A stretch of DNA of 64,000 bases. Origin: Candidatus Nanopelagicaceae bacterium. GTDB taxonomy: Bacteria > Actinomycetota > Actinomycetes > Nanopelagicales > Nanopelagicaceae. The position numbers and the translations under genes are program-made. Positions 1 to 64,000 of the stretch are shown in pieces (positions within the stretch are counted from its first letter, which is position 1; every line of letters starts with the position of its first letter). The DNA is taken from contig VEQG01000001.1 in assembly GCA_018883345.1 (NCBI GenBank), positions 1-64,000 of the forward strand, written 5' to 3'. The notes beneath the pieces were generated by a model. The model did no database searches. It was not told the origin of the DNA and worked only from the letters and a program-made list of their open reading frames with translations.

Positions 1-1
1 T

Positions 2-433
2 ATCTACGGTGTACTAGAGAAGCAGTTCCGTTCATATTACGAAGAGGCTAACCGCCGCGCAGGTAAGACTGGTGAAAACCTACTTATCCTTCTTGAGACT
101 CGCTTAGATAACGTTGTTTATCGTGCAGGTTTCGCAAAGAGCCGCGACATGGCGCGTCAGCTTGTTCGTCACGGACATTTCTTGGTTAACGGCAAGAAGG
201 TAAACATTCCTTCATATCGCGTTTCACAATTCGATGTGATTGATGTTCTTCCAAAGTCACATGACCTAACACCATTCATCGTTGCAAGTGCGGAATTCGG
301 CGAGAAGTCAGTTCCAGCTTGGATGGAAGTTGTTCCATCACAGATGCGCATCATCGTTCACGGACTACCAAACCGTTCAGTGATCGATACCCAGGTACAA
401 GAACAACTAATCGTTGAACTTTACTCAAAGTAA
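2..433 (+). CDS. rpsD: 30S ribosomal protein S4 (5'-truncated by window edge)
   Basis: Open frame from the window start: [74 protein letters not shown], typical S4; followed by rpoA. Confidence 0.97.
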
Positions 434-518
434 TTCTTAAAAGGATTAATTGGCCCAAAAGCAGTAACCCAGAACGGGGATCAAATAGTGGATCCCCTCA
501 AAGGAAAGAGGAGAAAAC

Positions 519-1517
519 GTGCTTATTGCACAGCGTCCAACACTTACTGAAGAAGTTCTATCAGAGCACCGCTCACGTTTCATCATTGAACCGCTGGAGC
601 CAGGCTTTGGTTACACACTTGGCAACTCAATGCGTCGTACGCTGCTTTCATCTATCCCAGGTGCAGCAGTTACCAGCATTCGCGTTGCCGGTGCCCTCCA
701 TGAGTTCACCACTCTTGAAGGCGTAAAGGAAGATTTAACTGAAGTTGTTCTAAACATCAAGAACCTGGTTCTTTCATCAGAGAACGATGAGCCAGCAACT
801 GCTTACATCCGTAAGTCAGGTTCAGGCGCAGTAACTGGTGCAGATGTAGCAGTTCCAGCAGGCGTAGAAGTTCATAATCCTGATCTTCACATCGCAACAC
901 TTAATGGCAAGGCAAATCTAGAAATCGAACTAACTATCGAACGTGGACGCGGTTATGTAACTGCAGTTCAAAATAAGGCAGTTGGCGCAGAGATCGGTCG
1001 CATTCCAGTTGATTCAATTTATTCACCAGTACTAAAGGTGACTTACAAAGTTGAAGCAACACGTGTTGAACAGCGCACTGACTTTGATCGTCTAGTTGTT
1101 GATGTCGAAACAAAAGCTTCAATGAAGCCACGCGATGCAGTTGCATCAGCTGGCCACACATTGGTTGAGCTATTTGGTCTTGCACGCGAACTAAATCTTG
1201 ATGCAGAAGGTATCGACATGGGTCCATCTGTTATGGATGCAGCTCTTGCAGCAGACCTAGCGCTACCAATCGAAGATCTTGATCTAACAGTTCGTTCATA
1301 TAACTGCTTGAAGCGCGAAGGCATTCACACAGTTGGTGAATTAGTAAATCGTTCTGAGGCTGATCTACTTGATATCCGTAACTTCGGAAGCAAGTCGATT
1401 GACGAAGTAAAGGCAAAGCTAGTTTCAATGGGACTTTCATTGAAGGATAGCCCAGCAGGCTTCGATCCAACTCAGCATGCAAATTACAATGCTCATGAAG
1501 ATGAGATTGCAGAATAA
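519..1517 (+). CDS. rpoA: DNA-directed RNA polymerase subunit alpha
   Basis: GTG start after an AG-rich [34 protein letters not shown] and alpha-CTD. Confidence 0.98.
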
Positions 1518-1543
1518 CGGCGAGTAAGTAAGGAAAAAGAAAA

Positions 1544-1894
1544 ATGCCAACACCATCAAAAGGCCCACGCCTCGGAAGCGGTCCAGCTCACGAGCGTTTG
1601 CTTCTAGCAACACTCGCTGAACAGCTTTTCCAGCACGGCAAGATCACTACAACTGAGACAAAGGCAAAGCGTCTGCGCCCATACGCAGAGAAGCTAATTA
1701 CCTTTGCAAAGAAGGGTGACCTTGCTGCACGTCGCGAAGTGCTTGCGAAGATCTCAAATAAGTCAGTAGTGCACACACTATTTACTGAAATTGGTCCACG
1801 CATGGCAGATCGCAACGGTGGTTACACACGAATTACAAAGATCGGTCCACGCAAGGGCGATAACGCACCTATGGCAGTGATCGAGGTTTTGTAA
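1544..1894 (+). CDS. rplQ: 50S ribosomal protein L17
   Basis: [53 protein letters not shown]. Confidence 0.98.
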
Positions 1895-1913
1895 CTCGAA
1901 CCAAGTATCCGTC

Positions 1914-2783
1914 ATGAATCAACCCACTCTCGCACCCGAGAGTGGGTTTTTTCGTGCCCGAATTCTCTTGGGTTACGACGGAACTAATTTCTTTGGCTGG
2001 GGAAGGCAGAGTGATGTCCGAACAGTTCAAGGTGAATTAGAGGCGGCCTTAAGCACTCTATATCGCCAAAATATTGAAACTGTTGTTGCAGGTAGAACAG
2101 ATGCTGGTGTGCATGCAACTGGCCAAGTAGCGCATGCAGATTTACCTGAAGGCGATTTTGGTTTCGAATTCGAAAGTTTGGTTTATCGATTAAATCGAAT
2201 TCTGCCTGAAGATATGAGAATTAAGTCTTTTGAACGTGCAAGCAATAATTTTCATGCTCGCTACGGGGCACTTCGCCGTCATTATGTTTACAAAATCCAA
2301 GACGGAAACGGTATCGTTGAACCGATTAAGCGACTAGATATAGCGCCTTGGTATCGAGATTTAGATATTGATTTAATGAATCAAGCTGCAGCCTCTTTGC
2401 TTGGTGAAAATGATTTCTTTAGCTACGCGAAATTTCGCCCAAATGCCACGACCATTCGTGATTTACAGAGATTTGATTTCGAGCGGATGGATGACGGTGT
2501 GATTATTTCGCACATCACCGCTGATGCCTTTTGTTACAACATGGTTCGAGCATTAGTGGGAACTATGGTTTACATCGGAGAGGGCAGATTTCCAGTCTCT
2601 TGGGCTAAAGAAGTATTGGATAAGAAAGAACGACCTTCAGATTCCGTAGTTTTCCCTGCGAATGGTCTAACTTTTGTCGGTGTTGATTATCCGACTGATG
2701 TAGAGATGATCGAAAGATTCAACAAAGTGCTAGCAAAACGTGCACTTTCTATAAATGATGCAGTTGATGAGGAAGGCGAATAA
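1914..2783 (+). CDS. truA: tRNA pseudouridine(38-40) synthase TruA
   Basis: GYDGTNFFGWGRQ ... VVAGRTDAGVHATGQVAH motifs; downstream of rplQ. Confidence 0.95.
   Translation: MNQPTLAPESGFFRARILLGYDGTNFFGWGRQSDVRTVQGELEAALSTLYRQNIETVVAGRTDAGVHATGQVAHADLPEGDFGFEFESLVYRLNRILPEDMRIKSFERASNNFHARYGALRRHYVYKIQDGNGIVEPIKRLDIAPWYRDLDIDLMNQAAASLLGENDFFSYAKFRPNATTIRDLQRFDFERMDDGVIISHITADAFCYNMVRALVGTMVYIGEGRFPVSWAKEVLDKKERPSDSVVFPANGLTFVGVDYPTDVEMIERFNKVLAKRALSINDAVDEEGE
1921..1952 (+). terminator. Intrinsic terminator inside the 5' coding sequence of truA
   Basis: Perfect 12-bp stem AACCCACTCTCG / CGAGAGTGGGTT, loop CACC, T6 run at 1947-1952. Confidence 0.88.
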
Positions 2784-4385
2784 TTGGGCCACATTGATGT
2801 AAGTGGAGTGGAATTTTCGCTATCCGATGGCCGCGTGCTACTAAATGAAGTCTCATTTCGCGTTGGCGATGGCCATAAAGTTGCTTTGATTGGCCCCAAC
2901 GGTTCCGGAAAAACAACTTTGCTCAAAATGATTGCCGGTGACTTAGATCCAGAAGAGGGAAGCGTTGCAATCACCGGTGGTTTAGGTGTGATGCGCCAGT
3001 TCATCGGTAGCGTTAGAGATGATTCAACCGTCCGTGATTTATTGCTTTCGGTTGCGCCAAAACGTATTCGCGATGCAGCTGCGGCAATAAAAGAGACTGA
3101 AGCTCGCATGTATGAAACTGCAGAAGAGAAAGACCAGATGGCTTACGCCGAAGCGATTGTTGAATGGGGCGATGCCGGCGGTTATGACTTTGAAGTTATT
3201 TGGGATACCTGCTGCACCGAATCACTGGGCAAACCATTCGATAAAGTTCAAGATCGTCTAGTAAATACATTATCTGGCGGCGAGCAGAAGAAATTAGTCG
3301 TTCGCGCGCTGATGGAAGGCCCTGAAGAGACGCTGCTACTTGATGAGCCGGATAATTATTTAGATGTTCCGTCAAAACGTTGGCTAGAACAGGTAATTAA
3401 AGAGACCAAGAAAACCGTGCTTTTTGTTAGCCACGATCGTGAATTGTTGGAAGAGGTAGCAACAAAAATTGTTGCGTTAGAACAAGGACACAATGGAAAT
3501 ACTGCCTGGGTTCATGGCGGCAAATTCTCAACTTGGCATGAGGCTCGACGTGCCCGTAATGAACGTTTCGCAGAAGTTTTATTGCGTTGGGAACAAGAAC
3601 ATACTCGCTTGAAAGAATTGGTTTTGACACTTCGTAATCAAGCGAAATCTTCACCAGATATGGCCTCAAAATATCGAGCAATGCAGACTCGTTTACGTAA
3701 ATTTGAAGAGTTAGGTGCGCCTCCTGCACCACCTATCGAACAGAATGTTCGAGTGGCACTTAAAGGCGGACGCACCGGAGTTCGTGCTTTAACTTTCGAA
3801 AATTTTGCACTTAATGGATTAACTGAGCCATTTAATTTTGAAGTTTTTTATGGAGATCGGGTTGCAGTGCTTGGAAAGAACGGAACCGGTAAGTCTCACT
3901 TCTTACGTCTAATTGGTGGAGATGGCACGGTTAAATACACCGGAGATTTCAAATATGGTGCACGTGTAGAAGTTGGTTATTTTGCACAAACGCATGCCCA
4001 TCCAGAGTTCGAAAATAAAACGCTTCTAGAGATTTTATGGGAAGAACATTCATTGCAATTAGGCGCTGCTAAATCAGTTTTAGGTAAATACGAAATCGAT
4101 CAGGCAGCAAATCAAAAATTTTCTCAATTATCTGGTGGTCAGCAGGCAAGATTCCAAGTCTTACTTCTGGAACTTGCAGGCGACACCTTGCTTTTACTTG
4201 ATGAGCCAACCGATAACTTAGATTTAGCGAGCGCCGAGAGTTTGGAAAATGCACTTAATCAATATGAAGGAACCGTGCTAACCGTGACTCACGATCGTTG
4301 GTTCTGCCGCGGCTTCACTAGGTTCCTCATTTTCGGCGCAAATGGCCATGTTTATGAGTCCAATGAGCCTGTTTTTGACCATTAG
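2784..4385 (+). CDS. ABC-F family ATP-binding protein (two ABC domains)
   Basis: GPNGSGKTTLLK, LSGGEQKK, LLLDEPDNYLD; second domain GKNGTGKSHFLR, LSGGQQAR, LLLDEPTDNLD. Confidence 0.93.
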   Translation: MGHIDVSGVEFSLSDGRVLLNEVSFRVGDGHKVALIGPNGSGKTTLLKMIAGDLDPEEGSVAITGGLGVMRQFIGSVRDDSTVRDLLLSVAPKRIRDAAAAIKETEARMYETAEEKDQMAYAEAIVEWGDAGGYDFEVIWDTCCTESLGKPFDKVQDRLVNTLSGGEQKKLVVRALMEGPEETLLLDEPDNYLDVPSKRWLEQVIKETKKTVLFVSHDRELLEEVATKIVALEQGHNGNTAWVHGGKFSTWHEARRARNERFAEVLLRWEQEHTRLKELVLTLRNQAKSSPDMASKYRAMQTRLRKFEELGAPPAPPIEQNVRVALKGGRTGVRALTFENFALNGLTEPFNFEVFYGDRVAVLGKNGTGKSHFLRLIGGDGTVKYTGDFKYGARVEVGYFAQTHAHPEFENKTLLEILWEEHSLQLGAAKSVLGKYEIDQAANQKFSQLSGGQQARFQVLLLELAGDTLLLLDEPTDNLDLASAESLENALNQYEGTVLTVTHDRWFCRGFTRFLIFGANGHVYESNEPVFDH

Positions 4386-4507
4386 GCAGTAGAAAAGTGA
4401 GCGTAACAGGCTCGTTTTGACCCATTTCACGCTCAAAGGTAAAGTTTGCCCTCTGCGCGGTCGAAAAGCCGCACACAATAAAAGCAGTAATTGAAGGAGT
4501 AAGTAGC

Positions 4508-4963
4508 GTGCGCACATATAGCCCAAAGCCTGGCGATGCTGTCCGTAAGTGGTACATCATCGATGCAGAGGACGTAGTTCTTGGACGTCTGGCAACTCAT
4601 GCTGCTGCGTTACTACGCGGCAAGCACAAGCCAACATTTGCAGCACACATGGACATGGGTGACTTCGTAATTGTTATTAATGCCGAGAAGATCGCGCTTT
4701 CAGGAAACAAGATCACCCAGAAGATGGCACACCGCCACTCAAACTTCCCAGGTGGTTTAACTTCAACTGTTTACGGTGAATTACTTGAGAAGCATCCAAC
4801 ACGTGCGGTTGAGAAGGCAATCAAGGGAATGTTGCCAAAGAATTCAATTGGTCGCGCACAAGCTACCAAGCTAAAGGTTTACGCAGGTGCAGAACATCCA
4901 CATTCAGCACAGGCTCCAATTCCATTCGTATTCGATCAAGTTTCACAAATCGTCAAGAAGTAA
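4508..4963 (+). CDS. rplM: 50S ribosomal protein L13
   Basis: [42 protein letters not shown]. Confidence 0.98.
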
Positions 4964-4987
4964 ATCAGAAGTAAGGAACAGAAATAA

Positions 4988-5467
4988 ATGTCAGATCAGA
5001 ATTTGCTAGAAGAAGATTCAATTCCTACTTCTTACTCATCATCAACACCAGCTGCAGCAACTAATCGTCCAGCAGTTAAGGCGCCAGGTGCAGGTACCGG
5101 CCGTCGCAAGGAAGCAGTTGCTCGCGTTCGTCTAACACCAGGTACTGGTCGCTGGGTTGTTAATGGCAAAGCTCTTCCTGATTATTTCCCAAATAAGGTT
5201 CACCAGCAGTTAGTTTCCGAACCATTCCGCACAGTTGGTGCTGAAAATCAGTACGACGTATTTGCTCGTATTGATGGTGGTGGAGTTTCTGGACAAGCTG
5301 GCGCGCTTCGTCTTGGTATCGCTCGTGCGCTAAATGCAATCGATGTAGATGCAAATCGTCCAGCGCTTAAGAAAGCTGGATTCTTAACACGTGATGCACG
5401 TGTAATTGAGCGCAAGAAGTACGGCCTAAAGAAGGCTCGTAAGCGCTCACAGTACTCAAAGCGTTAA
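4988..5467 (+). CDS. rpsI: 30S ribosomal protein S9
   Basis: [26 protein letters not shown] ... [11 protein letters not shown]-terminus. Confidence 0.98.
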
Positions 5468-5490
5468 TTTCGAATCGCAGATCCGCGAAT

Positions 5491-6846
5491 ATGGATGCGA
5501 AGCGTCTCTTCGGTACCGATGGTATTCGTGGACTTGCTAATCGCGATTTAACTGCAGAGTTAGCTCTAAATGTCTCAGTAGCTGCTGCGCATATTCTCGT
5601 TGAGCAAATTGGAGATCCGACAGGAAATCGTCCAAAAGCAATTGTGGGCAGTGATTCTCGGGCATCTGGAGAATTTCTTGAAGCGGCTGTTGTAGCTGGC
5701 TTAACCAGCGCCGGCGTTGATGTTTACCGAGTCGGGGTTTTACCAACTCCTGCAATCGCATATTTAGTTGGCGAATCTGGTGCGGATTTGGGCGTAATGC
5801 TCTCTGCTTCACATAATCCAATGCCAGATAACGGAATTAAATTATTTGCTCGCGGTGGTGGCAAATTAGATGATGCAATCGAAGATCAAATTCAAGCTCG
5901 AATGTCCGAACCTTGGGAGCGACCAACGGGGCGCGGAGTAGGACGAGTAATTGACGATAAAGATGCCGCAAATCGATACATCGAACATCTGCTCTCAACA
6001 ATCAATCAAAAGTTAGCTGGTTTGAAAGTTGTAGTGGATTGCGCAAATGGTGCGGCAAGTTTTGTGGCACCAGAAACTCTACGTCGAGCAGGAGCAGAGG
6101 TAATAGCAGTAGCGAATACTCCAAATGGTTGGAATATCAACGATGGAGTCGGCTCAACCCATTTAGATTTCCTCAAGGCAGAAGTTAAGAAGAATAACGC
6201 AGACCTTGGAATCGCACACGATGGAGATGCCGATCGCTGCTTAGCAGTGGATGCAGATGGCAACGAAGTTGATGGCGATCAGATCATTGCAATTCTTGCA
6301 GCTGGATTAAATGCAAGGGCAGAACTACCGAATTCCACGGTAGTAGCAACCGTCATGAGCAATCTTGGTTTCTTTAAAGCTATGCAAACTTCAGGTATTA
6401 AAGTTGAAGTTACCTCAGTCGGCGACCGTTATGTATTAGAAAAACTACTTGCAGATGATTTGGTACTAGGTGGCGAACAATCTGGCCATGTCATTTACCG
6501 CAAATTTGCTAACACTGGTGATGGAATTTTGACCGCGCTGTTATTGCTTCAGGAGCTAAAGCGCTCAAACAAATCGCTAAAAGAAGCTGCTGCAATTATG
6601 CAGAAATTCCCTCAGGTTTTAATAAATGTAAGAAATGTTGCTAAAGAGCGACTTGAATCATCGACAGTAATCAAGGAAGCAGTCGATAAATTTGAAAGTG
6701 AATTAAAAGGCGAGGGACGTGTTTTATTGCGGGCTTCTGGCACTGAGCCGCTAGTTCGCGTGATGGTTGAAGCTTCCACTGATACTCTTGCCTCTAGCGT
6801 TGCAACAGAATTGGCAGAGTTAGTTAAACGAGAACTGGGGTCTTAA
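5491..6846 (+). CDS. glmM: Phosphoglucosamine mutase
   Basis: RLFGTDGIRGLANRDLTAELALNVS; active-site SASHNPMPDNGIK; adjacent to glmS. Confidence 0.96.
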   Translation: MDAKRLFGTDGIRGLANRDLTAELALNVSVAAAHILVEQIGDPTGNRPKAIVGSDSRASGEFLEAAVVAGLTSAGVDVYRVGVLPTPAIAYLVGESGADLGVMLSASHNPMPDNGIKLFARGGGKLDDAIEDQIQARMSEPWERPTGRGVGRVIDDKDAANRYIEHLLSTINQKLAGLKVVVDCANGAASFVAPETLRRAGAEVIAVANTPNGWNINDGVGSTHLDFLKAEVKKNNADLGIAHDGDADRCLAVDADGNEVDGDQIIAILAAGLNARAELPNSTVVATVMSNLGFFKAMQTSGIKVEVTSVGDRYVLEKLLADDLVLGGEQSGHVIYRKFANTGDGILTALLLLQELKRSNKSLKEAAAIMQKFPQVLINVRNVAKERLESSTVIKEAVDKFESELKGEGRVLLRASGTEPLVRVMVEASTDTLASSVATELAELVKRELGS

Positions 6847-6847
6847 A

Positions 6848-8680
6848 GTGTGCGGAATTGTGGGATATACCGGGCCACAATCTGCAGTTACACCTTTAAT
6901 TGAAGGCCTGCGCCGTTTGGAATATCGAGGTTACGATTCTGCAGGTATTGCACTTGGAACCTCAGATAAATTATTTGTGGAAAAGAAAGCTGGAAAACTC
7001 TCAAATTTAGAGTCGGCCCTAGGTTCGGTTCCGGCGGTGCATTCCGGAATTGGCCACACTCGCTGGGCAACACATGGCGGTCCTACAGATCGAAACGCAC
7101 ATCCACATTTAGATAATGAAGGAAAGTTGGCCGTAATTCACAATGGAATTATTGAGAATTATTCAGAGCTTAAGGCGGAGCTAGAAAAGCATGGCCATAA
7201 ATTTCAATCTGAAACTGACACCGAATCAGTTGCACATCTCCTGAGTGACTTAAGAAAAGAACATAATGGCAATTTAACAATTGCGATGCGTGAAGCAGTT
7301 AAGCGTTTACGTGGTTCGTTTACGCTATTGGCAGTTCATGCAGATCAACCTGATTTGATTGTTGGGGTTCGTCGAAATTCACCTTTAGTAGTCGGGTTGG
7401 GAGATGGTGAAAACTTCATGGCTTCAGATGTGGCTGCTTTTATTGAATACACAAAGCGAGCCGTTGAATTGGGACAAGATGAAGTTGTCACCATTACTCC
7501 AACATCTATTTCAATTACAGATTTGGAAGGAAATGCTTTAAAACCACGCGAATATCAAATTACTTGGGATGCCGAAGCCGCTCAAAAGGGTGGATACCCA
7601 CATTTCATGTTAAAAGAGATTTTTGAACAACCAAAAGCAGTTGCAGACACATTGCTTGGCAGAATGATTGATGGTCGGATTTCGCTTGATGAATTAAATC
7701 TAAGTGACGCCGAATTGAAATCTCTTCAGAAAATTGTGGTGTTAGCTTGTGGTACTGCATATCACGCAGGACTAGTCGCTAAGTATGCAATTGAAAAGTG
7801 GGCACACATTCCCGTAGAAGTAGAACTTGCCTCTGAATTTAGATATCGCGATCCAATTGTTGATAAAAATACTTTAGTCATCGCAATTTCCCAGTCTGGC
7901 GAAACAATGGATACTTTAATGGCGCTTCGTCACGCAAAAGAATTCGGAGCACGAGTTTTGGCGGTCTGCAACACCAATAGTTCAACAATTCCACGTGAAT
8001 CAGATGCGGTTATTTATACCCACGCTGGCCCAGAGATTGCAGTTGCATCTACAAAGGCGCTGCTAACCCAGATTGTGGCCACTTTCTTAATCGGCTTACA
8101 TTTAGCTGAAGTTCGCGGATCTTTAAATTCTTCGCAAGTTTCTGAAATTTATAATGAGATGTTAGAACTTCCATCGAAACTTGAACAGATATTAGAAACA
8201 GTCGAGCCTTTAAGGGAACTAACTCGTAAATTTACAGAGAAGAACACGGTGTTATTTCTGGGCCGCCATGTTGGTTTCCCGGTAGCACTTGAAGGAGCTT
8301 TAAAACTTAAAGAACTTGCCTATATTCATGCAGAGGGTTTTGCCGGTGGCGAACTAAAGCATGGCCCTATTGCGCTCATAGAAGAGGGCACGCCAGTAAT
8401 TGCAATTGTGCCTAATACTCACGAACACGGCTTAGATGAAAAAATGCTTTCAAATATTCAGGAAGTCAGAGCGCGAGGCGCAAAGGTAATTGCGATTGCA
8501 TCAGAAGGAATTGAGATTCCGGGTGCGGCGCACATAATTAGAATTCCTAATTCTCCACAAATGTTGCAACCAGTTTTAGCAACAGTTCCGCTTCAAGTTT
8601 TTGCCTACGAAATGGCGTGTGCGCGCGGAACTGATGTTGATCAGCCACGCAATTTGGCAAAATCTGTAACGGTGGAATAA
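6848..8680 (+). CDS. glmS: Glutamine--fructose-6-phosphate aminotransferase (isomerizing)
   Basis: MCGIVGYTGPQSAVTPLIEGLRRLEYRGYDSAGIA; SIS domains; C-terminal DQPRNLAKSVTVE. Confidence 0.98.
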   Translation: MCGIVGYTGPQSAVTPLIEGLRRLEYRGYDSAGIALGTSDKLFVEKKAGKLSNLESALGSVPAVHSGIGHTRWATHGGPTDRNAHPHLDNEGKLAVIHNGIIENYSELKAELEKHGHKFQSETDTESVAHLLSDLRKEHNGNLTIAMREAVKRLRGSFTLLAVHADQPDLIVGVRRNSPLVVGLGDGENFMASDVAAFIEYTKRAVELGQDEVVTITPTSISITDLEGNALKPREYQITWDAEAAQKGGYPHFMLKEIFEQPKAVADTLLGRMIDGRISLDELNLSDAELKSLQKIVVLACGTAYHAGLVAKYAIEKWAHIPVEVELASEFRYRDPIVDKNTLVIAISQSGETMDTLMALRHAKEFGARVLAVCNTNSSTIPRESDAVIYTHAGPEIAVASTKALLTQIVATFLIGLHLAEVRGSLNSSQVSEIYNEMLELPSKLEQILETVEPLRELTRKFTEKNTVLFLGRHVGFPVALEGALKLKELAYIHAEGFAGGELKHGPIALIEEGTPVIAIVPNTHEHGLDEKMLSNIQEVRARGAKVIAIASEGIEIPGAAHIIRIPNSPQMLQPVLATVPLQVFAYEMACARGTDVDQPRNLAKSVTVE

Positions 8681-9337
8681 GTGGACTCACGTCGCAAGCA
8701 ATTTAATCGCGCTTTAAAATGGGCTGGCGCCCTGTTTGTTGGTTTCGTTTTAGTAACCCATCAAGTAATTATCAACGGCCCCTTAATTCAGCTTGATGCA
8801 ATAGTTTTCAATGCTGATCGACCAAAGCTAACTTCGCTGGAAAGATTGATTTTACTTCGCATAGATAATCTTGGACTTCGCGGCGTTACTGCGACTATCT
8901 TATTAATTACCGCCTTCTTTATTGCGCGTAGATTTAAATCTTGGAGACCGCTAAACCTTTCAATCTTGGCAGTTCTAGCTTTGAATTTGGTAGTTGGCCT
9001 GGCCAAGCTTGGTATTGGCAGAACTAAACCAAGATTAAATGTTGATTTGGTTTATGCAGGCGGACTTTCTTATCCATCTGGCCATGCCTCAAATGCAATT
9101 CTCACTTGGGGAGTACTGGCATACATTCTCTATCGCTACTCACATCCGAACGCTTGGCATCCATATGCGATGGGTTTTCTCGCCGGAATATTCACATTAG
9201 GCGTCTGCGTAGTTTCCGCCTTCAGAAATACTCATTGGATTAGCGATCTGGTTGGCGGTTTATTTATCGGAGGCGCGCTATTAGTTATGGTTATCGCTGT
9301 AGATAGATTCGTTCCTTCTGAGAAGCAGACTAGATAG
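8681..9337 (+). CDS. PAP2-family phosphatase, membrane
   Basis: KLGIGRTKPR, SYPSGHASNA, FRNTHWISDLVGG phosphatase motifs with TM segments. Confidence 0.85.
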   Translation: MDSRRKQFNRALKWAGALFVGFVLVTHQVIINGPLIQLDAIVFNADRPKLTSLERLILLRIDNLGLRGVTATILLITAFFIARRFKSWRPLNLSILAVLALNLVVGLAKLGIGRTKPRLNVDLVYAGGLSYPSGHASNAILTWGVLAYILYRYSHPNAWHPYAMGFLAGIFTLGVCVVSAFRNTHWISDLVGGLFIGGALLVMVIAVDRFVPSEKQTR

Positions 9338-9346
9338 CGGTGCAGC

Positions 9347-9688
9347 ATGATTGATGGCGTTGGCATTGATGTAGTTGATATTGCACGCTTCCAAGAATCT
9401 TTAGAACGTACACCTGGTTTAAAAGATCGCTTATTCACGGAAGGCGAGAAATCAAAAGGAATTGCATCTCTTGCCGCGCGCTTTGCCGCCAAAGAAGCAT
9501 TAGCTAAAGCTTTACATGTGCCGGCTGGATTAAATTGGCAGGATTGCGAAGTCATAAATCTTGAGAATGGTCGCCCGGTATTTTTATTTCATAATCAAAT
9601 TGCTGAATTAATTGATGGTGCCGACGTACATCTTTCACTCTCACATGACGCCGGCATTGCATCTGCGATGGTTGTGATTGAAAGATGA
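9347..9688 (+). CDS. acpS: Holo-[acyl-carrier-protein] synthase
   Basis: [16 protein letters not shown] ... [12 protein letters not shown] ... [16 protein letters not shown]. Confidence 0.95.
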
Positions 9689-10734
9689 GAGAAGTAGAGA
9701 TTGATTTAGCTGCCTTGAAGGCAAATTTGAAATTAATCAAAGCTCATGCCGGAGTTCCAGTGCTCGCAATTGTTAAAGCTGACGCATATGGACACGGATT
9801 GATACCTTGCGCAACTGCCGCAGTAGAAGCAGGTGCAGATTATTTAGGAGTTGCACTTCTCGAAGAGGCTTTTGCACTTCGAGAGGCTGGAATTAAAGCG
9901 CCAATTCTGGCTTGGCTAAACCCACCGGGATTGGATTATGAACGCGCAGTTGCAGCGGATATTGATTTAGGCGTTTCTTCGCTTGAAGTATTTGATGAAA
10001 TAAATGCAATTGATGGCGCACGTATTCATTTAAAGGTTGAGACCGGAATGGGCAGAAACGGATTCTCTACTGAATGGTCCGAATTAATGAATCGCGATTT
10101 AGTAAAAGTAGTAGGAGTAATGACTCATTTGGCCCGTGCGGATGAACCAAATGAAGCCCAAAATAATTTACAAATTGAAAACTTCAATATTCGCGTAAAT
10201 GAATTAAAGGAAAAGGGAATTTCTCCAATTCGCCATATTTCTAATACCGCGGCGACGCTTTCGAATCAATCGGCTCGCTTTGACATGGTTCGAGTAGGTA
10301 TCGCTATGTATGGTTTATCGCCATTAAATCGAGATCAATCACTTCAGCCGGTAATGAAAGTGCGCGCTAGATTAGTTTTGGTTAAAGAGATGCCAGCCAA
10401 TCATCCAATTGGTTATGGCGCAACCGCACATACAAAAAGTCCTACTAAAATTGGAATTGTTGGAATGGGTTACGCTGATGGTATTCCAAGAAATGCCAAC
10501 TCCGGTGCGGGTGTAACTTTTAATGGTCAGAGCGCAGCTATTATTGGCAGAGTTTCGATGGATCAATTCGCAGTAGATCTTGGCGCAGATTCAAAGGCAA
10601 AAACTGGCGATTGGGTTACGGTCATCGGTGAAAACTATGATGCCTATTCATGGGCAGATGCTTGTCAAACTATTCATTATGAAATTACCACCAGGATGGC
10701 ACCGCGCATCAAACGGAATTACAAAAATAAATGA
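9685..10734 (+). CDS. alr: Alanine racemase
   Basis: [21 protein letters not shown]-lysine motif; [14 protein letters not shown]. Confidence 0.96.
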
Positions 10735-11162
10735 AGATTGATTCCGCCGAAGCCATGCAGGAGCTAGGTCGAAAAATAGGGGCACATTTAAAAGTTGGTG
10801 ATGTAGTTGCCCTAGTTGGGCCGCTAGGTGCAGGCAAAACCGAGTTAACTAAAGGAATTGCAGCTGCTTTTGGCATAGAAGATGTAACTTCGCCTACTTT
10901 CGTAATCGCGCGCAGTTATCGATCTAATCCACCATTGATTCATATGGATGCTTATCGATTACTTGCAGGGGCAAATCCACTTTATGAGTTGGAAGATCTA
11001 GATCTGGATGCCGAGAAAGCGGTCATTATTATTGAATGGGGCGGCGAGTTAGTAGAGCAGATTTCAAACCAATATTTAGAGGTAAATATCAATCGCGATA
11101 GTGATGTCAGAGAAGTTACATTTGTTGGACATGGTTCGCGTTGGCAAGGATTTTCAGTATGA
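10731..11162 (+). CDS. tsaE: tRNA threonylcarbamoyladenosine biosynthesis ATPase TsaE
   Basis: LVGPLGAGKTELTKGIAAAFGIEDVTSPTFVI; 4-bp overlap with alr. Confidence 0.94.
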   Translation: MKIDSAEAMQELGRKIGAHLKVGDVVALVGPLGAGKTELTKGIAAAFGIEDVTSPTFVIARSYRSNPPLIHMDAYRLLAGANPLYELEDLDLDAEKAVIIIEWGGELVEQISNQYLEVNINRDSDVREVTFVGHGSRWQGFSV

Positions 11163-11737
11163 AAATCACTTTAGCTATCGATACCGCTACCTCGCGCACT
11201 CAATTTGCGCTACTTAAAGGCGAAACTTTAATTTGGCTGGAAATCGAAGATGGCGCGACCACGCATGGTGATGTTTTGGCAAAATTCGGAGCGAAAGCTG
11301 CTAAAGAAAGAATCGACCAAGTCATAGTTGGGATGGGACCTGGTCCTTTTACCGGACTTCGAACCGGAATTGTTTTTGCACAGAGTTTTGCTTTTGCGCA
11401 AGGTTTACCTATTCACGGAGTTTGCTCATTAGATGCTCTGGCTTTCGGGATTGAATTACCAGAATTTATTGTTGCTACCGATGCCAGAAGAAAAGAACTT
11501 TATTGGGCTAAGTATGTAAATGGCGCTCGTATCGGAAATCCACAAGTCAGCCTGCCAACAGAAATTCCAAACTTATCGAACACCCCAATATTTGGGGAGG
11601 GTGCGCTTAAGTACTCTTTAACCTCTTCAATCGAACATCTCTATCCAAATCTGATTTCATTTCCTAATTTGAGCGCGGTAGATAAACCAATGTATCTAAG
11701 GCATCCTGATGCAGTGGCAACGGTGGATCGAAAATGA
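11159..11737 (+). CDS. tsaB: tRNA threonylcarbamoyladenosine biosynthesis protein TsaB
   Basis: MKITLAIDTATSRTQFALL ... VGMGPGPFTGLRTGI; start at 11159 rather than 11141 preferred. Confidence 0.92.
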   Translation: MKITLAIDTATSRTQFALLKGETLIWLEIEDGATTHGDVLAKFGAKAAKERIDQVIVGMGPGPFTGLRTGIVFAQSFAFAQGLPIHGVCSLDALAFGIELPEFIVATDARRKELYWAKYVNGARIGNPQVSLPTEIPNLSNTPIFGEGALKYSLTSSIEHLYPNLISFPNLSAVDKPMYLRHPDAVATVDRK

Positions 11738-12177
11738 TTTCATACCGCGAAGCAACACTTTTGGATATTCCAGTGCTGGTATCTCTTGATCGAGAATATT
11801 TCCCACATACTGCATGGCCAGCTGAGCAATTTCGGGGAGAGATTGGTCGTCCAACCAGATGTTTCTTAATTGCCGAAAGCGGCACAGAAGTCATCGCTTA
11901 TGCCGGTGCCTTTCTGCCTAATGCTGGCGGCGAAGGCGACATCATGACTATTGCAGTTAAGCCCGAACATCGAAGAATTGGCATCGCTAAAGAGTTAATT
12001 TCACGCTTAGAGAGCTGGGCAAAGGCGCGCGGTGCAATTGCGATGATGCTCGAAGTGGATGTCTCGAACGAGAGCGCCATATCTTTATATAAAAACCTAG
12101 GTTACGAAACACTTAATATTCGCAAGAATTACTATGGTTATGGGCGCGATGCACAAATTATGAGGCGGGGATTATGA
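11734..12177 (+). CDS. rimI: Ribosomal protein S18-alanine N-acetyltransferase (GNAT)
   Basis: GNAT fold, [20 protein letters not shown]; between tsaB and tsaD. Confidence 0.88.
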
Positions 12178-13175
12178 GTCTGGTACTCGGAATCGAAACC
12201 TCCTGTGATGAAACTGCCATTGGAATTGTTCGTGATCGCACTTTGCTTGCAAATGTAATTTCCTCAAGTATGGATGAACATGCGCGATTTGGTGGAGTAG
12301 TTCCAGAAATCGCTAGTCGAGCTCACCTAGAAGCATTCTTAAGTGTTTTACAACAAGCACTGCAAGATGCAAACGTGAAGCTATCAGATATTGATGCAAT
12401 TGCGGTTACTGAAGGTCCTGGGTTAATCGGTGCATTATTGGTCGGCGTAGCTGGTGCGACCGGACTTGCTACAGCTTTAGAAAAACCTCTCTATGGAGTA
12501 AATCATCTCTCCTCACATATCGCAGTTGATTATTTAACCCACCAAGAAGTTATTGAACCAACTATTGCGCTATTAGTAAGCGGTGGACACTCTTCAATTC
12601 TGCAAGTTAATGACATTACTAAAGACGTTAGAAAACTTGGCGCGACTATGGATGATGCAGCAGGTGAAGCATTCGACAAAATTGCTCGAATAATGAATTT
12701 AGGATTTCCTGGTGGACCAGCAATTGATCGCGAAGCAGCCTTTGGTGAAATTAATATTGATTTTCCACGTGGTCTAACTTCCGCCGAAGATTGGCGTACT
12801 CGACCATTTCATTTCTCTTTCTCTGGTCTAAAGACGGCGGTGGCTAGATATTTAGAACAGACCCCAACGCACAATCGTGCAGATGTTGCTGCTTCCTTCC
12901 AAGAAGCAGTAGTTGATGTGCTGCTACAAAAATCATTAAGAGCTTGCCAGGATTCCGGGATCGACCGCTTAGTAATCGCAGGTGGTGTAGCTGCTAATTC
13001 AAGGCTTCGCCAAGTTGCAGGTGAGCGATGCCAGAAGGCTGGAGTTAGGCTTCATATTCCAAGCCCGGGGCTCTGTACAGATAATGGGGCTATGGTGGCG
13101 AGCCTAGGATCTCTGATGCTCTCTGGCGGAATCGCGCCTAATGGAGCGTTAGCTGACTCTGCTTTGGCGCTATAG
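12174..13175 (+). CDS. tsaD: tRNA threonylcarbamoyladenosine synthase TsaD
   Basis: [46 protein letters not shown]. Confidence 0.97.
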
Positions 13176-13184
13176 CCCTCGATT

Positions 13185-13212
13185 TTGATTATTTACCCGT
13201 AATTATTAAATT
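13185..13212 (+). promoter_or_regulatory. Putative groES promoter (TTGATT-N16-TAAATT)
   Basis: Hexamers at 13185-13190 and 13207-13212, just upstream of CIRCE. Confidence 0.5.
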
Positions 13213-13238
13213 TAGCACTGTAGACCCGCGAGTGCTAA
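13212..13238 (+). promoter_or_regulatory. CIRCE element (HrcA operator)
   Basis: TTAGCACTG-N9-GAGTGCTAA upstream of groES; one mismatch from consensus TTAGCACTC-N9-GAGTGCTAA. Confidence 0.93.
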
Positions 13239-13287
13239 CGAGCGGGCAAGGCAGAAAAAATACAGATCACATGAAGGAGTCCATTCG

Positions 13288-13581
13288 ATGGCCGTATCAA
13301 TCAAGCCACTAGAAGACCGTATTGTCATTAAGCAAGGCACCGCAGAGCAGACAACTGCATCTGGTCTAGTTATTCCAGATACCGCTAAAGAGAAGCCACA
13401 GGAAGGCACTGTTGTTGCAGTTGGCCCAGGTCGATTTGATGATGGCGCTCGCGTACCAATGGATGTAAAGGTCGGCGATGTTGTTCTTTACAGCAAGTAC
13501 GGCGGAACTGAAGTTAAGTACAACAACGAAGAGTATTTAGTTCTATCAGCTCGCGACATTCTCGCAATCATCGAAAAGTAA
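13288..13581 (+). CDS. groES: Co-chaperonin GroES
   Basis: [45 protein letters not shown]. Confidence 0.98.
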
Positions 13582-13589
13582 GGCGATAA

Positions 13590-15230
<1,641 letters not shown>

Positions 15231-15246
15231 GCATCAAATAATTACG

Positions 15247-15383
15247 AAAACCTCGGCAAAGCTGAGCTTCGAATGTCCAAGCAATTTGATTACTGAGCAA
15301 AGTGAATGGTTCCACGGAACCAATAACTCTCTTAACGTAATCGAGCAACTCGGACATCTACGCTCACTTTCCCGAGGTTTTTT
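15247..15383 (+). ncRNA. Candidate structured RNA / complex terminator between groEL and guaB
   Basis: Nested complementary arms: AAAACCTCGG/CCGAGGTTTT, AAAG/CTTT, TGAGC/GCTCA, ATGTCC/GGACAT, GATTAC/GTAATC, inner hairpin TGGTTC-CACG-GAACCA; outer helix ends in T6. Confidence 0.55.
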
Positions 15384-15420
15384 AATTTCAACTACAAAAG
15401 ATAGGATGGCTGCTTATTGA

Positions 15421-17633
<2,213 letters not shown>

Positions 17634-17641
<8 letters not shown>

Positions 17642-19184
17642 TTCAAACTCGGGCGTACTAGTTGTTGATTTTGGTGCCCAATATGCGCAATTAATTGCGC
17701 GCCGAGTTCGAGAAGCAAATGTTTTCTCTGAAATTGTGCCATCACATATCTCTGCAGCAGAGGTAAAGACGAAAAACCCACAAGCAATTATTTTGTCTGG
17801 CGGCCCTGCTTCAGTTTATGAAGAGCATGCGCCAGCTTTCGATAATGAAATTCTAAAACTTGGAATCCCGGTCTTTGGAATTTGTTATGGATTTCAAGCT
17901 ATGGCTGCCGCACTTGGTGGAGTGGTAACCAAAACTGGAAAGTCAGAATTTGGTCGCACTCAACTAACTGCGAAAGATTCAAAAATTTTCAAAGATATCC
18001 CACTAAATCAATTAGTGTGGATGTCTCATGGCGATGCGGTGACCCAAGCACCAGCCGGCTTTACTGTTTGTGCAAATACTTCTGATACACCGGTAGCCGC
18101 ATTTGAGAATGAAAGTGCGCAATTAGCAGGAGTGCAGTTTCATCCAGAAGTCTTACATTCCGAATATGGTCAAACAATTCTGCATAACTGGCTAATTAAT
18201 ATCGCTAAATGCAATCCAACTTGGACCACTCAAAATATCGCTGAAGCTGAAATTGCAAAAGCTAAAGAAGTTATTGGCCAGAAGCGAGTAATTTGTGGAC
18301 TTTCAGGTGGAGTTGATTCGGCGGTTGCCGCTGCGATTATTCAGCGTGCGGTTGGCTCTCAACTTACCTGCGTCTTTGTAGATCACGGCCTTCTACGAAG
18401 TGGTGAAGCGGAGCAAGTAGAACGCGAATTTGTGGCAGCAACTGGCGTTGATTTAGTTGTTGTAGATGCCAAGAAACAATTCCTTGATGCGCTCTCTGGC
18501 GTTGAAGATCCAGAAGAGAAGCGCAAGATTATTGGTCGCGAATTTATCCGCAGCTTTGAGAAAGCTGCAAGAGATATCGCAGCTGATGGCGAAGTAGAAT
18601 TCTTAGTACAAGGAACGCTCTATCCCGATGTGGTCGAATCAGGTGGCGGTACCGGAACTGCGAATATCAAATCTCATCACAATGTCGGTGGATTACCGGA
18701 TGATTTAAAGTTTAAATTAGTTGAACCTTTGCGCACCCTATTCAAGGATGAAGTAAGACAGGTTGGTTTGCAGTTAGGACTTCCTGAAGAGATTATTTGG
18801 CGACAGCCATTCCCAGGCCCGGGGCTTGCAGTGCGAATTATCGGAGAGGTAACTTCAGATCGATTAGAAGTATTACGCCAGGCAGATTTAATCGTTCGCG
18901 AAGAGTTAAAGGTGGCTGGCCAAGATCGTGCAATTTGGCAATGTCCTGTCGTACTCCTGGCGGACGTTAGAAGTGTTGGCGTTCAAGGCGACGGACGAAC
19001 ATACGGACATCCAATCGTTTTGAGGCCAGTATCAAGTGAAGATGCAATGACTGCAGATTGGTCGAGATTGCCATATGAATTGCTTGAGAAAATTTCTACT
19101 CGAATTACCAACGAAGTCCGGGAAGTAAATCGTGTAGTTTTAGACATCACTAGTAAGCCACCTGGAACAATTGAGTGGGAGTAA
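17634..19184 (+). CDS. guaA: GMP synthase (glutamine-hydrolysing)
   Basis: [47 protein letters not shown]-terminal [12 protein letters not shown]. Confidence 0.98.
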
Positions 19185-19190
19185 AGGGAA

Positions 19191-19859
19191 ATGAAAAAGA
19201 AGTTATCCGCAGTCTTTGCAGCGCTATTGGTTAGCTCTGCGTTAGTAGTTATTTCAACTCCAGCGTCAGAAGCAGCAATTAAATGCGAGCAAGCTACCGC
19301 GAAGGCGCACACTCCTGGAAAAGTTGCACAACCAACCAAGGCCGCAAAGCCACTTCCTAAGAAATTTACCTTCAACACCAATTGTGGCGTAATTGAAGTT
19401 TCTTTAAATCAAAAGGCGCCAATTACGATTACATCTTTAGCGGCGTTAATTAAGGGCAAGTATTACGACAATTCGCTCTGTCATCGTTTAACTACCCAAG
19501 GTCTTTACGTTCTTCAATGTGGCGATCCAACTCTGACTGGAGCAGGAAATCCAACTGGTTGGAAGGGCTATAAAGATGAAAACTTACCTAAGAACGCTAA
19601 TAACAACTATCCAGCCGGCACTGTAGCTATGGCAAATTCAGGTCCAGGAACAAATGGTTCGCAAGTTTTCTTTGTTTACGAAAACACCACCCTTGGACCT
19701 AATTACACAATTTGGGGAAAGATCACTAAAGGCCTAGATATCGTTAGATTTATTGCTAAGCAAGGTGCGATTACGCAAGATGCAACTGGCAAAATTGTTT
19801 ACACCGGTGACGGCTTTACGGCTCAACCTGTACAAATTAAGAGCGCCAAAGTTTCCTAA
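19191..19859 (+). CDS. Secreted cyclophilin-type peptidyl-prolyl cis-trans isomerase
   Basis: Signal peptide, then CGVIEVSLNQKAPITITSLAALIKGKYYDNSLCHRLTTQGLYVLQCGDP. Confidence 0.9.
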   Translation: MKKKLSAVFAALLVSSALVVISTPASEAAIKCEQATAKAHTPGKVAQPTKAAKPLPKKFTFNTNCGVIEVSLNQKAPITITSLAALIKGKYYDNSLCHRLTTQGLYVLQCGDPTLTGAGNPTGWKGYKDENLPKNANNNYPAGTVAMANSGPGTNGSQVFFVYENTTLGPNYTIWGKITKGLDIVRFIAKQGAITQDATGKIVYTGDGFTAQPVQIKSAKVS

Positions 19860-20970
19860 ACCAGTTCTTCTTAATAATTTTTTGGTCAGCGGGTTCGTCT
19901 GGCGTTAAAACATCGGTAATAGCTGGTGAAGATTCGTCCAATGAATCGGCAATCACATCTAAATTGGAAATTATCGAAGCTAACTTAACGACAACTTCGC
20001 TATTAATTACATTAGTTTGCTTCATGAGTGAATCGCGAAGCACTGATGCTGAGGCACGTAAGTCATTTGCGGTGGCTTCAAGATCTTCACTTTCAGCTTT
20101 ATCCGCAACTGCATAACTTGCTGATGAGAGCGCTAACGCGACTTCTCTACGAATTCGCTCGGGCACGCCACCATCAATCGAGAGATCAAATAATGTGCGA
20201 GAAATTGAACGAACTTGAACAATAATATGTTCGGTAGATACCGCCCTTAAATAAAGCACTTCGGCTACCGCTAAATTATCGTTTGGCAACCACTTAGAAG
20301 AGCGCTTAGCTTCCAAAGCCTGGCCACGTAAATTTGGAATTGTTTCAACTAAATTTCTACCGCGCGCCAACCATCTACCTGCAGAAGCAGTATCAAAAGT
20401 TGAAGCAACACCTTCCGCCATATCTGAGAGCAAAGTAGCTGAGCGTTTGGTGTAGCTTCCTATTAATTCCAGGGTACGACCGGTTGGCGTTTTTGGGTGA
20501 GCATAAAAAGAGAAGATCACCGCAATGATTGCACCAATAAAAGTTTCACCAAGCCGTGTGAAAGCTTTATTTTCACTGATGCCCGGGCCAATAACAATTA
20601 ATGCGGTAACTGGCACATTTACCGATGCCACTTCACCAAGATGTAGAGCGCGTGCCGCAAAAGCGCCAAGCACTACCGTGGTAAAAATCGCGATGTTTCC
20701 AAAATCAAAGATTCCCACAGCAAGTAGCGCAACTGAAGCGCCAATAGCGGTACCAATTATTTGACCGAAACCTTCTCGGAAAGATTTATAGGTCGAAATA
20801 CGAATACTTAGGGCACATGCAATGGCTGCAATTAGCCCACCATTACTAATTACTAAATTACCAACTTGCCAAGCAACGGCGGAGGCCAAACCTGCGATTA
20901 ATACTTGGCGAATCCAATATCGACGCAATCTAATTGCATTGATAAATTCGCCATACCAATCAAGTTTCAT
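19837..20970 (-). CDS. FUSC / aromatic-acid-exporter-like membrane protein
   Basis: Multiple N-terminal TM helices including YKSFREGFGQIIGTAIGASVALLAVG, plus cytoplasmic C-terminal domain. Confidence 0.75.
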   Translation of the reverse strand: MKLDWYGEFINAIRLRRYWIRQVLIAGLASAVAWQVGNLVISNGGLIAAIACALSIRISTYKSFREGFGQIIGTAIGASVALLAVGIFDFGNIAIFTTVVLGAFAARALHLGEVASVNVPVTALIVIGPGISENKAFTRLGETFIGAIIAVIFSFYAHPKTPTGRTLELIGSYTKRSATLLSDMAEGVASTFDTASAGRWLARGRNLVETIPNLRGQALEAKRSSKWLPNDNLAVAEVLYLRAVSTEHIIVQVRSISRTLFDLSIDGGVPERIRREVALALSSASYAVADKAESEDLEATANDLRASASVLRDSLMKQTNVINSEVVVKLASIISNLDVIADSLDESSPAITDVLTPDEPADQKIIKKNWFRKLWRS

Positions 20971-20974
20971 TTTA

Positions 20975-21706
20975 TTAATCTGTATTTACAATCTTAAATG
21001 CTTCAGCTAAGTGGCCAACTGGTAAGCCACCAACGCCGGCATTTCGCTCGGCCCATTCGCGGACCATCCGTTCTAGCTCTTTATTGTGCGCCGTTTGAGA
21101 AACATGCGCATTCAATGCAGCCATTTTCTTAGGAAATGTTTCAGTAATATCAACCCAATAATCAGGAGAGTGGTGCGCATAAACCCAGACCTCTTTTACG
21201 CGCCATGGTTCGAGACCTTCTTCATTCTTTAAATCCATGAATGCAAATGGATTTCTAGCATCTGGATAAACTGCTTGAATCGCTGCTTCTCCTGCTGCTA
21301 AGTGATCAGGGTGGCTCGCGCCAATTCGATCCCAATTTCTCTCTGGACTTTGAATCAACATGCGATCAGGTTTATGAATGCGAATTTGACGCACAATATC
21401 TTTGCGAAGCCCAATAGTAGGTTCGAGATGCCCATCGCGATAATTTAAAAAGATTACATCTTTAACACCCAATGCTCGTGCCGCATCACGTTGTTCACGC
21501 TGACGAGTTGCAGCCATCTCTTCTTGCGGAACGCCAGATTCTTCGCCGCCTTGATCTCCGTTTGTGCAGCAGACGTAGGTAATCTCAATGCCTTTCGCGG
21601 CAAGTTTTGCAACAGTTCCGCCTACGCCGAAATCGGCATCGTCAGGGTGCGCATTAACAACGAGTATGCGCGAAATCTCTTTATCGTCACGTGGTTCCAC
21701 GGGCAT
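20975..21706 (-). CDS. PIG-L / LmbE family deacetylase
   Basis: VVNAHPDDADFGVGGTVAKLAAKGIEITYVCCTNGDQGG; ASHPDH zinc-site motif. Confidence 0.92.
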   Translation of the reverse strand: MPVEPRDDKEISRILVVNAHPDDADFGVGGTVAKLAAKGIEITYVCCTNGDQGGEESGVPQEEMAATRQREQRDAARALGVKDVIFLNYRDGHLEPTIGLRKDIVRQIRIHKPDRMLIQSPERNWDRIGASHPDHLAAGEAAIQAVYPDARNPFAFMDLKNEEGLEPWRVKEVWVYAHHSPDYWVDITETFPKKMAALNAHVSQTAHNKELERMVREWAERNAGVGGLPVGHLAEAFKIVNTD

Positions 21707-21736
21707 AGTCTCCCACGACCAATAGACTCCTGCCTC

Positions 21737-23980
21737 ATGTCCAGCGATCAGATAGATCCGTTATTAAATGGCTTAAATCCGCAGCAAGCAGCTGCGGTAA
21801 TCCATAGTGGAACGCCATTGTTAGTTGTCGCTGGTGCAGGCTCCGGAAAAACTCGCGTCTTAACACGGCGAATCGCATATTTAATGGCACGCCGGAATGT
21901 TCGACCTTTTGAAATTTTAGCAATTACCTTTACCAATAAAGCTGCTGGTGAGATGAAAGAGCGAGTAGCCGAGTTGGTTGGACCAATAGCAAAGTCCATG
22001 TGGGTCTCTACTTTCCACTCGGCCTGCGTTCGAATTCTTAGAATTGAAGCGCATCGTTTGGGGTATTCAAATAATTTCACCATTTACGATAGCGCAGACT
22101 CTCAAAAACTAATTGCTTTAGTTTGTAAAGATTTAAATCTTGATTCAAAGCGATATCCGCCTCGTCAATTTGCTTCAACAATTTCAAATGCAAAGAATGA
22201 GTTGCTTGGGCCAGCGGATTATTTAAATTCAACCAGCAATCAATACGAACAGATTTGCGCAGATGTATATTCGCTTTACCAGAAGCGTTTGGGCCAAGCC
22301 AATGCGATGGATTTTGACGATTTGATCATGAAAACAGTAGAAGCGGTCCAGCGCTTTCCAGAGGTAAAGGCACGACTTCGCTCACGATTTAGACATATTT
22401 TGGTTGATGAATATCAAGATACAAATCATGCGCAATACATGTTAGTAAAAGAATTAGTCGGTAAAGACGAAGAAGGAATTCCGGCGGCCGAACTTTGTGT
22501 AGTAGGCGATGCTGATCAATCAATATACGGATTCCGCGGTGCCACCATCCGTAATATCTTGCAATTTGAATTGGATTATTTAGATGCCGAAACGATTTTG
22601 CTAGAGCAGAATTACCGCTCAACTCAGAACATTCTTAGCGCCGCAAATTCGGTCATCGAACAGAATCGAGATCGAAAAGCCAAGAATTTATGGTCAGAAG
22701 CAGGCGCGGGATCAGCATTGGTTGGGTATGTAGCTGAAAGCGAACATGATGAGGCTGAATTCATCTCAGGAGAGATCAAAAAGTTGTCGCAAGATGGCAT
22801 CTCTAAATACGGAGATACCGCCATTTTCTATCGAACCAATGCCCAATCTCGCGTTTTTGAAGAAGTCTTTATGCGCGCGGGCTTACCTTACAAAGTTGTA
22901 GGTGGCGTTAGATTCTACGAACGCCGAGAGATTAAAGACTTCATCGCGTATCTAAAAGTCCTAGTCAATTTAGAGGATGAGGTATCGCTTCGCCGCATCA
23001 TTAATGTTCCTAAGAGAGGAATTGGCGATCGTGCGATCGAAACAATAGAGAGCGTTGCAAATTCTCGCGGCCTCTCTTTCTGGCAGGCGCTAAATGCTGT
23101 CGCAAATAGCTCCGACTTAGGAGGTAGAGCCACAGCATCGCTATCTAGCTTTGTTTCATTAATCCTTACGCTAAATGTCTTGGTGGAAGCGGATACCAAA
23201 CCTTCAACTATTCTCGAAGCGACTTTGGAACAATCTGGTCTTTTAGCAGAGCTGCAGAACAGCAATGATCCCCAAGACGAATCACGTGTTGAGAATTTAC
23301 AAGAACTAGTTGCGGTATCTATAGAGTATGAAGAGAAGCAAGTAGAAATCTTTAATGAAGAATCTTTGGAAGATTCTAAAATTTCACTTGGCGGTTTCTT
23401 GGAGCAGGTGGCTTTAGTTGCAGACTCTGATGAAATACCCGAAGGCGAAGATCATGGCGGTGTAATTACTATGATGACTTTGCATACCGCTAAGGGATTG
23501 GAATTTCCAACAGTCTTCTTAACAGGTATGGAAGATGGCATCTTCCCTCATAATCGCACATTAGGTGAGCGCGACGAATTAGAAGAAGAACGACGTCTTG
23601 CGTATGTTGGTTTGACCAGAGCGCAAGAGCGTTTGTATTTAACTCGCGCTGAATATAGAAGCGCTTGGGGCGCCCCTAATTACAATCCTGCTTCGAGATT
23701 CTTAGATGAGATTCCAGATAATTTAATTGAATGGCGCCAAAGAACATTTGCGCCTAAACCTAAATTTATTCAATCTGCGCCACCACCAAGAGCTACTGGT
23801 AAGAAAACTTCAACTACGATGACATTAAATATTGGCGATCGTGTGGCTCATGACACATTTGGATTAGGCACGGTTGTTAAGATTTCTGGAGAAGGCGATC
23901 GAACTGAAGCGACCATTAATTTCGGACAATTAGGAGAGAAGCGCTTACTGCTGCGCTATGCGCCGGTCGAGAAGCTCTAG
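21737..23980 (+). CDS. pcrA: ATP-dependent DNA helicase UvrD/PcrA
   Basis: LNGLNPQQAAAVIHSGTPLLVVAGAGSGKTRVLTRRIAYL; VDEYQDTN; internal ATG 21737 preferred over ORF start 21491, which overlaps the divergent LmbE gene. Confidence 0.95.
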   Translation: MSSDQIDPLLNGLNPQQAAAVIHSGTPLLVVAGAGSGKTRVLTRRIAYLMARRNVRPFEILAITFTNKAAGEMKERVAELVGPIAKSMWVSTFHSACVRILRIEAHRLGYSNNFTIYDSADSQKLIALVCKDLNLDSKRYPPRQFASTISNAKNELLGPADYLNSTSNQYEQICADVYSLYQKRLGQANAMDFDDLIMKTVEAVQRFPEVKARLRSRFRHILVDEYQDTNHAQYMLVKELVGKDEEGIPAAELCVVGDADQSIYGFRGATIRNILQFELDYLDAETILLEQNYRSTQNILSAANSVIEQNRDRKAKNLWSEAGAGSALVGYVAESEHDEAEFISGEIKKLSQDGISKYGDTAIFYRTNAQSRVFEEVFMRAGLPYKVVGGVRFYERREIKDFIAYLKVLVNLEDEVSLRRIINVPKRGIGDRAIETIESVANSRGLSFWQALNAVANSSDLGGRATASLSSFVSLILTLNVLVEADTKPSTILEATLEQSGLLAELQNSNDPQDESRVENLQELVAVSIEYEEKQVEIFNEESLEDSKISLGGFLEQVALVADSDEIPEGEDHGGVITMMTLHTAKGLEFPTVFLTGMEDGIFPHNRTLGERDELEEERRLAYVGLTRAQERLYLTRAEYRSAWGAPNYNPASRFLDEIPDNLIEWRQRTFAPKPKFIQSAPPPRATGKKTSTTMTLNIGDRVAHDTFGLGTVVKISGEGDRTEATINFGQLGEKRLLLRYAPVEKL

Positions 23981-23989
23981 TTTCACGAC

Positions 23990-23995
23990 TAATAT
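23990..23995 (+). promoter_or_regulatory. -10 element (TAATAT) of putative leaderless sucC promoter
   Basis: TAATAT-N6-GTG(24002), no SD visible. Confidence 0.6.
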
Positions 23996-24001
23996 TCACT
24001 C

Positions 24002-25165
24002 GTGGATTTATTTGAATATCAAGCTAGAGATTTATTTGAAAAGCATGGCGTTCCAGTATTAGCAGGCGCTGTTGCAACAACACCAGAAGAGGCTCATGCA
24101 GCTGCTGCGAAAATTGGTGGCAAAGTCGTCGTAAAGGCGCAAGTGAAAGTTGGCGGTCGCGGCAAAGCAGGCGGCGTCAAAGTTGCAGATAATGCAGATG
24201 ATGCAAAAGAGAAAGCTTCAGCAATTCTGGGAATGGATATCAAAGGCCACATCGTTCACAGAGTGATGATTGCGCAAGCAGCTCCAATTGCTGAAGAGTA
24301 TTACGTTTCAATTTTGCTAGATCGTTCAAATCGTCAGTATTTATGCATGGCATCTGTTGCCGGTGGAATGGATATCGAAGAAGTTGCACGTACTGCACCT
24401 GAAAAATTAGCAAAGGTGCCGGTATCAGCTGTTGCAGGTATTGATAGCGCTAAGGCAGCTGCAATTGTCGCACAAGCAAATTTCCCAGCTGAGATTGCAG
24501 CTGATGTTGCAAAAGTAATCGAACTTCTCTGGGGCGTCTTTACAAAAGAAGATGCCACTTTGGTGGAAGTTAACCCATTAGTGAAAACTGCAGATGGAAA
24601 AATTATCGCCCTGGATGGAAAAGTGACTTTGGATGACAATGCAGAATTTCGTCAACCAGATCATGAAGCGCTGATAGATAAATCAGCTGCGAATGCATTA
24701 GAAGAAGCGGCGAAAGCTAAAGGGCTTAATTACGTCAAACTCGAAGGCGAAGTTGGAATTATCGGAAACGGTGCTGGGCTAGTGATGTCTACATTAGATG
24801 TGGTTGCATACGCTGGCGAGAGGTTCGGAAATGTCCGCCCAGCTAACTTTTTAGATATCGGAGGCGGTGCTTCGGCAGAGGTGATGGCTGATGGTTTATC
24901 AATCATCCTTGGCGATAAAGATGTGAAGAGCGTTTTCGTAAATGTATTTGGTGGCATTACCGCGTGTGACGCGGTAGCAAATGGAATTGTAAAAGCGTTA
25001 GAAATTTTGGGATCCACCGCAACCAAACCAATTGTGGTTCGTTTAGATGGAAATAATGTTGCGGAAGGACGCCGAATTCTTAATGAAGCAGCGCATCCTT
25101 TGGTTCAGCAATTAGACACCATGGATGGCGCAGCTGCTCGAGCAGCAGAATTGGCGGCTAAGTAA
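24002..25165 (+). CDS. sucC: Succinyl-CoA synthetase (ADP-forming) subunit beta
   Basis: [42 protein letters not shown]. Confidence 0.98.
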
Positions 25166-26047
25166 ATGGCAATCTTTATAAATTCAGAGAGCAAAGTAAT
25201 TGTTCAAGGCATGACTGGTTCCGAAGGAACTAAGCACACCAAGCGCATGTTAAAAGCTGGCACCAATATTGTTGGTGGAGTAACGCCGGGTAAAGGTGGT
25301 CAAAGCGTTGACATGGATGGCAAAGCGCTGCCAGTTTTCAACACTGTTGCTGAAGCGATGGCAGCGACAGGTGCAAATGTCTCAGTGGTATTCGTACCAC
25401 CTAAATTTGCAAAGGCTGCGGTAATTGATGCCATTGATGCCAAGATGCCATTAGTTGTGGTTATTACTGAAGGTATTCCAGTTCATGATTCTGCATATTT
25501 CTATACTTATGCAGCAGAAAAGGGAAGCACCAGACTTGTTGGACCAAATTGTCCAGGTGTAATTAGCCCAGGCCTTTCTAATGTTGGAATTATTCCTGCA
25601 GATATCACTGGCAGTGGACCAATTGGTCTTGTTTCAAAATCCGGCACATTGACTTACCAATTAATGTACGAACTTCGCGATATTGGATTTACAACTGCAG
25701 TTGGTATTGGTGGCGACCCAGTAATTGGCACCACTCATATTGATTGCCTAAAAGCCTTCCAAGATGATCCAGATACCAAAGCAATTGTCATGATTGGCGA
25801 AATTGGTGGCGATGCTGAAGAACGTGCAGCAGCTTTTATTAAAGAGTACGTGACAAAACCAGTGGTTGGTTATGTTGCTGGATTCACTGCACCAGAAGGA
25901 AAAACCATGGGCCATGCCGGTGCGATTGTCTCTGGAAGTTCTGGCACTGCGCAGGCTAAGAAAGATGCCCTAGAAGCAGCTGGAGTAAAGGTCGGCAAAA
26001 CGCCGTCAGAAACGGCAAATCTACTGCGCCAAGTAATGGGTCGCTAA
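25166..26047 (+). CDS. sucD: Succinyl-CoA synthetase subunit alpha
   Basis: [44 protein letters not shown]. Confidence 0.98.
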
Positions 26048-26057
26048 GGTTGGTTGC

Positions 26058-27107
26058 GTGTTCGTAATTGCGCTCACGCAAAGCATCCGCAGCGTTCTAT
26101 TTACCTTAATTCCCGCTGGAATCATTACTTTTTTAGCTTGGGCGATTGCTGGAAGTGCATATGCAAGCACGACCGATCCATTTAGGGGTGCAACCTGGAT
26201 TTTTCTCGGGGCACATGCGGTGCCATTTCATATACATATTCCGCCAAGTGGTGTTGAAGGTTGGTTTACCTATTTACCGTTAGGTGCAATGGCGCTACCT
26301 GCAATCGGTATCGCAAATGGTGCTCGTAAAACCTTAGATCGAACCAATAGCGATATCTCCGTTTGGTTATTTTCTACTTGCTATGTTGCTTTAATTACTC
26401 TGCTCTCATTACTTTCTTCTAATTACGACATTTATATCTCTTGGTACTGGGCCTTGCTTTTCTCAACCCCTTTTGTCTTTGCTGTTTCATTCTTTAGTAT
26501 CAATCAGTTTAGGTTTACTCAATCCATTGTTTATTTAGTAAAAATTTGGTCGGTCCTGCTTGGTTTTGCGGCTATCGCAATGGGAATTTCGCTGTTAATT
26601 AACTTAAGGACAGTACATCAACTAACAACGGTTCTGCAGCCCGGTTTTATTGGTGGAATACTGCTATTGCTTTTGACGATTCTCTATATTCCCAATTTCC
26701 TAATCTCCACAGTTGCTTATTTGACTGGAGCTGGTTTTGCAATTGGCAGAGACACTTTGATTTCACCGCTCACATTTGAATTAGGAAAGATTCCAGCATT
26801 ACCAATTCTTGGGGCATTACCAACCGGACGCCACCCGCTCTATTTAGTAGCTGCTTTATTAGTCGTGGCACTCGGCGGGCTATTGGCAATTTGGACGATA
26901 GATAAAGGACATCTGGTACTGCGTCAGACAATCGCACTCTTCATTATCAGTACCTTTGTGGTTGCCTACTTAGGTTCCGGCTCATTAATAACTTACGAAC
27001 TCGGGACTGTTGGCCCTTCACTTTGGAAATTCCCATTGCTGATTTCAGCTGAATTCTTACTTGGAGTTGGCCTGGTGAGATTACTTCCGCTAATCGGTAG
27101 AAAATGA
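26058..27107 (+). CDS. Integral membrane protein (DUF6350-like)
   Basis: Multi-TM protein between sucD and purN, a position typical of actinobacterial DUF6350 proteins. Confidence 0.7.
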   Translation: MFVIALTQSIRSVLFTLIPAGIITFLAWAIAGSAYASTTDPFRGATWIFLGAHAVPFHIHIPPSGVEGWFTYLPLGAMALPAIGIANGARKTLDRTNSDISVWLFSTCYVALITLLSLLSSNYDIYISWYWALLFSTPFVFAVSFFSINQFRFTQSIVYLVKIWSVLLGFAAIAMGISLLINLRTVHQLTTVLQPGFIGGILLLLLTILYIPNFLISTVAYLTGAGFAIGRDTLISPLTFELGKIPALPILGALPTGRHPLYLVAALLVVALGGLLAIWTIDKGHLVLRQTIALFIISTFVVAYLGSGSLITYELGTVGPSLWKFPLLISAEFLLGVGLVRLLPLIGRK

Positions 27108-27640
27108 AGCTATTACTACTCGCTTCTGGAAGTGGCTCACTAGCTCAAGCGGTAATTGATGCCGGGTTTGAAGTTTCGGCTGTAGTAAGCGATAACCCAA
27201 ATGCCGGAGTTCTAAAGCGCGCTACCGCCGCTGGAGTTGAGAGCAAAGTTATCGCATTTTCAAACCCACGTGAAAAATGGAATGCAGCATTAATAGATTA
27301 CGTATCATCTAAAGACCCTGACTTAGTAGTAAGTGTTGGCTTCATGAGGATCTTAAGTGCTGATTTTCTAGACAAATTCAAAGTCATAAATTCTCATCCA
27401 GCGCTATTGCCAAAGTTTCCTGGTGCACATGCCGTGCGTGATGCAATCGATGCAGGAGTTTCCGAAACTGGTTGCACCGTGCATTGGGTTGATGAGGGAG
27501 TAGACACGGGAGAGATAATCGCGCAAACAAAGGTGGAAATTGAAGCTGGCGACGATGAAGCAACTCTCCATGAACGCATTAAGATTGTGGAGCGCAACTT
27601 GATAGTTAAAACTTTAGGCGAACTGGAAGACAGATTATGA
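27104..27640 (+). CDS. purN: Phosphoribosylglycinamide formyltransferase
   Basis: [57 protein letters not shown]. Confidence 0.96.
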
Positions 27641-29175
27641 GCGAACGCAAAACTATCCGAAGAGCCCTAGTAAGCGTTTATGACAAAAGTCGTTTGGTAG
27701 AAATTGGAAATGCGCTGCAAGCAGCCGGTGTAGAGATACTTTCAACTGGATCCACTTGTAAGACGCTTCTAGATAATGGCATCAAAGTCACTGAAGTTTC
27801 GGAATACACCGGTTTTCCCGAAATCATGGGCGGTCGGGTAAAGACTTTGCATCCTCGCATTCACTCTGGAATTCTGGCGGATCAGAACAATCCAGATCAT
27901 CTTGAAAAAATCGCAGAATTAGATATCGCCCCTTTTGATTTAGTGATCATCAATCTTTATCCATTTGCGGCAACAATTGCATCGGGTGCAGATTATGCAG
28001 AGTGCATCGAACAGATTGATATTGGCGGACCTTCAATGCTTCGTGGGGCGGCAAAGAACCATGGCTCAGTTGCAGTGCTCTCTTCCACGGACCAGTACGA
28101 CCAGCTCCTGGCCGCGCTAAAAAATGGTGGATTTACCTTGGCAGAACGTAAGAAGCTAGCAATCGAAGTTTTCCGAACTACTGCCGAATATGACGCAACT
28201 ATTGCGATGTGGCTAAATCAAGAAGAGGGTTTCTTTCCAGAATGGATTGCTGGAGTTTGGCGAAAGCGCGCCACTTTGCGCTACGGCGAAAATCCACATC
28301 AAGCCGGTGTTGTATATGCAAGTAATTTTCCAGGCATCGTGAGCGCTACGCAATTACATGGTAAAGAGATGAGTTTTAATAACTACACCGACGCGGATGC
28401 AGCGTTACGTGCAGCTTATGATCATAAAGAGCCAGCAGTAGCAATTATCAAACATGCCAACCCTTGTGGAATTGCAATTGGTAAAGATATTGCTAGCGCT
28501 TATATTGCAGCTCATCAATGCGACCCAGTATCGGCATTTGGCGGAGTAGTTGCTGCCAATCGCACCGTCACAAAAGAGATGGCACTACCACTATCAGAAA
28601 TTTTTACTGAAGTTATCGTGGCACCTGGCTATGAAGACGAAGCTTTAGAAATTCTTAAACAGAAAGCGAATATTAGAATTCTGAGCACCGAACTTAGTAG
28701 TTATGGGCCGTTGGAACCTCGTTCAATATCTGGTGGCTTACTTGTACAAACTGCAGATTTGATTAATGCAGAGGGAGATAATCCAAAGAATTGGAAACAA
28801 GTTTCTGGAGATTTGGTAACGTCTGAAATTCTTGCTGATTTGGAATTTGCATGGCGCGCAGTTAGGGCAGTTAAAAGCAATGCGATTCTGCTTGCAAAAA
28901 ATGGTGCCGCAGTTGGTGTTGGAATGGGGCAGGTAAATCGAGTCGATTCTGCCAAACTCTCGGTTGCGCGAGCTGGAGACAGGGCTAGAGGTTCGGTGGC
29001 TGCAAGTGATGCATTCTTCCCATTTGCCGATGGCCTCGAGATTTTAATTAATAGTGGTATCACTGCAGTGGTTTCACCTGGTGGATCCATGCGCGATGAA
29101 GAGGTTATTGCCGCAGCAAAAGCTGCGAATATCGCCCTATTTTTCACCGGAACTCGCCATTTCTCGCACTCGTAA
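27637..29175 (+). CDS. purH: Bifunctional AICAR formyltransferase/IMP cyclohydrolase
   Basis: [45 protein letters not shown]. Confidence 0.98.
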
Positions 29176-29176
29176 T

Positions 29177-29182
29177 TAAGAT
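29177..29182 (+). promoter_or_regulatory. -10 element (TAAGAT) of putative leaderless folD promoter
   Basis: TAAGAT-N7-ATG(29190). Confidence 0.45.
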
Positions 29183-29189
29183 CGCGCAT

Positions 29190-30050
29190 ATGACAGCACA
29201 AATTCTTGATGGCAAAGCCTTCGCGAAAAAAATCAAAGAAGATTTAGCAGTCGAAGTAACCGCACTTAAAGCTCGCGGAATTACTCCTGGACTCGGAACA
29301 ATTTTGGTAGGTGATGATCCTGGTTCTCGCCAATATGTTGGCGGAAAGCATAAGGATTGCTCGGAAGTTGGAGTCAATTCAATTCGTATCGACCTACCTG
29401 GCACTGCAACACAAGCGGATGTACTAGCTGCGGTTAAAGACATGAACAATAATCCTGATTGCACGGGTTACATTGTGCAGTTGCCATTACCTAAGGATGT
29501 GAATACTCAAGCGATTCTTGAAGCCATCGATCCAGAGAAAGATGCTGATGGTTTACACCCTATGAACTTAGGTCGCTTAACCGCTGGATTTGATGGTACT
29601 TTGCCATGTACTCCACGTGGCATCGTTGAATTACTTCATCACTACAAGATTCCAGTTAAAGGTGCCGAAGTCACGATAGTAGGTCGCGGTTTAACTGTTG
29701 GTCGCCCACTAAGTTTGCTTCTTAACCGCCGCGAAGAAAATGCCACAGTTAATTTAGTTCACACTGGTACTAAAGTGATCAAGGATCACACATTAACTGC
29801 CGACATTATTGTGGTGGCGGTCGGAGTTGGCCATTTCTTAACGCCAGATATGGTCAGCCCTGGTGCAGTTGTTATTGATGTTGGTGTTTCAAGAAATGAA
29901 AACGGAATTCAAGGCGATGTGCATCCAGATGTGGCAAATGTTGCTGGGTGGATCTCGCCAAATCCAGGTGGAGTGGGTCCTTTAACTAGAGCAATGTTGG
30001 TAAAAAACGTTGTGGATTCTGCAACTAGACAATCTAGAAACTCCCGATAA
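29190..30050 (+). CDS. folD: Methylenetetrahydrofolate dehydrogenase/cyclohydrolase
   Basis: [44 protein letters not shown]. Confidence 0.97.
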
Positions 30051-30063
30051 TTTACATATTCAA

Positions 30064-30270
30064 ATGATCTCTCAGCGCCTCTTAAATTTTGCAGCTGCAA
30101 TTGGGGTGTTACTTGGTGCGATCGGACTTGTTCGTACTGGTGCAATAGTGGTGGGCGCTGCGATTGCGCTCACAGGTGTGAGGCAAGAGCGTCGAATTGA
30201 GCGTTATTTGCCACTTGCGATAGGAGTAGCGCTCATCGCCGTGGCAATTGTGCTTCCGCACGGGCGATAG
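30064..30270 (+). CDS. Small membrane protein (DUF3017-like)
   Basis: Two hydrophobic helices, 68 aa, immediately after folD. Confidence 0.7.
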   Translation: MISQRLLNFAAAIGVLLGAIGLVRTGAIVVGAAIALTGVRQERRIERYLPLAIGVALIAVAIVLPHGR

Positions 30271-30273
30271 AAT
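30268..30273 (+). promoter_or_regulatory. -10 element (TAGAAT) of putative mdh promoter
   Basis: TAGAAT immediately 5' of the 18-bp palindrome. Confidence 0.45.
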
Positions 30274-30291
30274 TATCTTGACGTCAAGATA
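30274..30291. promoter_or_regulatory. Perfect 18-bp palindromic operator candidate upstream of mdh
   Basis: TATCTTGACGTCAAGATA is identical to its reverse complement; overlaps the predicted start of transcription. Confidence 0.75.
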
Positions 30292-30313
30292 CTCTTAATT
30301 AAACGGGGAAGAT

Positions 30314-31264
30314 ATGCCAGGAAAAGTAACCGTCGTAGGAGCTGGTTTTTACGGCTCAACCACCGCAATGCGATTAGCTGAATACAACATCTTCGATACC
30401 GTTGTATTAACAGATATTCTCGAAGGCAAGCCAGAAGGTCTTGCACTTGATATGAATCAATCGCGATCAATCGAAGGTTTTGAAACAAAAGTAATTGGTG
30501 CAACTACAACTGCGGATGGTGCAGGTTACGAAGCGACTGCAAATTCTGATGTAGTAGTAATAACGGCAGGTCTTCCACGCAAACCGGGCATGAGTCGTAT
30601 GGATTTAATTGGTGTTAATGCCGGCATCGTTCGCGGCGTTGCTGAGAACATTGCAAAGCATTCACCAAATGCAGTGATTATTGTGGTTTCGAATCCACTA
30701 GATGAAATGACTGCGCTTACTCAGATTGCATCTGCGTTCCCACATAATCGAGTGATGGGGCAAGCAGGAATGCTTGATACTGCGCGTTTTACAAATTTTG
30801 TTGCCGAGAAGTTAGGCGTTCCAGTATCAAGCGTTGAAACTTTGACTCTAGGTTCGCACGGCGAAACCATGGTTCCAGTTCCATCTCGATGCAAAGTAAA
30901 TGGTGCGCCGCTTACAGATAAGTTATCTGCAGAAGAGATAGAAGAGTTAGTTGTTCGCACTCGCAACGGAGGAGCGGAAGTGGTTGCACTTCTCAAGACA
31001 GGCTCTGCCTACTACGCGCCATCTGCAGCCGCGGCGCGTATGGCAAAGGCAGTTATCGAAGATTCTGGCGCAGTAATGCCAGTATGCGCATGGGTTGATG
31101 GCGAATACGGCATTAAGGGTGTTTATCTTGGTGTGGAAGCAGAAATTGGCCGCACCGGAGTAAAGAAAGTTGTTGAAACTAAGTTAACTGATTCAGAGCT
31201 CGCACTTCTTAAGGAAGCAGCAGAAGCAGTTCGCGCTAAACAAGCCGATGTTAAAGGGATGTAA
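30314..31264 (+). CDS. mdh: Malate dehydrogenase (LDH-like type)
   Basis: KVTVVGAGFYGSTTAMRLAEYNIFDTVVLTDI; TAGLPRKPGMSRMDL; LTLGSHGETMVPVPS. Confidence 0.92.
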   Translation: MPGKVTVVGAGFYGSTTAMRLAEYNIFDTVVLTDILEGKPEGLALDMNQSRSIEGFETKVIGATTTADGAGYEATANSDVVVITAGLPRKPGMSRMDLIGVNAGIVRGVAENIAKHSPNAVIIVVSNPLDEMTALTQIASAFPHNRVMGQAGMLDTARFTNFVAEKLGVPVSSVETLTLGSHGETMVPVPSRCKVNGAPLTDKLSAEEIEELVVRTRNGGAEVVALLKTGSAYYAPSAAAARMAKAVIEDSGAVMPVCAWVDGEYGIKGVYLGVEAEIGRTGVKKVVETKLTDSELALLKEAAEAVRAKQADVKGM

Positions 31265-31276
31265 AGGGATAGCTAT

Positions 31277-32491
31277 ATGACAAAAATCAAAGTAGAAGGA
31301 ACAGTTGTAGAGCTTGATGGCGATGAAATGACTCGCATCATGTGGCAGTTCATCAAAGATTCTTTAATTCTGCCTTATTTAGATGTAAATCTAGAGTATT
31401 ACGACCTAGGCATGGAACACCGCGATGCAACCGATGATCAGGTAACAATCGATGCAGCAAAGGCAATTCAGAAGCATGGCGTAGGTATTAAATGCGCAAC
31501 TATCACTCCTGATGAAGCTCGCGTTGAAGAGTTTGGTCTTAAAAAGATGTGGAAGTCTCCAAACGGAACTATTCGCAACATTCTAGGTGGCGTTATTTTT
31601 CGCGAACCAATCATCATCTCTAATGTGCCACGTCTAGTTCCGCATTGGACTAAGCCAATCGTCATCGGTCGTCACGCATTTGGTGATCAGTACCGTGCGA
31701 CTGATATCAAAGTTCCTGGTCCAGGAAAGTTGACGCTTTCATATGTACCAGAAGGTGGCGGCGAGCCAATGAATCTTGAAGTATTTGATTTCAAATCCTC
31801 AGGTGTCGCGATGGCTATGTACAACGTAGACGATTCAATTCGTGATTTTGCTCGAGCATCACTTAACTATGGATTACTTCGTAAATACCCAGTCTATCTT
31901 TCGACTAAAAACACGATCTTGAAAGCTTACGATGGTCGTTTCAAAGATATCTTCCAAGAGATTTATGATGCTGAATTTAAATCTCAATTCGAAGCGCTTG
32001 ACATTTGGTACGAACACCGTTTGATTGATGACATGGTTGCCATGTCACTTCGAATGGAAGGTGGCTATGTCTGGGCATGCAAAAACTATGATGGAGATGT
32101 GCAATCAGATACGGTGGCACAAGGTTATGGTTCATTAGGTTTGATGACTTCTGTTTTGATGACTCCAGATGGAAAAGTTTGTGAAGCTGAAGCGGCGCAC
32201 GGAACTGTTACTCGTCACTATCGCGATCATCAAGCGGGCAAGAAGACTTCCACAAATCCGATTGCATCGATTTTTGCTTGGACCCAAGGCTTAGCCCACC
32301 GCGCGAAACTAGATAACAATCCAGAGCTAGCTAAGTTCTGCGCAACATTAGAGCGAGTTTGTATCGAAACTGTTGAACAAGGAAAGATGACTAAGGACTT
32401 AGCGCTATTAATCAGCAATGATGCACCTTGGCAAACCACGGAAGAGTTCCTTGCCTCAATCGATGAAAACTTAAAGAAAGCTATGGCTTAA
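31277..32491 (+). CDS. icd: NADP-dependent isocitrate dehydrogenase (eukaryote-like class)
   Basis: [48 protein letters not shown]. Confidence 0.97.
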
Positions 32492-32511
32492 ACAGCCAGA
32501 AAAGCTTACTT

Positions 32512-33207
32512 ATGGCAACGAACCCAGGCGTTATTGCGCTAGTTGGTTCAGGTGAATATTTACCAGTAATGCAGGAGTTCGAAACTGAACTCCTGCATTT
32601 TGCATTGCAACGCGGCAAAAGAAATACATTTATTCAAATTCCTACCGCTTCATCGAACGAAGGAGTAGACCGTAGAAATTTTTGGAAACGTCGTGGTTTA
32701 GATCAAGCGGCGCGAATTGGTTGCGAAGGAATATATCTACCAATCCATGAGCGCGAAGATGCTTTTAAAGCAGAACATATAGCTGCGGTTGAAAGTGCAG
32801 GATTAATTTATTTCTCTGGTGGAGATCCTCACTACATAACAGAAGTCTTTAAGGAGACTCCACTGTGGGAGAAAATTAAGAATGAATGGGAGAACGGAAC
32901 TTCACTGGCCGGATGCTCTGCCGGTGCAATGGCATTTGGCGGAACGATTATGGGAGTACGAAGATCAAGTCACAGTCAAGGATTAAATTTATTGTCAGAT
33001 ATAGAAGTTATTCCGCACTACGACAAAATTTTAGGATGGCTGCCAGATCGAGTTGCATCATTTATCGCAAGAGCTGGCGCCAATACCAACTTGCTTGGTA
33101 TTGATGAAAATACTGCGCTCTTTAGAAATGGCAATGAAAACCTTTGGCGAGTAACCGGCGCCGGTCGAGTTCATGTATTGCGGGGAAATCTAGAGTTAGC
33201 AAATTAA
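32512..33207 (+). CDS. Type 1 glutamine amidotransferase-like / peptidase S51-like protein
   Basis: GVIALVGSGEYLPVM; FSGGDPHYI; LAGCSAGAMAFGG nucleophile elbow. Confidence 0.82.
   Translation: MATNPGVIALVGSGEYLPVMQEFETELLHFALQRGKRNTFIQIPTASSNEGVDRRNFWKRRGLDQAARIGCEGIYLPIHEREDAFKAEHIAAVESAGLIYFSGGDPHYITEVFKETPLWEKIKNEWENGTSLAGCSAGAMAFGGTIMGVRRSSHSQGLNLLSDIEVIPHYDKILGWLPDRVASFIARAGANTNLLGIDENTALFRNGNENLWRVTGAGRVHVLRGNLELAN
32568..32601 (+). terminator. Terminator-like hairpin inside the 5' coding sequence of the S51-like gene
   Basis: Perfect 13-bp stem AATGCAGGAGTTC / GAACTCCTGCATT, loop GAAACT, short T4 run. Confidence 0.55.
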
Positions 33208-33245
33208 ATAAATAAGCCCCGGATTCACTCCGGGGCTTATTTATT
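33207..33245. terminator. Bidirectional intrinsic terminator between convergent genes
   Basis: Perfect 17-bp stem AATAAATAAGCCCCGGA / TCCGGGGCTTATTTATT, loop TTCAC. Confidence 0.92.
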
Positions 33246-33260
33246 GTTTATTGGAAATAA

Positions 33261-34343
33261 TTAATTTAAGCGAAGTCCGGTCTGTGCATGGAATAGGTGA
33301 ATCGCAGTAGGAATCGCCTTTACCTTAATCTGCTGGCCAGCTTTAGGTGGATTCTTTGGATCCCAACGAACAATTACCTGTGCGCCTTCATCAGATGCAT
33401 TAGCAAACTTCACGTTGCTATCAGCAGGCTTGCCGTAAACGAATGCGTCAGAACCAAGTTCTTCAACAACTTCAACGTTAACCTCAAAGCCTTCAGATGC
33501 TGGTTCCCAACCTTCAGGGCGAACGCCAACAATTACTGAATTTCCTGCTGAGGCAGGAACTGCAATATCAAGGTGGCCAACATGTGCTTTGCCATCAGAT
33601 ACTGGAACTTCAAGTAAGTTCATAGCAGGCGAACCGATAAAGCCAGCAACGAATGCATTACCTGGCTTATCGTAAAGATTACGTGGGCTATCAACTTGTT
33701 GCAGCAGACCATCTTTAAGAACAGCCACGCGATCACCCATAGTCATCGCTTCAATCTGATCGTGAGTTACATAAACAGTGGTGATGCCAAGACGGCGTTG
33801 TAGAGCTGCAATCTGAGTACGTGTAGAAACACGTAGCTTTGCATCAAGGTTAGATAGCGGTTCGTCCATCAAGAAAACTTGTGGTTCGCGAACAATCGCG
33901 CGACCCATTGCAACGCGCTGACGTTGTCCACCAGATAGCGCTTTTGGTTTGCGCTCTAGATATGGTTCGAGGTCCAGAAGTTTTGCAGCTTCACGTACTC
34001 GCTTGTCACGATCTTCTTTTGATACGCCAGCAATCTTCAATGCAAATCCCATATTTTCTGCAACTGTCATATGTGGGTAAAGCGCATAAGATTGAAATAC
34101 CATCGCGATATCGCGATCTTTTGGTGCCACGTTTGTTACATCGCGATCACCAATCAAAATTCGTCCGGTATCAATCTCTTCAAGGCCCGCCAACATACGA
34201 AGTGAAGTTGATTTACCGCAACCCGATGGACCAACTAAAACTAGAAATTCTCCGTCATTAACAACGAGATCTAATTTATCTACAGCTGGTACTGGGTTGC
34301 CTGGATAGATGCGTGATGCTTTATCAAATGTTACTGAAGCCAT
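33261..34343 (-). CDS. ABC transporter ATP-binding protein, MalK/UgpC/MsiK type (carbohydrate)
   Basis: GPSGCGKSTSLRMLAGLEEID; LSGGQRQRVAMGRAIVREP; C-terminal TOBE-like regulatory domain. Confidence 0.94.
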   Translation of the reverse strand: MASVTFDKASRIYPGNPVPAVDKLDLVVNDGEFLVLVGPSGCGKSTSLRMLAGLEEIDTGRILIGDRDVTNVAPKDRDIAMVFQSYALYPHMTVAENMGFALKIAGVSKEDRDKRVREAAKLLDLEPYLERKPKALSGGQRQRVAMGRAIVREPQVFLMDEPLSNLDAKLRVSTRTQIAALQRRLGITTVYVTHDQIEAMTMGDRVAVLKDGLLQQVDSPRNLYDKPGNAFVAGFIGSPAMNLLEVPVSDGKAHVGHLDIAVPASAGNSVIVGVRPEGWEPASEGFEVNVEVVEELGSDAFVYGKPADSNVKFANASDEGAQVIVRWDPKNPPKAGQQIKVKAIPTAIHLFHAQTGLRLN

Positions 34344-34468
34344 GGCTTCTCCTTCCGGGCAGGTACGTGCCCGACGATCCGTTGGAAGTTTTACACCCTT
34401 AGGTGCGAGGCTGAGATTACGCGTAAAGCAGCGCGGAAGGAAGATAATCCGCTAACCTTTCTCATCTA

Positions 34469-35749
34469 ATGGAACTTTTCAAAGCCATCGCGCTTGTCCT
34501 GGCATTGATTTTCTTGGCAGCGTTCTTTGTGGCGGCAGAGATTGCCCTCATCTCTTTGCGAGATGGCCAGGTAAAGCAATTAGCAACTCAAGGTAAGCGT
34601 GGTGCGCGTTTGGCTAAATTGGTAGCCAACCCGAATCGATTCCTTGCCGCAGTTCAAGTAGGTGTGACCGTCTGCGGCTTTCTCTCTGCCGCGTTAGGCG
34701 CCGAGAAACTCGGGGTTTTTGTTCAACCACGATTACTTGAACTAGGACTCTCAACAAGTACTGCAGAGCTTTTATCAATTATCGGGGTGACCTTAGTAAT
34801 TGCATACTTCTCACTTGTGCTCGGCGAGCTGGTTCCTAAACGAGTTGCGTTATTTCGAAGCGAGCAGATATCACTTAATTCAACTTTCATAATTGAAGTT
34901 TTAGCAAACATCTTCCGTCCCGTAATTTGGCTGCTCTCGAGATCTACAGATTTAATCCTTAGATTAATCGGAATTGATCCTAAAGAAGAGCGCAGTCAAA
35001 TATCTGAAGAAGAGTTGATGGAACTAGTCTCGGGACATAAAGCGCTTACCGAAGAAGAGCGTGAAATTGTTGAAGAAGTCTTTAATTCATCTGAAAAACT
35101 TGTAAATGAAGTTATGGTGCCACGCACCGAAGTTGACTTTATGGATGGTTCACTTACTGTTAGCAAAGCCAAAGCGCTCGCAGTAGAGCTAGCTCATTCT
35201 CGATATCCGGTTGTTCGTGGTTCCAGCGATGAAGTTATCGGCTTTATACACGTAAGAGATTTATTGGACACTACCAACGCCAATCCAAATTCTAAAATTC
35301 AAGATTTGGTCCGCCCGATAATGTATCTACCTGGCACAAAGGGTGTATTACCGTCATTAACTGAGATGCGTAACCAACGTCAGCATCTAGCAATTGTTTT
35401 AGATGAATATGGCGGAACTGACGGCATAGTGACCCTTGAAAATTTGGTGGAATGTTTAATTGGCGATATTCAAGATGAATATGATGTAGATGAGAGTGAA
35501 ATTTCCGCTGAACATCGGACCGGAGATTTTGAGCTAGATGGTCTTACTTCAATTGAAGATTTGGAATCCGAAACTGGAATTGCATTACCGGAAGGCCCAT
35601 ATCAAACTGTTAGCGGTTTCATGATGCACTTCTTGGGGCGCATGCCAAAAGAGCACGATGTAATCAGCATTAATGGAATTAGATTAGTTGTGATTTCACT
35701 TGAGGGTCACCGAGTTGGCCAATTACTCATTTCTCGCCTTTCAGAATAG
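34469..35749 (+). CDS. Hemolysin C / CNNM-domain membrane protein with CBS pair and CorC domain
   Basis: DUF21-type TM region, [17 protein letters not shown] domains, [17 protein letters not shown] CorC-like C-terminus. Confidence 0.92.
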
Positions 35750-35763
35750 GGCAGAATAGGCAC

Positions 35764-36756
35764 ATGAAGAGAGTACTTTCTGGCATCCAGCCAACATCTG
35801 AATCGTTCCATTTAGGCAACTACCTAGGTGCGGTCAAACAGTGGGTGGACTTACAAAATGGCCACGAAACTTATTACTCCATCGTTGATTTGCATGCGCT
35901 AACTGGCGATGTTGATCCAAAGTTACTTCGTGCTCGCACATTGGCATCGGCGGCACAATTAATCGCCGTTGGCATCGATACCGAAAAATCTTCACTTTTC
36001 GTGCAATCTCATTTACCCGAACACAATCAACTTGGTTGGGTTATGGAATGCGTCGCTTCATTTGGAGAAGCAAGTCGCATGACTCAATTTAAGGATAAAT
36101 CTTCTAAAGGCGGCGCAGATGGAGCACGCGTAGGTCTATTTACATATCCAATGTTGCAGGCAGCTGACATCTTGCTTTATCAGGCAGATTTAGTTCCGGT
36201 TGGCGAAGATCAAAGACAACACATTGAAATTACTAGAGATTTAGCGAATAGATTTAACACTCGATATGGCCAAGTCTTTACTTTGCCTGACGCCTACATT
36301 CTCAAAGAAGGCGCAAAGATTTATGATCTTCAAGAGCCAACAAATAAGATGTCAAAATCTGCCAGCTCCGCAAGTGGTGTAATTGAATTGATGGATGCTC
36401 CTGAGATAAACACCAAGAAAATCAAGAGCGCAGTTACAGATACTGGTCGCGAAGTAATTTTTGATCTTGAAAATAAGCCAGGTATCAGTAATTTGATGAC
36501 CATTTATTCCGTAGTTACCGGAAAAACTATTGCGGCAATTCAAGATGAATTTGCTGGCAAAGGTTACGGAGATTTCAAAGGCGCGGTCGCGGAGGCGACT
36601 GTCGAGTATCTTCGTCCAATGCGAGATCGCGCTCTTGAACTATTAAAGGATGAGGGCGAATTAATTAGAATTTTGAATCACGGCGCCGAGAAAGCGCGAG
36701 TGCTAGCAAGCAAAACTCTCAAAGATTCATATAAAGCGCTCGGAATTCTGGGCTAA
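35764..36756 (+). CDS. trpS: Tryptophan--tRNA ligase
   Basis: [34 protein letters not shown]. Confidence 0.98.
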
Positions 36757-36852
36757 CTTTCAACCATCACTTTAGGGTTCATTAAAAAGTAATCAAGTTG
36801 AAACCCGCCACGTTAGATATTTTTCGCATCCCCTACTAGGCTCCCGATTAAG

Positions 36853-36874
36853 AGCTACCAAGGTCTTGGTAGCT
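36853..36874. repeat. Perfect inverted repeat in the 5' leader of the nucleoside-binding lipoprotein gene
   Basis: AGCTACCAAG GT CTTGGTAGCT, 10-bp arms, 8 nt upstream of the GGGAGG SD. Confidence 0.8.
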
Positions 36875-36891
36875 AACCCATGGGAGGAAAA

Positions 36892-37944
36892 TTGAAGAAG
36901 TTCACACGTATTGTCGCAGTTGCTGCTGCAGCAACAATGGCAACCGTTGGCTTTATCGCAGCTCCATCAAACGCAGCATCAAAGGTAAAAGTTGGTATTG
37001 CGTATGACATCGGTGGCCGTGGCGATAAGTCATTTAACGACTCTGCAGCTGCAGGTCTAGATCGCGCTAAGAAGAAGTGGGGTCTTGCTTCTAAGGAAAT
37101 CACTGTTACACAGGGAACTGACTCAGAGCGTACAGACAAGCTTCGTTTGCTAGCGAAGGCTGGATACAACCCAATTATTGCAATTGGTTTCTTGTATGCA
37201 GGTCCAATTACAACTGTTTCACAGGAATTCCCAAACACACAGTTTGGAATTGTTGATGATGCATCAGTTGCAGCGCTAAACGTTACATCTATGATCTTCG
37301 CTGAAGAGCAAGGTTCATACCTTGCAGGTGTAGCCGCAGCACTTTCATCTAAGTCAGGCAAGATTGGCTATGTTGGTGGCGTTCGTATTCCACTACTTCA
37401 GAAGTTTGAAGCTGGATTCGTTGCAGGTGTTAAGGCAACTAAGAAGTCAGCAACAGTTGATGTTAAGTATGTTTCAGAGCCACCTGATTTCGGTGGATTC
37501 AATGACCCTGCAAAGATGAAAGTTATTGTTAAGGGCATGATTGATAAGGGTATCGACGTGGTTTACTCAGCAGCTGGTGGATCTGGCGCTGGTAACTTCG
37601 CAGCCGCAGCTGAATCTTCAAAGAAGGTTTGGACAATTGGTGTTGACTCAGATCAGTACCTATCTGCATCAGCAAAGGAAAAGAAGAACATGCTTACCTC
37701 AATGATTAAGCGTGTTGACGTAGCTGTTTACGACGTGATTCAGAATGCTGTTGAAGGTCGCACAGTTAACGATATCTTGGATCCAAAGGCTGGTATTTAT
37801 GGACGTCGCTACGATCTAACCAATGGTGGCGTAGGCGTTTCATATTCTGGCGGTTACATCAACAAGTACAAGGCTCAGATTGATGCAGCAGCTGCAGCAA
37901 TCAAGAGCGGCAAGATCAAGGTTCCAGCAGTTCCAGGAAAGTAA
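36892..37944 (+). CDS. BMP-family (PnrA/Bmp-like) nucleoside-binding ABC transporter protein
   Basis: VKVGIAYDIGGRGDKSFNDSAAAGLDRAKKKWG; TTG start 36892 preceded by SD GGGAGG; ATG 36880 would place the SD inside the CDS. Confidence 0.92.
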   Translation: MKKFTRIVAVAAAATMATVGFIAAPSNAASKVKVGIAYDIGGRGDKSFNDSAAAGLDRAKKKWGLASKEITVTQGTDSERTDKLRLLAKAGYNPIIAIGFLYAGPITTVSQEFPNTQFGIVDDASVAALNVTSMIFAEEQGSYLAGVAAALSSKSGKIGYVGGVRIPLLQKFEAGFVAGVKATKKSATVDVKYVSEPPDFGGFNDPAKMKVIVKGMIDKGIDVVYSAAGGSGAGNFAAAAESSKKVWTIGVDSDQYLSASAKEKKNMLTSMIKRVDVAVYDVIQNAVEGRTVNDILDPKAGIYGRRYDLTNGGVGVSYSGGYINKYKAQIDAAAAAIKSGKIKVPAVPGK

Positions 37945-37966
37945 TTTCCTCTAATTGATTGTGACC

Positions 37967-38004
37967 AAACTAGCCCGATTAGGTTTACCTAATCGGGCTA
38001 GTTT
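37967..38004 (+). terminator. Strong hairpin between binding-protein and ABC ATPase genes
   Basis: Perfect 17-bp stem AAACTAGCCCGATTAGG / CCTAATCGGGCTAGTTT, loop TTTA, followed by CTTT. Confidence 0.85.
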
Positions 38005-38059
38005 CTTTAAGATTAACGAGTAGAAACACTAAGTCTTCATAGTCGAGGAGTTCCGTAAA

Positions 38060-39562
38060 GTGTCAGTTGTCGTAGAGCTAAGACATATCTCCAAACGTTT
38101 TCCCGGTGTTGTCGCTAACAAAGATGTATCGCTAAAGGTCCAGAGCGGGTCAGTGCATGCATTAGTCGGAGAAAATGGCGCTGGTAAATCAACGGTTATG
38201 AAGATTCTTTATGGCATGCAGCGGCCAGATGGCGGCGAGATTTTGGTAAATGGCCAGCAAGTTAATTTTAAGAATCCAAATGAAGCGATTGAGGCCGGCA
38301 TTGGCATGGTTCATCAACATTTTATGTTGGCAGATAATTTCACGGTATTAGAAAATATTATTTTGGGATCTGAACCAAAGAAGAGTGGTCAGATTGATTT
38401 CAATGAAGCGCGAAATAAAATTTCCGAAATGGCTAATACTTATGGTTTAGAGATTAATCCAGATGAATTAGTTGAGAACTTAGGTGTTGGGCAACGTCAA
38501 CGCGTAGAAATTCTAAAAGTTTTATATCGCGGCGCAAGCATCTTAATTTTTGATGAACCAACTGCAGTATTAGTACCTCAAGAAGTTGATGATCTTTTTG
38601 GCGCACTTCATGGACTTCGCGAAAAAGGCATGTCGGTAATTTTTATCTCTCATAAATTAGATGAGGTGCTAAGAGTTGCCGACGAAGTTACCGTGATCCG
38701 TGCCGGTTCAACCGTGGCTGAAGTCAAGTCAAAGGATGTAACCTCTAAGCAACTTGCAGAGTTGATGGTCGGTTCCGAACTTCCAAAACCAGAAACCAAA
38801 GGAAATACCAAGCGCGAAAACATCGTCCTGGAATTAAATCAAGTAACCGTTCCATCCAAAGGTGCTCGTAATTTGCTTAGCAACATCTCATTCAAATTAC
38901 ATGCTGGCGAAGTAATTGGTATTGCTGGCGTTGAAGGAAATGGCCAATCCGAATTGACCGAAACCATATTGGGATTACTTGAATACACTGGCCAAATTTC
39001 ATTTGATGGAAAAACTATTGATACCAAGAGCGTTTCAGAGCGTCGCGATTTGGGAATCGGATTTATTCCAGAGGATCGTCATCGCCAAGCTTTAATGTTG
39101 GGTTCGCCGCTTTGGGAGAATCGAATCCTTGGCTATCAGCGTAGTAAGCCCATCTTTAATGGCTTCATTCTGGATAAAAAAGCAACGATGCAAGATACTC
39201 AAGTAATCATGCAAGAGTTCGACGTGCGCGCTCCAGGACCAAACACCTTAGCAACCGCGCTATCTGGCGGAAATCAACAGAAGTTTATTGTTGGACGCGA
39301 AATGGTTCATGCCCCAAAGCTATTGGTGGCATCTCATCCGACTCGTGGCGTGGATGTTGGCGCGCAAGGGGCGATTTGGGAAGAACTTCGAAAAGCTCGT
39401 GAAAAAGGAATGGCGATTGTATTGATCTCTGCTGATCTTGAAGAATTGATTGGCATGTCAGATCGATTGCTGGTTATGTTGCGTGGAGAGGTAACTGCGG
39501 AATTAGATCCGGCCCAAACTACTCCTGAAAAATTAGGTGCAGCAATGACGGGAGCAAAGTAA
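38060..39562 (+). CDS. Nucleoside ABC transporter ATP-binding protein (two ABC domains)
   Basis: GENGAGKSTVMKILYG; LGVGQRQRVEILKVLYRG; LSGGNQQKFIVGREM. Confidence 0.93.
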   Translation: MSVVVELRHISKRFPGVVANKDVSLKVQSGSVHALVGENGAGKSTVMKILYGMQRPDGGEILVNGQQVNFKNPNEAIEAGIGMVHQHFMLADNFTVLENIILGSEPKKSGQIDFNEARNKISEMANTYGLEINPDELVENLGVGQRQRVEILKVLYRGASILIFDEPTAVLVPQEVDDLFGALHGLREKGMSVIFISHKLDEVLRVADEVTVIRAGSTVAEVKSKDVTSKQLAELMVGSELPKPETKGNTKRENIVLELNQVTVPSKGARNLLSNISFKLHAGEVIGIAGVEGNGQSELTETILGLLEYTGQISFDGKTIDTKSVSERRDLGIGFIPEDRHRQALMLGSPLWENRILGYQRSKPIFNGFILDKKATMQDTQVIMQEFDVRAPGPNTLATALSGGNQQKFIVGREMVHAPKLLVASHPTRGVDVGAQGAIWEELRKAREKGMAIVLISADLEELIGMSDRLLVMLRGEVTAELDPAQTTPEKLGAAMTGAK

Positions 39563-40665
39563 TGAAACTTTCACCAAAGAAGATTTACCTTGCGCTATTG
39601 GCGCCAGTTTCAGCTGCAATTGCATCCATCTTGATCTCTAGCCTGGCGCTACTTGCTACCAAAAAATCTCCAGTCGAAGCTTTTAAAATGATGTGGGAGT
39701 TTGGTGCTACGACCAGTTCAGTTATCGAAACTTTAAATAGCGCAACTTCCTATTACATCGCGGCGGTGGCAATCGCAATCACTTTCCGTGCCGGCCTATT
39801 TAATATCGGTGTAGAAGGTCAATTACGTTTGGCGGCACTTTTTGCCTGCTACTTAGGCGCAATGTTTACGTTGCCGCCAATCCTGCATGTTTTAGCAATT
39901 TTCTTAATCGCGATGACTGTCGGTGGCTTGTGGGCTGCAATTGCGGGTGTACTTAAAGTTAAGCGCGGAGTTAACGAAGTTATTTCCACAATTATGCTTA
40001 ATAGCATTGCAGGTGGCTTAAGTGCATATTTATTATCAAAGCACTTCACAGTAAAAATCGAAGGTTCAAATAATTTAGCTACTAAAGAACTTCCAGCTTC
40101 AGGACAGATGCCAAATCTCTCCTTTATTACTAAGAACATGGATCAAAGCGTTACTCAAGGCCGAGGCATTTATGGGATGTTGGCCGTGGCAATTTTCATT
40201 GGTGTTGCTTTCTGGTGGGTTGTAAATCGCACGCGATTCGGTTTCGAGCTTCGCGCATCTGGCATAAATCCAATTGCAGCTCGAGTAAGTGGTGTTAATT
40301 CAAAGCGAATGATTGTGGTTGCCATGATTTCATCTGGCGCAATTGCAGGATTATCAGGATTACCTACGGTATTGGCAGAGACTCACGCATATAACTTGGG
40401 CTTCCGAGCCGGTCTTGGTTTCTCTGCAATTGCGGTAGCGCTACTAGGTCGAAATGGTGCGATCGGGATGGCATTCTCGAGTCTGCTCTTTTCATTCCTA
40501 GAAGTATCTTCAAGATCACTTGAGTTAATTGATATTGCGCCAGAGACATACTTCATTATGCAGGGCGCAATTCTCCTGAGCTCAGTTATTGCTTTCGAAG
40601 TAGTTAGTAGGTATCGCGTAAAAGTAGTCTCTAACGAGTTAGCAAAGGCGGCTGCAAATGCGTAA
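39562..40665 (+). CDS. Nucleoside ABC transporter permease
   Basis: BPD_transp_2-type: FRAGLFNIGVEGQL; ATG/TGA-type overlap with ATPase gene. Confidence 0.9.
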   Translation: MKLSPKKIYLALLAPVSAAIASILISSLALLATKKSPVEAFKMMWEFGATTSSVIETLNSATSYYIAAVAIAITFRAGLFNIGVEGQLRLAALFACYLGAMFTLPPILHVLAIFLIAMTVGGLWAAIAGVLKVKRGVNEVISTIMLNSIAGGLSAYLLSKHFTVKIEGSNNLATKELPASGQMPNLSFITKNMDQSVTQGRGIYGMLAVAIFIGVAFWWVVNRTRFGFELRASGINPIAARVSGVNSKRMIVVAMISSGAIAGLSGLPTVLAETHAYNLGFRAGLGFSAIAVALLGRNGAIGMAFSSLLFSFLEVSSRSLELIDIAPETYFIMQGAILLSSVIAFEVVSRYRVKVVSNELAKAAANA

Positions 40666-41899
40666 TCTAAGTAAAGTCTCGCGTATCTCGCTATATGCAT
40701 TTGCAATTGTTTTTTCATTATCAACTATTAAATTAATTACTGGCGCTAATGATTTAACTAGCGCCGGAACTGCTTCAGCCGCGCTTTTACTCTCAGTTCC
40801 GATTGCAATGGCTGCCCTAGGTGGTCTCTTCTCGGAACGTTCGGGCGTAGTAAATATCGGCCTTGAAGGCATGATGATTATGGGCGCATGGGGCGGCGGT
40901 TACATTGGCTCTAAACATGGACCATGGGCAGGATTAATCGCAGGTATCTTCATGGGCGCGCTTGGTGCGCTGCTACATGCAATAGCGACTGTTGGTTTTG
41001 GCGTTGATCATGTGGTCTCAGGTGTAGCGATTAATATCATCGCAGCAGGTTTGGTTCGATATATCTCGACAATTCTTTATAAAAATGGGACTTGGGTTGG
41101 ACCATCTCAGTCACCAGATATTGAAGCAATCGGAACCAACGGTCTGCCAATCTTTTCGGGCGGAACCTATTTTGGTTGGCAAAGCCCAGATTTATTTGGC
41201 GCAATTGGCGAGAAGAACTGGTTCTTCATCTCAGATGTATTTTCAATTTTACGAGGATTTACTGGTGAAGTTTCCTACGTAACTGTAATTGCAATTTCGC
41301 TAGTTCCGCTTTCATATTGGTTCCTTTGGCATACCGCTTTTGGATTAAGACTACGTAGCGCAGGAGAGGCGCCAACCGCAGCTGAATCACTTGGCGTAAA
41401 TGTTTATAAAATGAAATATGCCGGCGTTATCATCTCAGGCGGTTTTGCTGGACTTGGCGGCGCCTTCTTGGCGATTGTGGCAGCCAATCATTACCAAGAG
41501 AATCAAACTGGTGGACGTGGATATATTGGCCTTGCGGCATTGATCTTCGGAAATTGGCGCCCAGGTGGATTGATGACGGGTGCGGGACTATTTGGCTTTG
41601 CAGATGCGCTACAGCTACGTGATGCCACTGCTATCCATTCACTATTGATGTTGCTTGCCTTTGCAATGGCTATCTTCGCCTTCCTGAATTTAAAGAAGAA
41701 GAAGTTTGCAACTTCGGTAATCAGTTTGGCATTGGCAATACTTGCAATCTGGCTTTACATCACTTTCACAGAGCTGCCAGGTCAATTTGTGACAATGACG
41801 CCTTACATCGTAACTTTGTTAGTCCTTGGACTCGGAACTCAACGTTTACGTATGCCAGCAGCTGATGGAATTCCGTATCGCAAAGGCGGCGGCAAGTAA
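40658..41899 (+). CDS. Nucleoside ABC transporter permease
   Basis: LGGLFSERSGVVNIGLEGMMIMGAW; ALIFGNWRPGG. Confidence 0.9.
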   Translation: MRNLSKVSRISLYAFAIVFSLSTIKLITGANDLTSAGTASAALLLSVPIAMAALGGLFSERSGVVNIGLEGMMIMGAWGGGYIGSKHGPWAGLIAGIFMGALGALLHAIATVGFGVDHVVSGVAINIIAAGLVRYISTILYKNGTWVGPSQSPDIEAIGTNGLPIFSGGTYFGWQSPDLFGAIGEKNWFFISDVFSILRGFTGEVSYVTVIAISLVPLSYWFLWHTAFGLRLRSAGEAPTAAESLGVNVYKMKYAGVIISGGFAGLGGAFLAIVAANHYQENQTGGRGYIGLAALIFGNWRPGGLMTGAGLFGFADALQLRDATAIHSLLMLLAFAMAIFAFLNLKKKKFATSVISLALAILAIWLYITFTELPGQFVTMTPYIVTLLVLGLGTQRLRMPAADGIPYRKGGGK

Positions 41900-42285
41900 T
41901 GGATATTAATTGGGAAGAGATTCATCAGCACGCAATTGCAGCAATGAAAAAGGCTTACGCGCCATACTCTAATTTCCCAGTCGGTGTTGCCGCGCTTGTA
42001 AATGATGGACGTATTGTCGAAGGCTGTAATGTCGAAAATGCATCCTATGGCGTTGGGCTTTGCGCCGAGTGTGGTTTGGTTTCAAACCTTGCCACATCTG
42101 GTGGCGGAAAGTTAATTGCAATTGTCTGCGTTGGTGGAGATTCAAACTTCTTGGCTCCTTGTGGTCGTTGCAGACAGTTGCTTTTCGAGCATGGTGGGCC
42201 AGAGGCGCTCTTAATGACACCAGAAGGACCACAAAAAATGTCTGCGATGTTGCCATGGGCATTTGGTCCAGAAGATCTCAAGTAA
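41899..42285 (+). CDS. cdd: Cytidine deaminase
   Basis: KKAYAPYSNFPVGVAALVNDGRIVEGCNVENASYGVGLCAE; PCGRCRQLLFE. Confidence 0.97.
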   Translation: MDINWEEIHQHAIAAMKKAYAPYSNFPVGVAALVNDGRIVEGCNVENASYGVGLCAECGLVSNLATSGGGKLIAIVCVGGDSNFLAPCGRCRQLLFEHGGPEALLMTPEGPQKMSAMLPWAFGPEDLK

Positions 42286-42289
42286 ATAT

Positions 42290-43570
42290 ATGTCAGAGCG
42301 TTACACCGCACCTGAGATCATCGCACTAAAGCGAGATCGTAAAGTTCTAAACGATGACCAGATCGATTGGGTAGTTGATGCATACACCCGCGGACTAGTT
42401 GCGGACGAACAGATGTCTGCACTTGCGATGGCTATTCTCTTAAATGGCATGGAACGACACGAAATAAGTCGGTGGACCGATGCCATGATTCGAAGCGGCG
42501 AACGCATGAATTGGTCTATGTTGGATCGACCAACGGTAGATAAGCATTCAACTGGTGGAGTTGGCGACAAAATCACGCTGCCGCTAGTGCCGTTAGTTGC
42601 TTCATGTGGTGCAGCGGTTCCGCAACTTTCAGGTCGTGGACTTGGACATACTGGCGGAACTTTAGATAAGTTGGAATCAATTCCTGGCTGGAGAGCATCG
42701 TTAAGTAATGAAGAGATGCTTAAAGTTATTCAAGAAACTGGCGGAGTTATCTGCGCTGCAGGTACCGGTCTTGCACCTGCAGATAAGAAACTTTATGCGC
42801 TAAGAGATGTCACTGCCACCGTCGAAGCCATTCCATTAATCGCATCATCAATTATGAGTAAGAAAATTGCTGAAGGCACCGGCTCATTGGTACTTGATGT
42901 GAAAACTGGAAGCGGTGCGTTTATGAGCGATCCTGCTAAAGCTCGCGAATTAGCAACGGTAATGGTTGAAATTGGAAAGAGCGCTGGCGTAAATATTAAA
43001 GCGCTTATTACGGCGATGGATGTGCCGTTAGGTTTGACCGCAGGCAATGCACTTGAAGTACGTGAGTCGGTAGAAGTTCTCGCTGGTGGCGGTCCAGAAG
43101 ATGTAGTCGAATTGACTGTACTTCTAGCGCGAGAGATGCTCCAACTTGCAGGAATTTCTGGAATAGATCCAGCAGATAATCTTAAGAACGGCAAAGCAAT
43201 GGACCATTGGCGCAGAATGATAAAAGCGCAAGGTGGAGATCCAGATGCCGCGCTGCCCGTTGCAAAAGAGAAGTTAACTATTAACGCAGAACAAAGCGGC
43301 ACCCTTACCAGAATGGATGCGCTAAAAGTTGGGGTCGCTGCATGGCGATTGGGCGCGGGCCGTTCAAAGCAAGGTGAACAATTGCAACTTGGAGCCGGAA
43401 TCGAAATTCATGCTAAACCTGGCCAATCCATAACCAAAGGTGCACCAATATTTACTTTACACACCGATAAGCCTGAGCTTTTTGAGCGAGCAGAAGAATC
43501 TTTAGTGGGCGCTGTTGAATATGACTCAAATTATCAAAGATTGCCGCTGGTTTTGGAGCAAATCGGTTGA
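42290..43570 (+). CDS. deoA: Thymidine / pyrimidine-nucleoside phosphorylase
   Basis: KHSTGGVGDKITLPLVPLVASCGAAVPQLSGRGLGHTGGTLDKLESIPG; ATG 42290 preferred. Confidence 0.97.
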   Translation: MSERYTAPEIIALKRDRKVLNDDQIDWVVDAYTRGLVADEQMSALAMAILLNGMERHEISRWTDAMIRSGERMNWSMLDRPTVDKHSTGGVGDKITLPLVPLVASCGAAVPQLSGRGLGHTGGTLDKLESIPGWRASLSNEEMLKVIQETGGVICAAGTGLAPADKKLYALRDVTATVEAIPLIASSIMSKKIAEGTGSLVLDVKTGSGAFMSDPAKARELATVMVEIGKSAGVNIKALITAMDVPLGLTAGNALEVRESVEVLAGGGPEDVVELTVLLAREMLQLAGISGIDPADNLKNGKAMDHWRRMIKAQGGDPDAALPVAKEKLTINAEQSGTLTRMDALKVGVAAWRLGAGRSKQGEQLQLGAGIEIHAKPGQSITKGAPIFTLHTDKPELFERAEESLVGAVEYDSNYQRLPLVLEQIG

Positions 43571-44574
43571 AACATTTACCAAAAGTCTTACTTCACGATC
43601 ATTTAGATGGTGGTTTAAGAGCAGAGACCATCATCGAAATTGCAGATCAAATCGGCTATACAAAATTACCGACTCAAAATTCAAGTGAATTAGCAGATTG
43701 GTTTCAGGCTGCATGTGATTCAGGTTCGTTAGAGCGTTACTTAGAGACTTTTGATCACACCATCGCGGTTATGCAACGTCAAGAAGATATTGTGCGAGTT
43801 GCCAAAGAGACTGTGATTGATTTGCATAACGATGGGGTCATTTACGCTGAAGTAAGGGTTGCGCCTGAACATTTCACCAAAAAAGGTTTAACAATGGAAG
43901 ATGTCACTGAGGCGATGCTCGAAGGTTATCGACAAGGCGAAACTATTACTGGCCTAAAGGTGAATACGATTCTTTGCGGAATGCGGCAGTGGGACAAATC
44001 TCAAAAAGTCGCAGAGATTGTCGTTAAGTATCGCGAACATGGTGTAGTCGGTTTTGATATCGCGGGACCTGAAAAAGGATTTCCGCCAACGTTACAAAAA
44101 GAGACTTTTGATTATTTAAAGCGCCATGAGGTTCCTTTCACGATACACGCTGGTGAAGGGGATGGCATTGAATCTATAAATTTGGCGGTAAATTCTTGTG
44201 GCGCAAAACGTATAGGGCACGGAGTTAGAATCGCTGAAGATTTACCAAATGGAGATTTAGCAAAAGAGATACTCGATATGCAGATTCACTTGGAAATCTG
44301 TCCAACTTCAAATTTACAAACAGGTATCGCCGATACCTATGCTCATCATCCAATCAAGAAATTGTTTGATTTGGGTTTTAATGTTGGCTTAAATACGGAC
44401 AATCGGTTAATGAGCCGGACGAGTATGAGCCATGAGTTCTCTGAATGCGCCAAAGCATTTGGCTGGGGGATTCCAGAATTCAAAGAGCTGACTTTAAATG
44501 CATTGAATAACGCCTTTTTAGCTGAAAAAAGCCACTATTTTAAGGTGATTGGAGCAGGTTATGATCAACTTTAA
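43567..44574 (+). CDS. add: Adenosine deaminase
   Basis: LPKVLLHDHLDGGLR; FTIHAGEGDG; LNTDNRLMSRTSMSHEF. Confidence 0.95.
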   Translation: MKHLPKVLLHDHLDGGLRAETIIEIADQIGYTKLPTQNSSELADWFQAACDSGSLERYLETFDHTIAVMQRQEDIVRVAKETVIDLHNDGVIYAEVRVAPEHFTKKGLTMEDVTEAMLEGYRQGETITGLKVNTILCGMRQWDKSQKVAEIVVKYREHGVVGFDIAGPEKGFPPTLQKETFDYLKRHEVPFTIHAGEGDGIESINLAVNSCGAKRIGHGVRIAEDLPNGDLAKEILDMQIHLEICPTSNLQTGIADTYAHHPIKKLFDLGFNVGLNTDNRLMSRTSMSHEFSECAKAFGWGIPEFKELTLNALNNAFLAEKSHYFKVIGAGYDQL

Positions 44575-45736
44575 TGATTCTGAGTTTCTCATAAATCCAT
44601 ACCCAGAATTAGCAAAATTGAGAGCGTTCGGGAAACCAGTTTGGCATGAAGAGACGCAAATGTTTCTGGCGGCTAATTATGATGATGCGAATGCGACCTT
44701 AAGAAATAAGTCGCTAGGTAGAATTTTTAAGGCCAAAGAACCGGAAGCCGAGTGGTCAACCTTTAATTGGCTGCATGCTGATTCAATTTTGGATTCAGAA
44801 CCTCCTAAGCACACTAGATTAAGATCCCTAGTTTCTAAAGCATTTAATAAGAACATTATCGAAAGTCAGCGCGTTGTTATTAATCGAATAGTTGATGACT
44901 TGATCGGTGAAATTAGAGCCAAAAGCGACACCTGGGATCTCATTGCTGATTTCGCCGAACCACTTCCAGTAAAAGTAATTGTTGCCATGCTCGGTTTTCC
45001 TGAAGAGGAAGAGTATTTACTTCGACCTTGGTCTCAAGCCATTGTGAAAATGTATGAAGTGAATCCATCTCCTGAAGCGCAAGCTGCAGCTAAGCAAGCA
45101 GCTGCAGAATTTGCGGATTACGTTCAGAAACTTGCCGATGAACGAAAGCTCAAACCAGGTAGCGATTTAATTTCAGACTTAGTTCGTGTTGAAGAACAAG
45201 GAGAGAAGTTAAATGCGCATGAACTAGTTGCAACTTGCGTATTACTCTTAAATGCAGGTCATGAAGCTAGCGTTAATGGCTTTGGTAATGGCATGGTTGC
45301 ATTACTTGAAAGAGAAGAGCAGTTCCAAATTTTACGTAATAATCCTGATCAAGTAGCTGCAACTGCCGTTGAAGAATTCCTACGCTTTGACGCCCCACTG
45401 CATCTATTCGAAAGAACCGCTACCGCTGATACCGAAATTGGCGGGGTAGAAATTCATAAGGGTCAGAAAATCGCAGCGCTATTGGGTTCGGCTAATAGAG
45501 ATGGGAAGCATTTCAAAGAGGCTGATTTAATGGACATTACGCGTGATCCCAACCCACATATTGGCTTTGGCGCAGGAATCCACTTCTGTTTAGGTGGCCC
45601 GCTAGCCCGATTAGAGATGGGAATTGCATTACCAAAGTTGGTCAAAGCCTTTCCAAATATGCAGATTGCAAGCGAACCTATTAGACGACCAACATTTGTT
45701 TTGCGCGGTTATGAAAAGGTCGCAATCTCTTCATAA
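44561..45736 (+). CDS. Cytochrome P450
   Basis: I-helix LLLNAGHEASVNGFGNG; ExxR in ATAVEEFLRFDAP; heme ligand loop FGAGIHFCLGGPLARLE; start ATG 44561 preferred. Confidence 0.95.
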   Translation: MINFNDSEFLINPYPELAKLRAFGKPVWHEETQMFLAANYDDANATLRNKSLGRIFKAKEPEAEWSTFNWLHADSILDSEPPKHTRLRSLVSKAFNKNIIESQRVVINRIVDDLIGEIRAKSDTWDLIADFAEPLPVKVIVAMLGFPEEEEYLLRPWSQAIVKMYEVNPSPEAQAAAKQAAAEFADYVQKLADERKLKPGSDLISDLVRVEEQGEKLNAHELVATCVLLLNAGHEASVNGFGNGMVALLEREEQFQILRNNPDQVAATAVEEFLRFDAPLHLFERTATADTEIGGVEIHKGQKIAALLGSANRDGKHFKEADLMDITRDPNPHIGFGAGIHFCLGGPLARLEMGIALPKLVKAFPNMQIASEPIRRPTFVLRGYEKVAISS

Positions 45737-45737
45737 C
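45708..45737. terminator. Inverted repeat spanning overlapping 3' ends of P450 and ribokinase
   Basis: GTTATGAA ... TTCATAAC, 8-bp arms covering both stop codons. Confidence 0.45.
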
Positions 45738-46551
45738 TTGGATAGGAACTTTGCGCGCCTTTTCGAGTAACACTAATACCTGCAGCGATGCAACCAAATT
45801 TCATCGCAATTTCTTCGCCTTCCTTTAATTTGGCAGCGAATGCACCGACAAAGCTATCTCCGGCGCCAGTAGTATCAATTGCATTTACTTTTATCGCAGG
45901 CACATGTAGCCCACTAGATAAGTGTCGTACCCCTTGATCACCTTCGGTAAGCAAGATATTGGCATTCAAATTACCAAGTTCGGCGAACTCAGTTTCGTTT
46001 GGAATAATCCAATCACAAAGTGCAATTAAATCCGGTGACAATTCTTCAAAAGGTGCAGGGTTGAGAATTGTTGTAGCGCTACGTACTTTTGCAGCTTTAA
46101 ATGCCGCCAAGGTTACCTCTTGCTTAATCTCGCATTGGCCAATCACAATATCTAAATTTGGAATTTCAGCTATTGCGTTAGCGGCAACGGCGCTATCAAT
46201 TTTATGATTTGCACCAGGAATAATGATGATTCTATTCTCGCCACTTTCATCCACCCAAATATGCGCCACACCAGAAGGTTCAGTTGTTCTTTCTATATAT
46301 TTGGTATTGATACCACGAGCTTTGAAATTTTCAAGGAATTGGTCACCAAATAGATCATTGCCGATTTTTCCAATGAAATAAACTTCAGCCCCTGCAATCG
46401 CCGCCATGACTGCTTGATTGGCGCCCTTGCCACCAAAACCGGTGGTAAATTGCTTACCAACCAAGGTTTCTCCTGGTCCCGGAATCTTCTTTGCATAAGC
46501 TGTCAGATCCATCATGACGCTACCAACTACAGCAATTACCGGTCTCTTCAC
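45709..46551 (-). CDS. rbsK: Ribokinase (PfkB family)
   Basis: VIAVVGSVMMDLTAYAKKIPGPGETLVGKQFTTGFGGKGANQAVMAA; DTTGAGDSFVGAFA; GTG start 46551 preferred. Confidence 0.93.
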   Translation of the reverse strand: MKRPVIAVVGSVMMDLTAYAKKIPGPGETLVGKQFTTGFGGKGANQAVMAAIAGAEVYFIGKIGNDLFGDQFLENFKARGINTKYIERTTEPSGVAHIWVDESGENRIIIIPGANHKIDSAVAANAIAEIPNLDIVIGQCEIKQEVTLAAFKAAKVRSATTILNPAPFEELSPDLIALCDWIIPNETEFAELGNLNANILLTEGDQGVRHLSSGLHVPAIKVNAIDTTGAGDSFVGAFAAKLKEGEEIAMKFGCIAAGISVTRKGAQSSYPSYEEIATFS

Positions 46552-46563
46552 AATTGCAATTGT
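46550..46563. promoter_or_regulatory. Perfect 14-bp palindrome at the rbsK start/-10 region
   Basis: ACAATTGCAATTGT, overlapping rbsK GTG and its TACAAT -10. Confidence 0.65.
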
Positions 46564-46574
46564 ATGGCTAGACT
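46559..46574. promoter_or_regulatory. Back-to-back -10 elements for divergent leaderless rbsK (-) and iunH (+)
   Basis: Minus strand TACAAT (46564-46559)-N7-GTG; plus strand TAGACT (46569-46574)-N8-ATG. Confidence 0.6.
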
Positions 46575-46582
46575 TATGAATT

Positions 46583-47530
46583 ATGCGAGTACCAATGATT
46601 CTTGATGTAGATACTGGTTTTGATGATGCATTTGCAGTGCTTTTCGCTGCCATGAGTAAAGAAATTAATCTACTCGGAATTACATGTGTAGACGGAAACA
46701 CAAATGTGGATCAAGTTGTTAAGAATACTTTGATTGTTCTCGATGCGGCTGGAGCAGGAGAAATTCCAGTTGCCAAAGGCGCCACTCGACCTTTAGTTGA
46801 AGAGCCACTTTATGCAGAACATATTCATGGTGCTGACGGAATGGGTGATTTGGGATTACCGGAATCAAAAAGAAAGATAGATTCTAGAAGTGCTATTGAT
46901 TTATTACGTGATCTAGTCGAAGGCAGTAAGGAGGCTGTAACGCTCGTACCAGTTGCGCCACTTACTAATATTGCAAATTTCATTACGACTTACCCTGAAA
47001 GCGCTAAGAAATTGAAAGAAATTTGCTTAATGGGTGGATCTGCTTCAGTCGGAAATGCAACCGCAATGGCGGAATTTAATATTTGGCATGACCCTGAAGC
47101 AGCTGATATTGTTTTTAGAAGTGGAATTCCAATCACAATGTATGGGTTAGATGTTTTTTACCATCCACTAGTAACAGAATCTGAAGCGGTTCAATTACAG
47201 CGAAGTTCCAATCAATCTGCGCAATTTGCTGGCAAATTGCTACAAGCTTGTATTAAGAAATTAAAACAAAATGTAACGCTTGGTGACTATGGTGCAGTTG
47301 CTGCAGTACTTCGTCCGGCACTTTTGAAAACTGAGGTTTTTGATGTTGGAGTAGAAGTAGCACACGGGTTAGTTCGTGGGATGACTGTGGTTGATCGCCG
47401 TCCACGCCTTGAATTAATGATTGAACCCAGAAGAATTCCAGGCGCCGCGCGCACTAATGTGGTTTTAGACCTGGATGCCAAAGCCTTTAAGGACCTTTGG
47501 TTTACTACGGTAGATTCAAATTGGATTTAA
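46583..47530 (+). CDS. Nucleoside hydrolase (IunH-like)
   Basis: PMILDVDTGFDDAFAVLFA; NTNVDQVVKNTL; MGGSASVGNATAMAEFNIWHDPEAADIV. Confidence 0.95.
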   Translation: MRVPMILDVDTGFDDAFAVLFAAMSKEINLLGITCVDGNTNVDQVVKNTLIVLDAAGAGEIPVAKGATRPLVEEPLYAEHIHGADGMGDLGLPESKRKIDSRSAIDLLRDLVEGSKEAVTLVPVAPLTNIANFITTYPESAKKLKEICLMGGSASVGNATAMAEFNIWHDPEAADIVFRSGIPITMYGLDVFYHPLVTESEAVQLQRSSNQSAQFAGKLLQACIKKLKQNVTLGDYGAVAAVLRPALLKTEVFDVGVEVAHGLVRGMTVVDRRPRLELMIEPRRIPGAARTNVVLDLDAKAFKDLWFTTVDSNWI

Positions 47531-48342
47531 ATACCGATGGTGTGCCAAACAGTTTTGGCTTCCATAAATGCCAAAATTCTCGCTGGATTCTTGATTTTGC
47601 TGAAAGTATGAATTCGCTTTAAATTTTCAGCGCCTGCAACTTTTAATTCCCCTTGGCTTTTTGCTCCTGTGATATCTAAACCATCAATATCCATATGCGA
47701 AGCCATCCAAGGTGCCAACTCATTTATTTTTCCAGTGAGAATATTTAAAACACCCGCAGGAAGATCACTGGTTGCAAGTACTTCAGCAAAACTCATCGCA
47801 GGAATTCCAAGTGCATCAGGAGCTAAGACAACTGCGGTATTACCACTTGCAATAGTCGCCATTACGGAATCTATGAATTCTAAGAAATTTGGTTTTGAGA
47901 TCACTCCGACTACACCTAACGCTTCTGGGGTAGTGAAGTTATAAAATGGTCCTGATACTGGGTTGGTGACTCCATCGAGCGCAGATAATTTATCAGTCCA
48001 ACCGGCGTACCAAACTACCAAATCGACAACCTCTGAAATCTTGCTTTTATCGCCAATTGCTTTTAATTCGGTTTCAAATTGTTCGCTACGCCCTTCAAGC
48101 ATCTCTGCAATTCGGTAAAGTATTTGACCGCGTAGGTATGCGGTAGATCCGCTCCACTTACCAAATGCTGCGCGTGATGCCACAACTGCATCCCTAAGAT
48201 CTTTTCGAGATGCTAAGGCTGGGTTTGCAATAAATTGACCCTTAGCGTTCTTAACTTCATAAACTCGGCCAGATTCAGAACGTGGGAAAGCACCATTAAT
48301 ATAAAGTTTGTAAGTTTTCTTCACATCAATTCTTGACATCAC
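47527..48342 (-). CDS. Truncated aldehyde-dehydrogenase-family protein lacking the catalytic region
   Basis: ALDH N-terminal / NAD-binding half only (271 aa), no cysteine anywhere; paralogous to upstream full-length ALDH. Confidence 0.85.
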   Translation of the reverse strand: MMSRIDVKKTYKLYINGAFPRSESGRVYEVKNAKGQFIANPALASRKDLRDAVVASRAAFGKWSGSTAYLRGQILYRIAEMLEGRSEQFETELKAIGDKSKISEVVDLVVWYAGWTDKLSALDGVTNPVSGPFYNFTTPEALGVVGVISKPNFLEFIDSVMATIASGNTAVVLAPDALGIPAMSFAEVLATSDLPAGVLNILTGKINELAPWMASHMDIDGLDITGAKSQGELKVAGAENLKRIHTFSKIKNPARILAFMEAKTVWHTIGI

Positions 48343-49781
48343 ATCACCTGCTCTTTTGACTTTAAATAACCCTTAAGACCGTGTCTGCCACCTTCGCGGC
48401 CCCAGCCAGATTCCTTATAACCACCAAATGGAGAAGCTGGATCAAATTTATTAAAGGTGTTAGCCCAAATTACCCCAGCGCGTAGTTGTTCTGCCGCCCA
48501 AAGTACTTTAGAACCTTTCTCGCTCCAGATACCTGCCGATAGTCCAAAAGGAGTGTTATTTGCTTTCTCAATCGCCTCTGCTGGGGTGCGGAAAGTTAAA
48601 ACAGATAGTACTGGGCCAAAAATTTCTTCTCGCGCAATTCGATGCGCTTGGGTTACTCCGGTAAATATTGTTGGAGCAAACCAGAAGCCATTCTTTGGTA
48701 ATTCACACTTAGGTGACCAAGCTTCGCCACCTTCAGCGCTTCCAGATGCTGCTAATTCTTTGATTTTTTCTAACTGTGCTTTTGAATTAATTGCGCCTAT
48801 ATCGGTGTTCTTATCTAATGGATCACCTAGACGAATTTTCTCCATACGGCTTTGTAATTTCTTGATTACTTCATCAGCTACATTTTCTTGTACTAAAAGA
48901 CGCGAACCGGCACAGCAGACGTGGCCTTGATTAAAGAAAATACCATTAACTATGCCTTCAACAGCTTGATCGATTGCGGCATCTTCAAAAACTATATTGG
49001 CGCCTTTGCCACCCAACTCGAGAGTGGCCACTTTCTTGGTATCAGCAATTGCTTTTGCAATTAATTTGCCGACTTCAGTTGATCCAGTAAATGCAATCTT
49101 TGCAATCCCAGGATGATTAACAATTTCAGCACCAGTTTCGCCAACTCCAGTAACAATGTTTACAACGCCTTCCGGCAATTCTGCCTGTTGACAAACTTCA
49201 GCAAATAAAAGTGCCGTCAAAGGAGTGCTCTCTGCTGGTTTTAAGACCACGGTATTTCCTGCAGCTAGCGCCGGTGCAACTTTCCAAGCAAGCATTAGTA
49301 GCGGGAAGTTCCAAGGAATTATTTGGCCAACTACTCCGTAGGCCTTAGGAGCGGTGCCAACGCCAACATAATCTAATTTGTCTGCCCAACCGGCATGATA
49401 AAAAAAGTGAGCCGCGACCAGCGGGATATCAATATCTCGGGTTTCACGAATTGGTTTTCCATTATCCATTGTTTCTAGCACTGCGAATTCGCGGGCCCGT
49501 TCCTGCAAAATACGAGCTATTCGATATAGGTATTTTCCGCGTTCAGCGCCTGACAATTTAGACCATACCTTTGTGTATGCCACTTGTGCGGCCTGTACCG
49601 CCTTATCAATATCTAATTTATCGCCATTTGCCACATGCGAGAGAACTTCTTCAGTTGCCGGGTTGATCGTTGCAAAGTGTCTTTTTCCTTTGACGAACTT
49701 GCCATTAATGAAATGTCCGTATTCTTTCTGAATCTTTACAATTGACTTAGATTCAGGAGCTGGTGCGTATTCAAAAGTCAT
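48339..49781 (-). CDS. Aldehyde dehydrogenase (full length)
   Basis: IIPWNFPLLMLAWKVAPALAAGNTVVLKPAE; LELGGKGANIVF; NQGHVCCAGSRLL catalytic Cys. Confidence 0.95.
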   Translation of the reverse strand: MTFEYAPAPESKSIVKIQKEYGHFINGKFVKGKRHFATINPATEEVLSHVANGDKLDIDKAVQAAQVAYTKVWSKLSGAERGKYLYRIARILQERAREFAVLETMDNGKPIRETRDIDIPLVAAHFFYHAGWADKLDYVGVGTAPKAYGVVGQIIPWNFPLLMLAWKVAPALAAGNTVVLKPAESTPLTALLFAEVCQQAELPEGVVNIVTGVGETGAEIVNHPGIAKIAFTGSTEVGKLIAKAIADTKKVATLELGGKGANIVFEDAAIDQAVEGIVNGIFFNQGHVCCAGSRLLVQENVADEVIKKLQSRMEKIRLGDPLDKNTDIGAINSKAQLEKIKELAASGSAEGGEAWSPKCELPKNGFWFAPTIFTGVTQAHRIAREEIFGPVLSVLTFRTPAEAIEKANNTPFGLSAGIWSEKGSKVLWAAEQLRAGVIWANTFNKFDPASPFGGYKESGWGREGGRHGLKGYLKSKEQVM

Positions 49782-50728
49782 TAGTCCACCGTCACGTAGT
49801 TAGGGCTCTCATAGTAGCCATCGGTTAGCTTCATTCGTTGTAACAACAAATCATTAAGTAGCGCACTTGCGCCAATGCGGAAATATTTATTTGATAGCCA
49901 ATCTGGCCCAGCAATTTCATTGACCAGAACTAATTGCTTGATTGCATCTTTGGTCGTGCGAATTCCACCTGCTGGTTTTACTCCGATTTGATGACCGGTA
50001 ATATCTCTAAAATCCCTAACCGCTTCCAACATAATCATTACTACAGGTGGGGTAGCAGCAGGAGCGACTTTGCCGGTAGAAGTTTTTATGAAATCTCCGC
50101 CGGCCAACATCGCTAAATAAGATGCTTTTCGCACATTGTCATAAGTGACCAGCTCACCGGTTTCGAAGATTACTTTCAAATGAGCTTTATCTCCGCAGAT
50201 TGCTTTAATATTTACAATTTCGTCAAAGACCTCACCTAATCGGCCTGAGAGAAAGGCGCCACGATCTATCACCATATCAATTTCAGTGGCTCCTGCATCG
50301 ATAGCATCTTGCGTATCTTGTAACTTAACTTTCATGGATGCGCGACCTGATGGGAATGCGGTAGAAACCGCAGCCACCGGGATTTCTCTGCCACCAATTA
50401 AATCCAGATGATCACGAGCGATCTTGACCATATCGTTATAGACACAAACTGCACCAACACTTGGTACGGTTAAATCGGTAGGAGCAGGTCGAACTGCTTT
50501 GGTGCAGAGCGCTTTAACTTTCCCAGGAGTATCTGCACCTTCCAAAGTTGTTAAATCAACCATTGAGATAGCGGTATCAATCGCCCAAGCTTTACTTGAA
50601 GTCTTAATGCTTCGAGTACCGAGCATGGCGGCGCGAGCATCTGCACCTACCTGATCTACCGGTGAAAGATTATTTAGAAATGACTTTAGGGAGCTTTCAG
50701 AGCCATCGACTAGCCCAAAGAATTGCAT
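49781..50728 (-). CDS. deoC: Deoxyribose-phosphate aldolase
   Basis: GAVCVYNDMVKIARDHL; VAAVSTAFPSGRASMKVKLQDTQDAIDAGATEIDMVID; FIKTSTGKVAPAATPPVV. Confidence 0.96.
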   Translation of the reverse strand: MQFFGLVDGSESSLKSFLNNLSPVDQVGADARAAMLGTRSIKTSSKAWAIDTAISMVDLTTLEGADTPGKVKALCTKAVRPAPTDLTVPSVGAVCVYNDMVKIARDHLDLIGGREIPVAAVSTAFPSGRASMKVKLQDTQDAIDAGATEIDMVIDRGAFLSGRLGEVFDEIVNIKAICGDKAHLKVIFETGELVTYDNVRKASYLAMLAGGDFIKTSTGKVAPAATPPVVMIMLEAVRDFRDITGHQIGVKPAGGIRTTKDAIKQLVLVNEIAGPDWLSNKYFRIGASALLNDLLLQRMKLTDGYYESPNYVTVD

Positions 50729-50742
50729 CAAAGCCTCCCTGC

Positions 50743-52344
50743 TTATTTGAGCAATTCTTTCAGTGGTCCACGTAATGTGGCAAGTTTCTCTAGTGCCTGC
50801 TCTTCGGTCTGGCTAATTACTTCGATGTAACACTTTAATTTAGGTTCTGTGCCAGAAGGGCGAACAATTACTCGAATATCGCCAAGCCAAATGCGAAGAC
50901 CATCCGTAGGTGGTAAGCCATTAGTTGGATTTGCAAGATCATCAATTGAAGTAACTTGAAAGCCCGCAATCTCTTTTGGCGGATTATTTCGGAATTTATC
51001 GAGTACCGCTCCAACTAATTTGATATTCTCAACGCGAATTGAAATTTGCTCCGTGGCATGGAATCCAATTATTTTCCAGATTTCTTGCAGTCGGTCATAA
51101 ATAGTTTGGCCCTTTACGGCTAACTCTTCAGCTAACTGCGCCAGAGCAATAGCTGCACTTACGCCATCCTTATCTGACACGGTAGCTGAGTCAACTGAAT
51201 AACCAATTGCCTCTTCATATGCAAATGCGAGATTTGGTATCTGCGCTAAGTACTTAAATCCAGTTAATGTCTCCTGAAAATTTCTTCCATAATGTTTACA
51301 AATTTTGCTGAGACCCGAAGAAGAGACTATTGAATTTCCATAATTCCCATTATTTGTGCGGGCAATCCAATCACCGAGGAGAATTCCTAACTCATCACCT
51401 TTTAGCATGCGCCATCCATGCTTAGGATCATTTATTGCTGCAGCACATCGGTCGGCATCAGGATCATTAGCTATAACTAAATCAGCTCCAACTGATTTAG
51501 CTTTAGCCAGACTTAAATCAATTGCACCAGGTTCTTCTGGGTTTGGAAATGAAACAGTTGGAAAATCAGGATCTGGTTGCGCCTGTTCTTCTACCAATAT
51601 TGGTTGATTGAAACCAGCTTTCTTAAAAACCGCTTGGACTGTTTCTAGGCCAACACCATGCATTGCGGTATAAACAATTTTTAATTTGCCGGGTGTCTTT
51701 CCGATAGTTGCAGTTCGCGCCACATAATCATCGAAGACTTCATCGTTTAGATTCTGCCATTTATTTCCTCTGGGCTGACTTTTCAGAGAGGTAATTTTGT
51801 CGATTTCGGCCGAAATCAATTTATCGGTTGGTGTGATGATTTGAGAACCTTGATAATTAATGCCATCTACCTCGGCATTTAAATAGACCTTGTAACCATT
51901 GTCCATTGGTGGGTTATGGCTTGCAGTAACCATAATTCCAACATGTGCACCTAATTTCTTAACTGCATGCGCAAGTACCGGAGTTGGGAGCGGTCTTGGC
52001 AAGACGCTTACTTCAATTCCTGCGCCACTTAGAATCTCTGCGCTCTCTCTGGTGAAATCTTCAGATCCGTAACGAGCATCCCGTCCGATAACTGCCGAAG
52101 TTAAATTTCGCTGCTTCATGTATTGTGCAATTGCTGCTGCGGTCCTTCCAACAACCGCGCGGTTCATTCCTGACGGACCAGGCGCAATCGGACCTCGAAG
52201 ACCAGCAGTGCCAAAAGTTAAAAAGCCATTAAATAATTTCGCTAGTGCAGCTTCATCATTTGAATCTAACAGATTCTGTAATTCAGCAGCGGTTTTTGGA
52301 TCGGGATCGTCAGCAATCCAATTTTCAATTTCGACTCGGTTCAC
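50743..52344 (-). CDS. Phospho-sugar mutase (putative phosphopentomutase/phosphoglucomutase family)
   Basis: LTFGTAGLRGPIAPGPSGMN; MVTASHNPPMDNGYKVY; NDPDADRCA; VRPSGTEPKLKCYIEV. Confidence 0.93.
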   Translation of the reverse strand: MNRVEIENWIADDPDPKTAAELQNLLDSNDEAALAKLFNGFLTFGTAGLRGPIAPGPSGMNRAVVGRTAAAIAQYMKQRNLTSAVIGRDARYGSEDFTRESAEILSGAGIEVSVLPRPLPTPVLAHAVKKLGAHVGIMVTASHNPPMDNGYKVYLNAEVDGINYQGSQIITPTDKLISAEIDKITSLKSQPRGNKWQNLNDEVFDDYVARTATIGKTPGKLKIVYTAMHGVGLETVQAVFKKAGFNQPILVEEQAQPDPDFPTVSFPNPEEPGAIDLSLAKAKSVGADLVIANDPDADRCAAAINDPKHGWRMLKGDELGILLGDWIARTNNGNYGNSIVSSSGLSKICKHYGRNFQETLTGFKYLAQIPNLAFAYEEAIGYSVDSATVSDKDGVSAAIALAQLAEELAVKGQTIYDRLQEIWKIIGFHATEQISIRVENIKLVGAVLDKFRNNPPKEIAGFQVTSIDDLANPTNGLPPTDGLRIWLGDIRVIVRPSGTEPKLKCYIEVISQTEEQALEKLATLRGPLKELLK

Positions 52345-52350
52345 GTACCT

Positions 52351-52356
52351 AATCTA
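52351..52356 (-). promoter_or_regulatory. -10 element of putative leaderless promoter for the phosphomutase-deoC-ALDH operon
   Basis: Minus strand TAGATT-N6-GTG(52344). Confidence 0.55.
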
Positions 52357-52358
52357 AT

Positions 52359-54074
52359 TTAGTCAGTAATTTCGCACAAACTAGTACCGCTTGCGACGGT
52401 TTCACCAATCTCAGCTACTAATTTACTGATCTTCCCAGATTTATGAGCAGTAAGAGGTTGCTCCATCTTCATCGCCTCAAGCACGAAGATCAAATCGCCT
52501 TTCTCAACCGAATCTCCCTCTTTAACTGCAATTTTCACAACCGTTCCTTGCATTGGAGCCAGCAATCCATCTCCGGTCGCACCACCACTTGCACCTTTTC
52601 TGGCTCGATGGCGTTTATGAACAGGCTCAGGAGCATGAACTAGTACTTCGAAGCGATGGCCATTTACCTCTGTAATTATGTGCTCTGGCGCCGCATGTGT
52701 CTGTACAACTGGTGCGCTAGCTTTGTATTCAGGAATTTCGTTTACAAATTCATTTTCAATGTAGCTGGTGTAAACCTTAAAGTTTTTAGTGTAATTATCA
52801 TCCTCAAGAATTGCGCGATGAAAGGGAAGTGCAGTGGCTAATCCTTCGATTTTGAACTCTTGCAGAGCGCGTCTTGAGCGGTTGATCGCCTCTTCACGTG
52901 AACTTCCAGTGACAATTAATTTTGCAAGTAAGGAATCGAAATTCCCACCGATTGAGTCATCTTTTTGGAAGCCCGCATCTACTCGAACGCCAGGTCCGGT
53001 TGGCAACTGCCATTGAGTTATTTGACCAGGCGCAGGTAAAAAGCCTCGACCTGGATCCTCTCCATTAATGCGAAATTCAATGGAATGTCCTCTAATTTCA
53101 GGATCACCAAAACCTAGAGTTTCACCTTCGGCAATTCGGAATTGTTGACGAACTAAATCAAGTCCAGTTACCTCTTCAGAAACCGGGTGCTCCACCTGTA
53201 GTCGAGTATTTACTTCAAGGAAAGAGATGGTTCCATCAAGTCCAACCAAGAATTCGCAAGTACCAGCACCGACATAACCTGCTTCCTTCATGATGGCTTT
53301 ACTTGCTCGATATAACTCTTCATTCTGCTCTTTGCTCAAGAATGGCGCGGGCGCTTCTTCAACCAGCTTTTGATGGCGACGTTGTAATGAACAATCTCGA
53401 GTTGAAACAACTACTGCATTGCCATGTTTATCAACGAGAACTTGAGTTTCGACATGTCTAGGCTTATCTAAATATCTCTCAACAAAACATTCTCCTCGAC
53501 CAAATCCAGCAATCGCTTCGCGGACCGCCGATGCATAAAGTTCCGGTATTTCTTCGAGCGTTCTTGCGACTTTTAAACCACGACCTCCGCCGCCATGTGC
53601 AGCTTTAATCGCTACCGGCAAACCATGTTCCTTGGCAAAAGCGATAACTTCTTCATGAGATGAGACGGGATCTTTAGTTCCGGCTACCAAAGGTGCACCA
53701 GCTGCAGAGGCAATTTTTCTTGCAGAAACTTTATCGCCGAGTGCACGAATTGCAGACGGTGGTGGACCAATCCAAATTAAACCTGCGCCAATAACTGCTT
53801 CAGCAAAATCAGCATTTTCAGATAAGAATCCGTATCCAGGATGAACGGCATCTGCGCCAGATTCTTTTGCGACGCTAATTAATTTTTCAATATTTAGATA
53901 AGTCTGTGCTGCAGTTAAACCTTTTAGTGAAAAGGCCGCATCAGCCATTGACGCATGAATAGAAGTGCGGTCTTCATCTGAATAAACTGCGACAGATTCA
54001 ATTCCGTGATCTCGGCAGGCACGGATTACTCGAACCGCAATCTCGCCACGGTTAGCTATAAGCACGCGTTTCAT
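52359..54074 (-). CDS. accA: Acyl-CoA carboxylase alpha subunit (biotin carboxylase + BCCP)
   Basis: [45 protein letters not shown]-terminal [11 protein letters not shown] biotinyl motif. Confidence 0.97.
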
Positions 54075-54676
54075 TTTGCTCCGATCTTCTTAGCTGCTGG
54101 CCATGGATAGCCTAAGTGCTCCAAACTCTTACGCAAATAGGCCATAGAAATTCCAACCACATTTGTGTAATCACCATCGATCCCTGCAATTAAAGGTGAA
54201 CTAAAGCCATCTAAAGTAAAGCCTCCTGCGACTTTTAATGGCTCACCGGTTGCTACATAATCTTTGATCAACTCTTCATCTAAGGTTTCAAAAGTTACTG
54301 AAGTGGTTACACGATCTGCCAATTCTCGACCTTGTTTTGTGTCAATAATGCAATGGCCGGTATGCAAGAGACCAGTTTTCCCACTTAAACGTTTGGCGCG
54401 CTCAATTGCAATTTCGGTAGTTGCGGGTTTACCAAATGATTCACCTTCAAACTCAAATGTGGAATCGCAAGCAATAATTATTGAATCGTCGCTCACCATT
54501 TCTCTAACTGTGTGTGCCTTTGTGATTGCAAGTGCAATCACCATGTCCACTGGTGACATGGCATTAAAATGATCGGTTTCTTCATCAACATTGCTAATGA
54601 TAATTTCTGGATGCAATCCAGCGCTCTCGAGCAAACGTTTACGAGATGGAGATTGAGATGCAAGAATCAATCGCAT
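54071..54676 (-). CDS. maf: Maf-like nucleotide pyrophosphatase
   Basis: [33 protein letters not shown]; start at 54676 preferred. Confidence 0.94.
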
Positions 54677-54677
54677 G

Positions 54678-54866
54678 TTAGATATTTCGTCCCGCCCCAA
54701 ACTTAATTGCTTGTGGCATTGGAGCACGCATGATTGGTTGCGCCCAAGTACTACGTTTAACTACCGGATCTTTCTCTACTCTTTTGTGTTGATTTAGTAC
54801 TTGCGTCAGAATCGCCAACTCTTCTTTGCTTGGCTTCCCACTAATAATCGTAAATTTAACGGTCAT
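54678..54866 (-). CDS. Acyl-CoA carboxylase epsilon subunit-like small protein
   Basis: 62 aa, [22 protein letters not shown]; between accD and maf as in other Actinobacteria. Confidence 0.8.
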
Positions 54867-56434
54867 AGCGGAATATTTCCGTGTTTGCGAGGAGGCAAGG
54901 AATCTCGCTTGGTTTTCAACGTTCGAAGAACTTTTGTAATGTATTCACGAGATTGATTTGGCTCAATTACTGCATCAACAATTCCACGTTCTGCTGCATT
55001 GTATGGATTAGCAAGAGATTCATTGTATTCAGCAACTAATTGAGCTCGAAGCGCTTCTGGGTCTTTAGCTTCAGCGATTTCCTTGCGATAAAGAATATTA
55101 ACTGCGCCCTGTGCACCCATCACCGCGATTTCAGCGGTCGGCCATGCAAAAACTACATCGCCGCCAATTTGCTTAGAACCCATAACAATGTAAGCGCCAC
55201 CATATGCTTTGCGAGTTACGAGCGTTACCAGAGGTACGGTGGCCTCTGCATATGCATAAAGCAATTTAGCGCCACGACGAATGATGCCATCCCACTCTTG
55301 TTCTGTTCCAGGTAGAAAGCCTGGTACATCTACAAGGGTGACAATTGGAATATTGAATGCATCGCAGAAACGTAAGAATCTGGCAGCTTTTTCTGAAGAA
55401 TCTATATCTAAAGTTCCAGCTAATTGCTGTGGTTGGTTTGCAATAATTCCAATGGTTTCGCCTTCGATGCGACCATAACCAACAATAATATTTGGCGCAA
55501 AGTTCGCATGAATTTCTAAAAATTCTCCTTCATCAAGCAACGCATGTATAACGGTCTTCATGTCATATGGCTGATTAGGCGAATCCGGGATTAAGGTATC
55601 AAGCGCGGTATCGGTAGCTTTACGTGCAAGTGTTTCAGTTGCAGGTAAATGTGGGGCTCCATCCATATTATTACTTGGTAAATAGGAGAGCAGCGCTTTT
55701 ACATAATCAATCGCATCTTCCTCAGATTCCGCCAAGTAATGTGCGTTACCGGTCTTGGACGCATGAGTATGAGCACCGCCTAGCTCTTCCATTCCAACTT
55801 CTTCGCCAGTTACGGTTTTAATAACATCTGGACCAGTGATAAACATGTAAGACTTTTCATTGACCATTACAGTGAAATCTGTAAGGGCAGGAGAGTAAGC
55901 CGCACCGCCGGCGCATGGTCCAAGAATTAAGGTAATTTGGGGAATTACTCCTGATGATCGAGTATTCAAACGGAATATGTGGCCATATCCTCCGAGCGCT
56001 TGCACACCTTCTTGAATTCGAGCGCCACCCGAATCATTAATGCCAATAAGAGGCACTCCATTCTTAAGTGCGAACTCCATAATTTTTCGAATTTTTTCAG
56101 CCATAACTTCGCCGAGCGAACCACCGAAAATTGTAAAATCTTGTGAATAAACGGCAACGCTACGCCCGTCAATTGTTCCAAAACCAATAACTACACCGTC
56201 ACCATATGGACGATTCTTTTCCATTCCAAATGAATAGGAACGATGGCGAGCGAACTCATCCATCTCTTGGAAAGATCCCTCATCGAGAAGAAGCGCGATA
56301 CGTTCGCGCGCGGTCAGCTTGCCCTTTGCATGTTGTTTAGTCACCGCAGTTTCGGATGCCGCATGTACTGCCTCATCCAGTCTCGCGCGTAAATCCTCAA
56401 TCTTGCCCGCTGTAGTTTTCAGATTCTTGCTCAT
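54863..56434 (-). CDS. accD: Acyl-CoA carboxylase beta subunit (carboxyltransferase)
   Basis: [77 protein letters not shown]. Confidence 0.97.
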
Positions 56435-56439
56435 GGGCT

Positions 56440-56446
56440 TACCGTA
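56440..56446. promoter_or_regulatory. Shared -10 element for divergent leaderless accD (-) and birA (+)
   Basis: TACCGTA: plus TACCGT-N7-GTG(56453); minus TACGGT-N6-ATG(56434). Confidence 0.6.
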
Positions 56447-56452
56447 CCTGCT

Positions 56453-57175
56453 GTGGGTATCGAAGCGCTAAAAGTGGAAGCCATAAATTTAAAAGTTGCG
56501 CAGTACTGGTCAGTAAGCGTGACGGAAGAAACTACTTCCACCCAGATTGATTTAGCTTCAAATTTCGAAGCCGGAAAAGTTTTAGTTGCTGAATTTCAAA
56601 GTTCAGGTCGTGGCAGATTAGATCGTAAATTTGAAGTACCACCAAGAAAAGGTTTGACCTTTTCATTTACTTTAGATTCAAGTAAATATGAACATAATTT
56701 TGGATGGGTTCCACTTATTTCTGGTTTAGCAGTTGCTCGCGCAATAAATAAACATGCAGGAAAAGAAATAGTTGAACTTAAATGGCCAAATGATTTAATT
56801 ATTGATGGCAAGAAGTTAGCTGGGATATTAAGTGAGAAAAATGAAAAAGGCTTAATTGTTGGAATTGGAATAAATATCTATCAGTCACAGGATGAACTCC
56901 CTATAGAAAATGCGATTTCACTTTCAATGAAAACCAAAGTTGATCGAAGTGAACTCCTTATTATGATATTGAATGAACTTGGCGCCACCTTAAACAATAT
57001 TGAGGCAGAGAAAAATAATTATCGCAAAAGATGTTTAACTATTGGTAAGCAGGTAAGTGCTGCTTTGCCAACCGGAGAAATTATTGAAGATCTTGCAATT
57101 GGAATTTCAAATGAAGGTGCGCTCTTGCTAAACACACGGGAGATTAGGGTAGGAGATATTGTTCATTTAAGATGA
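56453..57175 (+). CDS. birA: Biotin--[acetyl-CoA-carboxylase] ligase
   Basis: [54 protein letters not shown]. Confidence 0.94.
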
Positions 57176-57179
57176 GCGC

Positions 57180-58286
57180 GTGAAGACATTCCCACGTGTT
57201 GGAGTCATCGGCTCAGGTCAGTTAGCGCAGATGACTTTAGCTCCAGCGGCAGCGCTCGGAATTGAATTGGTTACCTTAGCCAATTCTTCAGAAGATTCAG
57301 CCGCTCAAAGCTCTCCACATGTTGTCGGAGATTTCAAAGATATAGAAACAGTTCGTAAATTTGCCGCAAGTTGTGATGTCGTCACTTTCGAACATGAATT
57401 AATTCCAATTTCAATAATTAGAACGCTAGAAAGTGAAGGCGTTAAATTCTTGCCATCTTCGAATGCCTTCCAATATTCGCAAGATAAAGCGCTTATGCGT
57501 GCCAAGTTGTCACATCTACCAAACCCGAAGTGGCAAGTAGTTACTGAGGCACCAGAGTGGAACTATCCGGCGATTGCTAAATCAATTTCTGGTGGCTACG
57601 ACGGCCGTGGAGTTTGGAAAGTTAACTCAAAAGCAGAGTTAATCGAATTGTTGAAAGAAGTTCCTAAAATATTACTAGAGGAATTGATTGAATTTGATTT
57701 TGAAATTGCAGTTATGGTTGCCCGTTCACCACATGGACAAGCTGCCACATGGGCGCCTACCCGAACTGTTCAGCGCGATGGCATTTGTATCGAAACTGTT
57801 ACCCCCGTTCCTGAGTTTTCAGCATCTCAATCAGAAGCTGCACAAAATTTAGCATTGCAGATTGCAGAAGAGATTAAATTGGTTGGAGTAATGGCGGTTG
57901 AAATATTTGTTAAGGGCGATGAGTTGCTAATAAATGAATTAGCTTTACGTCCTCACAATTCAGGTCATTGGACGATTGAAGGTTCCGTGACTAGCCAATT
58001 CGAACAACATCTTCGCGCAATCTTGGACTTACCTCTCGGAGAAACATCAATGGTCGCCAACTGGGCAGTAATGGGAAACATTTTGGGTGGAAGCAAGAGC
58101 GACATGTACAGACCATACTTACATTTGATGGCTAGAACTCCTGCCTTAAAGTTCCATCACTATCGAAAAGAGGTTAGACCGGGTAGGAAGATTGGCCACG
58201 TAACCATTACCGGCGATAACCTCGTAGAATTAAGAAGCGAAATTGATCATGCACTTGCATATATGAGCGGAGAGATTGATGAGTGA
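57180..58286 (+). CDS. purK: 5-(carboxyamino)imidazole ribonucleotide synthase
   Basis: [48 protein letters not shown]. Confidence 0.97.
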
Positions 58287-58785
58287 TGTAGCAATCATTA
58301 TGGGTTCAGATTCTGATTGGCCAATCATGGAAGCCGCAGCAAATGTGTTAGATGAATTTGGAATTACATACACCGCTGAAGTTTTGTCGGCGCATCGAAT
58401 GCCAATTGAGATGGCGGAATTCGCAAAGAGCGCTGCCAATAATGGCTATAAAGTGATCATCGCAGGTGCCGGCGGGGCAGCACATTTACCTGGCATGGTC
58501 GCCTCTTTGACAGCGCTGCCAGTAATCGGAGTTCCAGTTGCCCTAGCAAATTTGGAAGGCATGGATTCATTACTTTCGATAGTGCAGATGCCAGCAGGCA
58601 TTCCAGTTGCAACAGTTGGAATTGGTAATGCAAAAAATGCTGGAATATTAGCTGCTCGAATTTTGGCATCTGCAGATAGCGCGCTTCTTGAAAAAGTTGA
58701 ATTGGCCATGAGCAAACTAAATGAAGAGGCAAAATCTAAAGGTGCGGCGCTTAAAGCCAAGCGCAATCAAAAAACTGGTTTTTAA
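58279..58785 (+). CDS. purE: 5-(carboxyamino)imidazole ribonucleotide mutase
   Basis: [54 protein letters not shown]. Confidence 0.98.
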
Positions 58786-59180
58786 CGCTTCCTATATTCA
58801 ATAGCAGGGCAGCGATCCATTATCGCAAGTAATCCCGCAGCTTCAGCACGATCAACCGCTTCTTGATCGATTACATCCAGTTGTAACCAAACTGCTTTCG
58901 CGCCAATTGCAATCGCTTCATCGACTACTTTCCCAACCAATTTTGAATTAACAAAACAATCTACGACATCTATTGGAAAAGGTATTTCTGACAGTGTTTT
59001 GTAACCCATCTCTCCATGAACTTCTTCCGCTCTAGGATAAACCGGGACAATTTTGTGGCCTTTATCTTGAAGTAACTTGGCAACTCCGTATGCGGCACGC
59101 TCTGGATTATTGCCCAGACCAACCACTGCCCAAGTTTTCATGGCTAAAACCTGAGAGATGGTTTCTTCGTTAAAACTCAT
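58782..59180 (-). CDS. CoA-binding domain protein (YccU-like)
   Basis: [56 protein letters not shown] 59180 preferred. Confidence 0.87.
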
Positions 59181-60469
59181 GCACGTCCTAAGGCGTGAAA
59201 ATCCCAACCAGCTGCCTGCCATTTTTCGCGATCTAACATGTTGCGTCCATCAAGAATTTTTGCCTGCTTTACTAATTTCTTTATTGCTGCAGGATCGAGC
59301 TCTCGATACTCTTTCCATTCAGTTAGATGCAGAATCAAATCAGCACCAGATACGCACTCTTCTACTTTCTCAGCAAAGTTAAGTGCTGGGAAGCGTTTGC
59401 GCGCAGGCTCAATTCCCTTTGGATCATGAATAGTAACTTCTGCTCCGGCTGCATGTATTTGGGCTGCGATGTCTAACGCAGGGGAATCACGTACGTCATC
59501 AGAGTCTGGTTTGAAAGTCGCGCCAAGAACTGCAATTTTGAAAGATTTTAGGTCAAGTCCCAACTCTTTCTCCACCAAATTTATTACGCGTTTGCGTGCC
59601 CGAAGATTAATTGCATCAATATCCTTCAAAAATTCGACAGCCTGTGATGCGCCTAGCTCTTCAGCACGGGCCATAAATGCGCGGATATCTTTTGGTAAAC
59701 ATCCGCCGCCAAAACCAATACCAGCTTGCAAGAAACGATTTCCGATTCTTGGGTCATAACCGATTGCTTTAGCAAGCACAGTTACATCACCACCAGTGGT
59801 TTCGCAGATTTCTGCCATAGCGTTAATGAATGAAATTTTGGTCGCTAAAAATGAATTGGCAGACACTTTTACCAACTCTGCAGTTGGAAGATTTGCACGG
59901 ACCCATGGAGTGCCCTCTTTTAAGTTAACCGCATAAGCCTCTTTAAGAATTTCTTCGGCGCGGTCTGAAGTAACTCCAACCACCAAACGGTTAGGTCTCA
60001 ATGTATCTTCAACTGCAAATCCTTCACGCAAGAATTCTGGATTCCATGCTAACTCTGTATGGGCTGGCATTTGTTTTGCTAACTCTTGTGCGGTGCCGAC
60101 AGGAACTGTTGATTTACCCACTAAGAGCGATCCTGGCTTTGCAACTGCAGCAACAGCCGCAAATGCGCTTTTTACATAACTTAAATCTGCGGCTAGGCCA
60201 TCTTTCATTTGTGGCGTTCCAACGCATATGAAATGCACATCGCAATCTGCAATTTCCGAGTAATCAGTAGTGAACTTTAATTTCCCGCCTTTTACGTGCT
60301 TTGAGAGCAGTTCCGGAAGTTCTGGCTCATAGAAAGGAAGTTCTCCTTTAGATAGCGCTTCAATTTTGGCGGCATCACTATCGACACCAACCACATCTAG
60401 TCCAAGCTCGGCCATGCAAGCTGCATGGGTAGCACCTAAATATCCAGTACCAATTACCGAAATTTTCAT
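59177..60469 (-). CDS. ugd: UDP-glucose 6-dehydrogenase
   Basis: KISVIGTGYLGATHAACMAELGLDVVGVDSD; GFGGGCLPKDIRAF catalytic Cys; LGATFKPDSDDVRDSPAL. Confidence 0.97.
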   Translation of the reverse strand: MKISVIGTGYLGATHAACMAELGLDVVGVDSDAAKIEALSKGELPFYEPELPELLSKHVKGGKLKFTTDYSEIADCDVHFICVGTPQMKDGLAADLSYVKSAFAAVAAVAKPGSLLVGKSTVPVGTAQELAKQMPAHTELAWNPEFLREGFAVEDTLRPNRLVVGVTSDRAEEILKEAYAVNLKEGTPWVRANLPTAELVKVSANSFLATKISFINAMAEICETTGGDVTVLAKAIGYDPRIGNRFLQAGIGFGGGCLPKDIRAFMARAEELGASQAVEFLKDIDAINLRARKRVINLVEKELGLDLKSFKIAVLGATFKPDSDDVRDSPALDIAAQIHAAGAEVTIHDPKGIEPARKRFPALNFAEKVEECVSGADLILHLTEWKEYRELDPAAIKKLVKQAKILDGRNMLDREKWQAAGWDFHALGRA

Positions 60470-60478
60470 ATTGTGATT

Positions 60479-61603
60479 CTAATACTTAATCTCTCCGCAA
60501 GGATTTTCATTTGCGGTACGCGTCTTGAATTTATCAACTATAGAAGGGGTAGCAGATGCCTTCTTCTTCTCTGTATTTGCTGATTTTGATGGCTTTACTT
60601 CATCTACAACTGGCAGATCATTTCGCAATCTTTCAAAGAGTTCTGGTGCCAGAGTTTCGTGCCAAATAACAACTGAGCCAACTCCTGCGGCATAGCCATT
60701 TGCAGTGCCAAGCGGAATGGTCATCGTGCGCATTTTGCCAGGCGCTAGATTTTTTATTTGCTTGGCAAGATTAACGATATCGCCTTGATCTAAAGTCTCA
60801 TCTGTCTTTACAGTCTTAAATATGGCAGAGATTAAATCTTTAACTTTAAACGGATTTAACAAGACGCCAGTGCTGGTAGCTTTTCGGAAGACGGCAGAGA
60901 CAAATTGCTGTTGTCTTTGCATGCGCCCAATATCTCCCAAACCATCAAAGTCTCTTGTACGTACATATTTAAGCGCTTCAATACCATTTAGCGTATGTAC
61001 TCCGGCCGACATAACTAAATGGCTCTTGGGATCATTAATCGGCACCTTGGAACAGACTTGAATTCCGCCAAGCGCATCAACTACATTCTTAAATCCAGCA
61101 AAATTAACTTCAACATAATGATCAATTCTTAAATTGGTAGCCTTTTCAATCGTTTGAATAAGTAACGGGGCGCCACCCCAAGCAAAAGCTGCATTTATTT
61201 TGGATTGCGTCTCTGAAATCTGAGTTTTTCCATCAAGGCTGGTATGTGCCGGAATGGTCACCAAACTATCTCTTGGTATTGAAATCACAACTGCGCGATC
61301 ACGAGACTTGCTTATATGAACCAACATCATGGTGTCAGAACGAGCACCAGCTGCAGTTTTAGTTGAACCCACTCGAAGCAAACGTAGCTCCGCCGCAGTC
61401 AAACCTTCTCGCGTGTCTGAACCAACCACCAAATAAGTAACTGCACTTGATGCTTTTTCTGGGCGGTTAATTAAATTATCAAAGACCGTCACACGACTAA
61501 TGGCTCCACTAATGCGACCAAGCCCTAACCAAGCAAAGCCGGAAATTAAGACAATTCCGATTGATGCCCAGGTCAGGTATTTGATTGCTTTAGCTGATTT
61601 CAC
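60479..61603 (-). CDS. LytR-CpsA-Psr (LCP) family protein
   Basis: N-terminal TM; GSDTR; ARSDTMMLVHISKSRDRAVVISIPRDSLVTIP; YVRTRDFDGLGDIGRMQRQQQF. Confidence 0.95.
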   Translation of the reverse strand: MKSAKAIKYLTWASIGIVLISGFAWLGLGRISGAISRVTVFDNLINRPEKASSAVTYLVVGSDTREGLTAAELRLLRVGSTKTAAGARSDTMMLVHISKSRDRAVVISIPRDSLVTIPAHTSLDGKTQISETQSKINAAFAWGGAPLLIQTIEKATNLRIDHYVEVNFAGFKNVVDALGGIQVCSKVPINDPKSHLVMSAGVHTLNGIEALKYVRTRDFDGLGDIGRMQRQQQFVSAVFRKATSTGVLLNPFKVKDLISAIFKTVKTDETLDQGDIVNLAKQIKNLAPGKMRTMTIPLGTANGYAAGVGSVVIWHETLAPELFERLRNDLPVVDEVKPSKSANTEKKKASATPSIVDKFKTRTANENPCGEIKY

Positions 61604-61651
61604 GGGCGAAAGCCTACAAGAGCGAGCTTTAAGCGATAGCGTTTCCCCGTT

Positions 61652-62620
61652 ATGGTTGAGGTGACATCCAGCGCAGTCTCAGTAATTCTTCCAGTTTTGA
61701 ACGAAGAAGATTATTTGGAGCAAGCGGTTAGCGCGATTTTGAAGCAAGATTTCCAAGGTTTACTTGAAGTCATCCTCGCAATTGGCCCATCACGCGATCG
61801 AACTCTAGAGATTGCAAAATCTTTGTCAGAAAAAGATTCCAGAGTAAAAATCGTTGACAATCCAACTGGCCGGACCGCCGCAGGTTTGAATCTTGCAATT
61901 GCAAAATCTATACATCCAATTATCGTCAGAGTTGATGGTCACGCGAATATTCCAAGTAATTACATAAGTATTGCCGTCAAATTACTTAACGATACTGGTG
62001 CAGTAAATGTAGGTGGCGTAATGGCAGCAGAGGGAGTGACCTCTTTTGAAAAGGCGGTGGCTCGCGCCATGCGCAGCCCACTAGGTGTTGGGGCCGCCAA
62101 ATTTCACACTGGCGGTGAAGCTGGCGAAACTGACACTGTTTATTTAGGAGTTTTTAAGAAAGAAGCCTTAACTGCAGTGAATGGTTTTGATGAACATTTC
62201 ACTCGCGCTCAAGACTGGGAATTGAACTTCAGATTAAGACAAGCCGGTGGCAAAATATATTTTGATCCACGATTGACTGTTACATATAGGCCAAGAAAAT
62301 CCTTGGCTGCCTTAGCAAAACAATATTTTGAATATGGACGTTGGCGCCGAGTTGTAGCTCGAACCCATAAAGGAACTATCAACGCAAGATATCTAGCTCC
62401 ACCATTTACAGTTGTCGGAACTTCGATCTCATTGGTGCTAGGTTTATTTAATCCAATTTTCTTTATTCCGGCCGGCGTTTATGCAACTTTCTTGATATTT
62501 GCCTCAGCCACCATTGGCAAGTCATTGAAAGAAAGGTTTTACCTTCCTGCAATCTTGCTTGTGATGCACATGAGTTGGGGAGTTGGTTTTATTACATCTA
62601 CCCGACGTTTTCTCAGGTAA
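61652..62620 (+). CDS. Family 2 glycosyltransferase, membrane-associated
   Basis: VSVILPVLNEEDYLEQAVSAILKQDFQGLLEVILAIGPSRDRT; C-terminal TM helices. Confidence 0.92.
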   Translation: MVEVTSSAVSVILPVLNEEDYLEQAVSAILKQDFQGLLEVILAIGPSRDRTLEIAKSLSEKDSRVKIVDNPTGRTAAGLNLAIAKSIHPIIVRVDGHANIPSNYISIAVKLLNDTGAVNVGGVMAAEGVTSFEKAVARAMRSPLGVGAAKFHTGGEAGETDTVYLGVFKKEALTAVNGFDEHFTRAQDWELNFRLRQAGGKIYFDPRLTVTYRPRKSLAALAKQYFEYGRWRRVVARTHKGTINARYLAPPFTVVGTSISLVLGLFNPIFFIPAGVYATFLIFASATIGKSLKERFYLPAILLVMHMSWGVGFITSTRRFLR

Positions 62621-62630
62621 CCTTGTCCAT

Positions 62631-63458
62631 ATGAGCAAGCCAGTTGAGGTTTACGAACCATTTCGTGCTGGCCTGCCACCGCTAAGAAGATATTGGCGCT
62701 CCTTATGGGCGCGCAGATCCTTCATGAATGAATATGCCAAATCAGAATTGCATGCCAGCCACTTTGATTCTTTTTTTGGTCAGCTCTGGTTAATTTTAAA
62801 TCCTTTGATGCTCTCTGCAATTTACTTTGTTCTGATCAAGATCATCGCGGGTAGCGCCGATAGCACCAGATACGCACATTTAACTGCCTGCCTATTCCTT
62901 TTCTATCTTGTAAGTAATGCAATGAACAGCGGAACTAAATCAGTGACTTCTAGTGAGAGTTTGATTTTAAATACTGCTTTCCCAAGAATTGCATTACCAC
63001 TTTCTACAACCATCGTGGCTTTTTTCAAATTTCTACCAACGATTCCAGTATTTATGATTATTAAGTTTGCAGTTGGACTACCTTTTGACTGGAACATGCT
63101 TTGGGGATTCTTGGTTATCTTTATAGCTTTGGTTTTTGGTTTAGGTATTGCAATTCTTATTTCGGCAGCAAATGTTTATATTCGTGATATTTCTAATTTT
63201 CTACCTTATTTAAATCGCACCTTGCTATACATCTCACCAGTACTTTTTGAAGCATCAAGCGTGAGTGATCAATTGGCGTTTTTCAAGAATATAAATCCGT
63301 TTTTTCCAATTCTAGATTCCTGGTCTCGAGTGATGGTTCACAACGAAAGCTTAATTTGGGGCGATGTTGCGAAAGCCGCAGTATGGGCCTTTGGTACTCT
63401 CTTAATTGGAACATACCTATTTTTATCCCGTGAACGAGAGTTTGCCGTCCGTGTTTGA
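62631..63458 (+). CDS. Polysaccharide-export-type ABC transporter permease (ABC-2)
   Basis: GQLWLILNPLMLSAIYFVLIKIIAG; ATG 62631 preferred; followed by cognate ATPase. Confidence 0.88.
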   Translation: MSKPVEVYEPFRAGLPPLRRYWRSLWARRSFMNEYAKSELHASHFDSFFGQLWLILNPLMLSAIYFVLIKIIAGSADSTRYAHLTACLFLFYLVSNAMNSGTKSVTSSESLILNTAFPRIALPLSTTIVAFFKFLPTIPVFMIIKFAVGLPFDWNMLWGFLVIFIALVFGLGIAILISAANVYIRDISNFLPYLNRTLLYISPVLFEASSVSDQLAFFKNINPFFPILDSWSRVMVHNESLIWGDVAKAAVWAFGTLLIGTYLFLSREREFAVRV

Positions 63459-64000
63459 TCCTCATAAAGCTGGCGAAATAGCAGTCTCGGTGCAAAATCT
63501 GGGATTAATTTATAAAACAACAATTGATAAGAAATTATCATTAACTAACCGCGTTAAACACCTCGGACGAGGCACAAAACAAACCAGAATCGTGAACGCA
63601 CTTGATGGAGTGAATTTAGATATTGATTACGGCAATGTACTTGGCGTGGTGGGTGCAAATGGTGCAGGAAAATCAACCATGATGAGAGTTATTAGTGGAA
63701 TTCTTCCGCCGACCTCAGGCCGGGTAGAGGTTTATGGAAAAGTTTCAACTTTGCTTGCATTAGGTGTGGGTTTTAATAAGCAATTAACTGGACGCGAAAA
63801 TGTAATTCTTGGAGGGCTTGCCTCGGGTTTATCGCGTGATGAAATCGAATCTCATTTCGAAGAGATTGCTGATTTTGCAGAGCTTGGAGAGGCAATTGAT
63901 GCGCCGATGCGAACTTATTCTTCTGGAATGTATGCCCGTCTTGGTTTTTCGGTCGCCGTAACTGTTAAGCCGGATATTTTGATTGTCGATGAAGCGCTGA
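63451..64000 (+). CDS. Polysaccharide-export-type ABC transporter ATP-binding protein (3'-truncated by window edge)
   Basis: Read from sequence: ALDGVNLDIDYGNVLGVVGANGAGKSTMMRVISGILPPTSG ... TYSSGMYARLGFSVAVTVKPDILIVDEAL; GTG 63451 overlaps permease stop. Confidence 0.9.
   Translation, partial: MFDPHKAGEIAVSVQNLGLIYKTTIDKKLSLTNRVKHLGRGTKQTRIVNALDGVNLDIDYGNVLGVVGANGAGKSTMMRVISGILPPTSGRVEVYGKVSTLLALGVGFNKQLTGRENVILGGLASGLSRDEIESHFEEIADFAELGEAIDAPMRTYSSGMYARLGFSVAVTVKPDILIVDEAL

Follow-up and report, generated by a model that had tools for sequence, protein, structure and literature searches.

A long palindromic rod downstream of groEL in a Nanopelagicaceae genome is probably an enlarged intrinsic terminator

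A 137-nt imperfect palindrome that separates groEL from guaB in a Candidatus Nanopelagicaceae genome (15246..15382, plus strand) is probably an enlarged intrinsic (Rho-independent) terminator of the groES-groEL transcript, at a locus where whiB and MerR-like genes are absent and where the terminator stem may well have grown by inverted duplication. Positions are those of the window, the whole stretch of 64,000 nucleotides that was analyzed, unless another stretch is named. Upstream of the palindrome, an open reading frame that reads as groES (13288-13581) is followed by the frame of groEL (13596..15230, plus strand; 544 aa; Cpn60, Pfam PF00118). Downstream, guaB (15433..16539, plus strand; 368 aa; Pfam PF00478) starts with TTG, leaving a gap of ~200 nt between the two genes. 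The 368-residue GuaB has an IMPDH domain, with CBS domains not found by Pfam, and because the open frames of relatives are similarly long, a short GuaB that lacks CBS domains looks like a trait of the family. It is 82-86% identical to its 80 nearest records, Candidatus Planktophila genomes among them.

In its MFE fold the palindrome forms a single unbranched rod of 52 pairs. All of the complementary arms named in an earlier, sequence-only reading of this DNA are present in the rod, 37 bp in total: an outer helix of 10 bp (15247-15256/15372-15381), AAAG/CTTT of 4 bp (15258-15261/15367-15370), TGAGC/GCTCA of 5 bp (15263-15267/15362-15366), ATGTCC/GGACAT of 6 bp (15273-15278/15352-15357), GATTAC/GTAATC of 6 bp (15288-15293/15337-15342), and an apical hairpin, TGGTTC-CACG-GAACCA (15307..15322), with 6 bp (15307-15312/15317-15322) and the loop CACG. 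The base of the rod resembles that of a terminator, with the layout A4-CCTCGG...CCGAGG-T6. Its 5′ half reads AAAACCTCGG (15247..15256, plus strand) and its 3′ half, including the T-tract, reads CCGAGGTTTTTT (15372..15383, plus strand), so that the outer helix ends in T6 (15378-15383).

The structure is far more stable than expected by chance, which bears out the earlier description of it as deeply nested and RNA-like. Positions 15246-15385 on the plus strand fold at -54.4 kcal/mol (z -8.76), with none of 200 dinucleotide shuffles equally stable, and the rod is also more stable than shuffles when folded as single-stranded DNA (z -5.2). The genome was scanned as stretches amounting to 1.396 Mb of its 1.398 Mb. 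In a fold scan of 27,237 plus-strand windows of 150 nt, which covered ~80% of the chunks (248 of 308), the rod ranks fifth in energy among all rods, and of the four ranked above it, the one at the eno-divIC junction extends over the beginning of a coding sequence, while the others lie within long open frames. No other single hairpin that ends at a T-run, on the plus or the minus strand, is as stable in this genome, and in 725 kb of DNA from relatives no single T-run hairpin at -45 kcal/mol or better was found. A simple terminator scan misses the rod, as that scan accepts only stems without interruptions that close loops of 3-8 nt. Two other rods were seen in the genome. One, in stretch L220 (12784-12895), is a very stable 112-nt structure of 49 bp at -56.7 kcal/mol that extends across the eno stop codon into the beginning of a DivIC-family gene. 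The other, in stretch L192 (6162-6268), is a stable 107-nt rod with no Rfam match in a gap ahead of a reading frame, which we take to resemble the start of rpoB.

Fold energy does not identify the acting strand, because the reverse complement of the rod folds slightly better than the plus strand (-62.7 kcal/mol, z -8.96) and both folds contain 4 G-U pairs. The better minus-strand energy, and the convergent gene that relatives carry at this locus, would suit a functional form that is a minus-strand RNA or a DNA cruciform, such as a former bidirectional terminator. However, the convergent whiB gene is absent here, the T-tract on the minus strand is only T4 compared with T6 on the plus strand, and the equal G-U counts give the minus strand no advantage. 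We therefore regard this form as very improbable.

Support for plus-strand termination comes from what lies behind groEL in relatives. An automatic search of 52 relatives found a hairpin followed by at least four T residues after groEL in 41 of them. Its median distance from the stop codon is 13 nt, its median span 35 nt and its median stem 15 bp. A small number of these picks are weak, and visual inspection shows a hairpin in most of the 11 relatives that the search missed, L108 and L128 being exceptions. The rod shares with these Nanopelagicaceae groEL terminators its closeness to the groEL stop codon (it starts 15 nt past it), its sequence of A-tract, GC-rich base and T-tract, and its form as a single unbranched hairpin. 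A stable hairpin directly preceding a T-tract and lying close downstream of a stop codon is the arrangement of an intrinsic terminator. The rod differs from the terminators of relatives in its size (137 nt and 52 bp against medians of 35 nt and 15 bp), in its internal loops, and in not lying between convergent genes. It is also long by published standards, because single-hairpin terminators in a survey have an average stem of 8 bp (PMC8355165). The sequence-only reading had called the structure far beyond a minimal terminator, which is correct as to size but does not hold as an argument against termination. As the hairpins of relatives are several times shorter and none reaches -45 kcal/mol, the extra length appears unneeded for termination and may serve another role.

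From this arrangement we infer both that the rod terminates transcription and the order in which it would fold. While the rod is being transcribed, its inner helices could form first and draw the two arms towards each other. The GC-rich outer helix (CCTCGG/CCGAGG), which stacks on AAAG/CTTT and TGAGC/GCTCA, would then close as RNA polymerase reaches T6, where the RNA would be released with a stable 3′ end. In this process guaB would be insulated from the groEL transcript and would start at its own promoter just downstream.

Gene order at the locus sets this genome apart from its relatives. The typical order in relatives is groEL, a short hairpin flanked by A- and T-tracts, a convergent whiB gene, a MerR-like gene and finally guaB, which lies ~1.4 kb downstream of groEL. 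Here whiB and MerR-like are names that we assign from our reading of the sequences, with no comparison to a family library behind them. Both genes are found upstream of guaB in all 19 of the stretches spot-checked, which come from genera throughout the family; a twentieth stretch, L150, could not be placed upstream of guaB and contributes nothing to that count. The window has neither gene between groEL and guaB. Elsewhere in the genome, the best matches to WhiB are only 40-45% identical, and the MerR-like protein has no match. One of the WhiB-like matches (G000:C42:100503-100751, in L146) contains an internal stop, TGA, and may be a pseudogene or just a short frame. These searches suggest that both genes have been lost from the genome, although at 85% completeness and 6% contamination their absence elsewhere is not proof of loss. 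We infer that the change in gene order was a deletion; there is a small residual chance that the contig is misjoined at the locus. The terminator stem would have been enlarged in a lineage that lacks the whiB and MerR-like genes between groEL and guaB.

With one arm of the rod reversed and complemented, the two arms match at 50 of 69 columns (72% identity), with a score 8.7 standard units above shuffles (z 8.7). The stem was perhaps enlarged by an inverted duplication whose halves later diverged, although selection for pairing would leave the same trace.

The rod is a singleton. It has no second copy in its own genome by DNA or by structure-aware search. DNA similarity searches of 60 relatives gave short matches only, none of them spanning the rod, and revealed no homologue. 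A single-sequence covariance model, a weak tool for distant relatives, found no homologue in 120 family genomes; applied to these and the rod's own genome, it returned the rod itself on both strands and one 24-nt match at chance level. Phage and plasmid collections gave short matches, none spanning the rod, and exact patterns for two arm stretches were not found in viral contigs. The 16-nt apical hairpin is shared by 7 viral contigs. The rod matches no Rfam family, with permissive thresholds giving chance matches elsewhere and none on the rod, in agreement with the earlier failure to recognize a known family. Another part of the window (34343-34398, minus strand) matches the msiK RNA of Rfam (RF01747) at 54.3 bits, where the gathering score is 33. 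An integron attC site was considered and rejected, as GTTRRRY and RYYYAAC boxes are absent from 15231-15432 on both strands.

These searches bear on whether the rod could be the remnant of a non-autonomous palindromic mobile element, like ERIC or YPAL, that inserted behind groEL. Its length of 137 nt and full-length imperfect palindrome recall ERIC (127 bp) and RPE (105-146 bp) (PMC2229807), it is intergenic and in the size range of palindromic bacterial MITEs (ERIC, YPAL, RPE and NEMIS), and the locus is rearranged compared with relatives. Palindromic MITEs, however, occur in several copies per genome, whereas the rod is present once, is absent from the relatives, phages and plasmids searched, and by eye shows no clear target-site duplication at its ends (15235-15246 and 15383-15395); no empty site with the same neighbors is known. 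An origin as a mobile element is accordingly quite improbable.

The sequence-only reading had favored a small RNA, either derived from the 3′ untranslated region or independent, over a guaB riboswitch, and the analysis did not bear out a small RNA. Such an RNA would either be released from the groEL mRNA by an enzyme such as RNase III, which cleaves long duplexes, or end at the terminator, and would act on other transcripts. Like 3′-UTR-derived small RNAs, the rod is stable, lies at the 3′ end of a protein-coding transcript and finishes in a T-tract, and its stability far exceeds that of shuffles. In addition, the stem-loops of bacterial NEMIS repeats have been proposed as RNase III substrates (PMC2229807). 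On the other side, only 15 nt separate the rod from groEL, a simple scan reported no sigma-70-type promoter for an independent transcript in 15000-15600, and the position and base of the rod match the terminators of relatives. The rod also differs from known 3′-UTR-derived small RNAs in having no homologue, and thus no conserved unpaired seed region to look for, and in being mostly paired, which leaves little sequence for targets. We consider a small RNA of this kind unlikely. There is a similarly small chance that an inverted duplication of the terminator yielded a lineage-specific structured RNA that is freed from the groEL mRNA and acts as a small RNA or an mRNA stabilizer.

The position of the rod directly upstream of guaB could also suggest a cis-regulator of that gene, either a riboswitch or an attenuator. 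The guaB -10 element TAGGAT (15402..15407, plus strand), however, lies downstream of the T-tract of the rod, 31 nt ahead of the guaB start. Of 109 relatives, 108 carry its counterpart TAGA[CA]T ahead of guaB, at a median distance of 38 nt, and these relatives lack the rod. With no full sigma-70-type promoter reported in the region covered by the simple scan, the guaB -35 element is weak or absent. The location of the -10 element makes a guaB riboswitch unlikely, as had been argued from the sequence, and we rejected it on promoter position; with no Rfam match to the rod as well, cis-regulation of guaB is extremely improbable.

As a plain terminator, the rod changes little. Should the reading of the rod as an enlarged groES-groEL terminator be confirmed, it would clearly exemplify a terminator that has grown into a long rod in a single lineage of streamlined bacteria, where the junction has lost a pair of genes that the rest of the family keeps. 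The rod could then serve to test how terminator stems lengthen, and whether such rods turn into RNase III substrates or small RNAs.
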